A DNA stretch of 42,542 nt from Myxococcales bacterium (GTDB lineage: Bacteria > Myxococcota_A > Polyangia > Polyangiales > Polyangiaceae), in the NCBI GenBank assembly GCA_013297655.1, contig JAAFHV010000048.1, forward strand, positions 1 through 42,542, given 5' to 3'. The notes below the pieces were generated by a model that saw nothing but the letters and a program-made list of their open reading frames with translations, was not told the origin of the DNA and searched no databases. Made by a program: the position numbers and the translations under genes. Positions 1 to 42,542 of the stretch are shown piece by piece; the stretch's first letter is position 1, and each line of letters begins with the position of its first letter.

Positions 1-51
1 TCGCGAGGCCCGCGGCTCCTGAGTGTCGCGAGGCGCAGGAACGACGAGAGT

Positions 52-81
52 AAAATCGCCCGCGACTCGGCGCGGGCGATT
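52..81 (-). terminator. Rho-independent terminator of the DUF4870 gene
   Basis: A perfect 11-bp stem (AATCGCCCGCG at 54-64 and CGCGGGCGATT at 71-81) encloses a 6-nt loop. On the minus strand the stem is followed by TTTTA. It lies 56 bp downstream of the minus-strand stop at 137, so it fits an intrinsic terminator for that gene. Confidence 0.8.
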
Positions 82-136
82 CGCGGCTCATCATCGGAAC
101 GCGTCTGGGGGCGTCAGGCGCGGCGTCGCGCGCCGT

Positions 137-463
137 TCACGCATAGAGGCGCTTCGCGAAGTCGTGGGCGAGCGGGTACTCGTAGGGCTGCTCCCGTAGC
201 TCGCGGATGCCGGCCCACACGTGGATGACGAGGAACACCGGGACCGCGAGGCCGCACGTGGCCGCGGCGGCTGCGGTGCCGAGCAGCGACCACAGCAGCA
301 CTGCCAGAGCGCGGGGGGCTAGCGCGCGATCGTTTCGCACGTAGAGCCACACCACGAGCGGCGCGAGGAACCAGGAGAAGCACGTCCCGAAGTGAGCGAG
401 GCACATGAGCCAGCTCGTCTCGTTCTTGCGCGTGGACACCTGAATCATCGAGGTCTCGTTCAT
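137..463 (-). CDS. DUF4870-family small membrane protein
   Basis: This 108-residue protein has a DUF4870-like layout: a short polar N-terminus, a W-x-M-C-L-A-H-F segment near residue 18, a first hydrophobic stretch ending in PLVVWLYVRND, then two more hydrophobic segments between about residues 50 and 85. DUF4870 proteins are Tic20-like three- or four-helix inner-membrane proteins of unknown function. The ATG at 463 is preceded by a GGGAG ribosome-binding site. The gene appears monocistronic and ends in a strong hairpin terminator. The family assignment comes from the motif and length only. Confidence 0.75.
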   Translation of the reverse strand: MNETSMIQVSTRKNETSWLMCLAHFGTCFSWFLAPLVVWLYVRNDRALAPRALAVLLWSLLGTAAAAATCGLAVPVFLVIHVWAGIRELREQPYEYPLAHDFAKRLYA

Positions 464-564
464 CGACGGCTCCCGCGACCCGAACGGGCCGCATGCCCAC
501 CTGTCGAAACCGCGACCCTCAGAATTTCATCGCCCCGTCGCTTTGTTCGCAAGGTCTCGGAATG

Positions 565-1173
565 TCAGGGGGAAAATCGCACCGGGTACATAACTTCCAT
601 GAGCCCGCAGAGCTTTACGTCGTCCGGAGAGCGCGCGGGGTAGCGCGCCTCACGAATGGCTTCGAGCACGCACCGGGTGAGCGCGACCGGCACCTCGGGG
701 CTCTCTTCCGTGCAGGCCTCGTCGACGTCGCCCGCCGCGCTCACATGGAATTTCACCGCCACGCTGGTGCTCGAGCGCGGCTCGGCGAGGGCCTCGTAGC
801 AGGCACGAAGCAACGGGTGCACCGCTCGTATCGGGGCCAAGATCGTCTCGCGCGCGGGGTAACAACACGTCGCTTCGCGGGGCGCCGCCTTCGATGCGTG
901 GCCCGAGCATACGCGCTTGCCGTACGTGCCCATCGCGACCGCGGGTCCTCGCGGTCCTGTCGCCGCGGGCGCGACGCTCGGGCGCGGAACGGCTGGCGTG
1001 GACGTGACATCCGCGCCGTTCGGGACCTCACGTCCCGCATCTTCCGCATCTTCCGTCGCTGACGAGGCGGAGGGCGCGTCCTGAACCGGCGCTGGCGCGC
1101 GCGCCGCTCCGACACAGGCCATCGAAGTCGAGCAGAGAAAAACGAGGATCGCGCGCACGGCTCTCCTCGACAC
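565..1173 (-). CDS. Lipoprotein with AgmX/PglI-like C-terminal domain
   Basis: The C-terminal ~90 residues follow the pattern of the AgmX/PglI C-terminal domain found in many myxobacterial gliding and TonB-like proteins: a LLRACYEAL helix, a strand pair with a G-D-V turn, T-R-C-V-L-E-A-I, then a final PVRF strand. The N-terminus has an arginine pair, a hydrophobic core (AILVFLCSTSMAC) and a lipobox-like Cys, then a long Ala/Pro/Ser linker, so the protein is probably anchored outside the inner membrane. I chose the GTG at 1173 because it gives a normal signal peptide; a GTG at 1248 would add 25 residues. It lies just downstream of the L,D-transpeptidase-like gene on the same strand and may share its transcript. 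The precise role is unknown. Confidence 0.7.
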   Translation of the reverse strand: MSRRAVRAILVFLCSTSMACVGAARAPAPVQDAPSASSATEDAEDAGREVPNGADVTSTPAVPRPSVAPAATGPRGPAVAMGTYGKRVCSGHASKAAPREATCCYPARETILAPIRAVHPLLRACYEALAEPRSSTSVAVKFHVSAAGDVDEACTEESPEVPVALTRCVLEAIREARYPARSPDDVKLCGLMEVMYPVRFSP

Positions 1174-1267
1174 GACGATCGGCCCGAGGTTCCGGCGAGG
1201 CTGCAAAAAGGCGAAGCGCCACGACCTTGGGGCCGCGGCGCTCTTCACTCGGCTCGGGGCTCGCGTC

Positions 1268-2326
1268 TCAGTTGCAGGAGGGCTCGCGACCGCCGCGGAG
1301 CGCCTCGAGGTAGCAGCTCTTCTTCGCGCAGAAGTTCATCGGCACTTGGCCCTTCCGGCTCACGTACGCGCGCAGGCGGGGGAGGTCGGACTTGGGGGCG
1401 GAGCAGACCGTGTTCGGCAGGACGTGCTCGGCGAAGACGTACCATTCGTTGGCGACGCCGCCCTCCCACTTCATGTTCGGCGGCAAGTCTTTGCCGTTCG
1501 GGAGCTCGGAAGCGACCCAAGAGCCGAACATCGCGACCTTCTCCGCGCCGACGACCTTGGCGGGGCGAACCACGCCGACGTCGGTCGGGTAGTCCACGTC
1601 GACGAGCTTGCCGCCGTAGCTGTCGTAGTCGGCGATCACGTTGACCTTGGCCTTGGTCGTGGGCGTGAAGCCGACGTTGGCCTGGTACACCTTGCGCATG
1701 TCGATCCCGATCGCGTGAGTGAGCTCGACCACGTGCTCGCCGAGCATGCGATTGCACCCTCCGGACACCGTCCCGCGCTTCAACACCCACACGTCGAGGG
1801 TGCCCGGCGCGAGGTTGTCCGTGTCGGTGATCGGGCCGTGAAACGCGATCCCGCCGTCGTATGCGAGGAACGGGAAGCCGCCCCAGGGGACGAAGTGCTC
1901 ACCCTCGTCGCGGGTGAAGGCCGAGCCATCCGGACGGTACGGCTTCGCGAAGTGGAACTTGTAGGAACCGGGCCGCGAGTTCGTCTTCGTCGGCGCGGCG
2001 GTCGCGATCGGGTAGACCGCGTCGACCCGCGTGCGCCCGTTCTCGATCGAGGTTCGCACGTGCGGCAGCGCAGGGAGGGTGGCGCCCTGCGGAAGCAGGC
2101 CCGAGAGGCGAGCGGTATGACCCTTCAACGAGACCGTGATCGCGGGCGCCTCGAGGGCCGGCATCGCCCCGTTGTAGAACCAGTGCTCGTCTGCCTTCGC
2201 AGCGAGGGCGTCCTCTGTCTCGCCCATGGTCTCGTCGGTGGGGTCCGACGACGTCTCGGCCGCGCAGCCCGCGAGCGAGCTGAGGGCCATGGAGAGGAGA
2301 ACCGGGAGGACCGCCGACGTCTTCAT
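1268..2326 (-). CDS. L,D-transpeptidase-like (YkuD) lipoprotein
   Basis: The 352-residue product starts with a lipoprotein signal (lipobox LAGC, Cys21). The second half carries an L,D-transpeptidase-like signature: G-I-A-F-H-G around His163 and, 25 residues later, S-G-G-C-N-R-M with Cys191. In the YkuD family the catalytic cysteine lies in a SHGCxR(M/L) loop and the upstream HG supports it; the enzymes make 3-3 crosslinks in peptidoglycan or attach lipoproteins to it. Here the His of SHGC is Gly, and the protein is longer than most minimal YkuD proteins, with extra sequence after the motif (residues 195-352, six further Cys). The assignment is therefore plausible but not certain. A TACGTC hexamer lies 7 bp before the ATG, with no Shine-Dalgarno. 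Confidence 0.7.
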   Translation of the reverse strand: MKTSAVLPVLLSMALSSLAGCAAETSSDPTDETMGETEDALAAKADEHWFYNGAMPALEAPAITVSLKGHTARLSGLLPQGATLPALPHVRTSIENGRTRVDAVYPIATAAPTKTNSRPGSYKFHFAKPYRPDGSAFTRDEGEHFVPWGGFPFLAYDGGIAFHGPITDTDNLAPGTLDVWVLKRGTVSGGCNRMLGEHVVELTHAIGIDMRKVYQANVGFTPTTKAKVNVIADYDSYGGKLVDVDYPTDVGVVRPAKVVGAEKVAMFGSWVASELPNGKDLPPNMKWEGGVANEWYVFAEHVLPNTVCSAPKSDLPRLRAYVSRKGQVPMNFCAKKSCYLEALRGGREPSCN

Positions 2327-2333
2327 GACGCAG

Positions 2334-2339
2334 GACGTA
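2334..2339 (-). promoter_or_regulatory. TANNNT-like -10 hexamer for the transpeptidase-like gene
   Basis: TACGTC, within TGCTACGTC, lies 7 bp upstream of the ATG at 2326. It is one of a recurring set of such hexamers at the same distance from start codons in this window, compatible with a leaderless transcript. No clear -35 element is seen. Confidence 0.35.
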
Positions 2340-2656
2340 GCACGCGCTGCGTGACCGACAAGTGGCTACGTTGTCTTACATGTCGGCTTTTGGCGATAGC
2401 TCAATAGTTTCGTGCACATGTATGGGACACAAAAATTTGCCCGTTCCGAACGACACATGCATCGGGAGGGTAGCCGCCTGGTCGCAAAGTGGGTTGTTTC
2501 AGCGATAAATGGCTGTTTTGGGCCCCGGCAGGCCTGTTGACGCGCGTTTGGGGCGGGCCTCTGGGCGTGTCCCCATTTGTTCTCGGGGAATCCGTCGTGT
2601 CGGGCGTGACGGTATCGCTCCCGATGCGCGCGCGGCGGGGGCCGCGAGAGGCTTCG

Positions 2657-2691
2657 AAAAGGCAAACGCCCGCGTCCGGGAACGCGGGCGT
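2657..2691 (-). terminator. Rho-independent terminator of the DedA gene
   Basis: A perfect 10-bp stem (ACGCCCGCGT at 2666-2675, ACGCGGGCGT at 2682-2691) has a 6-nt loop. On the minus strand it is followed by TTTGCCTTTT. It sits 26 bp past the DedA stop at 2717. Confidence 0.75.
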
Positions 2692-2716
2692 GCAGCAGGA
2701 GGTCGCTCGCGCCGGT

Positions 2717-3412
2717 TCAGTCTTTGGCGGCGGCGGGCTCGGCCTCGGGGGCGGGGGCCTTCACGTCGTCGTCTTTCTTGCCGCGGCTCTTCCACCACTC
2801 GATGACCATCGGCATGACGGAGAGCACCACGATGCCGATGACGACGAGCTCGAAGTTCTTTCGGACGACCTCGAGCTGGCCGAAAAGTACGCCCGCGCCC
2901 ATCATGAGCACGACCCAGGCGACCGCGCCGATGATGTTGTACGTGATGAACTTGCCGTAGTTCATCGCGCCGGCGCCCGCGACGAACGGCGCGAATGTGC
3001 GAACGATGGGCACGAAGCGGCAGAGGATGATGGTCTTCGCGCCGTATTTGTCGAAGAACTTGCGGGTCTTCTCGAGGTGCTTCTTGTTGAAGATGCGCGA
3101 CGTCTCGCTCTTCATGACGCGGGGCCCGATCGCCTTGCCCACGTGGTAATTGACGGTGTCGCCGACGATCGCCGCGACGATCAGGATGAGCCCTAGCAGC
3201 GGCACGCTGAGCGCAGAGTTCGGGAGCGACGCGACCGCCCCGGAGGCGAAAAGCAGCGAGTCGCCCGGGAGAAACGGCAAGATCACGAGGCCGGTCTCGC
3301 AGAACACCACGGCGGCCAAGATGGCATACGTCGTCGTGCCGTACTGGGTCGTGATCTCCCCGAGGAACTTGTCGAGGTGACGGACGTGATCGATCGCTGT
3401 TTTGATGTCCAT
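2717..3412 (-). CDS. DedA-family membrane protein
   Basis: The protein carries DedA hallmarks: FLPGDSLLF in the first third, then the conserved RFVPIVRTFAPFVAG stretch and a GAVAW helix. It has four or five hydrophobic segments and a charged, Ala/Pro-rich cytoplasmic tail. DedA proteins are inner-membrane proteins, some of which move undecaprenyl phosphate or phosphatidylethanolamine across the membrane. I use the ATG at 3412, which gives the usual DedA N-terminus; an in-frame TTG at 3448 is also open. It is downstream of the AAA+ activator gene on the same strand and ends at a good terminator. The substrate cannot be read from sequence. Confidence 0.9.
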   Translation of the reverse strand: MDIKTAIDHVRHLDKFLGEITTQYGTTTYAILAAVVFCETGLVILPFLPGDSLLFASGAVASLPNSALSVPLLGLILIVAAIVGDTVNYHVGKAIGPRVMKSETSRIFNKKHLEKTRKFFDKYGAKTIILCRFVPIVRTFAPFVAGAGAMNYGKFITYNIIGAVAWVVLMMGAGVLFGQLEVVRKNFELVVIGIVVLSVMPMVIEWWKSRGKKDDDVKAPAPEAEPAAAKD

Positions 3413-3499
3413 GGGGGCGCTCGCGAAGGGGCCAAAGTAGCCCGACAAGGGCTCCGCATAGGATGACCCGCGCCCCGACGCAAGTAACGGACGCTCCGA

Positions 3500-4837
3500 C
3501 TACTCGAGGCGGTACTTCCGAAGCTTCTCCCAGAGCGTGCTTCGAGAGATGCCGAGCAACTGCGCGGCCCTCGTGCGCGAGCCCCCCGCGCGCTTCATGA
3601 CGGTGGCGATGTGGTTCTTCTCGAACCCGTCCAGCGCCTGCTTCTTCGCGCTGCCGAGGCGGAGCGAGCCGTCGCCCTCGCCGTCCACGATCGCAGGGAA
3701 CGCCACCGTGCGCGTGCTCGTCGCCGAGATTTCACGGAGGTACGATGTGCGCTGCGGGGAGGGGCCTTCCCGCGGCTCGAGCTGTCCGAGATCGAGCTCG
3801 TAGGCCTCGACGAGGGTGTCCGCGGCGGTGAGGACTGCGCGCTCCACCACGTTTCGCAGCTCGCGGACGTTGCCCGGAAAATCGTAGGAGGCGAGCGCGG
3901 CCTCGGCTTCGCTCGAAAAGCGCAGCGCGGGCCGATCGAGCGCGCGGGCGAAGCGGTCCAAGAAGTGACGCGCGAGGAGCAAGATCTCCGTCGGCCGCTC
4001 GCGGAGCGGGGGCAAACGAACGGAGCGCTGGCTCATGCGCTCGTAGAGATCGGGGTGCATGAGGCCCCTCGCGAGGAGGTCCTCCGGGGACGAGCGGCCG
4101 AGCGCGATGAGGCTCGTTCGCTCGACGGTAACCTCGAGCGCGCTCACCAGGTCGTGCTGCACGTCGAGTGCGAGCTCGGCGACGTCGTCGAGCACGAGGG
4201 TGCCCCCGCGCGCGACGACCACGTGGCCGTCGCTCCGATCGAAGCTCAAGTGACGCTCGCCCGAGGTGCCGAGGAGCTCGCTGCGAATCATCGCGGACGG
4301 GATGGCGGCGAGGTTCACGTGCACGTACGGTCGTGAGCCGAGGGCGCGCCGGCGATGGAGCCAGGTGGCGAGCACGTCCTTTCCGACGCCGCTCTCGCCC
4401 CATAAAAACGCGTACGGAGCGCCCTCGAGCAAGGCCGCTCGCTCGAGCAGCGGGGCGAGCTCTTCGCCATGGAGGAGCCCGGGCGGCAGCGACGAGGCGC
4501 GCGCGAGGCGGTCCGTGATCGCGCGGTCGACCTGCGCGATGAGCTCTGCGAAAGATGGAGGGCGCGCGACCCACGTGAGCCGATGGTGCGACGCCGGGGC
4601 GGAAGGAGCCTCCCCGAGGACGACCATCGACGTGGGCCCGTGGGACTCCACGATTTCGAGGCGGTCGTTGGTAGAAACCGCAGAGTCGACCACGACGACG
4701 TCGTACGCGTGCTCGTCGAGGGCCGCGCGGGCAGCCACCAACGAGCGCACACAGTCGACTGCGTAGCCGCGGTCGCGAAGGGCAGAGAGCAGATCGCCCT
4801 CCCCCACGTCGTTTACGAGGAGCACGCGCGCCCCCAT
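3500..4837 (-). CDS. AAA+ enhancer-binding-type regulator, GAFTGA loop absent
   Basis: The 445-residue protein has the NtrC layout: receiver-like domain (1-105), AAA+ domain (about 120-345) and a C-terminal Fis-type helix-turn-helix (about 405-445). The Walker A is GESGVGKD (147-154) and the Walker B is GGTLVLDD (211-218, second acidic residue D rather than E); FPGNVRELRNVVERAV is intact. The GAFTGA loop that contacts sigma-54 should lie near 191-202 but reads GERHLSF, with almost normal spacing. The receiver keeps the acceptor Asp51, but the acidic pair is N-D and the conserved Lys is Arg92. An ATG at 4837 has a GGGAGGG ribosome-binding site 6 bp upstream, which decides the start over a GTG at 4891. 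It may act on sigma-70 promoters, as TyrR does, or without phosphorylation. Confidence 0.88.
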   Translation of the reverse strand: MGARVLLVNDVGEGDLLSALRDRGYAVDCVRSLVAARAALDEHAYDVVVVDSAVSTNDRLEIVESHGPTSMVVLGEAPSAPASHHRLTWVARPPSFAELIAQVDRAITDRLARASSLPPGLLHGEELAPLLERAALLEGAPYAFLWGESGVGKDVLATWLHRRRALGSRPYVHVNLAAIPSAMIRSELLGTSGERHLSFDRSDGHVVVARGGTLVLDDVAELALDVQHDLVSALEVTVERTSLIALGRSSPEDLLARGLMHPDLYERMSQRSVRLPPLRERPTEILLLARHFLDRFARALDRPALRFSSEAEAALASYDFPGNVRELRNVVERAVLTAADTLVEAYELDLGQLEPREGPSPQRTSYLREISATSTRTVAFPAIVDGEGDGSLRLGSAKKQALDGFEKNHIATVMKRAGGSRTRAAQLLGISRSTLWEKLRKYRLE

Positions 4838-4878
4838 ACGAAACCCTCCCAAGACGAAGCCTAGCATCGTCCAAGGCG

Positions 4879-4905
4879 ATTTTCGATACACCTTGATACG
4901 AAAAT
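4879..4905. promoter_or_regulatory. Palindromic operator candidate upstream of the AAA+ regulator gene
   Basis: Seven-base arms ATTTTCG (4879-4885) and CGAAAAT (4899-4905) are separated by 13 bp. The site lies 42-68 bp upstream of the regulator's ATG, in locally AT-rich DNA, so it could be an autoregulatory site. This is inference. Confidence 0.35.
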
Positions 4906-4988
4906 GCTGCGACCGCGCTGGGCGGATGGGGGGGCGCAGAGGGGTGGGGCGGGTGGGGCGATGCGGAGCCCCTCGCCGTCGCGACCGG

Positions 4989-5948
4989 CTACTTGGATTC
5001 GGGCGCGCGTGGTGTCTTTTCGGGACCGCCGAGGTCGGGGACGGCGGTGTCGCGCACGGCGAACTCCTCCGGACCCGCGGAAGGTGCGCGCGGGAGCAGA
5101 CCGGGGCTCGTGACTTCGTCCGGGCCGTCGGTCATCGCGTCTTGCACGGTGGCCTCTTCCGGGACCTCGATTTTGATGACCACCGCCGTCACGTTGTCTT
5201 CGCCGCCGTGCTCGTTCGCCTTCGCGATGAGCGCGGCGCAGAGCTCGCCGATGTCGTTGGAGGTCTTCACGAGCTCGAGGATTTCGGCGTCCTCCACCAT
5301 GCCGGAGAGGCCGTCCGAGCACAGGACATACACGTCGCCGCCGCGTGGATCGTCGTGCTGCAGGTCGACGACGACCTGGTCGTGCATGCCGAGGGCGCGG
5401 GTGATGACGTTCTTCGGGAGCTCGCTGCGCTGCTCCTCCGTGAGGTCCGGCATCGCGAGGAGGTAGTCGTTGATGAGCGAGTGGTCTCGCGTCAGGCACT
5501 GGATCGAGCCGCTGCGCACGCGGTAGCAGCGCGAGTCGCCCACATGGCCGATGTACATCCGCCGCTTGCGCGGGCTGAACATGGCCCCGACGACGGTGGT
5601 GCCCATGCCGTGGCATTCGCGAGAGCGCGAGCTCTTCTCGAAGATTTGGCGGTTCGCGACGCGAATCCCGGTGAGCAGCCGGTTCTCTTCCTCGGACAGG
5701 TTCGTGTCGAAGTGGAACGGCCAGGTCACGTCTTCGTTCGCAGTGGAACGGAAGAACTCGGAGATGGTCTCGGTCGCGATTTTGGAGGCGACGTCGCCGG
5801 CGCGATGCCCACCCATGCCATCCGCGACGACGAACAAGTCGTGCTCGCTGAGCACCACGAACGAGTCTTCGTTGTGCTCGCGCTGGAGACCTACGTCGCT
5901 CAACCCGGCCGCGATAGCGCGCATCGGCGTGGCGTCCTTCGTTTGCAT
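4989..5948 (-). CDS. PP2C-family serine/threonine protein phosphatase
   Basis: The protein (319 aa) has the full set of PP2C metal-binding motifs: R-x-x-N-E-D near 23-28, VADGMGGH (41-48), GMGTTVVG, HVGDSRCY, a DHS loop, LCSDGLSGMV and GGEDNVTAV. These bind two Mn/Mg ions and activate water for dephosphorylation of phospho-Ser/Thr. A poorly conserved acidic, Pro-rich tail of about 60 residues follows, with no membrane segment, so it is cytoplasmic. In myxobacteria such enzymes usually oppose Hanks-type kinases; three kinase genes lie in this window but none adjacent. The start is the ATG at 5948; a GTG lies one codon upstream. Confidence 0.93.
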   Translation of the reverse strand: MQTKDATPMRAIAAGLSDVGLQREHNEDSFVVLSEHDLFVVADGMGGHRAGDVASKIATETISEFFRSTANEDVTWPFHFDTNLSEEENRLLTGIRVANRQIFEKSSRSRECHGMGTTVVGAMFSPRKRRMYIGHVGDSRCYRVRSGSIQCLTRDHSLINDYLLAMPDLTEEQRSELPKNVITRALGMHDQVVVDLQHDDPRGGDVYVLCSDGLSGMVEDAEILELVKTSNDIGELCAALIAKANEHGGEDNVTAVVIKIEVPEEATVQDAMTDGPDEVTSPGLLPRAPSAGPEEFAVRDTAVPDLGGPEKTPRAPESK

Positions 5949-6197
5949 CACTCGCCCATCCCTTCGGACGTGGAAGGCGCACGACGCGCCGAGCGCAGGC
6001 GTTCTCGGAAATGGTGCGGTGCCGAGACCGCGAGGCGGCCGAGCCGAGCGTCGCCGACGACCCTCGGGAGGCCCCGCCGGGGAAGGGTCGAGATGGGGCA
6101 GGTCGTTTGCCCGCGGATCGTCATTTCGTCCAGGCTTTCATCGTCGCTCTTGGGTGTCAAGGTGCCGGAGGGGGGACAAGCGGAGGAAGAGGAGCCC

Positions 6198-6755
6198 TCA
6201 GACCTCCATGATGTCCTTTTCTTTTGCGGCGACGAAGGCGTCGACGGCCTTTACGGCATCCGCCACGAGCTCTTCGGCCTTCTTTTTCCCGCGTTCGACG
6301 TCGTCTTGGCTCGCCGTGCCTTCGTCGTCCATCTCGGTCAGCATGTCGAGGGCTTCGTGGCGGGCCTTACGGAGGGTGACCTTGCACTCTTCTCCGTATT
6401 TCCTTGCGATTTTGACGAACTCCTTGCGCCGCTCCTCGGTGAGCGGGGGGAGCGGGACGCGGATGAGGTCGCCGTCGGTCTGAGGATTGAGGCCGAGGTC
6501 GGTCTCGCGGATCGCTTTCTCGACCGCCTTGATCGCGGTCTTGTCCCACGGCTTCACCGTAATGAGGCGGGGCTCTGGGATCGCGATGTTGGCCATCTGA
6601 GAGAGGGGCGTCGAGGTGCCGTAATAGTCGACCCGGACGCCGTCGAGGAGGTTCGTGCTCGCGCGCCCCGCGCGGAGCTTCGCGAGGTCCCGCTTGAGGG
6701 AGTCGTGGGCTTTCGCTGCGGATGCGGTGAACTCTTTGTGGACGTCGTCGATCAT
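6198..6755 (-). CDS. frr: Ribosome recycling factor
   Basis: The 185-residue product has the normal length of RRF. It starts MIDDVHKEF and contains the conserved blocks LAKLRAGRAS, VDYYGTSTPLSQMANI, EPRLITVKPWDK, DGDLIRVPLPPLTEERRKE and DDVERGKKKAEEL. With EF-G it splits the post-termination ribosome in the cytoplasm. The frame is open upstream to 6908, but the ATG at 6755, preceded by GAGGA, gives the family N-terminus. frr often follows pyrH in an rpsB-tsf-pyrH-frr cluster; here the upstream neighbour is a divergent lipoprotein gene, so that linkage is lost. Confidence 0.97.
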   Translation of the reverse strand: MIDDVHKEFTASAAKAHDSLKRDLAKLRAGRASTNLLDGVRVDYYGTSTPLSQMANIAIPEPRLITVKPWDKTAIKAVEKAIRETDLGLNPQTDGDLIRVPLPPLTEERRKEFVKIARKYGEECKVTLRKARHEALDMLTEMDDEGTASQDDVERGKKKAEELVADAVKAVDAFVAAKEKDIMEV

Positions 6756-6930
6756 GGGTCCTCGGGTTGCCTCGGCGCGAATGACCGCACCGGGTTTCGG
6801 AAGGGGCGCCCAGTGACGCTGGCGCGCCGGGGACTCTAACAGCCGGCGGAAGCGGACTTCAACGGCCACCTTGGGGACGACGCGAGGGAGCTTCTTCGCC
6901 GAGACCATTCGTTTTGCAGGAGGTGCCTGT

Positions 6931-6936
6931 TAGAAG
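6931..6936 (+). promoter_or_regulatory. TANNNT-like -10 hexamer for the lipoprotein gene
   Basis: TAGAAG lies 7 bp upstream of the ATG at 6944, where a start would give an (almost) leaderless mRNA. An AGGAGG at 6918-6923 is 20 bp from the ATG, too far to be its ribosome-binding site. Confidence 0.3.
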
Positions 6937-6943
6937 TGACCCG

Positions 6944-8650
6944 ATGTCGGGACGCGCATTCGCTGGGACCTGGAGCCTCCTGCTCGTGCTCGCCGCCTCC
7001 GGGGTCGGGGGCTGCAGCGGGTGCGGAAAAACGGACACGGGCAAGACGGAGCAAACGAGCAGCCCGGTCGCGGCGCCGCCCGTTCCCGCACCCGACGACC
7101 TCCTCGCAGACGCCACAGTGCTCACCCCCAACGCGACCTGGCGCCGCGTGCAGAGCGGAATCGGCGGCGCGATTGGGCTCATGCCGCAGACCACGGGCAC
7201 CCTCATGGCGTCCCTCGCCGGGCTCGACATCGCCCTCGGACCCGAGCTCGACGGCTCCGCCCCCGCTTACCTCAGCCTCGCCGGCGAGCCGGACGATCCG
7301 TCGTGGGTGATCGCGATGAAGGTCGTGGAGGAGCGCAAGGTCCGAGACGTGCTTGTCCAGGCCGAGAACGCGAAGTACGTCGGCAAGGAGGAGAACGGCC
7401 TCACCATCCTTACGTCGAAGTCTCCCTCGGCGGCGGCCGTCGGCCTCGCGCTCGACCCCTCCGGCTACCTCATCGTCGGGAAAGACGAGGCGGCCGTCCG
7501 AAAGCTCGGGCCCTACACGGCGCGCTCGCTCCCGAAGAAGCCCCCTACGACCTCCGCGGCTCACGTCGACGTGACCGCGAAGGGGTTGTCGGGAAAGGTG
7601 CGTATTGCGCTCGAGAAGCGTTGGCAGGCGTACGCGGTGGACCTGCTCGCCGAGGACGCGAGGATGCGCGAGCAACGGGGGGGGCGCGCGCCTGACTTCG
7701 GCGATCCGAAGGCGATCGTCGCCCTCGCCGACGCGTTCGTTCAGCGCAAGCTCGGCGCTCTCTCGAGCCTGACGAAGCTCACGTTCGATCTGGACGCGGA
7801 GGCAGAGGACATCCACGTTCGCGCCGAGGCGGAGGGCCCCGTGGAGGACGGCGGGCTCGCGCCGATGACGGTGGGCGACGTCGCGCCTCTCCTCGAAATT
7901 CCGCAGGACACCATCTCCGCGATCTTCACCCGCAGCCAAGGGGAGGAGCGCGCGCAGGACGCGAAAGAGCTGGAGTCCGCGATCACTTCGGCGCTCGGAG
8001 GGGGCGCGCGGTTGCCCGACGGCGAAGCGAAGAAGCTCCACTCTGCCCTCGACGACTTCGCGAAGGGCCGCGGCGACGCGCTCACCCTCGTCGCGCTCGG
8101 CGGCGAGGGACGTGGCAAAGGGCTCGTGCTTCGCACCGACAGCAAAGGCGAAGAGTCGAGCCGCGCGGTGTCCACGGTGGCCGATCTCGCGCGCGGGCCC
8201 GTCTTCAAGGAGCCGCTCCGGATCAAGTCCGCGCAGCGCACCTCGGGCGAGGCGGTGGGCGTCGGTAAGTGCGACGTGCTCGATCTCACGATCGAAGGCA
8301 AAGGCAAGCTCCCGGACACGAAGCTCGGCCTCGCGTGGACGGTCGAGGGCGGGAAGCTGAGCGCGGCCCTCGGTGACTCTCCTCTCGACCTCGTCGCGCG
8401 CGCCGCGAGGCCTGCCAAGAAGGTCGGCGACGACAAGGTGCTCACGAGCTACGTGACCGCGCTGGGGAAAGACGCGAGCTTCGTGTTCTTCGCGCAGCCG
8501 TTCCTCGTCGACCAGAGCAAGCCGGTGGCCCCGTCGCCCGCGGTCCTGGCGTGGGGCACTCTTCCACGCGCGAAGGGCGCACGGTGGGCCCGCCTCGACG
8601 TATCGGACAGGGTGATTCGCGAGCTCCTGAAGAAGCAGCTCGGTCTTTGA
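6944..8650 (+). CDS. Large lipoprotein of unknown function (DUF3352-like layout)
   Basis: The 568-residue product has a typical lipoprotein signal (hydrophobic SLLLVLAASGVGGC, lipid-anchor Cys24). The rest is soluble, rich in Ala, Lys, Asp and Leu, with repeated short strand-helix units such as PSWVIAMKVVEERKVRDVL and GYLIVGKDEAAVRKLG. This resembles DUF3352-type periplasmic proteins in layout, but I do not claim membership. The ATG at 6944 is chosen because it begins the signal peptide; an in-frame TTG at 6914 is less likely. The stop is immediately followed by the ATG of the ABC permease gene, so the two are probably one transcript. A role with that transporter is possible but unproven. Confidence 0.8.
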   Translation: MSGRAFAGTWSLLLVLAASGVGGCSGCGKTDTGKTEQTSSPVAAPPVPAPDDLLADATVLTPNATWRRVQSGIGGAIGLMPQTTGTLMASLAGLDIALGPELDGSAPAYLSLAGEPDDPSWVIAMKVVEERKVRDVLVQAENAKYVGKEENGLTILTSKSPSAAAVGLALDPSGYLIVGKDEAAVRKLGPYTARSLPKKPPTTSAAHVDVTAKGLSGKVRIALEKRWQAYAVDLLAEDARMREQRGGRAPDFGDPKAIVALADAFVQRKLGALSSLTKLTFDLDAEAEDIHVRAEAEGPVEDGGLAPMTVGDVAPLLEIPQDTISAIFTRSQGEERAQDAKELESAITSALGGGARLPDGEAKKLHSALDDFAKGRGDALTLVALGGEGRGKGLVLRTDSKGEESSRAVSTVADLARGPVFKEPLRIKSAQRTSGEAVGVGKCDVLDLTIEGKGKLPDTKLGLAWTVEGGKLSAALGDSPLDLVARAARPAKKVGDDKVLTSYVTALGKDASFVFFAQPFLVDQSKPVAPSPAVLAWGTLPRAKGARWARLDVSDRVIRELLKKQLGL

Positions 8651-9469
8651 ATGGACCTTTCGTTCCTCGCGATCCCGCTCTTCCAGCGCGCCCTCCTCGC
8701 CGGCTGCATCCTGGCGGCGCTCTTGGCGGTGCTCGGCGTCCTCGTCACGGCGCGTGGCCTCGCGACGCTTGGTGACGGCCTCTCGCACGCCGCGTTCGGT
8801 GGCATCGCGCTCGGGATGTACCTCGGGTTGAAGGCGCCCCTCGTCGTCGCGATCCCGTTTACCGCGCTCGCCGCGATCGCGATCGGCGCGCTCCGTCGCA
8901 AGGGCGGCCTCCGGTCCGACGTCGCGATGGCGATCCTGTTCGCGATATGTTTCGCGTTCGGCGTGATTTTGCTGCGAAAAGCGAAACGAACGGAGCAAAC
9001 GTTCGACCCCGAGCAGCTCCTCTTCGGCAACATCTTGCTCGTCGGATCGGACGACCTCGTGATCGTGATCGTGATCGCGATCGTGACCGCCACGTTCTTC
9101 TTGTTTGCGTGGACGCGGATCGCTTACGCCACCTTCGACGAAGAGCTCGCGCGCCTCTCCGGGATCGAGGTCGGCTGGCTCGAGAGCGCCCTCCTCGCTT
9201 TGCTCGCTGCCGTCGTCGTGGCAGCGATCAGGCTCGCCGGCGTGGTGCTCGTGAGCGCGTTCCTCGTGATCCCCGCCGCGACGGGGCGTTCGCTCGGGCG
9301 TGGTCTCGGCGGGGTGGTCGGCTACGCGATGGTGGCCGGGGCGGTGGGCGTGTTCGCTGGGTTCTTACTCGCGCACTCGCTCGGTTGGCCCGAAGGCGCG
9401 TCGATCGTCGTGATGCTCGCGATCATGTTCGTGGTTTCGCTCGGGGTTCGCCGCATCCGCGCGCGGTAA
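8651..9469 (+). CDS. ABC-3 family metal transporter permease (ZnuB/MntB-like)
   Basis: The 272-residue protein has about eight hydrophobic segments. It shows the ABC-3 family hallmarks: LGDGLSHAAFGGIALG in the first third, AKRTEQTFDPEQLLFGNIL in the middle and GVVLVSAFLVIPAATGRSL in the last third. The family imports Zn, Mn or Fe together with an ATPase and a solute-binding protein. Neither partner is encoded in this window, so the permease is an orphan here. Its ATG directly follows the TGA of the upstream lipoprotein gene. A GTGATC hexamer is repeated in the DNA of one transmembrane segment. Confidence 0.9.
   Translation: MDLSFLAIPLFQRALLAGCILAALLAVLGVLVTARGLATLGDGLSHAAFGGIALGMYLGLKAPLVVAIPFTALAAIAIGALRRKGGLRSDVAMAILFAICFAFGVILLRKAKRTEQTFDPEQLLFGNILLVGSDDLVIVIVIAIVTATFFLFAWTRIAYATFDEELARLSGIEVGWLESALLALLAAVVVAAIRLAGVVLVSAFLVIPAATGRSLGRGLGGVVGYAMVAGAVGVFAGFLLAHSLGWPEGASIVVMLAIMFVVSLGVRRIRAR
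9058..9088 (+). repeat. Short in-frame hexanucleotide repeat in the permease gene
   Basis: GTGATC is repeated about four to five times with one C-for-T change, coding the membrane stretch VIVIVIAIV. It could be a slippage site, but the repeats are in frame and probably only reflect Val/Ile coding. Confidence 0.5.
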
Positions 9470-9551
9470 AGCGCCGCGCTGGCATCGTTGGTTTCGTCGG
9501 AGACGCGCTGTCGCGACCGCGTTCTGCGACCTTCTGCGTCGGCGGGAGCGC

Positions 9552-11978
9552 TCACGGCTCCGGTGGCTCCGCGACGAAGCGCACGGCGATCTCTTCGAGG
9601 TGGGCGAGGGGCAGCGTGCCGTTCACCAGTGCGTGGAGCTCCGTCGCTTCGGGGGTGCCTTCCGTGAAGGGCGAGGTCGGGATCGCGAGGCCTGGAGGCG
9701 GAAGCGCGAGCCGCGTGTTTTCGCGCCGTCGCGCGGACATGCCGCGCGTGAGGCTCTTCCATATGGCGCCGACGAGGTGGCTCTCCGTCTCGGGGCTCGA
9801 GAGAGAGCCGCGCACCCGCACGGGCACTTCGACCGAGCCGAGGACGGCGCCCGGCATCCGCAAGAGCCGGCTCCGCGAGAGCCACGTCGAGGTAGCGGTG
9901 ACCTGCACGTTCGCGGCCAGCACCTTGCCCCCCTCGGAGCTCTCGCCGCTCCCGTGCGCGGAGAGCCCGGGGACCCCTGCGCGGAGCTCGCGAACATGGA
10001 CGCGGTCGCCTCGCACCCACGCATGGGCCTCGAGCGGGCGGTCGCCTTCGACGGGGAGCGGGGGGAGACCTAGCTTCTCGAGCCGCGCGGTCGCCTTCGG
10101 GAGGAACGGATACGAGGGCCCCTCGATGCGCACCTTCACCTCGGCCTTCGTCCCTTCGGCGCCGTGGAAGAGCGCGGCGTGGGCGAACGCGCGACCGTCG
10201 ATAGGGGCGCCTTCGGGGAAGAGCTCGACGCGGCCTATCCTTATGTTTTCACTCGTGAAACACGCTCGCGCGGTCGGCGTTCCTTTGCCTACGACCGCGA
10301 GCCCGGCACCGCGGAGAGAGCCGCTCCCGATCGCGACGCGGAGATCGTGGAAGGCGACGAAACGAGGCGCGACGTGCACCCGCGCCCGAGCTTCGGTCAG
10401 GCTGAGCGAGCGGCCTTCGTAGGCGAGCACGAGGGCGCCGGTCATGATCTCGCCGAGGATCGAGGGCGCCTCTGCGCTCCCCGTCAGTGCGAGATCGAAC
10501 CGAATCGCATCGCCCGCGACGGTGACGCCCTTCGCGCGTGTAGCGAGGGAAAAAAGCGTCGTCGCGTGGTGTAGTGCGAGTGACCCGCGGAGCGACGATG
10601 CGACGTGCGCGCCGTCGCTCGTGGACAGCGCGATCGCGATTCGCGTGGCCTCGTGCGCGAGCGTCACGTTCGCCGAGAGGCTCGTCGGTGCGGGCTCGGC
10701 GCGAAGATCGACGCGCCACGTGGCGGGGAGGACGAGCGCTCCTTCCCTGGGGGGATCACCTTCGACCACGAGCGGAACCATGCTCGGATCGGCGAGCGAC
10801 AAGCGGGCGAGCGCGCGCGGGCTCGCGCCGTCGAGCACGAGCACGAAGGGGGCGTCGGCGCTCGCGCGCGAGAAAACGAGCTTCCCATCGTCGAGGGTGG
10901 TCGTGACGGCGATCGTGAGCGCGTCGAGAGGACCACGCAGCGCGGCCTCCGGAGCGACGAGCGGGAAGGTCGCGTCGCGTAGGCCGAGATCGACGTGGGA
11001 AGAGGAGAGCGTGGCGTCGAGCGTCGGCGCCGAGAGTCCCTCGCGGGAGAGCACGACGCTCCCGTCGAGGTGGCCCTTCTCCCACGCGACCGCGCGCACT
11101 CCTGCGAGCTCGAGCAAGTGCCGTACGGCGGTCGCGCCGACCGTCCGAAGCGTGGCGCGGAGGTGGGCCTTGGTGCCGTCGTCCTCACCTTGGACCGTGA
11201 CCGTACCGCCGCCCGCGAGGCCGAGCGATCCTTCCAGCGTACGCCGCGACGACGTTACGCGCGCCACGAGGGTGCCCTCCGTGAGACGCAGGTGCGGAAC
11301 GAAGCGCTTGTGGCCGTGCGGTCGCAGAGGCACGTCGCGGAGGTCGACGGAGAGCGTGCCCCGTGGTCGATCGACCGAGCCCTCTGCGGCGAGCTTCGTG
11401 TCGAACGATATGGAGGCGAGATCGAACGGGAAGCCCGCGGGGTCTACGAACGAATCGAGGGGCAAATCCGCTGGGAAAATACGCCCGTGGAGGGTCGCGT
11501 GGAGCGACTCGCCGACGATCGCGAGCACGCCCTCGAGCGCCGTGCCGCGCGTGCCGGTGACCCGCACGTCGCGGAAGAGGGTGCGACCTTCGTTCGCCTC
11601 GATGCGCGCGCGCGCGACGAGATCGGTGCCGGTGAGCACGAGCGTCCCCGCAGCCCACGCGTCGCGGCGGTTCGCGTCCTCGAACGTCACTTTCCCGAGC
11701 GCCGGCCGACCGTCGACGCGGAGCTCGCCCTCGAGGTGGCGCAAGATCACCTTCGGCCCGAACGAGAGCAGCGCGAGCTGGAACCGTGCCTGCGCCACGT
11801 ACACCCGCACGCCGCTCGATCCGAGCGGGATCTCGAGACCCGAGAGGCGCGCCTCGCTCGACTCGATCGTGAGGTCACGAAGGGTCGAGCCTGCCGGCAA
11901 CGCGCGTTCTACGCGTTCACGGAGCAGCGGTCCGAACGGGTCGGCGAAGGAGCTCAGCACGTCGCCGATCGAAGGCAT
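9552..11978 (-). CDS. AsmA/TamB-like beta-repeat protein without N-terminal anchor
   Basis: The 808-residue protein is built from repeated amphipathic strands with alternating hydrophobic residues, punctuated by patterns such as LTIESSEARLSGLEIPLG, VILRHLEGELRVDGRP and ASISFDTKLAAEGSVDRPRG. This is the texture of AsmA/TamB/YhdP proteins, which form elongated grooves that move phospholipid between inner and outer membrane. Those proteins normally begin with a transmembrane helix or signal anchor. Here an in-frame TAA nine bases before the ATG rules out a longer N-terminus, and the first 30 residues are only mildly hydrophobic. A TAACCT hexamer overlapping that stop lies 6 bp before the ATG. 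It lies downstream of the kinase gene on the same strand. The family call is from texture only. Confidence 0.7.
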   Translation of the reverse strand: MPSIGDVLSSFADPFGPLLRERVERALPAGSTLRDLTIESSEARLSGLEIPLGSSGVRVYVAQARFQLALLSFGPKVILRHLEGELRVDGRPALGKVTFEDANRRDAWAAGTLVLTGTDLVARARIEANEGRTLFRDVRVTGTRGTALEGVLAIVGESLHATLHGRIFPADLPLDSFVDPAGFPFDLASISFDTKLAAEGSVDRPRGTLSVDLRDVPLRPHGHKRFVPHLRLTEGTLVARVTSSRRTLEGSLGLAGGGTVTVQGEDDGTKAHLRATLRTVGATAVRHLLELAGVRAVAWEKGHLDGSVVLSREGLSAPTLDATLSSSHVDLGLRDATFPLVAPEAALRGPLDALTIAVTTTLDDGKLVFSRASADAPFVLVLDGASPRALARLSLADPSMVPLVVEGDPPREGALVLPATWRVDLRAEPAPTSLSANVTLAHEATRIAIALSTSDGAHVASSLRGSLALHHATTLFSLATRAKGVTVAGDAIRFDLALTGSAEAPSILGEIMTGALVLAYEGRSLSLTEARARVHVAPRFVAFHDLRVAIGSGSLRGAGLAVVGKGTPTARACFTSENIRIGRVELFPEGAPIDGRAFAHAALFHGAEGTKAEVKVRIEGPSYPFLPKATARLEKLGLPPLPVEGDRPLEAHAWVRGDRVHVRELRAGVPGLSAHGSGESSEGGKVLAANVQVTATSTWLSRSRLLRMPGAVLGSVEVPVRVRGSLSSPETESHLVGAIWKSLTRGMSARRRENTRLALPPPGLAIPTSPFTEGTPEATELHALVNGTLPLAHLEEIAVRFVAEPPEP

Positions 11979-11984
11979 CGCGCG

Positions 11985-11990
11985 AGGTTA
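11985..11990 (-). promoter_or_regulatory. TANNNT -10 hexamer for the AsmA-like gene
   Basis: TAACCT lies 6 bp before the ATG at 11978, with no Shine-Dalgarno between, consistent with leaderless transcription from the short gap after the kinase gene. Confidence 0.35.
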
Positions 11991-12074
11991 GCCACGTTCG
12001 GCGTGATCGTCTCGTCTGCCGCCGGGCGATCGACGTTTCGTGTACGAAAGACCTCCCTCCGACGTCGGCGTCGG

Positions 12075-13457
12075 TTAGAGGACCTCGCTCTTGTCGTGAG
12101 GCTTGTGCGTAGCGGAAGGGGCGGCGGGCGGCGTCGGCGTGGGGGCCGTGGGTGGCGGCGTCGCGGCAGCCGGCTGGGTAGCAACCTGAGGCACTCCCGT
12201 AGGTTGCGCTGCGGTCTTCGGACCGGGGCCGTTGGGCAGCTTCGCGGCGGTAGGGGGCGCCTTCGGGAGCGCCGTGGGAGAGACCGTGGTCTTGTCGGTC
12301 GTCGCGACGGGATCGGGGATTCGGGCCTGCGTGCTCTGCTGCGTAGGCGCGGGCGCGTGTGGAGCCGCGTCGGCGCGATCGGGACCGCCGCGCGAAACGA
12401 AGAAGACCCCGAAGCCGACGAGCAACACGAGGAGCGCGGCTCCCGCGGCCATGCGACCGCGCCCGCGTGACTCGGCGACGCCGGGGATCCCCGACGCAGA
12501 GAGTTGGTTCGTGGTGGTCACCTCACGAATCGCGACCGGCGCGACCCCGTTCGCGGCGAGGTCTGCTTCGGTGGATGCCGCGCTGCGGAACGCACGCACC
12601 AGATCTTCGGCGTCGCGGAAACGGTCCTTCACCTGACGTTGGAACGCCTTCTCGTAGAAGGGATCGAACATGGTGCCGAGCTCCGGCTTCGCGACCGACA
12701 TCGGGATGTACTCGCTGCGGCACACGTTCACGAGGACCTCTTGCATGGTCTCGCCGGGCCACGGCGTCTTCCCCGCGAGCATCGCGTAGCTGAGGACCGC
12801 CATCGACCACACGTCGCACTGGTGGTCCATGTTCGCCGAGGCGCGCGCTTGCTCGGGGCTCATGTACGTGGGCGTGCCCACCGCGATGCCCTTTTGGGTG
12901 ACGTTTTTGTCACCTGGCTGCATGGACCGAACGAGGCCGAAGTCGAGCACCTTGACGAGCAGCTTGCCCTCTTCGTCGCGGCACAAAAATACGTTTCCAG
13001 GCTTCAAATCGCGGTGGATCAGCTTCGCTTTGTGCGCCTGGGTGAGGGCGCGGCAGACCTGATCGAGGATCGCGAGCGCCTCGGCGGGGGTCATCGGTCC
13101 GCTCTCGACGCGATGGTCGAGCGACATCCCGTCGAGCATCTCCATGACGATGTACGGGACGCCGCCTTGCTCGCCGTAGTCGTGCACCGACACGATGTGC
13201 CGGCTCTGCTTCGAGAGCTGAGACGAGGCCTTCGCTTCGTCGAGGAAGCGCTTCAGGATCGTGTCGCGGTCGATGTCGTCGAGCAGCGAACGATCGAGGA
13301 ATTTGATGGCGTACGGCGTGTCGAGGGTGGAGTGGTGAGCGACCCAGACCTCGCCCATTCCGCCGCGCCCGAGGAGCCGCTCGAGCCGATAACGGCCAGC
13401 GACGATCGCCCCCACGTCGATCTCGAACTTCTCTTGCTCGGGTCGCGTACTTTGCAT
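12075..13457 (-). CDS. Transmembrane Hanks-type Ser/Thr protein kinase
   Basis: The N-terminal kinase domain (about 23-295) has all catalytic elements: glycine loop GRGGMGEV (30-37), Lys52, Glu74, HRD (148-150) with DLKPGN, DFG (172-174) and SPE (200-202). A juxtamembrane stretch is followed by one transmembrane helix (336-355) and about 100 extracytoplasmic residues rich in Pro, Thr and Ala, without a recognisable sensor domain. The arrangement is that of a PknB-like receptor kinase, catalytic domain inside. I start at the ATG at 13457; the frame is open to a GTG at 13520, which would add an Arg/Pro-rich leader. The XRE regulator gene is divergent, and the AsmA-like gene follows on the same strand. 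Confidence 0.95.
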   Translation of the reverse strand: MQSTRPEQEKFEIDVGAIVAGRYRLERLLGRGGMGEVWVAHHSTLDTPYAIKFLDRSLLDDIDRDTILKRFLDEAKASSQLSKQSRHIVSVHDYGEQGGVPYIVMEMLDGMSLDHRVESGPMTPAEALAILDQVCRALTQAHKAKLIHRDLKPGNVFLCRDEEGKLLVKVLDFGLVRSMQPGDKNVTQKGIAVGTPTYMSPEQARASANMDHQCDVWSMAVLSYAMLAGKTPWPGETMQEVLVNVCRSEYIPMSVAKPELGTMFDPFYEKAFQRQVKDRFRDAEDLVRAFRSAASTEADLAANGVAPVAIREVTTTNQLSASGIPGVAESRGRGRMAAGAALLVLLVGFGVFFVSRGGPDRADAAPHAPAPTQQSTQARIPDPVATTDKTTVSPTALPKAPPTAAKLPNGPGPKTAAQPTGVPQVATQPAAATPPPTAPTPTPPAAPSATHKPHDKSEVL

Positions 13458-13569
13458 GGGAGGGCCTCGGTGGCTGCGCGGTTTGCGCGGAGGCTCGTCG
13501 GCGAACACGAGCCCCTGCACGTCGCAGCGTGAAATGATTGTCGGACGGTGCTCGCGTTTCGGAAAGTGC

Positions 13570-13575
13570 TATCTT
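13570..13575 (+). promoter_or_regulatory. -10 hexamer for the XRE regulator gene
   Basis: TATCTT (within TGCTATCTT) lies 7 bp upstream of the ATG at 13583. With initiation about 7 bp downstream of the hexamer the mRNA would begin at the start codon. No clear -35 is seen. Confidence 0.4.
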
Positions 13576-13582
13576 CGTGAGT

Positions 13583-13909
13583 ATGGTGCAAGAGAAGAGC
13601 GGGCGCCGCCCGCGCATGGCTAACGGAGAAGAGCTCTCTTCGGAGGAGTTCGCTGCACGCTTCGGCGAAGGCATCCGCGCCGCTCGTCAGGCCCGCGGGT
13701 GGACTCAAGTCCAGCTCGCTGAAGCAGCCGGGCTCTCGTCGAACTATGTCGCGCGGCTCGAACGCGGCGAGCTCAGCGCGTCGCTGTTCGTCGCGCACCA
13801 GCTCTGCACCGCGCTCGACAGCGACGTCGTCGCGATCATGACGCTCTCGCGAAGCGGCCTCCTCGTCGGTGCACGCGCCACGCGGACCCGCATCGCGAAG
13901 AGCGGCTGA
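13583..13909 (+). CDS. XRE-family helix-turn-helix regulator
   Basis: This small protein (108 aa from the ATG at 13583; a second ATG at 13616 is possible) contains one Cro/C1-type helix-turn-helix spanning GIRAARQARGWTQVQLAEAA and GLSSNYVARLERGELSAS, followed by a helix with LCTALDSDV. It would bind DNA as a dimer in the cytoplasm. There is no effector domain. It is divergent from the kinase gene and ends in a strong terminator, so it is a single-gene unit; the kinase promoter is a natural target to consider, but this is inference. Confidence 0.85.
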   Translation: MVQEKSGRRPRMANGEELSSEEFAARFGEGIRAARQARGWTQVQLAEAAGLSSNYVARLERGELSASLFVAHQLCTALDSDVVAIMTLSRSGLLVGARATRTRIAKSG

Positions 13910-14027
13910 CTTTTACCGCCGCGCGTTGGCCGAGCGGTCGGCGCGTGATTCGGCGCGGTCGTCGTCGACGACACTGCCGTGATCGCGCGTCCCGTTCGGC
14001 CATAACTTCGGCCCGATGTGTACGCCG

Positions 14028-14076
14028 AGAGGCCCGCGTGCTTGCCGATTCGGCAGGCTGCACGGGCCTCTTTTTC
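14028..14076 (+). terminator. Strong terminator after the XRE gene
   Basis: Outer arms AGAGGCCCG (14028-14036) and CGGGCCTCT (14063-14071) pair perfectly. An inner stem TGCC/GGCA closes around GATTC. The hairpin runs into TTTTT on the plus strand. It lies between the XRE stop and the convergent MopE-like gene. Confidence 0.8.
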
Positions 14077-14089
14077 GTTGTCGTATCCG

Positions 14090-14734
14090 CTACTTACACG
14101 AAACCGTACGCATCTCGACGGAGCTCGTGCAGCCGAGGAACGCGGGGATGCACTTCACGAAACGGGCGGTGGAGCCGCACGCCGGGACGCCTTCCCAGCC
14201 TTCGCGCGCACAGCCGAGGCCGATGAGGCTCGGGCACGAGGCGCTAATGTTCACGTCGAACTCGCGCTCGACCGTGCCGTTGCAGTTCCAGTCGCCCAAC
14301 GTGCCCGCCGAGCCGTCGCCGGGGAGGGCGATCGAGGCGTTGAACAGCTGGTTCGGTCGCACGGTCGCGTTCTTGTCGTTGCAGTCGAAGCCACCGCAAG
14401 GGTTGCCCATGGAAGCGAACCGGTCGTTGTCCTCGTCGCAGTTCACGACCGAGCCGTCGATGACGACCGTCGCGTCGCCGTCGAGCACTTGCGCGTCGAG
14501 GGCGGCCACGCTGCCGTCGAACGGCGCTGCCTCCGGCGTCGGGCCGTCGAACCTCGCGTCCGGGCCCGAGAACCCGTCGGGGAAGTCGCGCGGGCCGTCG
14601 CTCGGGGGCACGCTCGTGTCGGCGAGGGCGTCGGCGGGCACGTCGATCAGCTCCGGCGACGGGAAGCCGCACGCGGCAGCGATCGCGACGCTGGTCAGGA
14701 CGCAGCCGAGGCCGACCACATGCAAGCGTTTCAT
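14090..14734 (-). CDS. MopE-like metal-binding motif lipoprotein, downstream copy
   Basis: The 214-residue protein is a paralogue of the gene immediately upstream. It has a lipoprotein signal (hydrophobic run ending IAAAC), an Asp/Ala/Pro-rich linker, and the motif NCDEDNDRF ... CGGFDCNDKNATVRPN, close to the acidic Cys-Asp repeats of the MopE-type putative metal-binding family. After this come six more cysteines, including GCAREGWEGVPAC near the C-terminus. The Asp residues probably bind Ca or Cu at the cell surface. The ATG at 14734 overlaps the upstream stop as ATGA, so the two genes are translationally coupled. Here the motif is weaker (DCND rather than DCDD). Confidence 0.8.
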   Translation of the reverse strand: MKRLHVVGLGCVLTSVAIAAACGFPSPELIDVPADALADTSVPPSDGPRDFPDGFSGPDARFDGPTPEAAPFDGSVAALDAQVLDGDATVVIDGSVVNCDEDNDRFASMGNPCGGFDCNDKNATVRPNQLFNASIALPGDGSAGTLGDWNCNGTVEREFDVNISASCPSLIGLGCAREGWEGVPACGSTARFVKCIPAFLGCTSSVEMRTVSCK

Positions 14735-15342
14735 CGGCAGCCCACCGGACGATTGCGATCGTCGATCGTGCGGGTGCACCCCGCGCCGGCCGGCTCGCAC
14801 TTGATGTAGCGGCCGAAACCGCCGCAGGGAGCGGGCCCGAGGAAGCCTTCGCGTGCGCAGTTGAGGTTGATCGCCGGGCAGTCGTCGGCGACGGTGCCGC
14901 CTTGGATCTCGACGCCGTTGCGGCAGTTCCAGTCACCGCCCTTGCCGGGACCGGTGCCGGGCAAAGGCGTGAGCGTGTTGAAGTCGCGGTCGGGGCGGAC
15001 GTCGGGGTTCTTGTCGTCGCAGTCGAAGCCGCCGCAGCCGCCGCCGATCTTGGGGAACTTGTCGTCGTCCTCGTCGCAGTTCACGACCTGACCGTCGATG
15101 ACGATGTTCGCGTCGCCATCGAGCTTGGTCGCGTCTGGCGGGGCCTCCATCGCGTCGACTCCCGAGTCCTCGGAGGTGGCGTCTTTGGCGGGTTGCGCGC
15201 CGTCTGGGACGGGGACGCTAGTGTCCGCAGCGACGTTCGCATCTGCGCCGTCGAGGAGGTCCGGTGACGGAAACGAGCACGCCGCGGCGACCACGATCAC
15301 CGACGAGACGAGCGAGATACCGATCGCGTGCGCACGCCTCAT
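14731..15342 (-). CDS. MopE-like metal-binding motif lipoprotein, upstream copy
   Basis: The 203-residue product has a lipoprotein signal (lipobox AAAC, Cys22), an acidic Ala/Asp/Pro linker (30-88) and a CDEDDDKF ... CGGFDCDDKNPDVRPD block (89-118). The DCDD-x-N-P-x-x-x-P pattern is the one in PF11617-type MopE repeats, which coordinate metal with acidic side chains. A Cys-rich module with NCAREGFLGPAPCGG follows. The ATG at 15342 has a GGAGG site 5 bp upstream. It is the first gene of a coupled pair and lies close behind the TPR-PEGA gene on the same strand, so all three may be one unit. The Cys pattern shared with the downstream copy shows a tandem duplication. Confidence 0.82.
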   Translation of the reverse strand: MRRAHAIGISLVSSVIVVAAACSFPSPDLLDGADANVAADTSVPVPDGAQPAKDATSEDSGVDAMEAPPDATKLDGDANIVIDGQVVNCDEDDDKFPKIGGGCGGFDCDDKNPDVRPDRDFNTLTPLPGTGPGKGGDWNCRNGVEIQGGTVADDCPAINLNCAREGFLGPAPCGGFGRYIKCEPAGAGCTRTIDDRNRPVGCR

Positions 15343-15370
15343 GGAAGCCTCCGCGACGTTGCCGTGATGA

Positions 15371-16423
15371 TCACTCGAACCTCCACAAAAGCTGCGCGCC
15401 GCCGATCGTGGGGGTGATCGCGACGCGAGGCTGGGGAGGCACGACAGGACCGAGCTTCGCGGCCTGACCGACGGGCACCTTTTCGTCGGGGCTCGCGAGC
15501 ACCAGCGTGAGGCCGCCTGCCGCGAGAACGCCGCCAGCGATGCCGAAGATCGTCGTCATGGTCGCGGAGGTGGAGCCGCGGCTGAGGATCGACTGTGTCG
15601 AGGTGGCGCAGGGGCCGGTCTCGTAGGCAGGGCACGCGGCCTCGAGATCGCTCAACGCGCCTTGACGCACGATAAGGCTGACGCCCGCGGCGACGAGGCT
15701 CGCGGCGCCGACACCGAGCGTGACGTAGCCGGCGATGCGACGTGTGCTCGTGCGCTCGACGTACACGACCTCTTTCGGCTTCGGTTTGATCTTCAGGCGG
15801 AGGCGAATCTCTTTGGATTCTCCGGGGTTGAGCGCGACTTCCTGCTCGACGGGGCCCTCGCCCGCGGCGGCCTCCGCGTGCACCGTATACTTGCCGGGAT
15901 CTTTCTCGAGCACCGTGCCGAGGAGCGCGAGGGGGACCACCTCGCCGTTGATCGTGACCGACGAGCCATCGCCGGCCTGCGCGGGGCCCTCGCCCTCCGG
16001 GCGGGTGACCAGGACCTCCACCTTGAGGCGCGCGACCTTCGGCTCGAGGCGCGTGGCGTTGTCGCGCGCGTCGTTGGACCAACCGTCGTATTTCGTAGGC
16101 TCCTTCGTGACGAGGAGACCGCGCCCGAGCTCCAGCCATGCGCGCCGCGCGGACGCGAAGTGACCGAGCTCTTCTTCGCACTCGGCGACGTTGCGCAAGC
16201 TGCCGAGACGCTGTGGAGCGAGGTTGTTCGCCTTCCGAAACAGCGCCACCGCTCCGCCGCAATCCTTCTTTCCCCGAAGCTCGCGCCCGCGGACGAAGAG
16301 ATCTTGGGCGTCCGAATCGGCGTCTGCCCGCGCCGTGCCCGGCCCGACGAGCAGCACGAGCGCGCCCAAAACGGAGGCGCTAACCAGACGGAACTTATGT
16401 AATTTTCTAGGGGATTGGAGCAT
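15371..16423 (-). CDS. TPR-PEGA-type membrane protein (paralogue 1)
   Basis: The 350-residue protein has a signal peptide (cleavage after ARA), a TPR-like helical region (about 36-125), a PEGA-like strand module around SVTINGEVVPL ... GKYTVHAEAAAGEG (150-215), then two transmembrane segments flanking a short loop with two cysteines (ACPAYETGPC), and a C-terminal tail. Two other proteins in this window (19917-20975 and 39137-40132) share this order. PEGA modules are extracytoplasmic and may bind cell-wall or surface structures. The orientation puts TPR and PEGA outside the membrane. The downstream MopE-like pair starts 28 bp after its stop. Function is unknown. Confidence 0.82.
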   Translation of the reverse strand: MLQSPRKLHKFRLVSASVLGALVLLVGPGTARADADSDAQDLFVRGRELRGKKDCGGAVALFRKANNLAPQRLGSLRNVAECEEELGHFASARRAWLELGRGLLVTKEPTKYDGWSNDARDNATRLEPKVARLKVEVLVTRPEGEGPAQAGDGSSVTINGEVVPLALLGTVLEKDPGKYTVHAEAAAGEGPVEQEVALNPGESKEIRLRLKIKPKPKEVVYVERTSTRRIAGYVTLGVGAASLVAAGVSLIVRQGALSDLEAACPAYETGPCATSTQSILSRGSTSATMTTIFGIAGGVLAAGGLTLVLASPDEKVPVGQAAKLGPVVPPQPRVAITPTIGGAQLLWRFE

Positions 16424-16731
16424 GGGTCGAGCGGTGCTGCCAGGCTCCGAAGAGGGCCCGGATCATCCTCGCGAAGATACAGCGTACGGGCCTCGTTTGG
16501 CCGCGTCCACCTTCGAACGGACGCCATTCGACGAACGCGCCGCATCACGTCGAAGGGATGGTTCGTCCCGATCGAGGGGACACACGTCGCGACCGGGCCC
16601 GACCGCGGGCGGAGAACGACGCGAGAGTGTTGGTCGCCGGCCCGCGCTCGGGGTAGGCTTGAGCCCGGTCTTGCGGCGCGGCGAGTTGCTGCGCGAGACC
16701 CATCGAGGAGCGGCTTCCTGGCCGATACCCC
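16424..16731. other. 308-bp divergent intergenic region
   Basis: It separates the minus-strand TPR-PEGA gene from the plus-strand Cys-repeat lipoprotein gene and must hold both promoters. No convincing gene is seen; the open frames across it are unsupported. A TTGGTC followed 18 bp later by TAGGCT (around 16631-16660) is a weak promoter candidate for the plus-strand gene. Confidence 0.4.
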
Positions 16732-18618
16732 ATGCAAGAACCTAACTTTGCTTCTTCGTCTTTCGGCCGCGTGGTGCGCCTGGTGGCGTCCCTCGTCTTC
16801 ATGCTCTCGCTCGCGTCGGCGGCTACCGTCGGCTGTGGAAGGTCGAGCCTAGAAGACGCCATCACCGACGCGAGCACGCCCGTCACCGACGCGCGGGTCG
16901 ACGCGCGCACGGACGCCGGCACGTGCGGCCCCTCCACGTGCCCGACCGGATGTTGCGATGCGCGCGGTGTCTGCCGTGTCGGCTCGGACGTGCAAGCGTG
17001 CGGATCGCTCGGAGGCAAGTGCAATGACTGCATCGCCTCTGGCCTCGACGTCTGCGATTCGTCGCGGAAGGTCTGCGGCAAGCGCGTCCCCGAGTGCAAC
17101 GCGACGAGCTGCGCGACCGGCTGCTGCGTGACGAGCGGCACCACCGGCGTCTGCCTCTCGGGCACCGACGCCTCGGCGTGCGGGACCAGCGGCGCCGCTT
17201 GCACGAACTGCGCGACGTCGGGCCAAGCATGCGACGCGCGCCTTCGTACGTGCAGCACCTCCAAGAAATGCGACGCCACCAACTGCAACGGATGCTGCGT
17301 GGGCGACCTCTGCCTGCCGGGCACCGACGGCTCGGCGTGCGGCAACAAGGGCGCGGCGTGCTCGAGCTGCACTGCCCAAGGCACCACGTGCGGTCCGGTC
17401 GCCGGCGGCGGCGGCCAGTGCCAGGGCATCGGTCGTTGTGGCCCGCAGAACTGCGGGGGCTGCTGCGACGCGGCCGGTATCTGCACCGAGGGCATCGACA
17501 GCACCTCGTGCGGTCGTGGCGGCGAGAGCTGCAACGACTGCACCGGGAGCAGCCGCGTATGTGCCCCGCGTGATCAACCGAACGGCCGCACCTGCATCGA
17601 CCCGCCGCCGTGCGGCCCGGCGAACTGCGCCGGCTGCTGCATCGGCAACGTGTGCACGATGGGCGCACAAGACACCGCGTGCGGCCGTAACGGCGTGCAA
17701 TGCACCAACTGCGCGGGCGCGAACCAGACTTGCGGCGCGACCGGCACCTGCACCGGCGCCGTAACGTGTGGCCCGGCAAATTGCCGCGGCTGCTGCGACG
17801 GAAACACCTGCGTCGGCGGAAACGATCCCGCCGCGTGCGGCGCGAACGGCGTCGCGTGCCGCGCGTGCGGCGTCGGCGGAACGTGCACCACCGGCACGTG
17901 CGCGAACCCGGCCTGCAGCGCCGCGAACTGCCCTGGTTGCTGCCAGGGGGACCGCTGCCTCGCGGGCTTCACGAACCGCTCGTGCGGCTCGAACGGCGCG
18001 GCCTGCGCCGACTGCTTCGCGACGAGCACCACGTGCAATACGCTCGCGAACCCGCGCGCGTGCGGCGTGCCCTCCACGTGCCCAGCCAACTACGGCGCAT
18101 GCCCCGCCGCGGTCACGCAGCCGGTGCTCCCCCAGAACACCAACGTGTGCTCCACCGCGTCGCTCCAAAACGCGCAGGCCGCGTGCAGCGGCGCCGGCGG
18201 TCACGACAGCGTGCAGTGCAATGCGTTCTTCGCGTTCCTCGCGGCGGTCGAGCCGGCCTGCGGCACGTGCCTCTCGAACTTCAAGAGCGACTTCTTCGAC
18301 CCGAACTTCCCCACGTTCGGCAAGGGCCTTTCGGCGTGCGTCGCGCCGTTCGTCTCGACCACGTGCCGTCGCAGCCTCGGCTGCTCGCAAGACTGCATGG
18401 AGACGAGCTGCACGCAGTGCCCGCTCGGAGCAGGTCCCCAGTGCCGCGCCGGTGTCACGCAGCCGGCGGGGCAATGCTCCACCGCGTCCACCCAAGCTGC
18501 CACTTGCGGTGGCCTCGCGCTGCTCTCCGGGCCCGCCACGCTCTGCAGCCCGCAGGCGTACGGGTTCGACTACGGCGCTTGGCTCAGCACCGTCGGCGCT
18601 CGTTTCTGCGGCCCCTGA
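16732..18618 (+). CDS. Cysteine-repeat lipoprotein with seven 9-Cys modules
   Basis: The 628-residue product starts with a secretion signal ending in a lipobox-like TVGC (Cys35), then an Asp/Thr/Ala linker. Residues about 65-445 are seven tandem modules of roughly 45-55 residues. The consensus is C-x4-C-x2-CC-x4-C-x8-C-x6-C-x2-C-x6-C (nine cysteines), with the fixed start CGPxNCxGCC in several modules. A different Cys-rich domain (about 450-628) ends the protein. Such proteins must be oxidised after export, so the location is outside the inner membrane, probably the cell surface. The odd Cys number per module implies bonds between modules or a free thiol in each. A clean terminator follows. 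I cannot name a family. Confidence 0.85.
   Translation: MQEPNFASSSFGRVVRLVASLVFMLSLASAATVGCGRSSLEDAITDASTPVTDARVDARTDAGTCGPSTCPTGCCDARGVCRVGSDVQACGSLGGKCNDCIASGLDVCDSSRKVCGKRVPECNATSCATGCCVTSGTTGVCLSGTDASACGTSGAACTNCATSGQACDARLRTCSTSKKCDATNCNGCCVGDLCLPGTDGSACGNKGAACSSCTAQGTTCGPVAGGGGQCQGIGRCGPQNCGGCCDAAGICTEGIDSTSCGRGGESCNDCTGSSRVCAPRDQPNGRTCIDPPPCGPANCAGCCIGNVCTMGAQDTACGRNGVQCTNCAGANQTCGATGTCTGAVTCGPANCRGCCDGNTCVGGNDPAACGANGVACRACGVGGTCTTGTCANPACSAANCPGCCQGDRCLAGFTNRSCGSNGAACADCFATSTTCNTLANPRACGVPSTCPANYGACPAAVTQPVLPQNTNVCSTASLQNAQAACSGAGGHDSVQCNAFFAFLAAVEPACGTCLSNFKSDFFDPNFPTFGKGLSACVAPFVSTTCRRSLGCSQDCMETSCTQCPLGAGPQCRAGVTQPAGQCSTASTQAATCGGLALLSGPATLCSPQAYGFDYGAWLSTVGARFCGP
16924..18066 (+). 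repeat. Seven tandem protein-coding repeats (Cys modules)
   Basis: Each unit is about 140-170 bp and starts with codons for C-G/D-x-x-x-C-x-G-C-C. Copies five and six are the most alike. Unequal crossing-over could change the copy number between strains. Confidence 0.8.
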
Positions 18619-18639
18619 TCGACGCCTGAAACGAACCGC

Positions 18640-18677
18640 GGCCCGTGCTCCTCGCGAGCGCGGGCCCGTCGCTTTTG
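18640..18677 (+). terminator. Terminator after the Cys-repeat lipoprotein gene
   Basis: Arms GGCCCGTGCTC (18640-18650) and GAGCGCGGGCC (18656-18666) pair over 11 bp with one G-U and a 5-nt loop. TTTT follows at 18673-18676. It lies 22 bp past the stop. Confidence 0.7.
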
Positions 18678-18780
18678 TGGCCATCGGCCCCACGGCTTCG
18701 CGTCCGTGCGCGCGATGCACGCGACGGAGTTCGCCGCTCGCGCGACGCTTGTGCCTAAATAGCCGGAACCGTTTGAAAAT

Positions 18781-19920
18781 TCAGGGTTTGGTGTCGGAGC
18801 AATAAGCCACCTGACGGCCGTCGATCGTGGCCGTCTTGCATGTCCCGCGTCCGACGCAGGAGAGGCGGTAGCTTACCCCCCGCACGCACGAGACGAGCTC
18901 GCTGCCAGCGCACTCTTCCCCGTCCACGCAGGCTTGGCCTGCGAGAGGGTCGGCTTGGCAGAGATCGATGGGGTCGGCGAAGCCCGGGCTGTCGACGCAT
19001 ATCGCGTTCAGCGCCGCGCACGCGACGCGCTCTTCTTTGCCTCCGATGCATGCCCTCGCGACGGCGCCGTCGCAGACCGCGCCGCTCGCGCGAGCGCACG
19101 CAACGCCGCTTGGGACGCATGCGGGGCCTTCGCTCGCTTCCGCGCACTTGCCGCCGCCGCGATCGTCGCAGCGGTAGCCGACGTCGACCGCGCCGTCGAC
19201 GTCGGCGGGGAAGATGCAGCGGACGACGGCAGGCCCGGCGCACTGAGCGCCCGCGCTACAGCTGCGCTGCGCCGCGCCCACGCATTTCGTGACGTAAGGA
19301 TCGATCTGGATGCACGACTGGCCCTGCGCCGCGCACGACTCGCCCGGGGGCCGCGTGAGGGTCTCGACCGGGCACGAGGTGCGCGCCTTGTTTCCCGAGC
19401 CGCAAGCGGTCGCGACGTTGCCGCCGCCGGGGCACCCGCGCTGGGGCTCGTCCGGGTACACGCAGGACTGCACCGCGCCGCACGTGCGCGCGGACGCCAT
19501 GCACGCCCAAAAGGCGTAGCGGACCGACCCCTTGACGAGCTTACGGTTGGCGAACGACGTGCAGTCGTAGGCTTGCATCGCGTCGCGGAAGCACGCCCCG
19601 AAGGCGCTACCGCCAAGGCCGTGCTCGCAGGTAGAGAGCGCGGCGCACGTCTCGATCGCGCGGGTCTTCGCGGCGGCGGTGGTGGGGGAGCAGATCTCGG
19701 GCAGGCTCGCGTCGGTCCCCGTGTCCGATTCGGGCAGGGCGGTGTCCGCGCCGGCGTCGGTCGGGGCGGTGACTCCCGCTTCGCCGCAGCCTTGGGCGTT
19801 GCCCTCGATGTCACAAAGCGTGAGCGCGTCGGTGGAGTGGAAAATATCGACGCACGCGACGACTCCGCAAGTCGCGATCACGGCAGAAAATGCGGTCAGC
19901 GTGCGACCGAAGCGGCTCAT
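18781..19920 (-). CDS. Cysteine-rich surface lipoprotein
   Basis: The 379-residue product has a lipoprotein signal (MSRFGRTLTAFSAVIATCGVVAC; lipid-anchor Cys about 23-24), an acidic Asp/Thr/Ala linker, and about 36 cysteines spread over the rest. Motifs such as ETCAALSTCEHGLGGSAFGAC and YAFWACMASARTCGAVQSC recur in myxobacterial secreted proteins. The last part has several short units of the type C-x-G-x-x-x-C-x(8)-C. The ATG at 19920 overlaps the stop of the upstream TPR-PEGA gene as ATGA, so the two are translationally coupled. That supports a physical partnership in the envelope. The frame is open further upstream, but only inside the neighbouring gene. Confidence 0.8.
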   Translation of the reverse strand: MSRFGRTLTAFSAVIATCGVVACVDIFHSTDALTLCDIEGNAQGCGEAGVTAPTDAGADTALPESDTGTDASLPEICSPTTAAAKTRAIETCAALSTCEHGLGGSAFGACFRDAMQAYDCTSFANRKLVKGSVRYAFWACMASARTCGAVQSCVYPDEPQRGCPGGGNVATACGSGNKARTSCPVETLTRPPGESCAAQGQSCIQIDPYVTKCVGAAQRSCSAGAQCAGPAVVRCIFPADVDGAVDVGYRCDDRGGGKCAEASEGPACVPSGVACARASGAVCDGAVARACIGGKEERVACAALNAICVDSPGFADPIDLCQADPLAGQACVDGEECAGSELVSCVRGVSYRLSCVGRGTCKTATIDGRQVAYCSDTKP

Positions 19921-20975
19921 GGCAATGCTCCTCGAAAACCAAACGTGCCTGCCGAGGGACCGATCGCCACCTCGGGGGTGAGGCCGAGCGGAAACATGGG
20001 GGAGGGCCGCGCCGACGCGCTCTTGCTCGGCGACGCGGTCGCGAAGAGCACCACCGCCGTCACGAGGCTCGCGCCCGCCGCGCCGAAGCCGACGAGCGCG
20101 ATCGTGTCCCACGTGCGCACGGGGCCCTTCAGCTCGTCGCAGCCCGCGACATTCAGCGTGAGGCACTGCGTGAGCAAGGTGTCCTGTTTGGCGCCCGCGA
20201 CGAAGTACGAAGCGACACCGAGGCCGAGGAACGCTCCCGTCGCCACGCTCGCGATCACGGCTCCCGTGTAGTTTGCATGTTTCGGCGCGCTGTCGGGAGG
20301 GGGTGTCACTGGCGCCGTCGGCCCCTCTGCGGCGGGCACGGGCGCGGGCGCGGGCTCGGCGGCTTTGGGCGCGGCCACGATCGCGACGACCGCGGGCCCC
20401 GCTTTTTCGAGTACGACGCGGACCTCTTGCACGGCCCCCTCGCGGGTGTCGACGTTGGACTGGAAGGGCCGCATTCCAGCGGCGGTGGCGGCGACCTTGT
20501 GCGCACCCGGCGCGATGCGCTTCTCGACGCCGAGGTCTGCCTCCGGGAGCGGTCGATCGTCGACCGTCACGTGGAGGTCTTGCGCGTCCTTCGGGGCGAG
20601 GACGAGGAGCCGCGCGAGCTTCGGGGTGAGCGCGGCGAGGCGATTCTCCGATTCTTTCACGACCTCGGGTTTGTTCTCCGACTTTGCCATCGCCGCGGCG
20701 CGCTCGTAGTCGCTCGCGGCGTCGAGGCCGCGACCGAGCTTCTCCTTGCAGAACCCGATGTGGAAGGCGACGCCGCTGGTGGGCTTGAGCTTCTCGAGCT
20801 CCTCGAACTTCTTGAGGGCTTCGCCGTACTGCGCGGCAAGCTCGTCGGCGCGGCCCTTGTCGAAGAGCTGTTTGGCGCGCGCGAGATCTTTCACCGACGG
20901 CTGAGAGAGGGCGGCCGATGGGAGTGCGAGGACGAAGCTCGCGAGAAGCGCGAGGGCGGCATGTTTGGAGCGCAT
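19917..20975 (-). CDS. TPR-PEGA-type membrane protein (paralogue 2)
   Basis: The 352-residue product has a signal peptide (cleavage after the ALS of LPSAALS), TPR-like helices (about 30-120), a PEGA-like module around DLHVTVDDRPLPEADLG and a Pro/Ala-rich linker. Two transmembrane helices flank a loop with two Cys (QCLTLNVAGC), followed by a short tail. The order matches the proteins at 15371 and 39137, though sequences differ. The ATG at 20975 begins the signal; an in-frame start at 21011 would add 12 residues. It is the upstream member of a coupled pair with the Cys-rich lipoprotein. The function is unknown; TPR-PEGA proteins often serve as envelope scaffolds. Confidence 0.82.
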   Translation of the reverse strand: MRSKHAALALLASFVLALPSAALSQPSVKDLARAKQLFDKGRADELAAQYGEALKKFEELEKLKPTSGVAFHIGFCKEKLGRGLDAASDYERAAAMAKSENKPEVVKESENRLAALTPKLARLLVLAPKDAQDLHVTVDDRPLPEADLGVEKRIAPGAHKVAATAAGMRPFQSNVDTREGAVQEVRVVLEKAGPAVVAIVAAPKAAEPAPAPVPAAEGPTAPVTPPPDSAPKHANYTGAVIASVATGAFLGLGVASYFVAGAKQDTLLTQCLTLNVAGCDELKGPVRTWDTIALVGFGAAGASLVTAVVLFATASPSKSASARPSPMFPLGLTPEVAIGPSAGTFGFRGALP

Positions 20976-21112
20976 GTCTCGAGATCCTGGGGCGAAGAGA
21001 AGCCTCGCCACTCTAGCCGAACGGCGCCGCGGCCAAACCGTTTTGTGCGCTCATGAATCGCGCCAAAGTTGGCGTAGTTGCACGGGAATCCCGACCGCGG
21101 GGGCCGCGCCCG

Positions 21113-21778
21113 TCACTCGGGAGCGGTTTGCGGGGAGACGAGCTCCGGCCAGGCCGAGAACGCGCGTTCGATCGCGGCGCGGGTGCGAGCCGGCTCGCGC
21201 GCGTCCGGGCGTTGCGGCAAGATCCCCGGGATCGCACCACCGTCGCGCGGCGGAGGTGCTCCCGCGTCGCGCGGCGTGGGCAGCCCCGCGTCGCGCGGAG
21301 TCGGCCCACCACCACCACCACCGCCGAGACCGCCGAGCCCCGAGAGGATGTCGGTGCAGTCCTCGCCGCACTTGCCGGTGACGCACTGGAGGATCCCGAG
21401 GAGCTGGATCGCGCCCTTCGGAGAGCTCTGCGCGCACTTCAGGATGCAGCCGCTGTCGATGCCCCCGGTGCACTCCGAGAGCACACATTGGAACGCCGCT
21501 TGGCAGGACGGATCGGTCACGCACGAGAGGATCGGCTCGCCGCACTCCCCAATGAGACAGATGCCACAATCGACGATCGGGGGGAGGTCCGGGCCGGTGG
21601 GCTTCGGCGGCGCGGCGTCCGGGATCGTGGTCGTCGTCGGCACGGGGGCCTGCGCGTCCGGTGTCGTTCCGGTCGGCGAGTCGACTCCGTCGAGGGGGCC
21701 GCGGCTCCCGCAGGCCGCCGCCGCGATGCTCACGAATCCGAGCGCAAAAAGACCCTGAGAACGACGAAGCGAAGGCAT
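21113..21778 (-). CDS. Small cysteine-rich lipoprotein with PRDAG repeats
   Basis: The 221-residue protein starts with a lipoprotein signal (lipobox AAAC, Cys23), then a Thr/Pro linker and a compact region with about 13 cysteines (residues 71-141), including CGICLIGECGEPILSC and CQAAFQCVLSEC. A seven-glycine run and three tandem P-R-D-(A/G)-G repeats follow, then a Pro/Arg-rich tail. It lies 138 bp upstream of the TPR-PEGA gene, on the same strand. A TAAGCT hexamer lies 6 bp before the ATG. No enzyme motif is seen; a surface or extracellular role is inferred. Confidence 0.78.
   Translation of the reverse strand: MPSLRRSQGLFALGFVSIAAAACGSRGPLDGVDSPTGTTPDAQAPVPTTTTIPDAAPPKPTGPDLPPIVDCGICLIGECGEPILSCVTDPSCQAAFQCVLSECTGGIDSGCILKCAQSSPKGAIQLLGILQCVTGKCGEDCTDILSGLGGLGGGGGGGPTPRDAGLPTPRDAGAPPPRDGGAIPGILPQRPDAREPARTRAAIERAFSAWPELVSPQTAPE
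21236..21304 (-). repeat. Three tandem PRDAG-coding repeats
   Basis: Three near-identical units built around CGCGTCGCGCGG code TPRDAGLP, TPRDAGAP and PPRDGGA. They are a low-complexity spacer after the Cys-rich domain and could vary in copy number. Confidence 0.6.
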
Positions 21779-21784
21779 GGCGGG

Positions 21785-21790
21785 AGCTTA
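21785..21790 (-). promoter_or_regulatory. TANNNT -10 hexamer for the small Cys-rich lipoprotein gene
   Basis: TAAGCT (in TGCTAAGCT) lies 6 bp before the ATG at 21778, with no Shine-Dalgarno, consistent with leaderless transcription. Confidence 0.4.
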
Positions 21791-21839
21791 GCAAAGGCCC
21801 CGTTCCCCCGCTCGTCGGAACGAAGAATCGCGGGGTTAG

Positions 21840-21859
21840 CGAAAAGGTTAATCTTTTCG
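21840..21859. promoter_or_regulatory. AT-rich palindrome between divergent secreted-protein genes
   Basis: CGAAAAG and CTTTTCG form perfect 7-bp arms around GTTAAT. The site lies between the minus-strand Cys-rich lipoprotein and the plus-strand protease gene, 61 bp from the first and 154 bp from the second start codon. An operator for either gene is plausible. The hairpin has a T-rich right arm, but there is no gene end here for a terminator. Confidence 0.35.
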
Positions 21860-22013
21860 ATAGCGATGATCGGGATGGTCGCCGTCTACGTCTGAGGTAA
21901 GCGCGTTTCCCGAGAGGCCGCTCTCGGAGCGCTCACACAATCGGCCAAGACGTGCGAAATTCGTCGAGGGGCTACGTCGTCCAACCCTACGGGGCCCCCC
22001 AGGAGTGGCGTCG

Positions 22014-23525
22014 ATGACGAGAACGATGCGTGTGGCGTGTGTTCCGATGGTGGTCCTCGCGCTCCTTGGCCTCGCGGCCTGCCGCAAGAGGGCGCCGAGC
22101 GATTCGGGCAAAGAGTCGAAGTCGAAGACCTCCGCCAAAGTCACCGATCCGGACGACGAGGACGAGAACGGCGATCCCGACGAGGACGACTCCGTCGCGC
22201 CGGCGGCGGTGTCGGAGCTGACCGACGCGGAAGAAACACGCCTGGCCACGCTCGCGCTGCTCGCGAAGGACATGCCCGATCCCATCGCGGCGGCGAAGAA
22301 GAACGGCCCGCCGAAGGTCGAGCTCAAGAAAGACCCCCGCGGTAGCTGCGGCGAGATTCGAATCGGCGGGCAAGCGTACAAGCTCGACTGCGATACCGAG
22401 GGCTACGGCGAGGTCAAGGGCGCGGGGGTTCCGTTGATCGACGAAGACGAGATTGGCGCCTCGTCGGCCCCCACCAAGCTCCCCGATGTCGTCGACTTCC
22501 GCACCAAAAACCAGGTCGGCCCCGTGATCGATCAGGGCGGCTCGCTGAGCTGCACCGCGGTTTCGCTCGCCCACGTCGTGAACCACGAGATCGCCCTCCG
22601 CACGGGCAAGCCCGGCGCCGTCTCCGCGATGCAGATGTGGGGGCGCTACGCGAACCCGAGCATGGACGAGGCGATCAAAAAGAACGAGGGAAAGGGCATC
22701 GCCCCCGCCGCGCTCCTCCCGTACGACTGGCGCACGGCAGACAAGTGGGACAAGACGAGCCCTCCGTCCCCGAGCACCTTCACGAAGCTCGACGGGCAGG
22801 CGGTCGCCGACGTGATCGACGTGGTCAAGCTCAACCCGAAGAGCGTCAAAGGAACCCTCGCGCAGGGGCACGCGGTCTGGTTCGCGATTCACGGAGCGCA
22901 CGGTCTCCAAAAGACCGAGGGCTCTCCCGGTGGGCCGCAGGTGGTCCCCGCCTACGACTATCAGACCATGCCGAGCTCGCAGCGCATGGGTCACGCGATG
23001 GCGCTCATGGGCTACCGCGTGAAGGACGGCAAGACCTACTACTTGCTGCAAAATAGCTGGGGCACGGGCTACGGCGAGAAGGGCTACGCCTACCTCGACG
23101 AGACCACGTTCATGAAGAACGTGAAGTATGCCTACTCGGTCGAGGTCGTCCCGAAGGGCTCGAAGGCGAAGACGAACGCCGGCGTCGGCGCGACGAAGTG
23201 CACCCCCGGGCACCTGCCCGATGCTCAGACCGGGAAGTGCGCGCTCAAGTGCGCCGACGGGAGCGCGCGCAACGGCAATGTGTGCGCCGCGGCCTCGACC
23301 GCGTGCGGCGCCGGCATGGTGAACGTGAACGGTCGCTGCGTGAGGGCCGCGCCGACCCTCAAGACCAAGAAAGACGGCATCGCGGCGAACTGCGTTCCCG
23401 GCGGGTGCGCCTACGCGATCGACAAAGGCGCGTTCGGTTGCACCCGCGTGGGTGGTTGCGTGATCACGTGCGCTGCCCCGACGTTCAAGCTGGTTCGGAA
23501 CGGAACGAAGCTCACCTGCAACTGA
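22014..23525 (+). CDS. Papain-like (C1) cysteine protease lipoprotein
   Basis: The 503-residue product begins with a lipoprotein signal (LLGLAAC, Cys23) and a highly acidic linker (45-60). A papain-type domain follows: DFRTKNQVGPVIDQGGSLSC, in which Gln174 would form the oxyanion hole and Cys180 is the nucleophile; His327 in GHAMALMGY; and Asn347 in LQNSWGTGYGEKGYAYL. All triad residues are present, although the usual CGSCW is replaced by GSLSCT. A Cys-rich tail (about 385-503, roughly 14 Cys) follows. An AGGAG site 8 bp before the ATG at 22014 sets the start. C1 proteases are uncommon in bacteria; this one is probably surface-anchored and disulphide-stabilised. It is divergent from the Cys-rich lipoprotein genes, which could be its partners or substrates. 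Confidence 0.88.
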   Translation: MTRTMRVACVPMVVLALLGLAACRKRAPSDSGKESKSKTSAKVTDPDDEDENGDPDEDDSVAPAAVSELTDAEETRLATLALLAKDMPDPIAAAKKNGPPKVELKKDPRGSCGEIRIGGQAYKLDCDTEGYGEVKGAGVPLIDEDEIGASSAPTKLPDVVDFRTKNQVGPVIDQGGSLSCTAVSLAHVVNHEIALRTGKPGAVSAMQMWGRYANPSMDEAIKKNEGKGIAPAALLPYDWRTADKWDKTSPPSPSTFTKLDGQAVADVIDVVKLNPKSVKGTLAQGHAVWFAIHGAHGLQKTEGSPGGPQVVPAYDYQTMPSSQRMGHAMALMGYRVKDGKTYYLLQNSWGTGYGEKGYAYLDETTFMKNVKYAYSVEVVPKGSKAKTNAGVGATKCTPGHLPDAQTGKCALKCADGSARNGNVCAAASTACGAGMVNVNGRCVRAAPTLKTKKDGIAANCVPGGCAYAIDKGAFGCTRVGGCVITCAAPTFKLVRNGTKLTCN

Positions 23526-23632
23526 CCTCGTGCGCGGAAGCGCCTCGCCCTCTGCCGCGCCACGTGCGGCGGGGGGCGTTCGTCTGTTCCCGCCGCTCGA
23601 AATCCCGCGCCACGATCTCGCGTCTGGCGCGG

Positions 23633-23638
23633 TATAAC
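23633..23638 (+). promoter_or_regulatory. -10 hexamer for panC
   Basis: TATAAC is 5/6 of the sigma-70 consensus and lies 7 bp before the ATG of panC. There is no Shine-Dalgarno, so the mRNA is probably leaderless. No convincing -35 is seen. Confidence 0.5.
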
Positions 23639-23645
23639 GGCGCGC

Positions 23646-24542
23646 ATGACGATCGCGCGTGTCTCGTCGCCGGAAGCCTTCCGCGCCGCCCTCTCCGATG
23701 CCCGCGAGCAACGGCGCAAGGTGGCGTTCGTGCCGACGATGGGCGCGCTCCACGAGGGCCACTTGGCGCTCGTCCGCGAAGGACGTCGGCTTGTCGGCGC
23801 GGCCGGGATCGTCGCCGCGTCGGTGTTCGTGAACCCGACGCAGTTCGGTCCGAACGAAGATCTCGCGCGCTACCCGCGTGACTTGGACGGCGACGCGGCG
23901 AAGCTCGAAGGGGCCGGGTGCGAGCTGCTGTTCGCTCCTTCGGAGAGCACCATGTATCCGGACGGCGAGCGCACGCGCGTTCGCGTGGAACGGCTCACCG
24001 CGGGGCTCTGCGGGCCGCATCGGCCGGGCCACTTCGAGGGGGTCGCGACCATCGTGTCGAAGCTCTTTTCGCTCGTGGGTGCCTCGTACGCCATCTTCGG
24101 GAAAAAGGACTACCAGCAGCTCGCCGTGATCCGTCGCCTCGCGACCGACATGCTCTTCCCCGTCGAGGTCGTGGGGCACCCGATCGTCCGTGAAGCGAGC
24201 GGTCTCGCGATGAGCTCGCGCAACGCGTATCTCTCGGCCGACGAGCGTCACCGTGCGCTATCGCTCTCGCGCGGGCTTCGGCTCGCCTACGCGGCCTACG
24301 CGAGCGGAGAGCGCAAGGCCACCGTGCTCACCGGCCTCGTGCGCGCCGAGGTCGAGCCCGTGACCGACTCGATCGACTACGTGGACGTCACCGACGCAGA
24401 CTCGCTCGTTCCCTTCGAGGGTGACGCTTCGGTCGGCTCTCGCGCGCTCGTCGCGATCGCCTGTCGGATCGGAAAAACGAGGCTCCTCGACAACGTCGTC
24501 CTCGGCGAAGATCCTGCCACGAGCCTCAGCGGGTCGCCGTAA
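23646..24542 (+). CDS. panC: Pantothenate synthetase
   Basis: The enzyme joins pantoate and beta-alanine using ATP, the last step of pantothenate (vitamin B5) synthesis, in the cytoplasm. All signature blocks are present: PTMGALHEGHLALV (the HIGH-like ATP motif), SVFVNPTQFGPNEDLARYPR, GPHRPGHFEGVATIVSKLF, FGKKDYQQLAVIRR and a KMSKS-like MSSRNAYLS. The 298-residue length is normal. panB and panD are not adjacent, so the gene appears to be a single unit with its own promoter. Confidence 0.97.
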   Translation: MTIARVSSPEAFRAALSDAREQRRKVAFVPTMGALHEGHLALVREGRRLVGAAGIVAASVFVNPTQFGPNEDLARYPRDLDGDAAKLEGAGCELLFAPSESTMYPDGERTRVRVERLTAGLCGPHRPGHFEGVATIVSKLFSLVGASYAIFGKKDYQQLAVIRRLATDMLFPVEVVGHPIVREASGLAMSSRNAYLSADERHRALSLSRGLRLAYAAYASGERKATVLTGLVRAEVEPVTDSIDYVDVTDADSLVPFEGDASVGSRALVAIACRIGKTRLLDNVVLGEDPATSLSGSP

Positions 24543-24646
24543 CGCGTCTCGCGTTCTCGATCACGTCACGCGGCGCGTCCGCTCCGCGCGAGGGCGTCGC
24601 TTGCCCGAAAGTTGACCGTTCGCGCGCGGCGCGGCATGGGGGAAGG

Positions 24647-25129
24647 ATGGTCAAAGCGATCTCGTCATGGTCCTTCGCCGGAGCGCTCGTCGCTTCCCTC
24701 ACGGCTTGCGCCGGGAACGCGGAGATCGGGCCCGACCCCGTCACTCCCGCGTCGACGGCTGCACCAAAGGTCGTCGCGCCGAAACCGAAGGTCACGAAGC
24801 TCGCTCGTGGCGGCGTGCGCGATACGGTCCGCGGGGGCATCGGTCGCTTCCTCCAAGACATCACTCTCGACGATTCGCCCGCGTTCAAGAACGGGAAATT
24901 CTTCGGTTTTCGGGTGGTCGAGCTCCGCGGCGATCTCGACGCGTGTGATCTCCGGCCCGGCGACGTGATCACCAAGGTGAACGGCCAATCGGTGGAGCAC
25001 CCCGAAGAAGCGCTCGTCGTGTTCCAGTCGCTCGCGAGCGCGAACGAGCTGGTCGTCGACTACGAGCGCGACGGTGCTCCCCAGAAGATGCGCCTGCCCA
25101 TCGTCGACGACACGACCGCCTCGAAGTAG
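24647..25129 (+). CDS. Lipoprotein with a GspC-like PDZ domain
   Basis: The 160-residue protein has a lipoprotein signal (lipobox LTAC, Cys21), a Pro/Lys linker and then a GspC-type PDZ: FKNGKFFGFRVVEL, a D-L-R-P-G-D-V-I-T-K-V-N-G-Q loop and HPEEALVVFQSLASANELVVDYERDG. In type II secretion GspC uses such a domain to help select substrates, but there is no gsp cluster here. It could be a stand-alone periplasmic adaptor or a chaperone-like protein. A purine-rich GGGGGAAGG abuts the ATG. The gene is convergent with the kinase-pseudokinase operon, 24 bp apart. Confidence 0.82.
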   Translation: MVKAISSWSFAGALVASLTACAGNAEIGPDPVTPASTAAPKVVAPKPKVTKLARGGVRDTVRGGIGRFLQDITLDDSPAFKNGKFFGFRVVELRGDLDACDLRPGDVITKVNGQSVEHPEEALVVFQSLASANELVVDYERDGAPQKMRLPIVDDTTASK

Positions 25130-25153
25130 CCGCTCGCGTAGACCGGCGCCGGA

Positions 25154-27166
25154 TCAGGGGCCGAGCAGCCTCGCGAGGGCGACCCGATCGTTGTCGACGG
25201 TGCCGGTCGCGCCTTGATTCGCGGAGAACCGGAGCATCACGGTGCCGTCCGAGCGCTCGCGGAGCTGGGTCGCGTCGATGCGGCCGTGGACGACGCCCTC
25301 GCCGTGGAGCGCGGCGAGCGCTTCCCGTAGGCGTGCTGCTTCGTAGGGCACGAGGGCGCGCGAGACGGGGCGCGCGTCGGCGTCGGAGAGCCAAAGGATC
25401 GAAGCTTCACGATCGACACGTAGGATCGTTTGCAGCAGCGGGTGATCGAGGCCCGCGAAGATGCGCGCGCGCTCGAGCGCGACGTCGTCGAGGGGAACGC
25501 ATTCGACTGCGCGCCCGGTGTACGTGTCGAGGTGAGAGCCGTCGTCCTGTGCGACGAGCCTGTCGGAGCCCGCGCGCATCGGGCGAGGGTGCTCCGAGCC
25601 TTTGCGGAGCGGCGTGCGTTCCAGTGTGCTCGGCCACTTGAGCGCAGCGAGCTCGCGCCGAGCGGCGAACGCGTCTTCCGGCCTCTTCTCGGGCGCCGCG
25701 TCGAGGAAGCGGAGCACCAGCGCGTCGTGGCGCGCGTCGAGATCGCGGTGGATCCCGCTCGGGCGCGTGGCGCGCGCGGCGGTTGGCTGGGTCACGCTCG
25801 AGGGCGCGACGTCCTCGTCGCTCGTAGGGAATTTCCGAGGGTCCTCGTCCGTCGCGCGCGGGCGCTCCCCCGTGAGCATTTCCCAGAGGAGCGCGCCGAC
25901 GCCGTAGATGTCGCTTCTCACCGTCGCGGCGCGACCTTCACGTTGCTCGGGGCTCATGTACGCGAGCGTGCCGATGAGGCCTGCGGTCGCCGTCGCCGAG
26001 AGATCTCCGAGGTGAGCCGCGCCGAAGTCTCCGAGCCGCGTCACGCCCGCGTCGTCGAAGAGCACGTTCGCGGGCTTTACGTCGCGATGGAGCACGCCCA
26101 CGCGGTGGGCCTCGCCGAGCGCGGAGAGGACCGCGATCGCGATCTCGACCGCGCGCGCCGGCGCGATGGGCTCCTTTCGGAGCATGTCGTCGAGGGTGCC
26201 TCCCTTCATCCATGCGAGCACCAGCGCGGGGCCCTCGGGGAGGTAGTCGCGGAGCGGGAGCACGTTCGGATGATCGAGGGCGCTGAGCACACGGACCTCG
26301 CGCTCGAACCGCGCGAGGGCGTCGCGCCCGGCGCCGCGGGCGTCGTAGCCGGCGAAGATCTTCACCGCGACGTGCTCGCGCCGCACCGTGTCCATGCACT
26401 CGACGACCCGCGCCGAAGGAGAGCTCGCGACCTCCCTCACGATGTCGTAGCGGCCAAAAAGTCGTGAAGTTACGATACCTTGCGCGGGCTCGTCGGTCGT
26501 GACGTCGGCGGGGCCGCCGAGGGAGTCGAGCTCGTGTTTGGCCTCTGCTTCGGCTTGGCCGTAGCCGAGCTCACGGAGGCCACGCACGAGCCAGGTGAGC
26601 GCGAGGCGTCGCTCCGGTGAGCGGGGGGGGACCTTCTGCAACGCACGGGTCGCGTGCTCGGCCTTGCCGTAACGGAGGAGGAGCGCGCCGTACGCGACGT
26701 GGAGCGCGAAGCGATCGGGGCTCCTTCGCATCGCACCTTCGAGAATCTTGGCGGCGGCGACGACGTCTTTGACGGCCTCCAGGATCCGCGCCGCCCGGAG
26801 CGAGTCCCCCGCTTTTTCATAGGCGCGCGCGGCATCGCGGGGCTTGTCGCTCGCTTCGTAGAGGCGCGCGGCCCATACGCAGTGCCCTCGTGTCTCCAGG
26901 TTGAGGGCGAGTCGCTCGCGCACGGAGCCGTGACCTTCGAGGGCGGCGAATGCCTCTTCCGCGAGCGCGTTGTCACCTGCCTCGGCGGCGAGTCCCATCG
27001 CCGCGGCTGGATCGCCCGCCCGAAGCGCTTCCCGCGCCGCGGGCCCGAACGCACACGCGCGCTCGTAGAGCTTTCGCGCAGTCTCGTGGTCGCGCTCTTG
27101 GCTCGCGAGCGCCGCCGCCTCGAGGAGCCGCTCTTCACGTACGAGCCCCGCGACGCCGGGGCTCAA
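25154..27166 (-). CDS. TPR-kinase-pseudokinase fusion protein
   Basis: The 670-residue product has three parts. Residues 1-230 are helical, TPR-like repeats (for example AARLYEASDKPRDAARAYEKAGDSLRAA spans two hairpins). Residues 238-510 are a Hanks-type kinase with Lys269, Glu290, HRD (360-362), Asn367, DFG (380-382) and SPE, but its glycine-rich loop reads VASSPSARVV with no glycines. Residues 533-670 resemble a second kinase, cut off after the DFG region: the Lys position reads VECVPL, the HRD reads H-G-R-I-D (627-631) and the DFG reads FSA, so it is a pseudokinase. The likely start is TTG at 27166, overlapping the upstream stop as TTGA; no ATG or GTG fits. It is the last gene of a packed operon with a DUF882 peptidase. 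Confidence 0.85.
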   Translation of the reverse strand: MSPGVAGLVREERLLEAAALASQERDHETARKLYERACAFGPAAREALRAGDPAAAMGLAAEAGDNALAEEAFAALEGHGSVRERLALNLETRGHCVWAARLYEASDKPRDAARAYEKAGDSLRAARILEAVKDVVAAAKILEGAMRRSPDRFALHVAYGALLLRYGKAEHATRALQKVPPRSPERRLALTWLVRGLRELGYGQAEAEAKHELDSLGGPADVTTDEPAQGIVTSRLFGRYDIVREVASSPSARVVECMDTVRREHVAVKIFAGYDARGAGRDALARFEREVRVLSALDHPNVLPLRDYLPEGPALVLAWMKGGTLDDMLRKEPIAPARAVEIAIAVLSALGEAHRVGVLHRDVKPANVLFDDAGVTRLGDFGAAHLGDLSATATAGLIGTLAYMSPEQREGRAATVRSDIYGVGALLWEMLTGERPRATDEDPRKFPTSDEDVAPSSVTQPTAARATRPSGIHRDLDARHDALVLRFLDAAPEKRPEDAFAARRELAALKWPSTLERTPLRKGSEHPRPMRAGSDRLVAQDDGSHLDTYTGRAVECVPLDDVALERARIFAGLDHPLLQTILRVDREASILWLSDADARPVSRALVPYEAARLREALAALHGEGVVHGRIDATQLRERSDGTVMLRFSANQGATGTVDNDRVALARLLGP

Positions 27167-28185
27167 TCCGCGCCCCCGACGCTTTCCATGTCTTCGTCCT
27201 CTTCGTGGACGGTGGTGGTGGGCTCGGTGCCGCCGTGGGTCGCGACGTACGCTTTTTGACGTGCCGACAGCGCGGAGTCGACGTCGGCCATGAGGGTAAA
27301 CGCGGGCATCGGGCGATCGCCTCGCGCGAGGGCGCTGCTGTCGGCGCGGGAGGCGACGTCGGCGAGCACACCGTAGAGGCGGCTCTTTCGACCGGGGCCG
27401 CTCGAATCGACCCAGAAGTAGCTCCGCTCGCGCACGTCGACGTGGACGAAGCCGCTCACGGGGTACACGCCGACCCCAGAAAAACCCGCTTCGCGCGCGA
27501 ACTTGGCGACATCTTCGTCGGTCGCGCCAGGGACGACCATGTCCATCGCGCGCCCGCGGCCGTGGTTCGAGTGGGTCGTCGGCTTCGGCGTGCGATACCC
27601 CGAAACGACGCGGATCTCGTGCGCCGAAAAATGGCGCGCGATCCGGTACACCGAGTCGAGGAGCCGCGGCTCGACCGGGTGCTCGTTTCCGGTGCGCGGA
27701 TCGCGGAGGATCTGCGCTGCGCGATCGAGGTCGGAGGCAGAAAATCCGCCCTTGTCGGAGAGGGCGGTGAGCTCGGCGCGCTCGGTCGTGTTGAGCGCGT
27801 AGAGCACGAGCTTCGGGCGCCCGGTCGAATCGAGCGGCGCCGTCTTTCCGGGCGTCGCGGTGTGCCAGGCGCGCACGCTGTTGGCGTAGCCCTTCGGGAG
27901 CGGCGGCGGTGGCTTCGGCTTGCCGGTTTTCCCAGGCTTTCCGTGGGTGGTGGGTTTGCCTTGTGCGGCGGGCTTGCCCTGCGCCGGAGCGGGGGCGGGC
28001 TTCGCTGCTGGAGCGGCGCTCGGTTTGTTTTGGCCTGCCGCAGGTTTCCCGGCCGCAGGTGCCTCCGACGGGATGGCGAGCGATGCTGCCAGACAGAGGA
28101 CCGCGACGACCGCGGCGCCGCGACGCCGACCCTCGTGACGGGACGCGGGCCTCCTCACGAATCGAGCTCCACGCCGGGGCGCCAT
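27163..28185 (-). CDS. DUF882/M15-like zinc peptidase, peptidoglycan-directed
   Basis: The 340-residue product has a signal peptide (hydrophobic about 23-40), a Gly/Lys/Pro/Gln-rich low-complexity linker (about 45-98) and a YcbK/DUF882-type domain of the M15 clan. The zinc motif is S-N-H-G-R-G-R-A-M-D (His208, Asp215) and the second His is in GFVHVDVRE (His248), with RVVSGYRTP just before. Members such as MepK cut peptidoglycan crosslinks in the periplasm. The basic linker may bind the wall. A C-terminal acidic extension (about 290-340) is unusual. Its ATG lies 2 bp after the stop of the upstream lipoprotein gene, and its stop overlaps the TTG of the kinase gene. Confidence 0.88.
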   Translation of the reverse strand: MAPRRGARFVRRPASRHEGRRRGAAVVAVLCLAASLAIPSEAPAAGKPAAGQNKPSAAPAAKPAPAPAQGKPAAQGKPTTHGKPGKTGKPKPPPPLPKGYANSVRAWHTATPGKTAPLDSTGRPKLVLYALNTTERAELTALSDKGGFSASDLDRAAQILRDPRTGNEHPVEPRLLDSVYRIARHFSAHEIRVVSGYRTPKPTTHSNHGRGRAMDMVVPGATDEDVAKFAREAGFSGVGVYPVSGFVHVDVRERSYFWVDSSGPGRKSRLYGVLADVASRADSSALARGDRPMPAFTLMADVDSALSARQKAYVATHGGTEPTTTVHEEDEDMESVGGAD

Positions 28186-28187
28186 GT

Positions 28188-29141
28188 TCAGCGAGACGCG
28201 TGCGCGCTGCGGGAGAACGTGATCGTCCGCGACGTGTCGAACCGAATCTCGCCGTCCTCGCGGCGCGTTTTGTGCGGCCCGTCGACGTGGAAGCGCTCGC
28301 GCTGGATGCGGTGCACGACGAGCGAGCCCTCGTCGCTGGCGAGCGGGAGCAAGGCTTTGCCCGTGTCCGAGAACGCGCAGCGGTTCGTGATTCGACCGTC
28401 GGCGGAGCGGACGTCGACGAGCACGATAGGCTCGCTCTCAGTCCCACCCGGGCTCGACGGAGACCACGTGAGCTCGGCCGGGCCCACGACCGCGGCCCAA
28501 TCGCGCGGCTCTTGGCCGGCGAGGCGAAGGTCGGTCACGTCGTGGGGGACGGTGACGAGCGCGGCGAACGTAACCGCCTCGGGATCTTGCGGATTGCCCG
28601 CTGCCCGCACGACGACACGCGCTGCTTCGGGGCTACGCGCGCGCTCGGGATCCGAAATGCGTGCATTGTACATGACTCCCGACAGCACACCCGCGGGGTC
28701 GGGGACGTGGCGCGGAGCGAGCGAAGTGCGTGTGCCGTCGGCCAGCTCGACCGCGACCTGTCCGAGATCGACCAGCTCGAGCGCGCGTGACGCGGACACG
28801 GACGTTGGGGACAGCGGCGACGTTGGCGAGCTCGCGAGCGGGGCTCCGCAGGTGCCGAGGGCAGGCAAATCTTCGGGAAAACCAGCCATTCGGAGCGCGG
28901 ATTCGTCGAGCGGACCGCGCTCGGCGACACGCAGCACACGCGCGACGACCTCGGTCTTGGCGCCATCTTGGGTGCGCTCGACCGTGACGAGGGCCGATTG
29001 GCTCGCGCCGAGATCGGATGCGTCCTGACCGTCGGTTACGGCCGCGAACGAACAGCCCGCCAAAATGGAGAGCAGCGGCAGACAGAGCCATGCCGCAAGC
29101 GAGCTTCTCGTGGGGGGCGCCGTGCGCGCGTCAGAACACAT
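28188..29141 (-). CDS. Lipoprotein of unknown function in the kinase operon
   Basis: The 317-residue product has a lipoprotein signal (hydrophobic run ending ILAGC, Cys30) and otherwise predicted strands and loops, with patterns such as VDLGQVAVELADG and EPIVLVDVRSADGRITNRC, but no motif I can name. It is probably periplasmic or on the outer membrane. It sits between the nucleosidase gene (6 bp) and the peptidase gene (2 bp), so expression is coupled; a role with the wall peptidase is inferred. There are three cysteines in the mature part besides the lipid anchor. Confidence 0.75.
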   Translation of the reverse strand: MCSDARTAPPTRSSLAAWLCLPLLSILAGCSFAAVTDGQDASDLGASQSALVTVERTQDGAKTEVVARVLRVAERGPLDESALRMAGFPEDLPALGTCGAPLASSPTSPLSPTSVSASRALELVDLGQVAVELADGTRTSLAPRHVPDPAGVLSGVMYNARISDPERARSPEAARVVVRAAGNPQDPEAVTFAALVTVPHDVTDLRLAGQEPRDWAAVVGPAELTWSPSSPGGTESEPIVLVDVRSADGRITNRCAFSDTGKALLPLASDEGSLVVHRIQRERFHVDGPHKTRREDGEIRFDTSRTITFSRSAHASR

Positions 29142-29147
29142 GAGCAG

Positions 29148-29795
29148 TCACAGCGTAGACGGCGCCGCGTCAACGAGCAAGGGCCGGAACGCGCCAGTGG
29201 CAAACCCTGGAAGCATTGCGTCACGAACGGCGGTCGAGACCCGCTCGTGGTGCGCTGCCCACTCCGATCGGCCGTGGGACCCGACCATGTTGGCGACGCC
29301 GAGCACGGCGGTGAACGGGATGCCCGCTCGCACAGCCGCCGCCGCGACGGCGAACGCCTCGAGATGCTCGACCTGCGCTCCCGACGCCCGCGCGATGACG
29401 GTCGCCGTCTCGTCGTCGGTGGTGACGGCGAGCACGGTCGCGACGCGCACGGGCCTCGCTCCTGGCGCGAGGGCCAACCCGAGGGCCAGGTTCCCCTCGA
29501 TTGGAGCTGCGAGGGTCGGCAGGAGATGGCCTTCGCCACGCGCCGAGGCCGCATCGGCGAGCACCGTGTCGCGCAGCACGACCACGTCTCCGATCGTCAG
29601 CCCCGCGCCCTCGAACGCGCCGCAGGTGCCGACGAAGACGACCCCGCGCGCCGAGGTCTCGCGAATCGCGACGAGCGCGCCGAGGCCCGCGTCGACGAGG
29701 CCGATCCCCACCGCTCGCGCGAGCACGTCTGCGGGTAAGTGCTCGATAAAAGGAGATATTTCGGGGCGGAACGCGCCGGCGAGGAGCAACGTCAC
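29148..29795 (-). CDS. Phosphorylase-superfamily nucleosidase (MTAN/futalosine hydrolase-like)
   Basis: The 215-residue protein has the nucleoside phosphorylase/nucleosidase pattern: early AGAFRPEISP, GIGLVDAGLG, VVFVGTCGAF...GLTIGDVVV, a VEHLEAFAVAAAAVRAGIPF block where the purine/ribose-binding Glu lies, and GVANMVGSHGRSEW near the end. The family cuts the N-glycosidic bond of substrates such as methylthioadenosine, S-adenosylhomocysteine or futalosine (menaquinone synthesis); the exact substrate is not readable. The protein is cytosolic. Its GTG at 29795 overlaps the stop of the membrane protein gene as GTGA. Confidence 0.82.
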   Translation of the reverse strand: MTLLLAGAFRPEISPFIEHLPADVLARAVGIGLVDAGLGALVAIRETSARGVVFVGTCGAFEGAGLTIGDVVVLRDTVLADAASARGEGHLLPTLAAPIEGNLALGLALAPGARPVRVATVLAVTTDDETATVIARASGAQVEHLEAFAVAAAAVRAGIPFTAVLGVANMVGSHGRSEWAAHHERVSTAVRDAMLPGFATGAFRPLLVDAAPSTL

Positions 29796-31102
29796 GCGAA
29801 CCGACCTTTCTTCAGCGAGGTGAGCTCCTCCTGTTCGAGGTCCTCGTAGGCACGCGCGATTTCGGCGACCGGCGCGTCGAACCGTTGGAGCACGTTGGCG
29901 GCGGCTTCGCTCGTGGCGGTGGTCGCGGCCTCCGCGATGCGCACGCGAACCTCGGGATCGACCCGCGCGAGCACACGACCCGCCGCGACACGGAGATCGA
30001 GAGCGAGATCGACGTCCGTGACGGCGACATGCAAGTCGTCTCGATCGAGGGCCGAGCCTCGGTACCCTTGCACCCGAGCGAGGCTCGCGAGGCTGTCGAC
30101 GCGCTGGAGCCACGCGGAGACCGGCTCGTCGTTGCGTCGCAGCACCGCGAGGCGCTCCGCCACCTCGACGCGACGAGGGCCTTCGCCGAGCGCGCGTCGT
30201 CGCGCTGCTTCGAGGTGGCTCACGGCCACCGCGCACTCGTCGACGTTCATCACCGTGGGGACCGCGCGGGCCTTTTTGTCTGCGGTCGCGACGCAAATGG
30301 ACGTGCCTTCTTGCCACACGCGTTCGATGGCGCCGTACGCGATGGTGTCCGCGCCGTCGAGGCCGGGGAGGTAGAGCGCTTCGCGTCGCATGACCACGCG
30401 CCGCGCGAGGTGTGGCGCTCGAGGGATGAACTGGACGAGCGAGACCAAGAGGACGAGCGCGCCGTGGTAGGCCAGCGACGCGAACGCGCCGACGGAAGGG
30501 GGATCGTCCGCGAGCGTAGCGAGCAAGGCGAAAGGGACGGGCAGGAGGACGAGCGCGCCTCCGACGACCGCGAACGCTCGCCCTATGCGCACGACGATGG
30601 GCTCCTCCACCGGGAAGCTCGTCTCGCCCTTTCCGTCGCGCGGAGCTCCGAGCGCCGCGCGCACACGTTCGGCCTCGTCCTCGTTGCCGAGCACGAGGGT
30701 CACGGGCTCGAGGCGATCGCGTGTCGCCAAGGTCAACGTGACCGCGACGCCGCCGTCGTGGTGGCTCGTGGTCGCGCCCGCGATCGTGTCGCTCTTCAGG
30801 GTGAGGCTTCCCAGGCCGCGCCGAACGCGGACGCGACCAGGGCCGACCTCGATCTCCGCGACACGAGACTGGAATCGAATCCACCCCGCGCAGACGACAG
30901 CGAGGATCGCGAGCCCCACGGAGAACGGGATCGCGCGGAGAGGCGAGCTCGATTCGACGAGGCTGCAGAACAGAACGGCGACCACGATGGTCGCGAACCC
31001 GATCGCCGTGAGAATCAGCTTCGGGCCGCGTGGCCCCGCACGATCGTGGACACGCGCCCGCATCCAATGGAGCGTACCGCGTCCCGCTGCGCTTCGCTTC
31101 AT
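29792..31102 (-). CDS. Four-helix membrane protein with bPH-like domains
   Basis: The 436-residue product has two pairs of transmembrane helices (about 30-72 and 178-225). After each pair comes a strand-rich segment that resembles a bacterial PH domain: GPGRVRVRRGLGSLTLKSDTIAGATT and MRREALYLPGLDGADTIAYGAIERVWQEG. The C-terminal 120 residues are helical and charged. The repeat suggests an internal duplication, as in YdbT-like membrane proteins. Location is the inner membrane; function is unknown. It starts the packed five-gene operon, 151 bp from the divergent EEP gene. Confidence 0.72.
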   Translation of the reverse strand: MKRSAAGRGTLHWMRARVHDRAGPRGPKLILTAIGFATIVVAVLFCSLVESSSPLRAIPFSVGLAILAVVCAGWIRFQSRVAEIEVGPGRVRVRRGLGSLTLKSDTIAGATTSHHDGGVAVTLTLATRDRLEPVTLVLGNEDEAERVRAALGAPRDGKGETSFPVEEPIVVRIGRAFAVVGGALVLLPVPFALLATLADDPPSVGAFASLAYHGALVLLVSLVQFIPRAPHLARRVVMRREALYLPGLDGADTIAYGAIERVWQEGTSICVATADKKARAVPTVMNVDECAVAVSHLEAARRRALGEGPRRVEVAERLAVLRRNDEPVSAWLQRVDSLASLARVQGYRGSALDRDDLHVAVTDVDLALDLRVAAGRVLARVDPEVRVRIAEAATTATSEAAANVLQRFDAPVAEIARAYEDLEQEELTSLKKGRFA

Positions 31103-31253
31103 CAGGCAGCCGCCATCCGTTTACCCGTCGTTCCCGAGGAACACGCGCCGCCGAGCCCTGCGCTGTCTTCTTGGCGCGGGAATGGGAGCGACCTTCGGTA
31201 CGCTGTGCGTCTTGTCGCGCGTCTCGGCGCGGCGCGAGCGGAGGCGTGCGCGG

Positions 31254-32075
31254 ATGCAGACGATCTCGGTGGTGTCGTTGAACTTGTGGAACCGCTTTGG
31301 TCCGTGGGAGGCGCGTCGCGAGGGGCTCCGGGCGGGGCTCGATGCGCTTCGTCCCGATCTGGTCGGGGTGCAAGAGCTGGTCGTCGCGCCCGGCTTCGAT
31401 CAGGCGGCGGAAATCTGTCCCCCGCTAGGGACTTCCGACGATCGTCGAGGCTACGAAGTGGCGTTTTCTCCCGCGCATCGCGAAGGGGAGGCCGAGGTGG
31501 GCAACGGGCTCTTCTCGCGCTTTCCGATCGTGGCGCACGAGACGGTGGTGCTCCCGCAGGGGGACGATCCTCACGATCGCCGCGTGCTGCTCGCGGCGCG
31601 GGTGGAGACTCCGTTCGGGGTGCTCCCGTTCTTCTGTACGCACCTCTCGTGGCGCCTCGACCAGGGACACGTGCGCACGAAGCAGGTGCGCGCGATCGCC
31701 GATTTCATCGAGGCCTATGCGCCGTCTCGCGACGGGCTCTCGCCGGTGCTCGTCGGCGATTTCAACGCCGAGCCGGACGCCGACGAGATGCGCTTCCTCC
31801 GCGGGCTCACCGGCCTCGGGGGGCGATGCGTGTACTTTCAAGACGCTTTCGCGACGCGCGGGGAGGGCGACGGCACCACGTACTCGACACGAAACCCGTT
31901 CGCCGAGCCGCTCCGCGAGCCCGATCGCCGCATTGACTACGTGCTCGTGCGCGGCCACGACGACCCTCCGCGCCACGGCGATGTGCTCTCGTCACGCGTG
32001 TGCTTCGACGCGCCCCACGAGGGCACGTTCCCGAGCGATCACTTCGGGGTGCAGGCGACGATTCGGCTGCGGTGA
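31254..32075 (+). CDS. Endonuclease/exonuclease/phosphatase-family protein
   Basis: The 273-residue protein has the EEP fold signatures: VVSLNLWN at the start, DLVGVQEL with the metal-binding Glu, NGLFSRFPI, FFCTHLSW, VLVGDFNAEP with the catalytic Asp and Asn, a RRIDYVLV block, and a final SDHFGVQATI with the Asp-His pair. The metal-dependent fold is used by nucleases, sphingomyelinases and inositol phosphatases; the substrate is not clear. I start at the ATG at 31254, with GGAGG 9 bp upstream; a start at 31182 would add 24 residues. It lacks an obvious signal, so is probably cytoplasmic. Confidence 0.88.
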   Translation: MQTISVVSLNLWNRFGPWEARREGLRAGLDALRPDLVGVQELVVAPGFDQAAEICPPLGTSDDRRGYEVAFSPAHREGEAEVGNGLFSRFPIVAHETVVLPQGDDPHDRRVLLAARVETPFGVLPFFCTHLSWRLDQGHVRTKQVRAIADFIEAYAPSRDGLSPVLVGDFNAEPDADEMRFLRGLTGLGGRCVYFQDAFATRGEGDGTTYSTRNPFAEPLREPDRRIDYVLVRGHDDPPRHGDVLSSRVCFDAPHEGTFPSDHFGVQATIRLR

Positions 32076-32081
32076 CGTGGC

Positions 32082-32507
32082 CTACGGTTTGAGGCAGAAC
32101 CTGAGCGGGCTCTGGTTCCAGCAACACGTGCCGCACGACGAGTTGCACGCAGGGAAATCCGCTCTCGTGATTTGTGCGAGGGCGAACACGGTCAAGAACG
32201 GGTTGTTCGTGTCGCAGTCGGTCAGGCCCGCGCTGGCGTCGGGGATTACGGCAGCATCGGGGAGCGCGGCGTCGACAGCGGACGTGGGGGCGTCGGGTTT
32301 GCCGGCGTCGGCCGTGGTGCTGCTGTCACCGGTCACCGTCGAGCTGTCGCGGAGCGAGGGACGAAACGTGTCTGCCGCCGTGGACGCGTCGTCCGCCGGC
32401 GTCGTGACGTTTTGTTCGTCCTCGGTCACCGTGGAGCCGTTCGCGCATGCGACGAGCGCGCCCGTAAGCACCAAGGAACCGACCCCCAACCACTTCAGCG
32501 ACTTCAT
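32082..32507 (-). CDS. Small Thr/Asp-rich lipoprotein
   Basis: The 141-residue protein has a lipoprotein signal (MKSLKWLGVGSLVLTGALVAC), a Thr/Ser/Asp/Ala linker, and a short C-terminal module with seven cysteines, including CNSSCGTCCW near the end. The pattern matches other small surface lipoproteins in this window. A TAAAGT hexamer lies 10 bp before the ATG at 32507. It is convergent with the EEP gene, which ends 6 bp away, and divergent from the Omp85-like gene. No function is proposed. Confidence 0.7.
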   Translation of the reverse strand: MKSLKWLGVGSLVLTGALVACANGSTVTEDEQNVTTPADDASTAADTFRPSLRDSSTVTGDSSTTADAGKPDAPTSAVDAALPDAAVIPDASAGLTDCDTNNPFLTVFALAQITRADFPACNSSCGTCCWNQSPLRFCLKP

Positions 32508-32652
32508 GTAGGTGGGAACTTTATGGCACGAGCGATTGGCGGGGCAACGGAGATGCCACACGATTTGTCGCAGCGGGACCTACCTTTTTCCGGCGAATCG
32601 TTTCGCAATTTCTGAACGCTCGACGCTAGGGTTTTGCACGTACGATGGCGCG

Positions 32653-34437
32653 GTGCGTTCCTTTGGTCCGTCGCTGGGCCTCTTCTTCGCGTGCTTGGCC
32701 TTCTTTTTTGCGGCTTCCATGCGGCCTTGCCTCGCCGCGCCGAAGCCCACATCCACCCGCGTGGGGTACTCGCCCTACGAGCGCGACGCGATCGCGAACG
32801 CCCTCCGGCAGACGGGGCTCGTGCGCGAGCCGGAGCCGGAAGGAAAAATCGTCGAGTCGATCGAGGTGGTCCGCCTCGAGGTGATCGAAGAAAAGGACCC
32901 GCTCCCTGGGTTCTTGAACATGTTCCACGCCACCTCGAAGGACTACGCCATCCGGCGCGAGTCCCTCTTGAAGGTGGACGACTCGTATCTCCAAGTGGTC
33001 GCCGACGAGACCGAGCGAAACCTCCGCACGATCTTCCAAGTGTCGCTCGTGCTCGTGGTGCCCACGAAGGGCTCCGACGAGCACCACGTGCGCGTGCTCA
33101 TGATCACGAAAGACGTGTGGAGCCTCCGTCTCTCGTGGGACCTCGGCGCCACCGCGGGTGGCCTCGAGCGCTTCACCCTCCAGCCGCAGGAGACCAACGT
33201 CGGCGGCTTTCACCACACCGCCAAGACGCAGTTCACCTACCAGCCCGAGAGCCTCACGTTCGGTGCAGGATACAAGATTCCTCGCTTCGGTTATTCCTGG
33301 GTCGGCGCGTCCACCGACGCGGGCTTCACCGTGAACCGTCGCAGCGGGGACCTCGAAGGTGGCGTCCTCAAGGCCGCGGTGTCGAAGCCGCTCTATTCCA
33401 CGCGCACACCCTGGGCGTGGTCGGCGGGGGCCGGCGCGTCGACGGGGATCTCGCGCCGCTACTCGAACGCGGCGGTGTTCGTCGACCGCGCCACCGGGGT
33501 GCCCTGGCAGTACCGCAGCACGTCGGTGAGCGGGAGCGTGGGGCTCGTGCGGAGCTTCGGGTGGAAGTACAAGCTCGACGTCTCGTTCGGCGTCTCGGTG
33601 AGCCACGCGCGCTACGAGGTGCTCGCCAACGAGACCCTCGATCCTGCGCGGGTGGACGCCTTTCGCCAGCGCAACGTGCCGATCGGCGAGACGCGCTACG
33701 GGCCCTACCTGCAGCTTCGCAGCTACACGAACAACTTCGTCACCTTGACCGACTTCCAGACCCTCGGGCTTCAAGAGGACGTGCGGCTCGGTCACGACAT
33801 CTACGTGTCTCCCGTCACCGTGCTGCCGGGCTCCACGCGCACCCTCGCCGGCTGGTCGGCCGGTGCACAATACACGTGGGCCCTCCGCGACGGCGTCGTC
33901 CGCGTGTTCACCGAGTCGTTCGGGGAGCTCCAGCTCGACGGCGGCGACGGCACCCAAAAGCTCACCGACGCGTCGGTCAGCGGCGGCCTGAACGTGGCCA
34001 CCCCGCGCTTCAAAATCGGGCGCCTCTTTTTCAGCGTATCGGCCTCCAATCGGTATCGGAACTACCTGAATAGCCAAGGTTTTCTCGGCGGCGACGGACG
34101 GCTTCGTGGGTACCCTACGAGCTTCTTCGGGGGGAAGGACTTCGTCATCGGGAACTTCGAGTACCGCACTCGACCGGTCGAGATTTTGTCGTGTCAGGTC
34201 GGCGCGGTGCTCTTTTACGACGTCGGCGACGCGATGAACGAGTTCGCGAACCTGCGCGTGAAGCAGTCGCTCGGCGGGGGCCTCCGTGTGCTCCTCCCGC
34301 AGTTCAACCGCGCCGTGTTCCGCGCCGACATCGGCTTCCCGATGGACCGCGGGCCGTTCGGCGCGGGCGGAAAGCCAGTCGACCCGTTCAATTTTTACGT
34401 CGCCTTCGAACAGGCGTTCGGGTTCGGCGGGATCTAA
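32653..34437 (+). CDS. Omp85-family outer-membrane protein, probably a single POTRA
   Basis: The 594-residue product starts with GTG (32653) and a signal peptide (hydrophobic LFFACLAFFFAASM, ending CLAAP). The N-terminal ~120 residues include one POTRA-like unit (SIEVVRLEVIEEKD ... VSLVLVVPTKGSDEHHVRVLMITKD). The rest is rich in amphipathic strands, and near the end reads RLRGYPTSFFGGKDFVIGNFEYRTRP, matching the (V/L)RGY/F motif that seals the Omp85 barrel. BamA-type proteins insert or export outer-membrane proteins; single-POTRA members are often substrate-specific. The C-terminus ends FGFGGI rather than a terminal Phe. It lies 104 bp upstream of a Ser/Thr kinase gene on the same strand. Confidence 0.85.
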   Translation: MRSFGPSLGLFFACLAFFFAASMRPCLAAPKPTSTRVGYSPYERDAIANALRQTGLVREPEPEGKIVESIEVVRLEVIEEKDPLPGFLNMFHATSKDYAIRRESLLKVDDSYLQVVADETERNLRTIFQVSLVLVVPTKGSDEHHVRVLMITKDVWSLRLSWDLGATAGGLERFTLQPQETNVGGFHHTAKTQFTYQPESLTFGAGYKIPRFGYSWVGASTDAGFTVNRRSGDLEGGVLKAAVSKPLYSTRTPWAWSAGAGASTGISRRYSNAAVFVDRATGVPWQYRSTSVSGSVGLVRSFGWKYKLDVSFGVSVSHARYEVLANETLDPARVDAFRQRNVPIGETRYGPYLQLRSYTNNFVTLTDFQTLGLQEDVRLGHDIYVSPVTVLPGSTRTLAGWSAGAQYTWALRDGVVRVFTESFGELQLDGGDGTQKLTDASVSGGLNVATPRFKIGRLFFSVSASNRYRNYLNSQGFLGGDGRLRGYPTSFFGGKDFVIGNFEYRTRPVEILSCQVGAVLFYDVGDAMNEFANLRVKQSLGGGLRVLLPQFNRAVFRADIGFPMDRGPFGAGGKPVDPFNFYVAFEQAFGFGGI

Positions 34438-34525
34438 AAATCCGCCCAACGTTCGTGCGCCCACGACCGAAATGTCAGGGCCGGGTGCGGGGCGGTCTGC
34501 GCTCGGAACCCGGCGCTCCTTCTGC

Positions 34526-34531
34526 TAGCTT
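34526..34531 (+). promoter_or_regulatory. -10-like hexamer for the kinase gene
   Basis: TAGCTT (within TGCTAGCTT) lies 10 bp before the GTG at 34542, giving the kinase gene its own probable promoter despite following the Omp85 gene. Confidence 0.35.
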
Positions 34532-34541
34532 GGCAGAAGCC

Positions 34542-36026
34542 GTGCCTCTCTCTGCGGACGACAACCAACGCTCCCCCGTCGCTACCGGCGACGTGATCGC
34601 CGGAAAGTACCGGGTCGATCGCGTGCTCGGCGCCGGAGGCATGGGCGTCGTCGTGGCGGCGACGCACACGCAGCTCGACCAGCGGGTCGCGCTGAAGTTC
34701 GTGCTCCCGCACATGCTCGCGGGCGAGGTGTCGGTGGAGCGCTTCTTCCGCGAGGCGCGGTCCACCGCGAAGCTCACGAACGAGCACATCACCCGCGTCC
34801 ACGACGTGGGCACCCTCGAGAGCGGCGCGCCCTTCATCGTCATGGAGCTGCTCGACGGCTCCGACCTCGCGCAGCTTCGTCGGCGCGTGGGCAAGCTCCT
34901 CGTTCCGGACGCGGTCGAGTACGTGCTCCAGGCGTGCGAGGGCCTCGTCGAGGCGCACGCGGCGGGCATCGTGCACCGCGATTTGAAGCCGCAAAACCTG
35001 TTCGTCGCGCGTCGCATGAACGGCGCGCCGCTCGTGAAAATCCTCGATTTTGGCATTTCCAAAGCCACCGGGGCCGCCGCTGTCGGGCAAATGAACCTGA
35101 CCGACTCGGCCACGGTCCTCGGCTCGCCGCTCTACATGTCGCCGGAGCAGATGCGATCGGCGCGGAACGTCGATGCACGGAGCGACATCTGGTCGGTCGG
35201 GGTCATCTTGTACGAGCTGCTCGCAGGCAAGGTCCCGTTCGACGGCGAGACCGTGACCGAGCTTTGCCTGAAGGTCGTCATCGAAAAAGAGACCCCCGTG
35301 AGCGAGCTCCGCGCCGACCTCCCCCCTGGTCTCGCCGAGGTCGTCCACCGGTGCCTCTCGAAAGATCCGAACGAGCGCTACGCCAGCGTCGCCGCGCTCG
35401 CCGATGCCCTCGAGCCTTACTCGCGTAGCGCCGAGAAGGGCGTTCAGCTCCGGGCGTGGCGAAGCTTCTCGGACACGGCCGACGCCTCTTCGTCCGGCGA
35501 TTTTGGCCAAGCGCGCGAAGCGGTCGCCCTCGCCGAGTCCAATCGCGGCAGCATCCCGGACAAGGCGCAGCTCGAAAAAGAGAGCACACAGAGCACCTGG
35601 GGCAACACCCAGGGGGGCACTCGGCGTCGCACGTACGCCGGGCTCGTCGGGATGGCGGCGGTCCTCATCGTCGCGGTCGGCATCGCGGTCCGCATCGCGA
35701 CGTGGGGGGGACCCAAGGTGGAGCCCACCAGCGCCGTCGCAGCGCCCGTTCCACAGCCCGAGAAGAGCGTCGCGCTCACGGTCCCGACCCCCTCGGGCAC
35801 GGCGCCGGCAACCACCGTCATGCCCACCGCGCTCGCGCCCGCACCGGAGCCGAGCGCTCCGACCGATGCGAAGGGCTCCCCCGTCGCGAGTAGCAAAAAG
35901 CCGGTTTTGTCGTTGCCGGTCAAGCCCACGGCGGACAAGCCGACCGCAGCGCCTCCTTCCGCTACCACCGCGCCCCCGCCTCCGCCCGCGAGCGCGAAGG
36001 TCAACGGCGCGCCGATCATTCACTGA
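34542..36026 (+). CDS. Transmembrane Hanks-type Ser/Thr kinase
   Basis: The 494-residue product has an intact kinase domain (about 23-295): glycine loop GAGGMGVV (30-37), Lys52, Glu71, HRD (145-147) with DLKPQN, DFG (169-171) and SPE. After a Ser-rich juxtamembrane region comes one transmembrane helix (about 365-386) and a Pro/Thr/Ala-rich extracytoplasmic tail of about 105 residues. It has the same organisation as the kinase at 12075, but with different sequence. I use the GTG at 34542; a TTG at 34530 and other upstream codons are possible. The 104-bp gap after the Omp85 gene and its own promoter-like element suggest separate transcription. The sensed signal is unknown. Confidence 0.93.
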   Translation: MPLSADDNQRSPVATGDVIAGKYRVDRVLGAGGMGVVVAATHTQLDQRVALKFVLPHMLAGEVSVERFFREARSTAKLTNEHITRVHDVGTLESGAPFIVMELLDGSDLAQLRRRVGKLLVPDAVEYVLQACEGLVEAHAAGIVHRDLKPQNLFVARRMNGAPLVKILDFGISKATGAAAVGQMNLTDSATVLGSPLYMSPEQMRSARNVDARSDIWSVGVILYELLAGKVPFDGETVTELCLKVVIEKETPVSELRADLPPGLAEVVHRCLSKDPNERYASVAALADALEPYSRSAEKGVQLRAWRSFSDTADASSSGDFGQAREAVALAESNRGSIPDKAQLEKESTQSTWGNTQGGTRRRTYAGLVGMAAVLIVAVGIAVRIATWGGPKVEPTSAVAAPVPQPEKSVALTVPTPSGTAPATTVMPTALAPAPEPSAPTDAKGSPVASSKKPVLSLPVKPTADKPTAAPPSATTAPPPPPASAKVNGAPIIH

Positions 36027-36099
36027 GCGACGCGCTCCCCGCCCGCGCGCGAGCTCGCGCGAAAACATGCGATCTACATGCGATCGTGACGTGCGCGAA

Positions 36100-37470
36100 T
36101 CACGAGAGCGGCGTGACCTTCGCGCGCATCTCGCCGCGCGGTCGCAGCGTGACGAGCGGATCGGCGAGCATGGGCTCGCTCGGATCGAGGTCGAGCGTGA
36201 CGTGGCGCGCGTACGTCGCGAGCAAAATTTGGCCTTCGAGGAGCGCAAAATGGTTCCCGATGCACACGCGCGGGCCGGCGCCGAACGGCATGTACGCCAG
36301 GCGCGGGAGGGCCTTCTCGCGTTCGGGTAGGAAGCGGTCGGGGTCGAAGCGCGACGGATCGGGGAAGAGCTCTGGCCTTCGGTGGATGCCGGCGATGTTC
36401 ACGAGCACGATCCGGTTCTTTTTGAGAGTGACACCCGAGAGCGAAGTGTCGCGCAGCGCGCGCCGACCAAGGATGTACGCGGGGGGATAGAGCCGCATCG
36501 CTTCCTTGAAGATCCGCATCGCGTAGGGCAGCCGCTTCGCCGTCTCGAAGTCGATCGGCGCGTCGCCGGGGACCTCCCGTGTCACCTCCTCCACGAGGCG
36601 GGCGCGGATTTCCGGGTTTCGCGAGAGCAGCGCGAGCGCCCACGTGACCGCGTTCGCGGTGGTCTCGTGGCCGGCGAGAAAGATCGTCATCGACTCGTCG
36701 CGGATCTCACGATCGGTCATCTGCGAGCCGTCCTCGTCGCGGGCAGCGAGGAGGAGCGTCAGTACGTCCGTCCGCGCCTCGCCGGAGGCCCTTCGTTCGG
36801 CGACGAGGCGCATCACGGTTTTGTCGAGCCGCTCGATCGCGCGCTTGGCTTTCCGGTTGCCGGGGGTCGGGATTTGCGGCGGGACGGGGATGACGGACGT
36901 GATGTTGCGGTTCATCTGCTCCATCGCGAACGTGAGCGCGTCGCCGATCTCGGTCGCCTCGAAGCCGACCTCCGCGTCGAACAGCGTCTTCGCGACGATC
37001 TCGAGGGTGGTGCGCGCGAGCTCTTGGCCGAGGGCGACGGAGCGCTCGGCGGCCATGCGCTTCGCGGAGGCGAACGCGCGCTCGCCCATCACGTCGGCGT
37101 AGGCCTTGATGTGCTTCTGCACGAACACGGGCGCCATCATGCGGCGCTGCTTTTTGTGGGCCCCCGCCTCGCTGGTGAGGAGCCCGTCGCCCAAGAGCGG
37201 GCGCGCGAAGATCGCGAGCCCGGCGCTCTTTACGAACGCGTCCGGGTTCGTCACGAGGAGCTCGTGCGCGAGCTCGGGGGAGGAGATGAGGGTGATCGGG
37301 AAGAGGCCGATCCGTAGCCGCGCGTAGTCCCCCTTTTGCGCGAGCTCGTGGAAGAACGCGACGCGGTCCCCACGAAACGCGGGCAGGTGCCCGAGGACGA
37401 ACGAGCCCGGGACGTGGACCTCCTTCGGTACGAACGTGGACGGGCGTGCTTCGGTCGCTTCGAGGTTCAT
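36100..37470 (-). CDS. Cytochrome P450
   Basis: The 456-residue protein has the P450 landmarks: I-helix AGHETT (266-271), EAMR (ExxR, 323-326), a PDRF segment and the heme loop FGAGPRVCIG with Cys403. P450s insert oxygen into their substrate with electrons from a redox partner; no ferredoxin or reductase gene is seen here. There is no N-terminal membrane anchor, so the enzyme is soluble. An AGGGAG site precedes the ATG at 37470, which I prefer over 37515. A TetR gene is divergent, with a palindromic operator candidate between them, so the TetR protein probably controls this gene. Confidence 0.95.
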   Translation of the reverse strand: MNLEATEARPSTFVPKEVHVPGSFVLGHLPAFRGDRVAFFHELAQKGDYARLRIGLFPITLISSPELAHELLVTNPDAFVKSAGLAIFARPLLGDGLLTSEAGAHKKQRRMMAPVFVQKHIKAYADVMGERAFASAKRMAAERSVALGQELARTTLEIVAKTLFDAEVGFEATEIGDALTFAMEQMNRNITSVIPVPPQIPTPGNRKAKRAIERLDKTVMRLVAERRASGEARTDVLTLLLAARDEDGSQMTDREIRDESMTIFLAGHETTANAVTWALALLSRNPEIRARLVEEVTREVPGDAPIDFETAKRLPYAMRIFKEAMRLYPPAYILGRRALRDTSLSGVTLKKNRIVLVNIAGIHRRPELFPDPSRFDPDRFLPEREKALPRLAYMPFGAGPRVCIGNHFALLEGQILLATYARHVTLDLDPSEPMLADPLVTLRPRGEMRAKVTPLS

Positions 37471-37500
37471 CGGGGCGCTCCCTTTCGATTCGACATGATG

Positions 37501-37514
37501 TGAGCAATAGCTCA
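37501..37514. promoter_or_regulatory. Palindromic TetR operator candidate
   Basis: TGAGCAATAGCTCA has perfect 5-bp arms (TGAGC/GCTCA) around AATA. It sits in the 74-bp gap between the divergent P450 and tetR genes, where a TetR repressor would block both. Not tested; a single site. Confidence 0.5.
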
Positions 37515-37544
37515 TGTTTGCTACTCGCGTTCGCGGAGGTGCCC

Positions 37545-38261
37545 GTGCGGTTGGCTCGTAAGCCCAAGATTTCTCGTGTTCGTAAGGCGCGGCAAGATCG
37601 CGCGCTCGGCACCGTGGACACGATTTTGCGAGCCACCGCTCATGTTCTGGTTCGTGACGGCTACGACAAAGCGTCCACGAACCGTATCGCGGAGCGGGCG
37701 GGGGTGAGCATCGGCTCGATTTATCAGTACTTCCCCAACAAGGAGGCGCTCTTCGGGGCCCTCGTGGAGCGCCACATCGAGGAGATGCGCGGCGTGCTCG
37801 TGAGCACCTTCGCGGACGTGCTGAGCAAGCCGTTCCCGGAGGCGGTCCGTGCGTTCGTGCTCGCGATGATCCGCGCCCACGCGGTAGACCCCGCGCTCCA
37901 CCGGGTGCTCATCGAACAGCTCCCGCGGGTGGGCTCCCTCCCCCTCGCCCGCGTGCGCGACGTCGAGGCCGACGCGGTCACGCTCGTGAAGACGTACCTC
38001 GCGCACCTCGCGGAGAGCACGAGCCTCGTGCTCCCGAAGGACCTCGACGTCGCCGCGTTCCTCGCCGTCACGACGGTGGAGGCGGCGACCCACAAGGCGG
38101 TGCTCCACGAGCGCGATCTGCTCGCGCGGCCGTCCTTCGTCGACGAGCTCGTCGACATGGTGGTGCGCTACCTCCTGCGCGACGAGGCCGCGGAGAAGCC
38201 CCGCGCGCCGACGGCCACCGCGACGAAAATCAGCGCACCGCGCAGGCGACGGGCTTCATGA
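37545..38261 (+). CDS. TetR-family transcriptional regulator
   Basis: The 238-residue protein has the N-terminal TetR helix-turn-helix (about 18-65): TVDTILRATAHVLVRDGYDKASTNRIAERAGVSIG, then YQYFPNKEALFGALVERH; the C-terminal ligand domain is divergent. The GTG at 37545 has GGAGG 5 bp upstream. The basic leader (VRLARKPKISRV) and tail (APRRRRAS) may aid DNA contact. It is divergent from the P450 gene and probably represses it until a ligand binds. Its 3' end overlaps the convergent S1-type gene by 32 bp. Confidence 0.93.
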   Translation: MRLARKPKISRVRKARQDRALGTVDTILRATAHVLVRDGYDKASTNRIAERAGVSIGSIYQYFPNKEALFGALVERHIEEMRGVLVSTFADVLSKPFPEAVRAFVLAMIRAHAVDPALHRVLIEQLPRVGSLPLARVRDVEADAVTLVKTYLAHLAESTSLVLPKDLDVAAFLAVTTVEAATHKAVLHERDLLARPSFVDELVDMVVRYLLRDEAAEKPRAPTATATKISAPRRRRAS

Positions 38262-39069
38262 CCGCGGGATCGCCGCCGTCGGCGATGACCTTGGCCTGCG
38301 CGAAGAGCTCGCGTACGGGGCCGGTGTCGAACCGCGTGACGGTGGTCTCCTTGCGAGGCGAGCTGCGGCCCCCCTTCCTGCGCGACTGAATGCCGACGAC
38401 GGTGCCGCCCGCCGTGTCGATCACGGGGCCGCCCGCGTCGCCGCGGCACATGCCACGATCGAGGACGATCTCGGCGCCCGCGCGGTCCACGACGTGGGCA
38501 CGCTTCACCTCTTTGGCGCCCTCGCACTTGTCGAATCCGATCGCCTCGACAGTGGCGCCGGGGCCGGGGGCGCTCGCCAGGCCGAGCGGCTCGACCCACG
38601 GGGTCCCCTCCGCGAGCACCACCACCGCGACGTCCAAATCGCGACGCTCGCAGCCGGGCACGAGGACGTGGGAGCCGGCGCGCTGGGTCCAGGTGAGGGA
38701 GCTCGAGGGGACCTCGACGCGGACGTCTTGTTTCTCGAGGGTGTGGACCCCCTGCGCTTGGCGAAGGCAGCGTCGCGACGTCGCGACCACCCGCGGGCCG
38801 ACGATGACGCCCACGCACGCGTGCTCTTTCGCGTGAACGTGCACCATCGCGCGCTCCTGTTTCGTGTCGACGAGCGGGTGCTCCGGCTCGTCGCCCTCCT
38901 CGTCGTCCGGATCGTCGGGGCGGGGCGCGGAGGCGGCGGCGGGGTTCGTACCGGTGAGCCCGGGGCGCTCGTTGTTCACGAACCCCACGTGCCCGCAGCC
39001 GGACACGCCGACGCTGAGGACGAAACTCACGGCGGCGAGGACAAACGGCGCGGAACAGACGAGCTTCAC
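38230..39069 (-). CDS. Trypsin-fold (S1) pseudoprotease lipoprotein
   Basis: The 279-residue product has a lipoprotein signal (hydrophobic run ending VSGC, Cys25), an acidic linker (50-65) and an S1 peptidase-like domain. The N-lobe reads CVGVIVGPRVVATSRRCL where S1 enzymes have a TAAHC motif: the catalytic His is Arg100. The Asp is kept (Asp146 in DLDVAVV). The active-site loop reads MCRGDAGGP, so the Ser is Ala212. With two of three catalytic residues lost, and the Cys pairs and GDxGGP loop retained, it is probably a folded but inactive S1 protein. It may bind peptides or inhibit. The start is GTG at 39069, with TAAAGT 6 bp upstream. Confidence 0.85.
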   Translation of the reverse strand: MKLVCSAPFVLAAVSFVLSVGVSGCGHVGFVNNERPGLTGTNPAAASAPRPDDPDDEEGDEPEHPLVDTKQERAMVHVHAKEHACVGVIVGPRVVATSRRCLRQAQGVHTLEKQDVRVEVPSSSLTWTQRAGSHVLVPGCERRDLDVAVVVLAEGTPWVEPLGLASAPGPGATVEAIGFDKCEGAKEVKRAHVVDRAGAEIVLDRGMCRGDAGGPVIDTAGGTVVGIQSRRKGGRSSPRKETTVTRFDTGPVRELFAQAKVIADGGDPAVMKPVACAVR

Positions 39070-39075
39070 ACCTTC

Positions 39076-39081
39076 ACTTTA
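39076..39081 (-). promoter_or_regulatory. -10-like hexamer for the S1 pseudoprotease gene
   Basis: TAAAGT lies 6 bp before the GTG at 39069; a GCGACA 18 bp further upstream is a weak -35 match. GAAGGT between could still act as a ribosome-binding site. Confidence 0.35.
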
Positions 39082-39136
39082 GTCGCGGGGGCTCACCTTG
39101 TCGCGGACAGTTTCCGGCCGAGTCCGAGTAGGATGG

Positions 39137-40132
39137 ATGATCGTGAAGCTTCGCTCGCTTTGTGCCTACGTCGGTCTCTCGGCGGTCGTGCTCGTCTCGC
39201 TCGCCCCGCCTGCACGCGCGGGCGCAGCAGAAGACGCTGACGCGCTCATCTCGCAAGGTCTCGCGCTCCGCGAGCAGGGCAAAGACGATCAAGCGCTCGA
39301 GGTGTTCCGAAAGGCCGAGCACAAGCAAAAAACGCCGCGCGCGACGGCCCAGGTCGCCCTCGCGGAGCAGGCGCTCGGGATGTGGATGCTCGCCGAGACG
39401 CACCTCTCGGCCGCGCTCGCCGACGGCGCGGACCCGTGGATCGCGAAAAACCGCGCTGCGCTCGAGGGCGCCCTCGCGACGATCCAAAAGCACATCGGTA
39501 GCCTCGAGGTGCGCGCGAGCGTGGCGGGCGAGGTGTTCGTCGATGGTGCGCTCGTGGGTACCCTGCCGCGCCAGACGCCGCTCCGTCTGGAGACCGGTCC
39601 GCGCCAGGTCGAGGTGCGCGCGGAGGGCTACTATCCCGTGTCGCGCTCGGTGCTCGTCAGCAACGACGGTATGGCACGCGAGACGTTCACCCTGTCCAAG
39701 CTGCCGCCCACGCCGCCGAAGGACACGAAGGCTCCGGGGACGGGAAATTCCAGCGCAAAGCTGGTCTCCGAGGGGCCCAACGTCCCGCGCACGGTGGGCT
39801 GGGTTCTCGTCGGGACCGGGGTAGGTGCGGCGGTGTTCGGCGGCGTCTCGTTCCTCATCCGCGAGGTGCAGACGGGCCGCTACAACGATCGCCCGGACTG
39901 CCCTGGCATCAACAAATCCAACCAACCCGAGCCTTGCCAAGCGATCTTGGACGCCGAGTCCACGTGGCGCACGGTGGGCGTCGCTTCGTTCATCGGCGCG
40001 GGCGTGCTCGGGCTCGCCGGGCTCTCGCTCGTGGTGCTCTCGCCGAACCCCAAGCCGAAGCCGGTCGCGTTCCAGGCTTCGTGCGGACCGCTCGCCTCGA
40101 GCCTCGGCCTCGGCTGCGTCGGCACCTTTTAA
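39137..40132 (+). CDS. TPR-PEGA-type membrane protein (paralogue 3)
   Basis: The 331-residue product has a signal peptide (ending PARAGA), TPR-like helices (about 32-125) and a clear PEGA domain (GSLEVRASVAGEVFVDGALVG ... TGPRQVEVRAEGYYP, about 128-190). A Pro/Lys linker and two transmembrane helices follow, flanking a loop with two Cys (DCPGINKSNQPEPC), then a short tail with two more Cys. The domain order equals that of the proteins at 15371 and 19917. The ATG at 39137 or the GTG at 39143 (TAGGAT 8 bp upstream, which doubles as AGGA) could be the start. It is convergent with the lamin-tail lipoprotein gene. Confidence 0.85.
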   Translation: MIVKLRSLCAYVGLSAVVLVSLAPPARAGAAEDADALISQGLALREQGKDDQALEVFRKAEHKQKTPRATAQVALAEQALGMWMLAETHLSAALADGADPWIAKNRAALEGALATIQKHIGSLEVRASVAGEVFVDGALVGTLPRQTPLRLETGPRQVEVRAEGYYPVSRSVLVSNDGMARETFTLSKLPPTPPKDTKAPGTGNSSAKLVSEGPNVPRTVGWVLVGTGVGAAVFGGVSFLIREVQTGRYNDRPDCPGINKSNQPEPCQAILDAESTWRTVGVASFIGAGVLGLAGLSLVVLSPNPKPKPVAFQASCGPLASSLGLGCVGTF

Positions 40133-40150
40133 TCGTCGGTGCTCGGGGCG

Positions 40151-40172
40151 TGCATAACTATTTGGTTATGTA
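40151..40172. repeat. AT-rich inverted repeat between convergent genes
   Basis: TGCATAAC and GTTATGTA pair over 8 bp with one wobble around TATTTG, in AT-rich DNA unlike its surroundings. It lies between two gene ends, so it may be a weak bidirectional terminator, but no T-run follows on either strand. Confidence 0.4.
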
Positions 40173-40187
40173 GCGGTGGCGAGGGAT

Positions 40188-40967
40188 TTAGAGGTCGCAC
40201 ACGTTCGCGGCGTTGGGGCTCGACGGGCCGACGCAGAAGTCGGCGGCGTTGCTTCCGGTGTCGACCTGGGGCGGCTTGCGCAAGAGCGATTTGGTGCCCG
40301 GAGTGATGGCGGCGCTGCCTTCGCGCGAGGTGGTCGGCGTCGAGGTGAGCAGCGCTGCGGCGGCGCCGTAGCCGACGACGTCGATGACGGTCGTGCCCGC
40401 GCCGTTCACGCGCACGAGCTGGACGGTGCCGTTGTCGGAGGGGAGATCCCACGCCGAGACCAGGAGACCATGATCGACGCTCGTGCCAGCGAGGCCGCCG
40501 GTGACCCATGTGCCGCGCGCTGGCATCACGTCGGAGGGGGTGTTGGCCACGTCGACCGTTTTCAGCACGACGCCCGCGCCATCGGCGATGCGGAGCTTGA
40601 GCTCGCCGAGCGGCGTCGAGGCAGGACCGGCGATCTCCACGAAGCGCCGAGAGAGGATGTCCGCTGCAAAAACCTCGGAGATGGTGACGCCGACGACGGC
40701 AGCGTCGGCTCGTGCGTCTCGTAGGGTCGCACCGTCGCTGGCGTCAGGAGCGGCGGCATCGAGGGCGGCATCCGACACGACCCGCGCGTCGGCCTCGGGT
40801 TTGGCGCCATCGGGCGCCACGGATCCGTCGCGGAGGGTGCGCGTGGCCGTGTCAGGATCGTCCTCCGGGACGATCACACGCTCCGCGCTGCACGCGAAGG
40901 GAGCCAAGCACGAGGACACGACGACCATGGTGGCGATGGGAGCTCGAAGAAAGCGCACCCTTGCCAT
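40188..40967 (-). CDS. Lipoprotein with a lamin-tail (LTD) domain
   Basis: The 259-residue product has a lipoprotein signal (lipobox PFAC, Cys26), an Asp/Ala/Arg linker and an LTD-type beta-sandwich: VTISEVFAADILSRRFVEIAG at the start and SLLRKP ... DTGSNAADFCVGPSSPNAANV at the end. In bacteria LTD domains occur in secreted nucleases and adhesins, where they probably bind a partner. No enzymatic domain is attached. It is probably on the cell surface. The start is the ATG at 40967. It follows a membrane protein gene on the same strand, 48 bp away. Confidence 0.8.
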   Translation of the reverse strand: MARVRFLRAPIATMVVVSSCLAPFACSAERVIVPEDDPDTATRTLRDGSVAPDGAKPEADARVVSDAALDAAAPDASDGATLRDARADAAVVGVTISEVFAADILSRRFVEIAGPASTPLGELKLRIADGAGVVLKTVDVANTPSDVMPARGTWVTGGLAGTSVDHGLLVSAWDLPSDNGTVQLVRVNGAGTTVIDVVGYGAAAALLTSTPTTSREGSAAITPGTKSLLRKPPQVDTGSNAADFCVGPSSPNAANVCDL

Positions 40968-41015
40968 ATTCCATTCGTCGCGCCGCGGCGCAAGCGGCCT
41001 GGCTCTCGCCGGCGC

Positions 41016-41564
41016 TCAGGAGTCGCCGAGGCGACGAAGGGACGCGCGAGCCCACAACGAGGCGGCCCCGAGCGCAAGCCACGAGAGCACGACGCCGCGC
41101 CCGAGGGGGCTCGCGCCGATCGGGACGACGCCGAAACCACCACGATACTGCGCGTGACTAGCGCTCACCGAGAGCCGCGCGTGGGTGATCGCGACGAGCA
41201 CCGCGAGCACGGCGACGAGACCGCCCGCGAGGCGAACGAGCTGGGACGTGCGCTTCTCCGCGAGCACACGTGCCGAGTACGCGACCGTGGCCGGCACGAG
41301 GCAGGCCGAGAGCACGACGACGGTGAGGTCGGCCGCCGAAGGCACGCGCGCGTGCGGGAGGAGGTAGAGGTAGGCCCAATCGCCGTGAAACGCGGCAAAA
41401 TAGCCCAGCAATGGCGCAAACACGAACGCGGTGAAGGCGAGCGCGACGGCGAGCACGCGTGTGCCGATCGCGGTTCGATCGCACAAAGCGAGCTCGGCCC
41501 GGCCGTAGTAGGCGAGGAGGAGCCCGAAGAGCACGGCGACGAATGGCGCGAAGAGGAGCGGCAC
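41016..41564 (-). CDS. Multi-helix membrane protein, unknown function
   Basis: The 182-residue protein has about five hydrophobic segments starting at the first residues (VPLLFAPFVAVLFGLLLAYY), a short loop with YLYLLPHARVPSAADL, and a final hydrophobic pair. The GTG at 41564 fits because the first helix starts there; the frame is open to 41681 but only with unlikely sequence. It is probably in the inner membrane. No family is recognised. It is divergent from larB, and the LTD lipoprotein gene lies downstream. Confidence 0.7.
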   Translation of the reverse strand: MPLLFAPFVAVLFGLLLAYYGRAELALCDRTAIGTRVLAVALAFTAFVFAPLLGYFAAFHGDWAYLYLLPHARVPSAADLTVVVLSACLVPATVAYSARVLAEKRTSQLVRLAGGLVAVLAVLVAITHARLSVSASHAQYRGGFGVVPIGASPLGRGVVLSWLALGAASLWARASLRRLGDS

Positions 41565-41570
41565 GCCCCC

Positions 41571-41576
41571 TTCGTA
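41571..41576 (-). promoter_or_regulatory. -10-like hexamer for the membrane protein gene
   Basis: TACGAA (within TGCTACGAA) lies 6 bp before the GTG at 41564. The intervening GGGGGC is not a good Shine-Dalgarno, so a leaderless start is plausible. Confidence 0.3.
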
Positions 41577-41602
41577 GCATCCCCACGCGTGAAAATGCCT
41601 GC

Positions 41603-41608
41603 TATACG
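41603..41608 (+). promoter_or_regulatory. -10 hexamer for larB
   Basis: TATACG (within TGCTATACG) lies 8 bp before the GTG of larB, with no Shine-Dalgarno between, and 26 bp from the divergent hexamer of the membrane protein gene. Confidence 0.4.
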
Positions 41609-41616
41609 CGAGCGCT

Positions 41617-42387
41617 GTGGACCTGCCCCGCCTCCGAAATTTGCTCGAACGTGTGCGTGCCGGTGAAACCGAGCTGGACATGGCGATGGGAGAGCTCCGA
41701 GATCTCCCGTTCGCGGAGCTCGGTTACGCCACCGTCGACCACCACCGTGCGCTCCGCCAAGGCGTCCCCGAGGTGATCCTCGGGCAGGGAAAAACCCCCG
41801 CCCAGATCATCGGGATCGCGAAGGAGCTCGCGCTTCGCGGCGAGAACGTGCTCGTCACGCGGGTCGAAAAGGCCGCCGCGGACGAGGTTCGTAAGGGCCT
41901 CCCGGCGGCGCTCTACGCGGAGAGCGCGCGCATCCTCACGATCGAGCAGGCGCCGATCGTGCCGCTCTCGGAGGCGCGCGTCGCGCTCGTCACCGCCGGG
42001 ACCAGCGATTTGCCCGTCGCCGACGAGTGCGCGGAGACGCTGCGCATGCTCGGCGTCACCGTCGACCGAGTGACGGACGTCGGGGTCGCGGGCCTGCATC
42101 GGCTCCTCCACAAGCGCCCCGTGCTCGACGCCGCGACGGTGATCATCGTGGTCGCCGGGATGGAGGGGGCGCTCCCGAGCGTGGTCGGCGGGCTCACCGA
42201 CGCCGCCATCGTCGCGGTGCCCACGTCGGTCGGTTATGGCGCCAATTTTCAAGGTATTTCCGCGCTCTTGTGCATGCTGACGAGCTGCGCTTCGGGCATC
42301 ACGGTGGTGAACATCGACAACGGGTTCGGAGCGGCCTTTGCGACCGCACGGATCCTCCGGTCGGCGAAGAAGGTCGGGGCACGATGA
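41617..42387 (+). CDS. larB: Nickel-pincer cofactor biosynthesis protein LarB
   Basis: The 256-residue protein has the LarB pattern: an N-terminal helical part, then a PurE-like AIR-carboxylase domain with VALVTAGTSDLPVADECAETL, VTDVGVAGLHRLL, VVAGMEGALPSVVGGL, PTSVGYGANFQGISALL and VVNIDNGFGAAF. LarB carboxylates nicotinic acid adenine dinucleotide and hydrolyses it to start the pincer cofactor of nickel lactate racemase-type enzymes. The length matches the family. Start at GTG 41617. The next gene begins inside its stop codon (ATGA). larC and larE are not visible in the window, which ends soon after. Confidence 0.93.
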   Translation: MDLPRLRNLLERVRAGETELDMAMGELRDLPFAELGYATVDHHRALRQGVPEVILGQGKTPAQIIGIAKELALRGENVLVTRVEKAAADEVRKGLPAALYAESARILTIEQAPIVPLSEARVALVTAGTSDLPVADECAETLRMLGVTVDRVTDVGVAGLHRLLHKRPVLDAATVIIVVAGMEGALPSVVGGLTDAAIVAVPTSVGYGANFQGISALLCMLTSCASGITVVNIDNGFGAAFATARILRSAKKVGAR

Positions 42388-42542
42388 GCGACGAGACGAA
42401 GAAGCCGAAGAAGCGCGACGACAGGCCGCCGCGGGATCGCTCGAAGGCTCCCCCCCGGGTCGACCGCCGCCCCCCAGGGCCGCCTGCGGCGAGCGATCGT
42501 GCTCCTCGCGAGGCGTTCAACGGTCCGCGTCGTTCGGGTGGC
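42384..42542 (+). CDS. Start of an unidentified basic, disordered protein (truncated by window end)
   Basis: Only the first 53 codons are present: MSDETKKPKKRDDRPPRDRS, then more Arg/Pro-rich sequence. The ATG overlaps the larB stop as ATGA, so it is translationally coupled to larB. The N-terminus is basic and disordered; nothing can be said about the fold. A role with larB, for example another pincer-cofactor step, is possible but not shown. Confidence 0.6.
   Translation, partial: MSDETKKPKKRDDRPPRDRSKAPPRVDRRPPGPPAASDRAPREAFNGPRRSGG

Follow-up and report, generated by a model that had tools for sequence, protein, structure and literature searches.

A myxobacterial kinase-pseudokinase protein with a glycine-free nucleotide loop

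Janus kinases (JAKs) are eukaryotic tyrosine kinases in which a FERM-SH2 part is followed by a pseudokinase and then by a kinase. In the protein described here a kinase and a pseudokinase are likewise joined in one chain, but their order is reversed, with the kinase placed first; the parallel to the JAK-type layout drawn in the original prediction thus does not extend to domain order. The first kinase domain resembles PknB-type kinases, since its best NCBIfam model is that of the PknB PASTA kinase (below cut-off) and its best Foldseek matches are PknB as well. However, our protein has neither a PASTA nor a membrane part, and its nucleotide loop is glycine-free. By profile, the solved pseudokinase closest to the second domain is MviN (Rv3910) of M. 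tuberculosis, a member of the ActPs3 family (PDB 3otv, 3uqc). MviN does not bind ATP and forms a back-to-back dimer; it is phosphorylated by PknB and then recruits FhaA, which damps peptidoglycan synthesis (PMC12599244). The ActPs3 family as a whole is marked by deletion of the activation loop and by degradation of all motifs (PMC12599244). In the open-access literature, subscription journals being outside the scope of the search, no paper was found on the family of our protein or on the bacterial tandem proteins L075-L104 discussed below.

The gene was analysed within a stretch of 42,542 nucleotides (the window) from a soil myxobacterium. The source genome has 9.9 Mb and at least 150 kinase matches, and the named genomes closest to it in the public collection are those of Labilithrix and Polyangiaceae. 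Located at 25154..27166 on the minus strand, the gene encodes a product of 670 aa plus a stop codon; the reading frame, its coordinates and its motifs (Lys, HRD and DFG intact in the first kinase, HGRID and no DFG in the second domain) are as originally predicted. Translation is assigned to start at a TTG codon at 27166, which overlaps, as TTGA, the TGA that ends the upstream gene; in alignments this codon coincides with the Met or GTG at which the orthologs start. A longer open reading frame starting with GTG (1097 aa) was rejected as the kinase gene, because position 27166 is favoured both by the starts of the orthologs and by the overlapping upstream gene. No membrane segment was found in the 670-aa protein, the highest 19-residue hydrophobicity mean being 1.47, inside the kinase. 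The protein is predicted to be soluble and cytoplasmic. Two further Ser/Thr kinase genes lie within the window, at 12075-13520 (minus strand) and 34191-36026 (plus strand).

The N-terminal part is formed by TPR-like repeats (residues 3-215; 26522..27160, minus strand). In the AlphaFold model, built from 14 sequences, this region folds into about 15 short helices with pLDDT mostly of 85-95. When the N-terminal part was scanned alone, TPR_14 scored 26.3 bits (cut-off 23.5) and TPR_19 scored 25.0 (cut-off 25); against the whole 670-aa protein the TPR profiles stay below the Pfam cut-off. The full-length model has a pTM of 0.41 and gives the arrangement and contacts of the domains without confidence. 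Its first-kinase region is poor, with pLDDT of 34-66 over much of the domain, which we attribute to the shallow alignment. In the Foldseek search with this model the first kinase dominates and the rmsd is large, thus that search was set aside as far as the C-terminal domain is concerned.

The Ser/Thr kinase domain (residues 235-509; 25640..26464, minus strand) matches PF00069 with 122 bits against a cut-off of 31.7 (E 3e-35). Its nucleotide loop, VASSPSARV (residues 246-254; 26405..26431, minus strand), contains no glycine at all: in the alignment columns the three glycines of the canonical GxGxxG are replaced by A247, S249 and A252, respectively. K269, E290, HRD 360-362, N367, DFG 380-382 and SPE 405-407 are intact, and Lys269, Glu290, Asp362, Lys364, Asn367, Asp380, Gly382, Glu407 and Asp419 are invariant in 35/35 orthologs. 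The stretch IHRDLDARHD (about residues 472-481) was rejected as a second HRD motif, as it is part of the first kinase, within its C-lobe. Judged by its sequence, the domain is homologous to Hanks-type kinases with one feature, GxGxxG, lost, and its canonical membership has to be qualified accordingly.

The absence of loop glycines is a property of a whole group of relatives. At the three positions, 27/27 orthologs from families f1 and f8 have A/T/S, T/S and A/S, respectively, and never glycine; two more f1 orthologs, found later (L198 and L199), have a loop that is likewise glycine-free. The remaining families of the order carry G, G and G at these positions in all eight orthologs, and class members outside the order have a normal loop, mostly LGAGxxGRV. 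Within the source genome itself, every one of the 40 kinases sampled, out of at least 150 matches, retains two or more loop glycines. Set against the 27 orthologs without any, this argues that the loop did not arise by chance. A kinase-domain tree built without the loop requires one change of loop state, on a branch with SH-aLRT 87 (quick method), so that one loss of the glycine loop is the simplest reading rather than a proven one. Since the loss is fixed in all 27 orthologs and the catalytic residues are invariant, we regard it as a fixed lineage trait of an otherwise active-looking kinase. Purifying selection acts on all three parts of the protein and is strongest in the kinase; for the closest pair, dN/dS is about 0.10 (kinase), 0.16 (TPR part) and 0.21 (pseudokinase).

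Loss of all three glycines throughout two families could also mean that ATP binding is abolished, that both kinase-like domains are inactive, and that the protein is a scaffold. We find this quite improbable, given that Lys, the alphaC Glu, the HRD Asp, Asn, DFG and the SPE Glu are unchanged in all 35 orthologs, that it is precisely the kinase which is under the strongest purifying selection, and that the replacements in the loop are small (A, S/T, A/S). The first kinase is probably active despite its glycine-free loop, in line with the original prediction. A bolder proposal, which we put forward as possible but speculative, is that a lineage of active kinases lost every loop glycine once and then kept mostly A-x-[ST]-x-x-[AS]-R-V in 27 genomes of two families; nucleotide handling would then be tuned or gated, perhaps through a hydroxyl or phosphate group at the tip of the loop, under the control of a tethered pseudokinase which stops at helix F. 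The orthologs provide a natural experiment, the same protein with the same catalytic residues being available with and without the glycine loop. As ortholog pairs differ in their loop glycines, the need for these glycines is directly testable between relatives.

The C-terminal domain (residues 533-670; 25157..25570, minus strand) is a truncated pseudokinase as judged from profile, predicted fold and alignment columns, and it ends at helix F. HGRID (residues 627-631) stands in place of HRDLK, and DFG is absent. Across 28 sequences, the position of the beta3 Lys is occupied by V/L/I/R, that of the alphaC Glu by R in 20 and by E in none, and that of the HRD Asp never by D. The His and Gly of the motif are kept in 27/28 and 28/28 sequences, respectively, and the helix F Asp in 28/28 (H627, G628 and D660 in our protein). 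The residues that bind ATP thus appear to be gone. When the domain was modelled alone (15 sequences), a pLDDT of 88.6 and a pTM of 0.77 were obtained. In the model the strands and helices follow the order of a kinase N-lobe; helix E, the region of the catalytic loop, beta7-beta8 and helix F come next. In place of the expected activation segment, beta8 and helix F are joined by no more than a short link.

Comparison of this model with CDK2 (residues 0-197) by VIA-align gave Z 12.6 and rmsd 2.3 over 137 aligned residues, and comparison with MviN (3otv) gave Z 11.9; all 50 Foldseek matches listed are kinases. The profile of the 28 orthologous C-terminal domains reaches kinases of the source genome at up to E 7e-6, and its hhalign comparison with a profile of kinases from the same genome (E 5.7e-7, 92% probability) places HGRID on HRDLK. 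A Pfam scan of the single C-terminal sequence from the window found no match, and among other members it found weak Kdo-kinase matches only. One could read the missing match as a sign of an unrelated non-kinase domain in which the HG motif is coincidental, yet we give this next to no credence, as it is already contradicted by concordant evidence from fold, profile and motif. The original assignment of this region to a kinase lobe that has become a pseudokinase is borne out: beta3 Lys, alphaC Glu, HRD Asp and DFG are all absent, and the profile comparisons do not indicate a common non-kinase domain.

The domain shares with MviN a kinase fold without catalytic motifs and a deleted activation loop, and a cell-wall context is present in both. 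However, HRD has become Lsid in MviN (PMC12599244 Table 1) and HGxxD here, and our domain stops at helix F, unlike MviN. Moreover, the MviN pseudokinase belongs to a membrane protein whose chain contains no active kinase, whereas our domain is tethered to an active-looking kinase. As regards the traits of the ActPs3 family, both activation-loop deletion and motif degradation are found in our domain; the C-terminal transmembrane region of many, not all, members is absent from the 670-aa protein. MviN itself has family-specific residues such as F724 and W789. The profile of the 28 domains matches the MviN structures weakly (E 7e-4, from alphaC to alphaF), and we do not assign the domain to ActPs3 on this match.

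The fact that MviN, with the same activation-loop deletion, is the closest solved pseudokinase by profile, and that it recruits FhaA once phosphorylated by PknB (PMC12599244), suggests another way in which our protein might work. The kinase could phosphorylate its own pseudokinase or linker, which would then be bound by an FHA-domain or similar partner, with no allosteric control involved. We consider this conceivable but doubtful: no FHA gene turned up among those conserved neighbours that were examined, a conserved acceptor Ser/Thr in the linker is not established, and the profile match to MviN is the weak one given above.

At a threshold of E <1e-10, the C-terminal domain was found in 67/193 genomes of the class Polyangia, nearly always in one copy; in the weakest few of the 67 the match spans only the first 100 positions, and these may be ordinary kinases. 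At 18 of the 20 class loci that were read, a kinase loop lies upstream in the same chain, with enough space for a similarly long N-terminal part, and outside f1 this loop is normal. From these sequences the kinase-pseudokinase layout appears to be old, with approximately one copy per genome across the class. A nearly single copy that is widely kept among very many kinases suggests that its function is a core one. Nearly every ortholog has a conserved C-terminal lobe. Some near-complete f1 genomes have no ortholog, and in four orthologs (L032, L034, L037 and L039) the kinase is kept and the pseudokinase is eroded or lost, thus the pseudokinase is not indispensable.

Since the covalent tether is kept across the class and the pseudokinase is under purifying selection, autoinhibition of the JAK type could be considered, in which the pseudokinase would hold the kinase inactive as long as the TPR part is not engaged. 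It seems unlikely to us, as the domain order is the reverse of that in JAK, the full-length model shows no confident contact between kinase and pseudokinase, and some orthologs combine an intact kinase with an eroded pseudokinase. That the second domain controls the first allosterically, as suggested originally, is a plausible hypothesis alongside scaffolding. Outside the class, matches to the C-terminal domain are weaker and the make-up of the proteins is different. Five loci from other Myxococcota (L201-L205) encode pseudokinase-like domains of the HG type in which a short link joins beta8 to helix F; four of the five have no recognisable kinase directly before the domain, and the loci were set aside as a different kind.

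The gene upstream of the kinase gene, with a 4-base overlap, encodes a secreted M15_2/DUF882 peptidase that is MepK-like (27163..28185, minus strand; PF05951 E 2.5e-21, MepK model below cut-off). In families f1, f3, f6 and f8 the stop codon of the M15 gene is found at a distance of -11 to about +50 bases from the probable start of the kinase gene, a spacing that makes co-transcription likely. The next gene upstream (28188..29141, minus strand) encodes a putative lipoprotein that neither Pfam nor NCBIfam models match and that is a conserved neighbour of the M15-kinase pair in f1. On the other side, a convergent gene (24647..25129, plus strand) encodes a PDZ-like lipoprotein, assigned from weak PDZ/GspC matches and synteny. 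The closest relatives keep the order lipoprotein, M15, kinase, PDZ-like lipoprotein, panC. The M15 neighbour was undetected beside about ten f1 orthologs and in distant class members. In several genomes where M15 went undetected, the lipoprotein adjoins the kinase. A gene for a papain-family (C1) cysteine protease is found close to panC, at 22005-23525 (plus strand).

We lean towards the reading that the protein is a cytoplasmic active kinase with a non-catalytic pseudokinase whose role in cis would be regulation, docking or dimerisation. The TPR-like repeats would bind an upstream partner. The first kinase, whose activity we infer from its unchanged catalytic residues, would phosphorylate Ser/Thr with Ala and Ser/Thr in place of the loop glycines. 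The tethered pseudokinase, because its ATP-binding residues appear to be lost, is taken as the module in cis that might set kinase activity or present partners, in the manner of MviN and with no second enzyme. As in four families of the order the kinase gene adjoins or overlaps the gene for a secreted MepK-like endopeptidase, the pathway would most likely be cell-wall remodelling. The locus thus offers a gene-level link to a cell-wall endopeptidase, together with a pseudokinase that is minimal (about 140 residues) and tractable.

The tandem layout had been thought rare in bacteria in the original prediction, and this is not supported: in one search, 18/66 loci outside the lineage of the window also encode tandems of a kinase and a kinase-like domain. 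These proteins (L075-L104, about 540-680 aa) come from Gammaproteobacteria, Zixibacteria, Ignavibacteria and others, and they have the kinase first and the kinase-like domain second, as in our protein. However, a TPR part was not seen in them, and their second domain is fuller, with the beta3 KK and a DF motif retained and a larger share of the C-lobe present. Nearly all 18 tandems carry HGH or HGN in the second domain in place of HRD, the exceptions being L095 with HGD (Asp kept), L090 with HSN, and L083, in which the scan did not find the motif. The longer motif reads mostly HGHLRPTN or HGNLRPSN for HRDLKPEN; examples of the tandems are found at L085:5917-7650, L087:1383-3104, L088:5887-7716 and L104:5947-7776.
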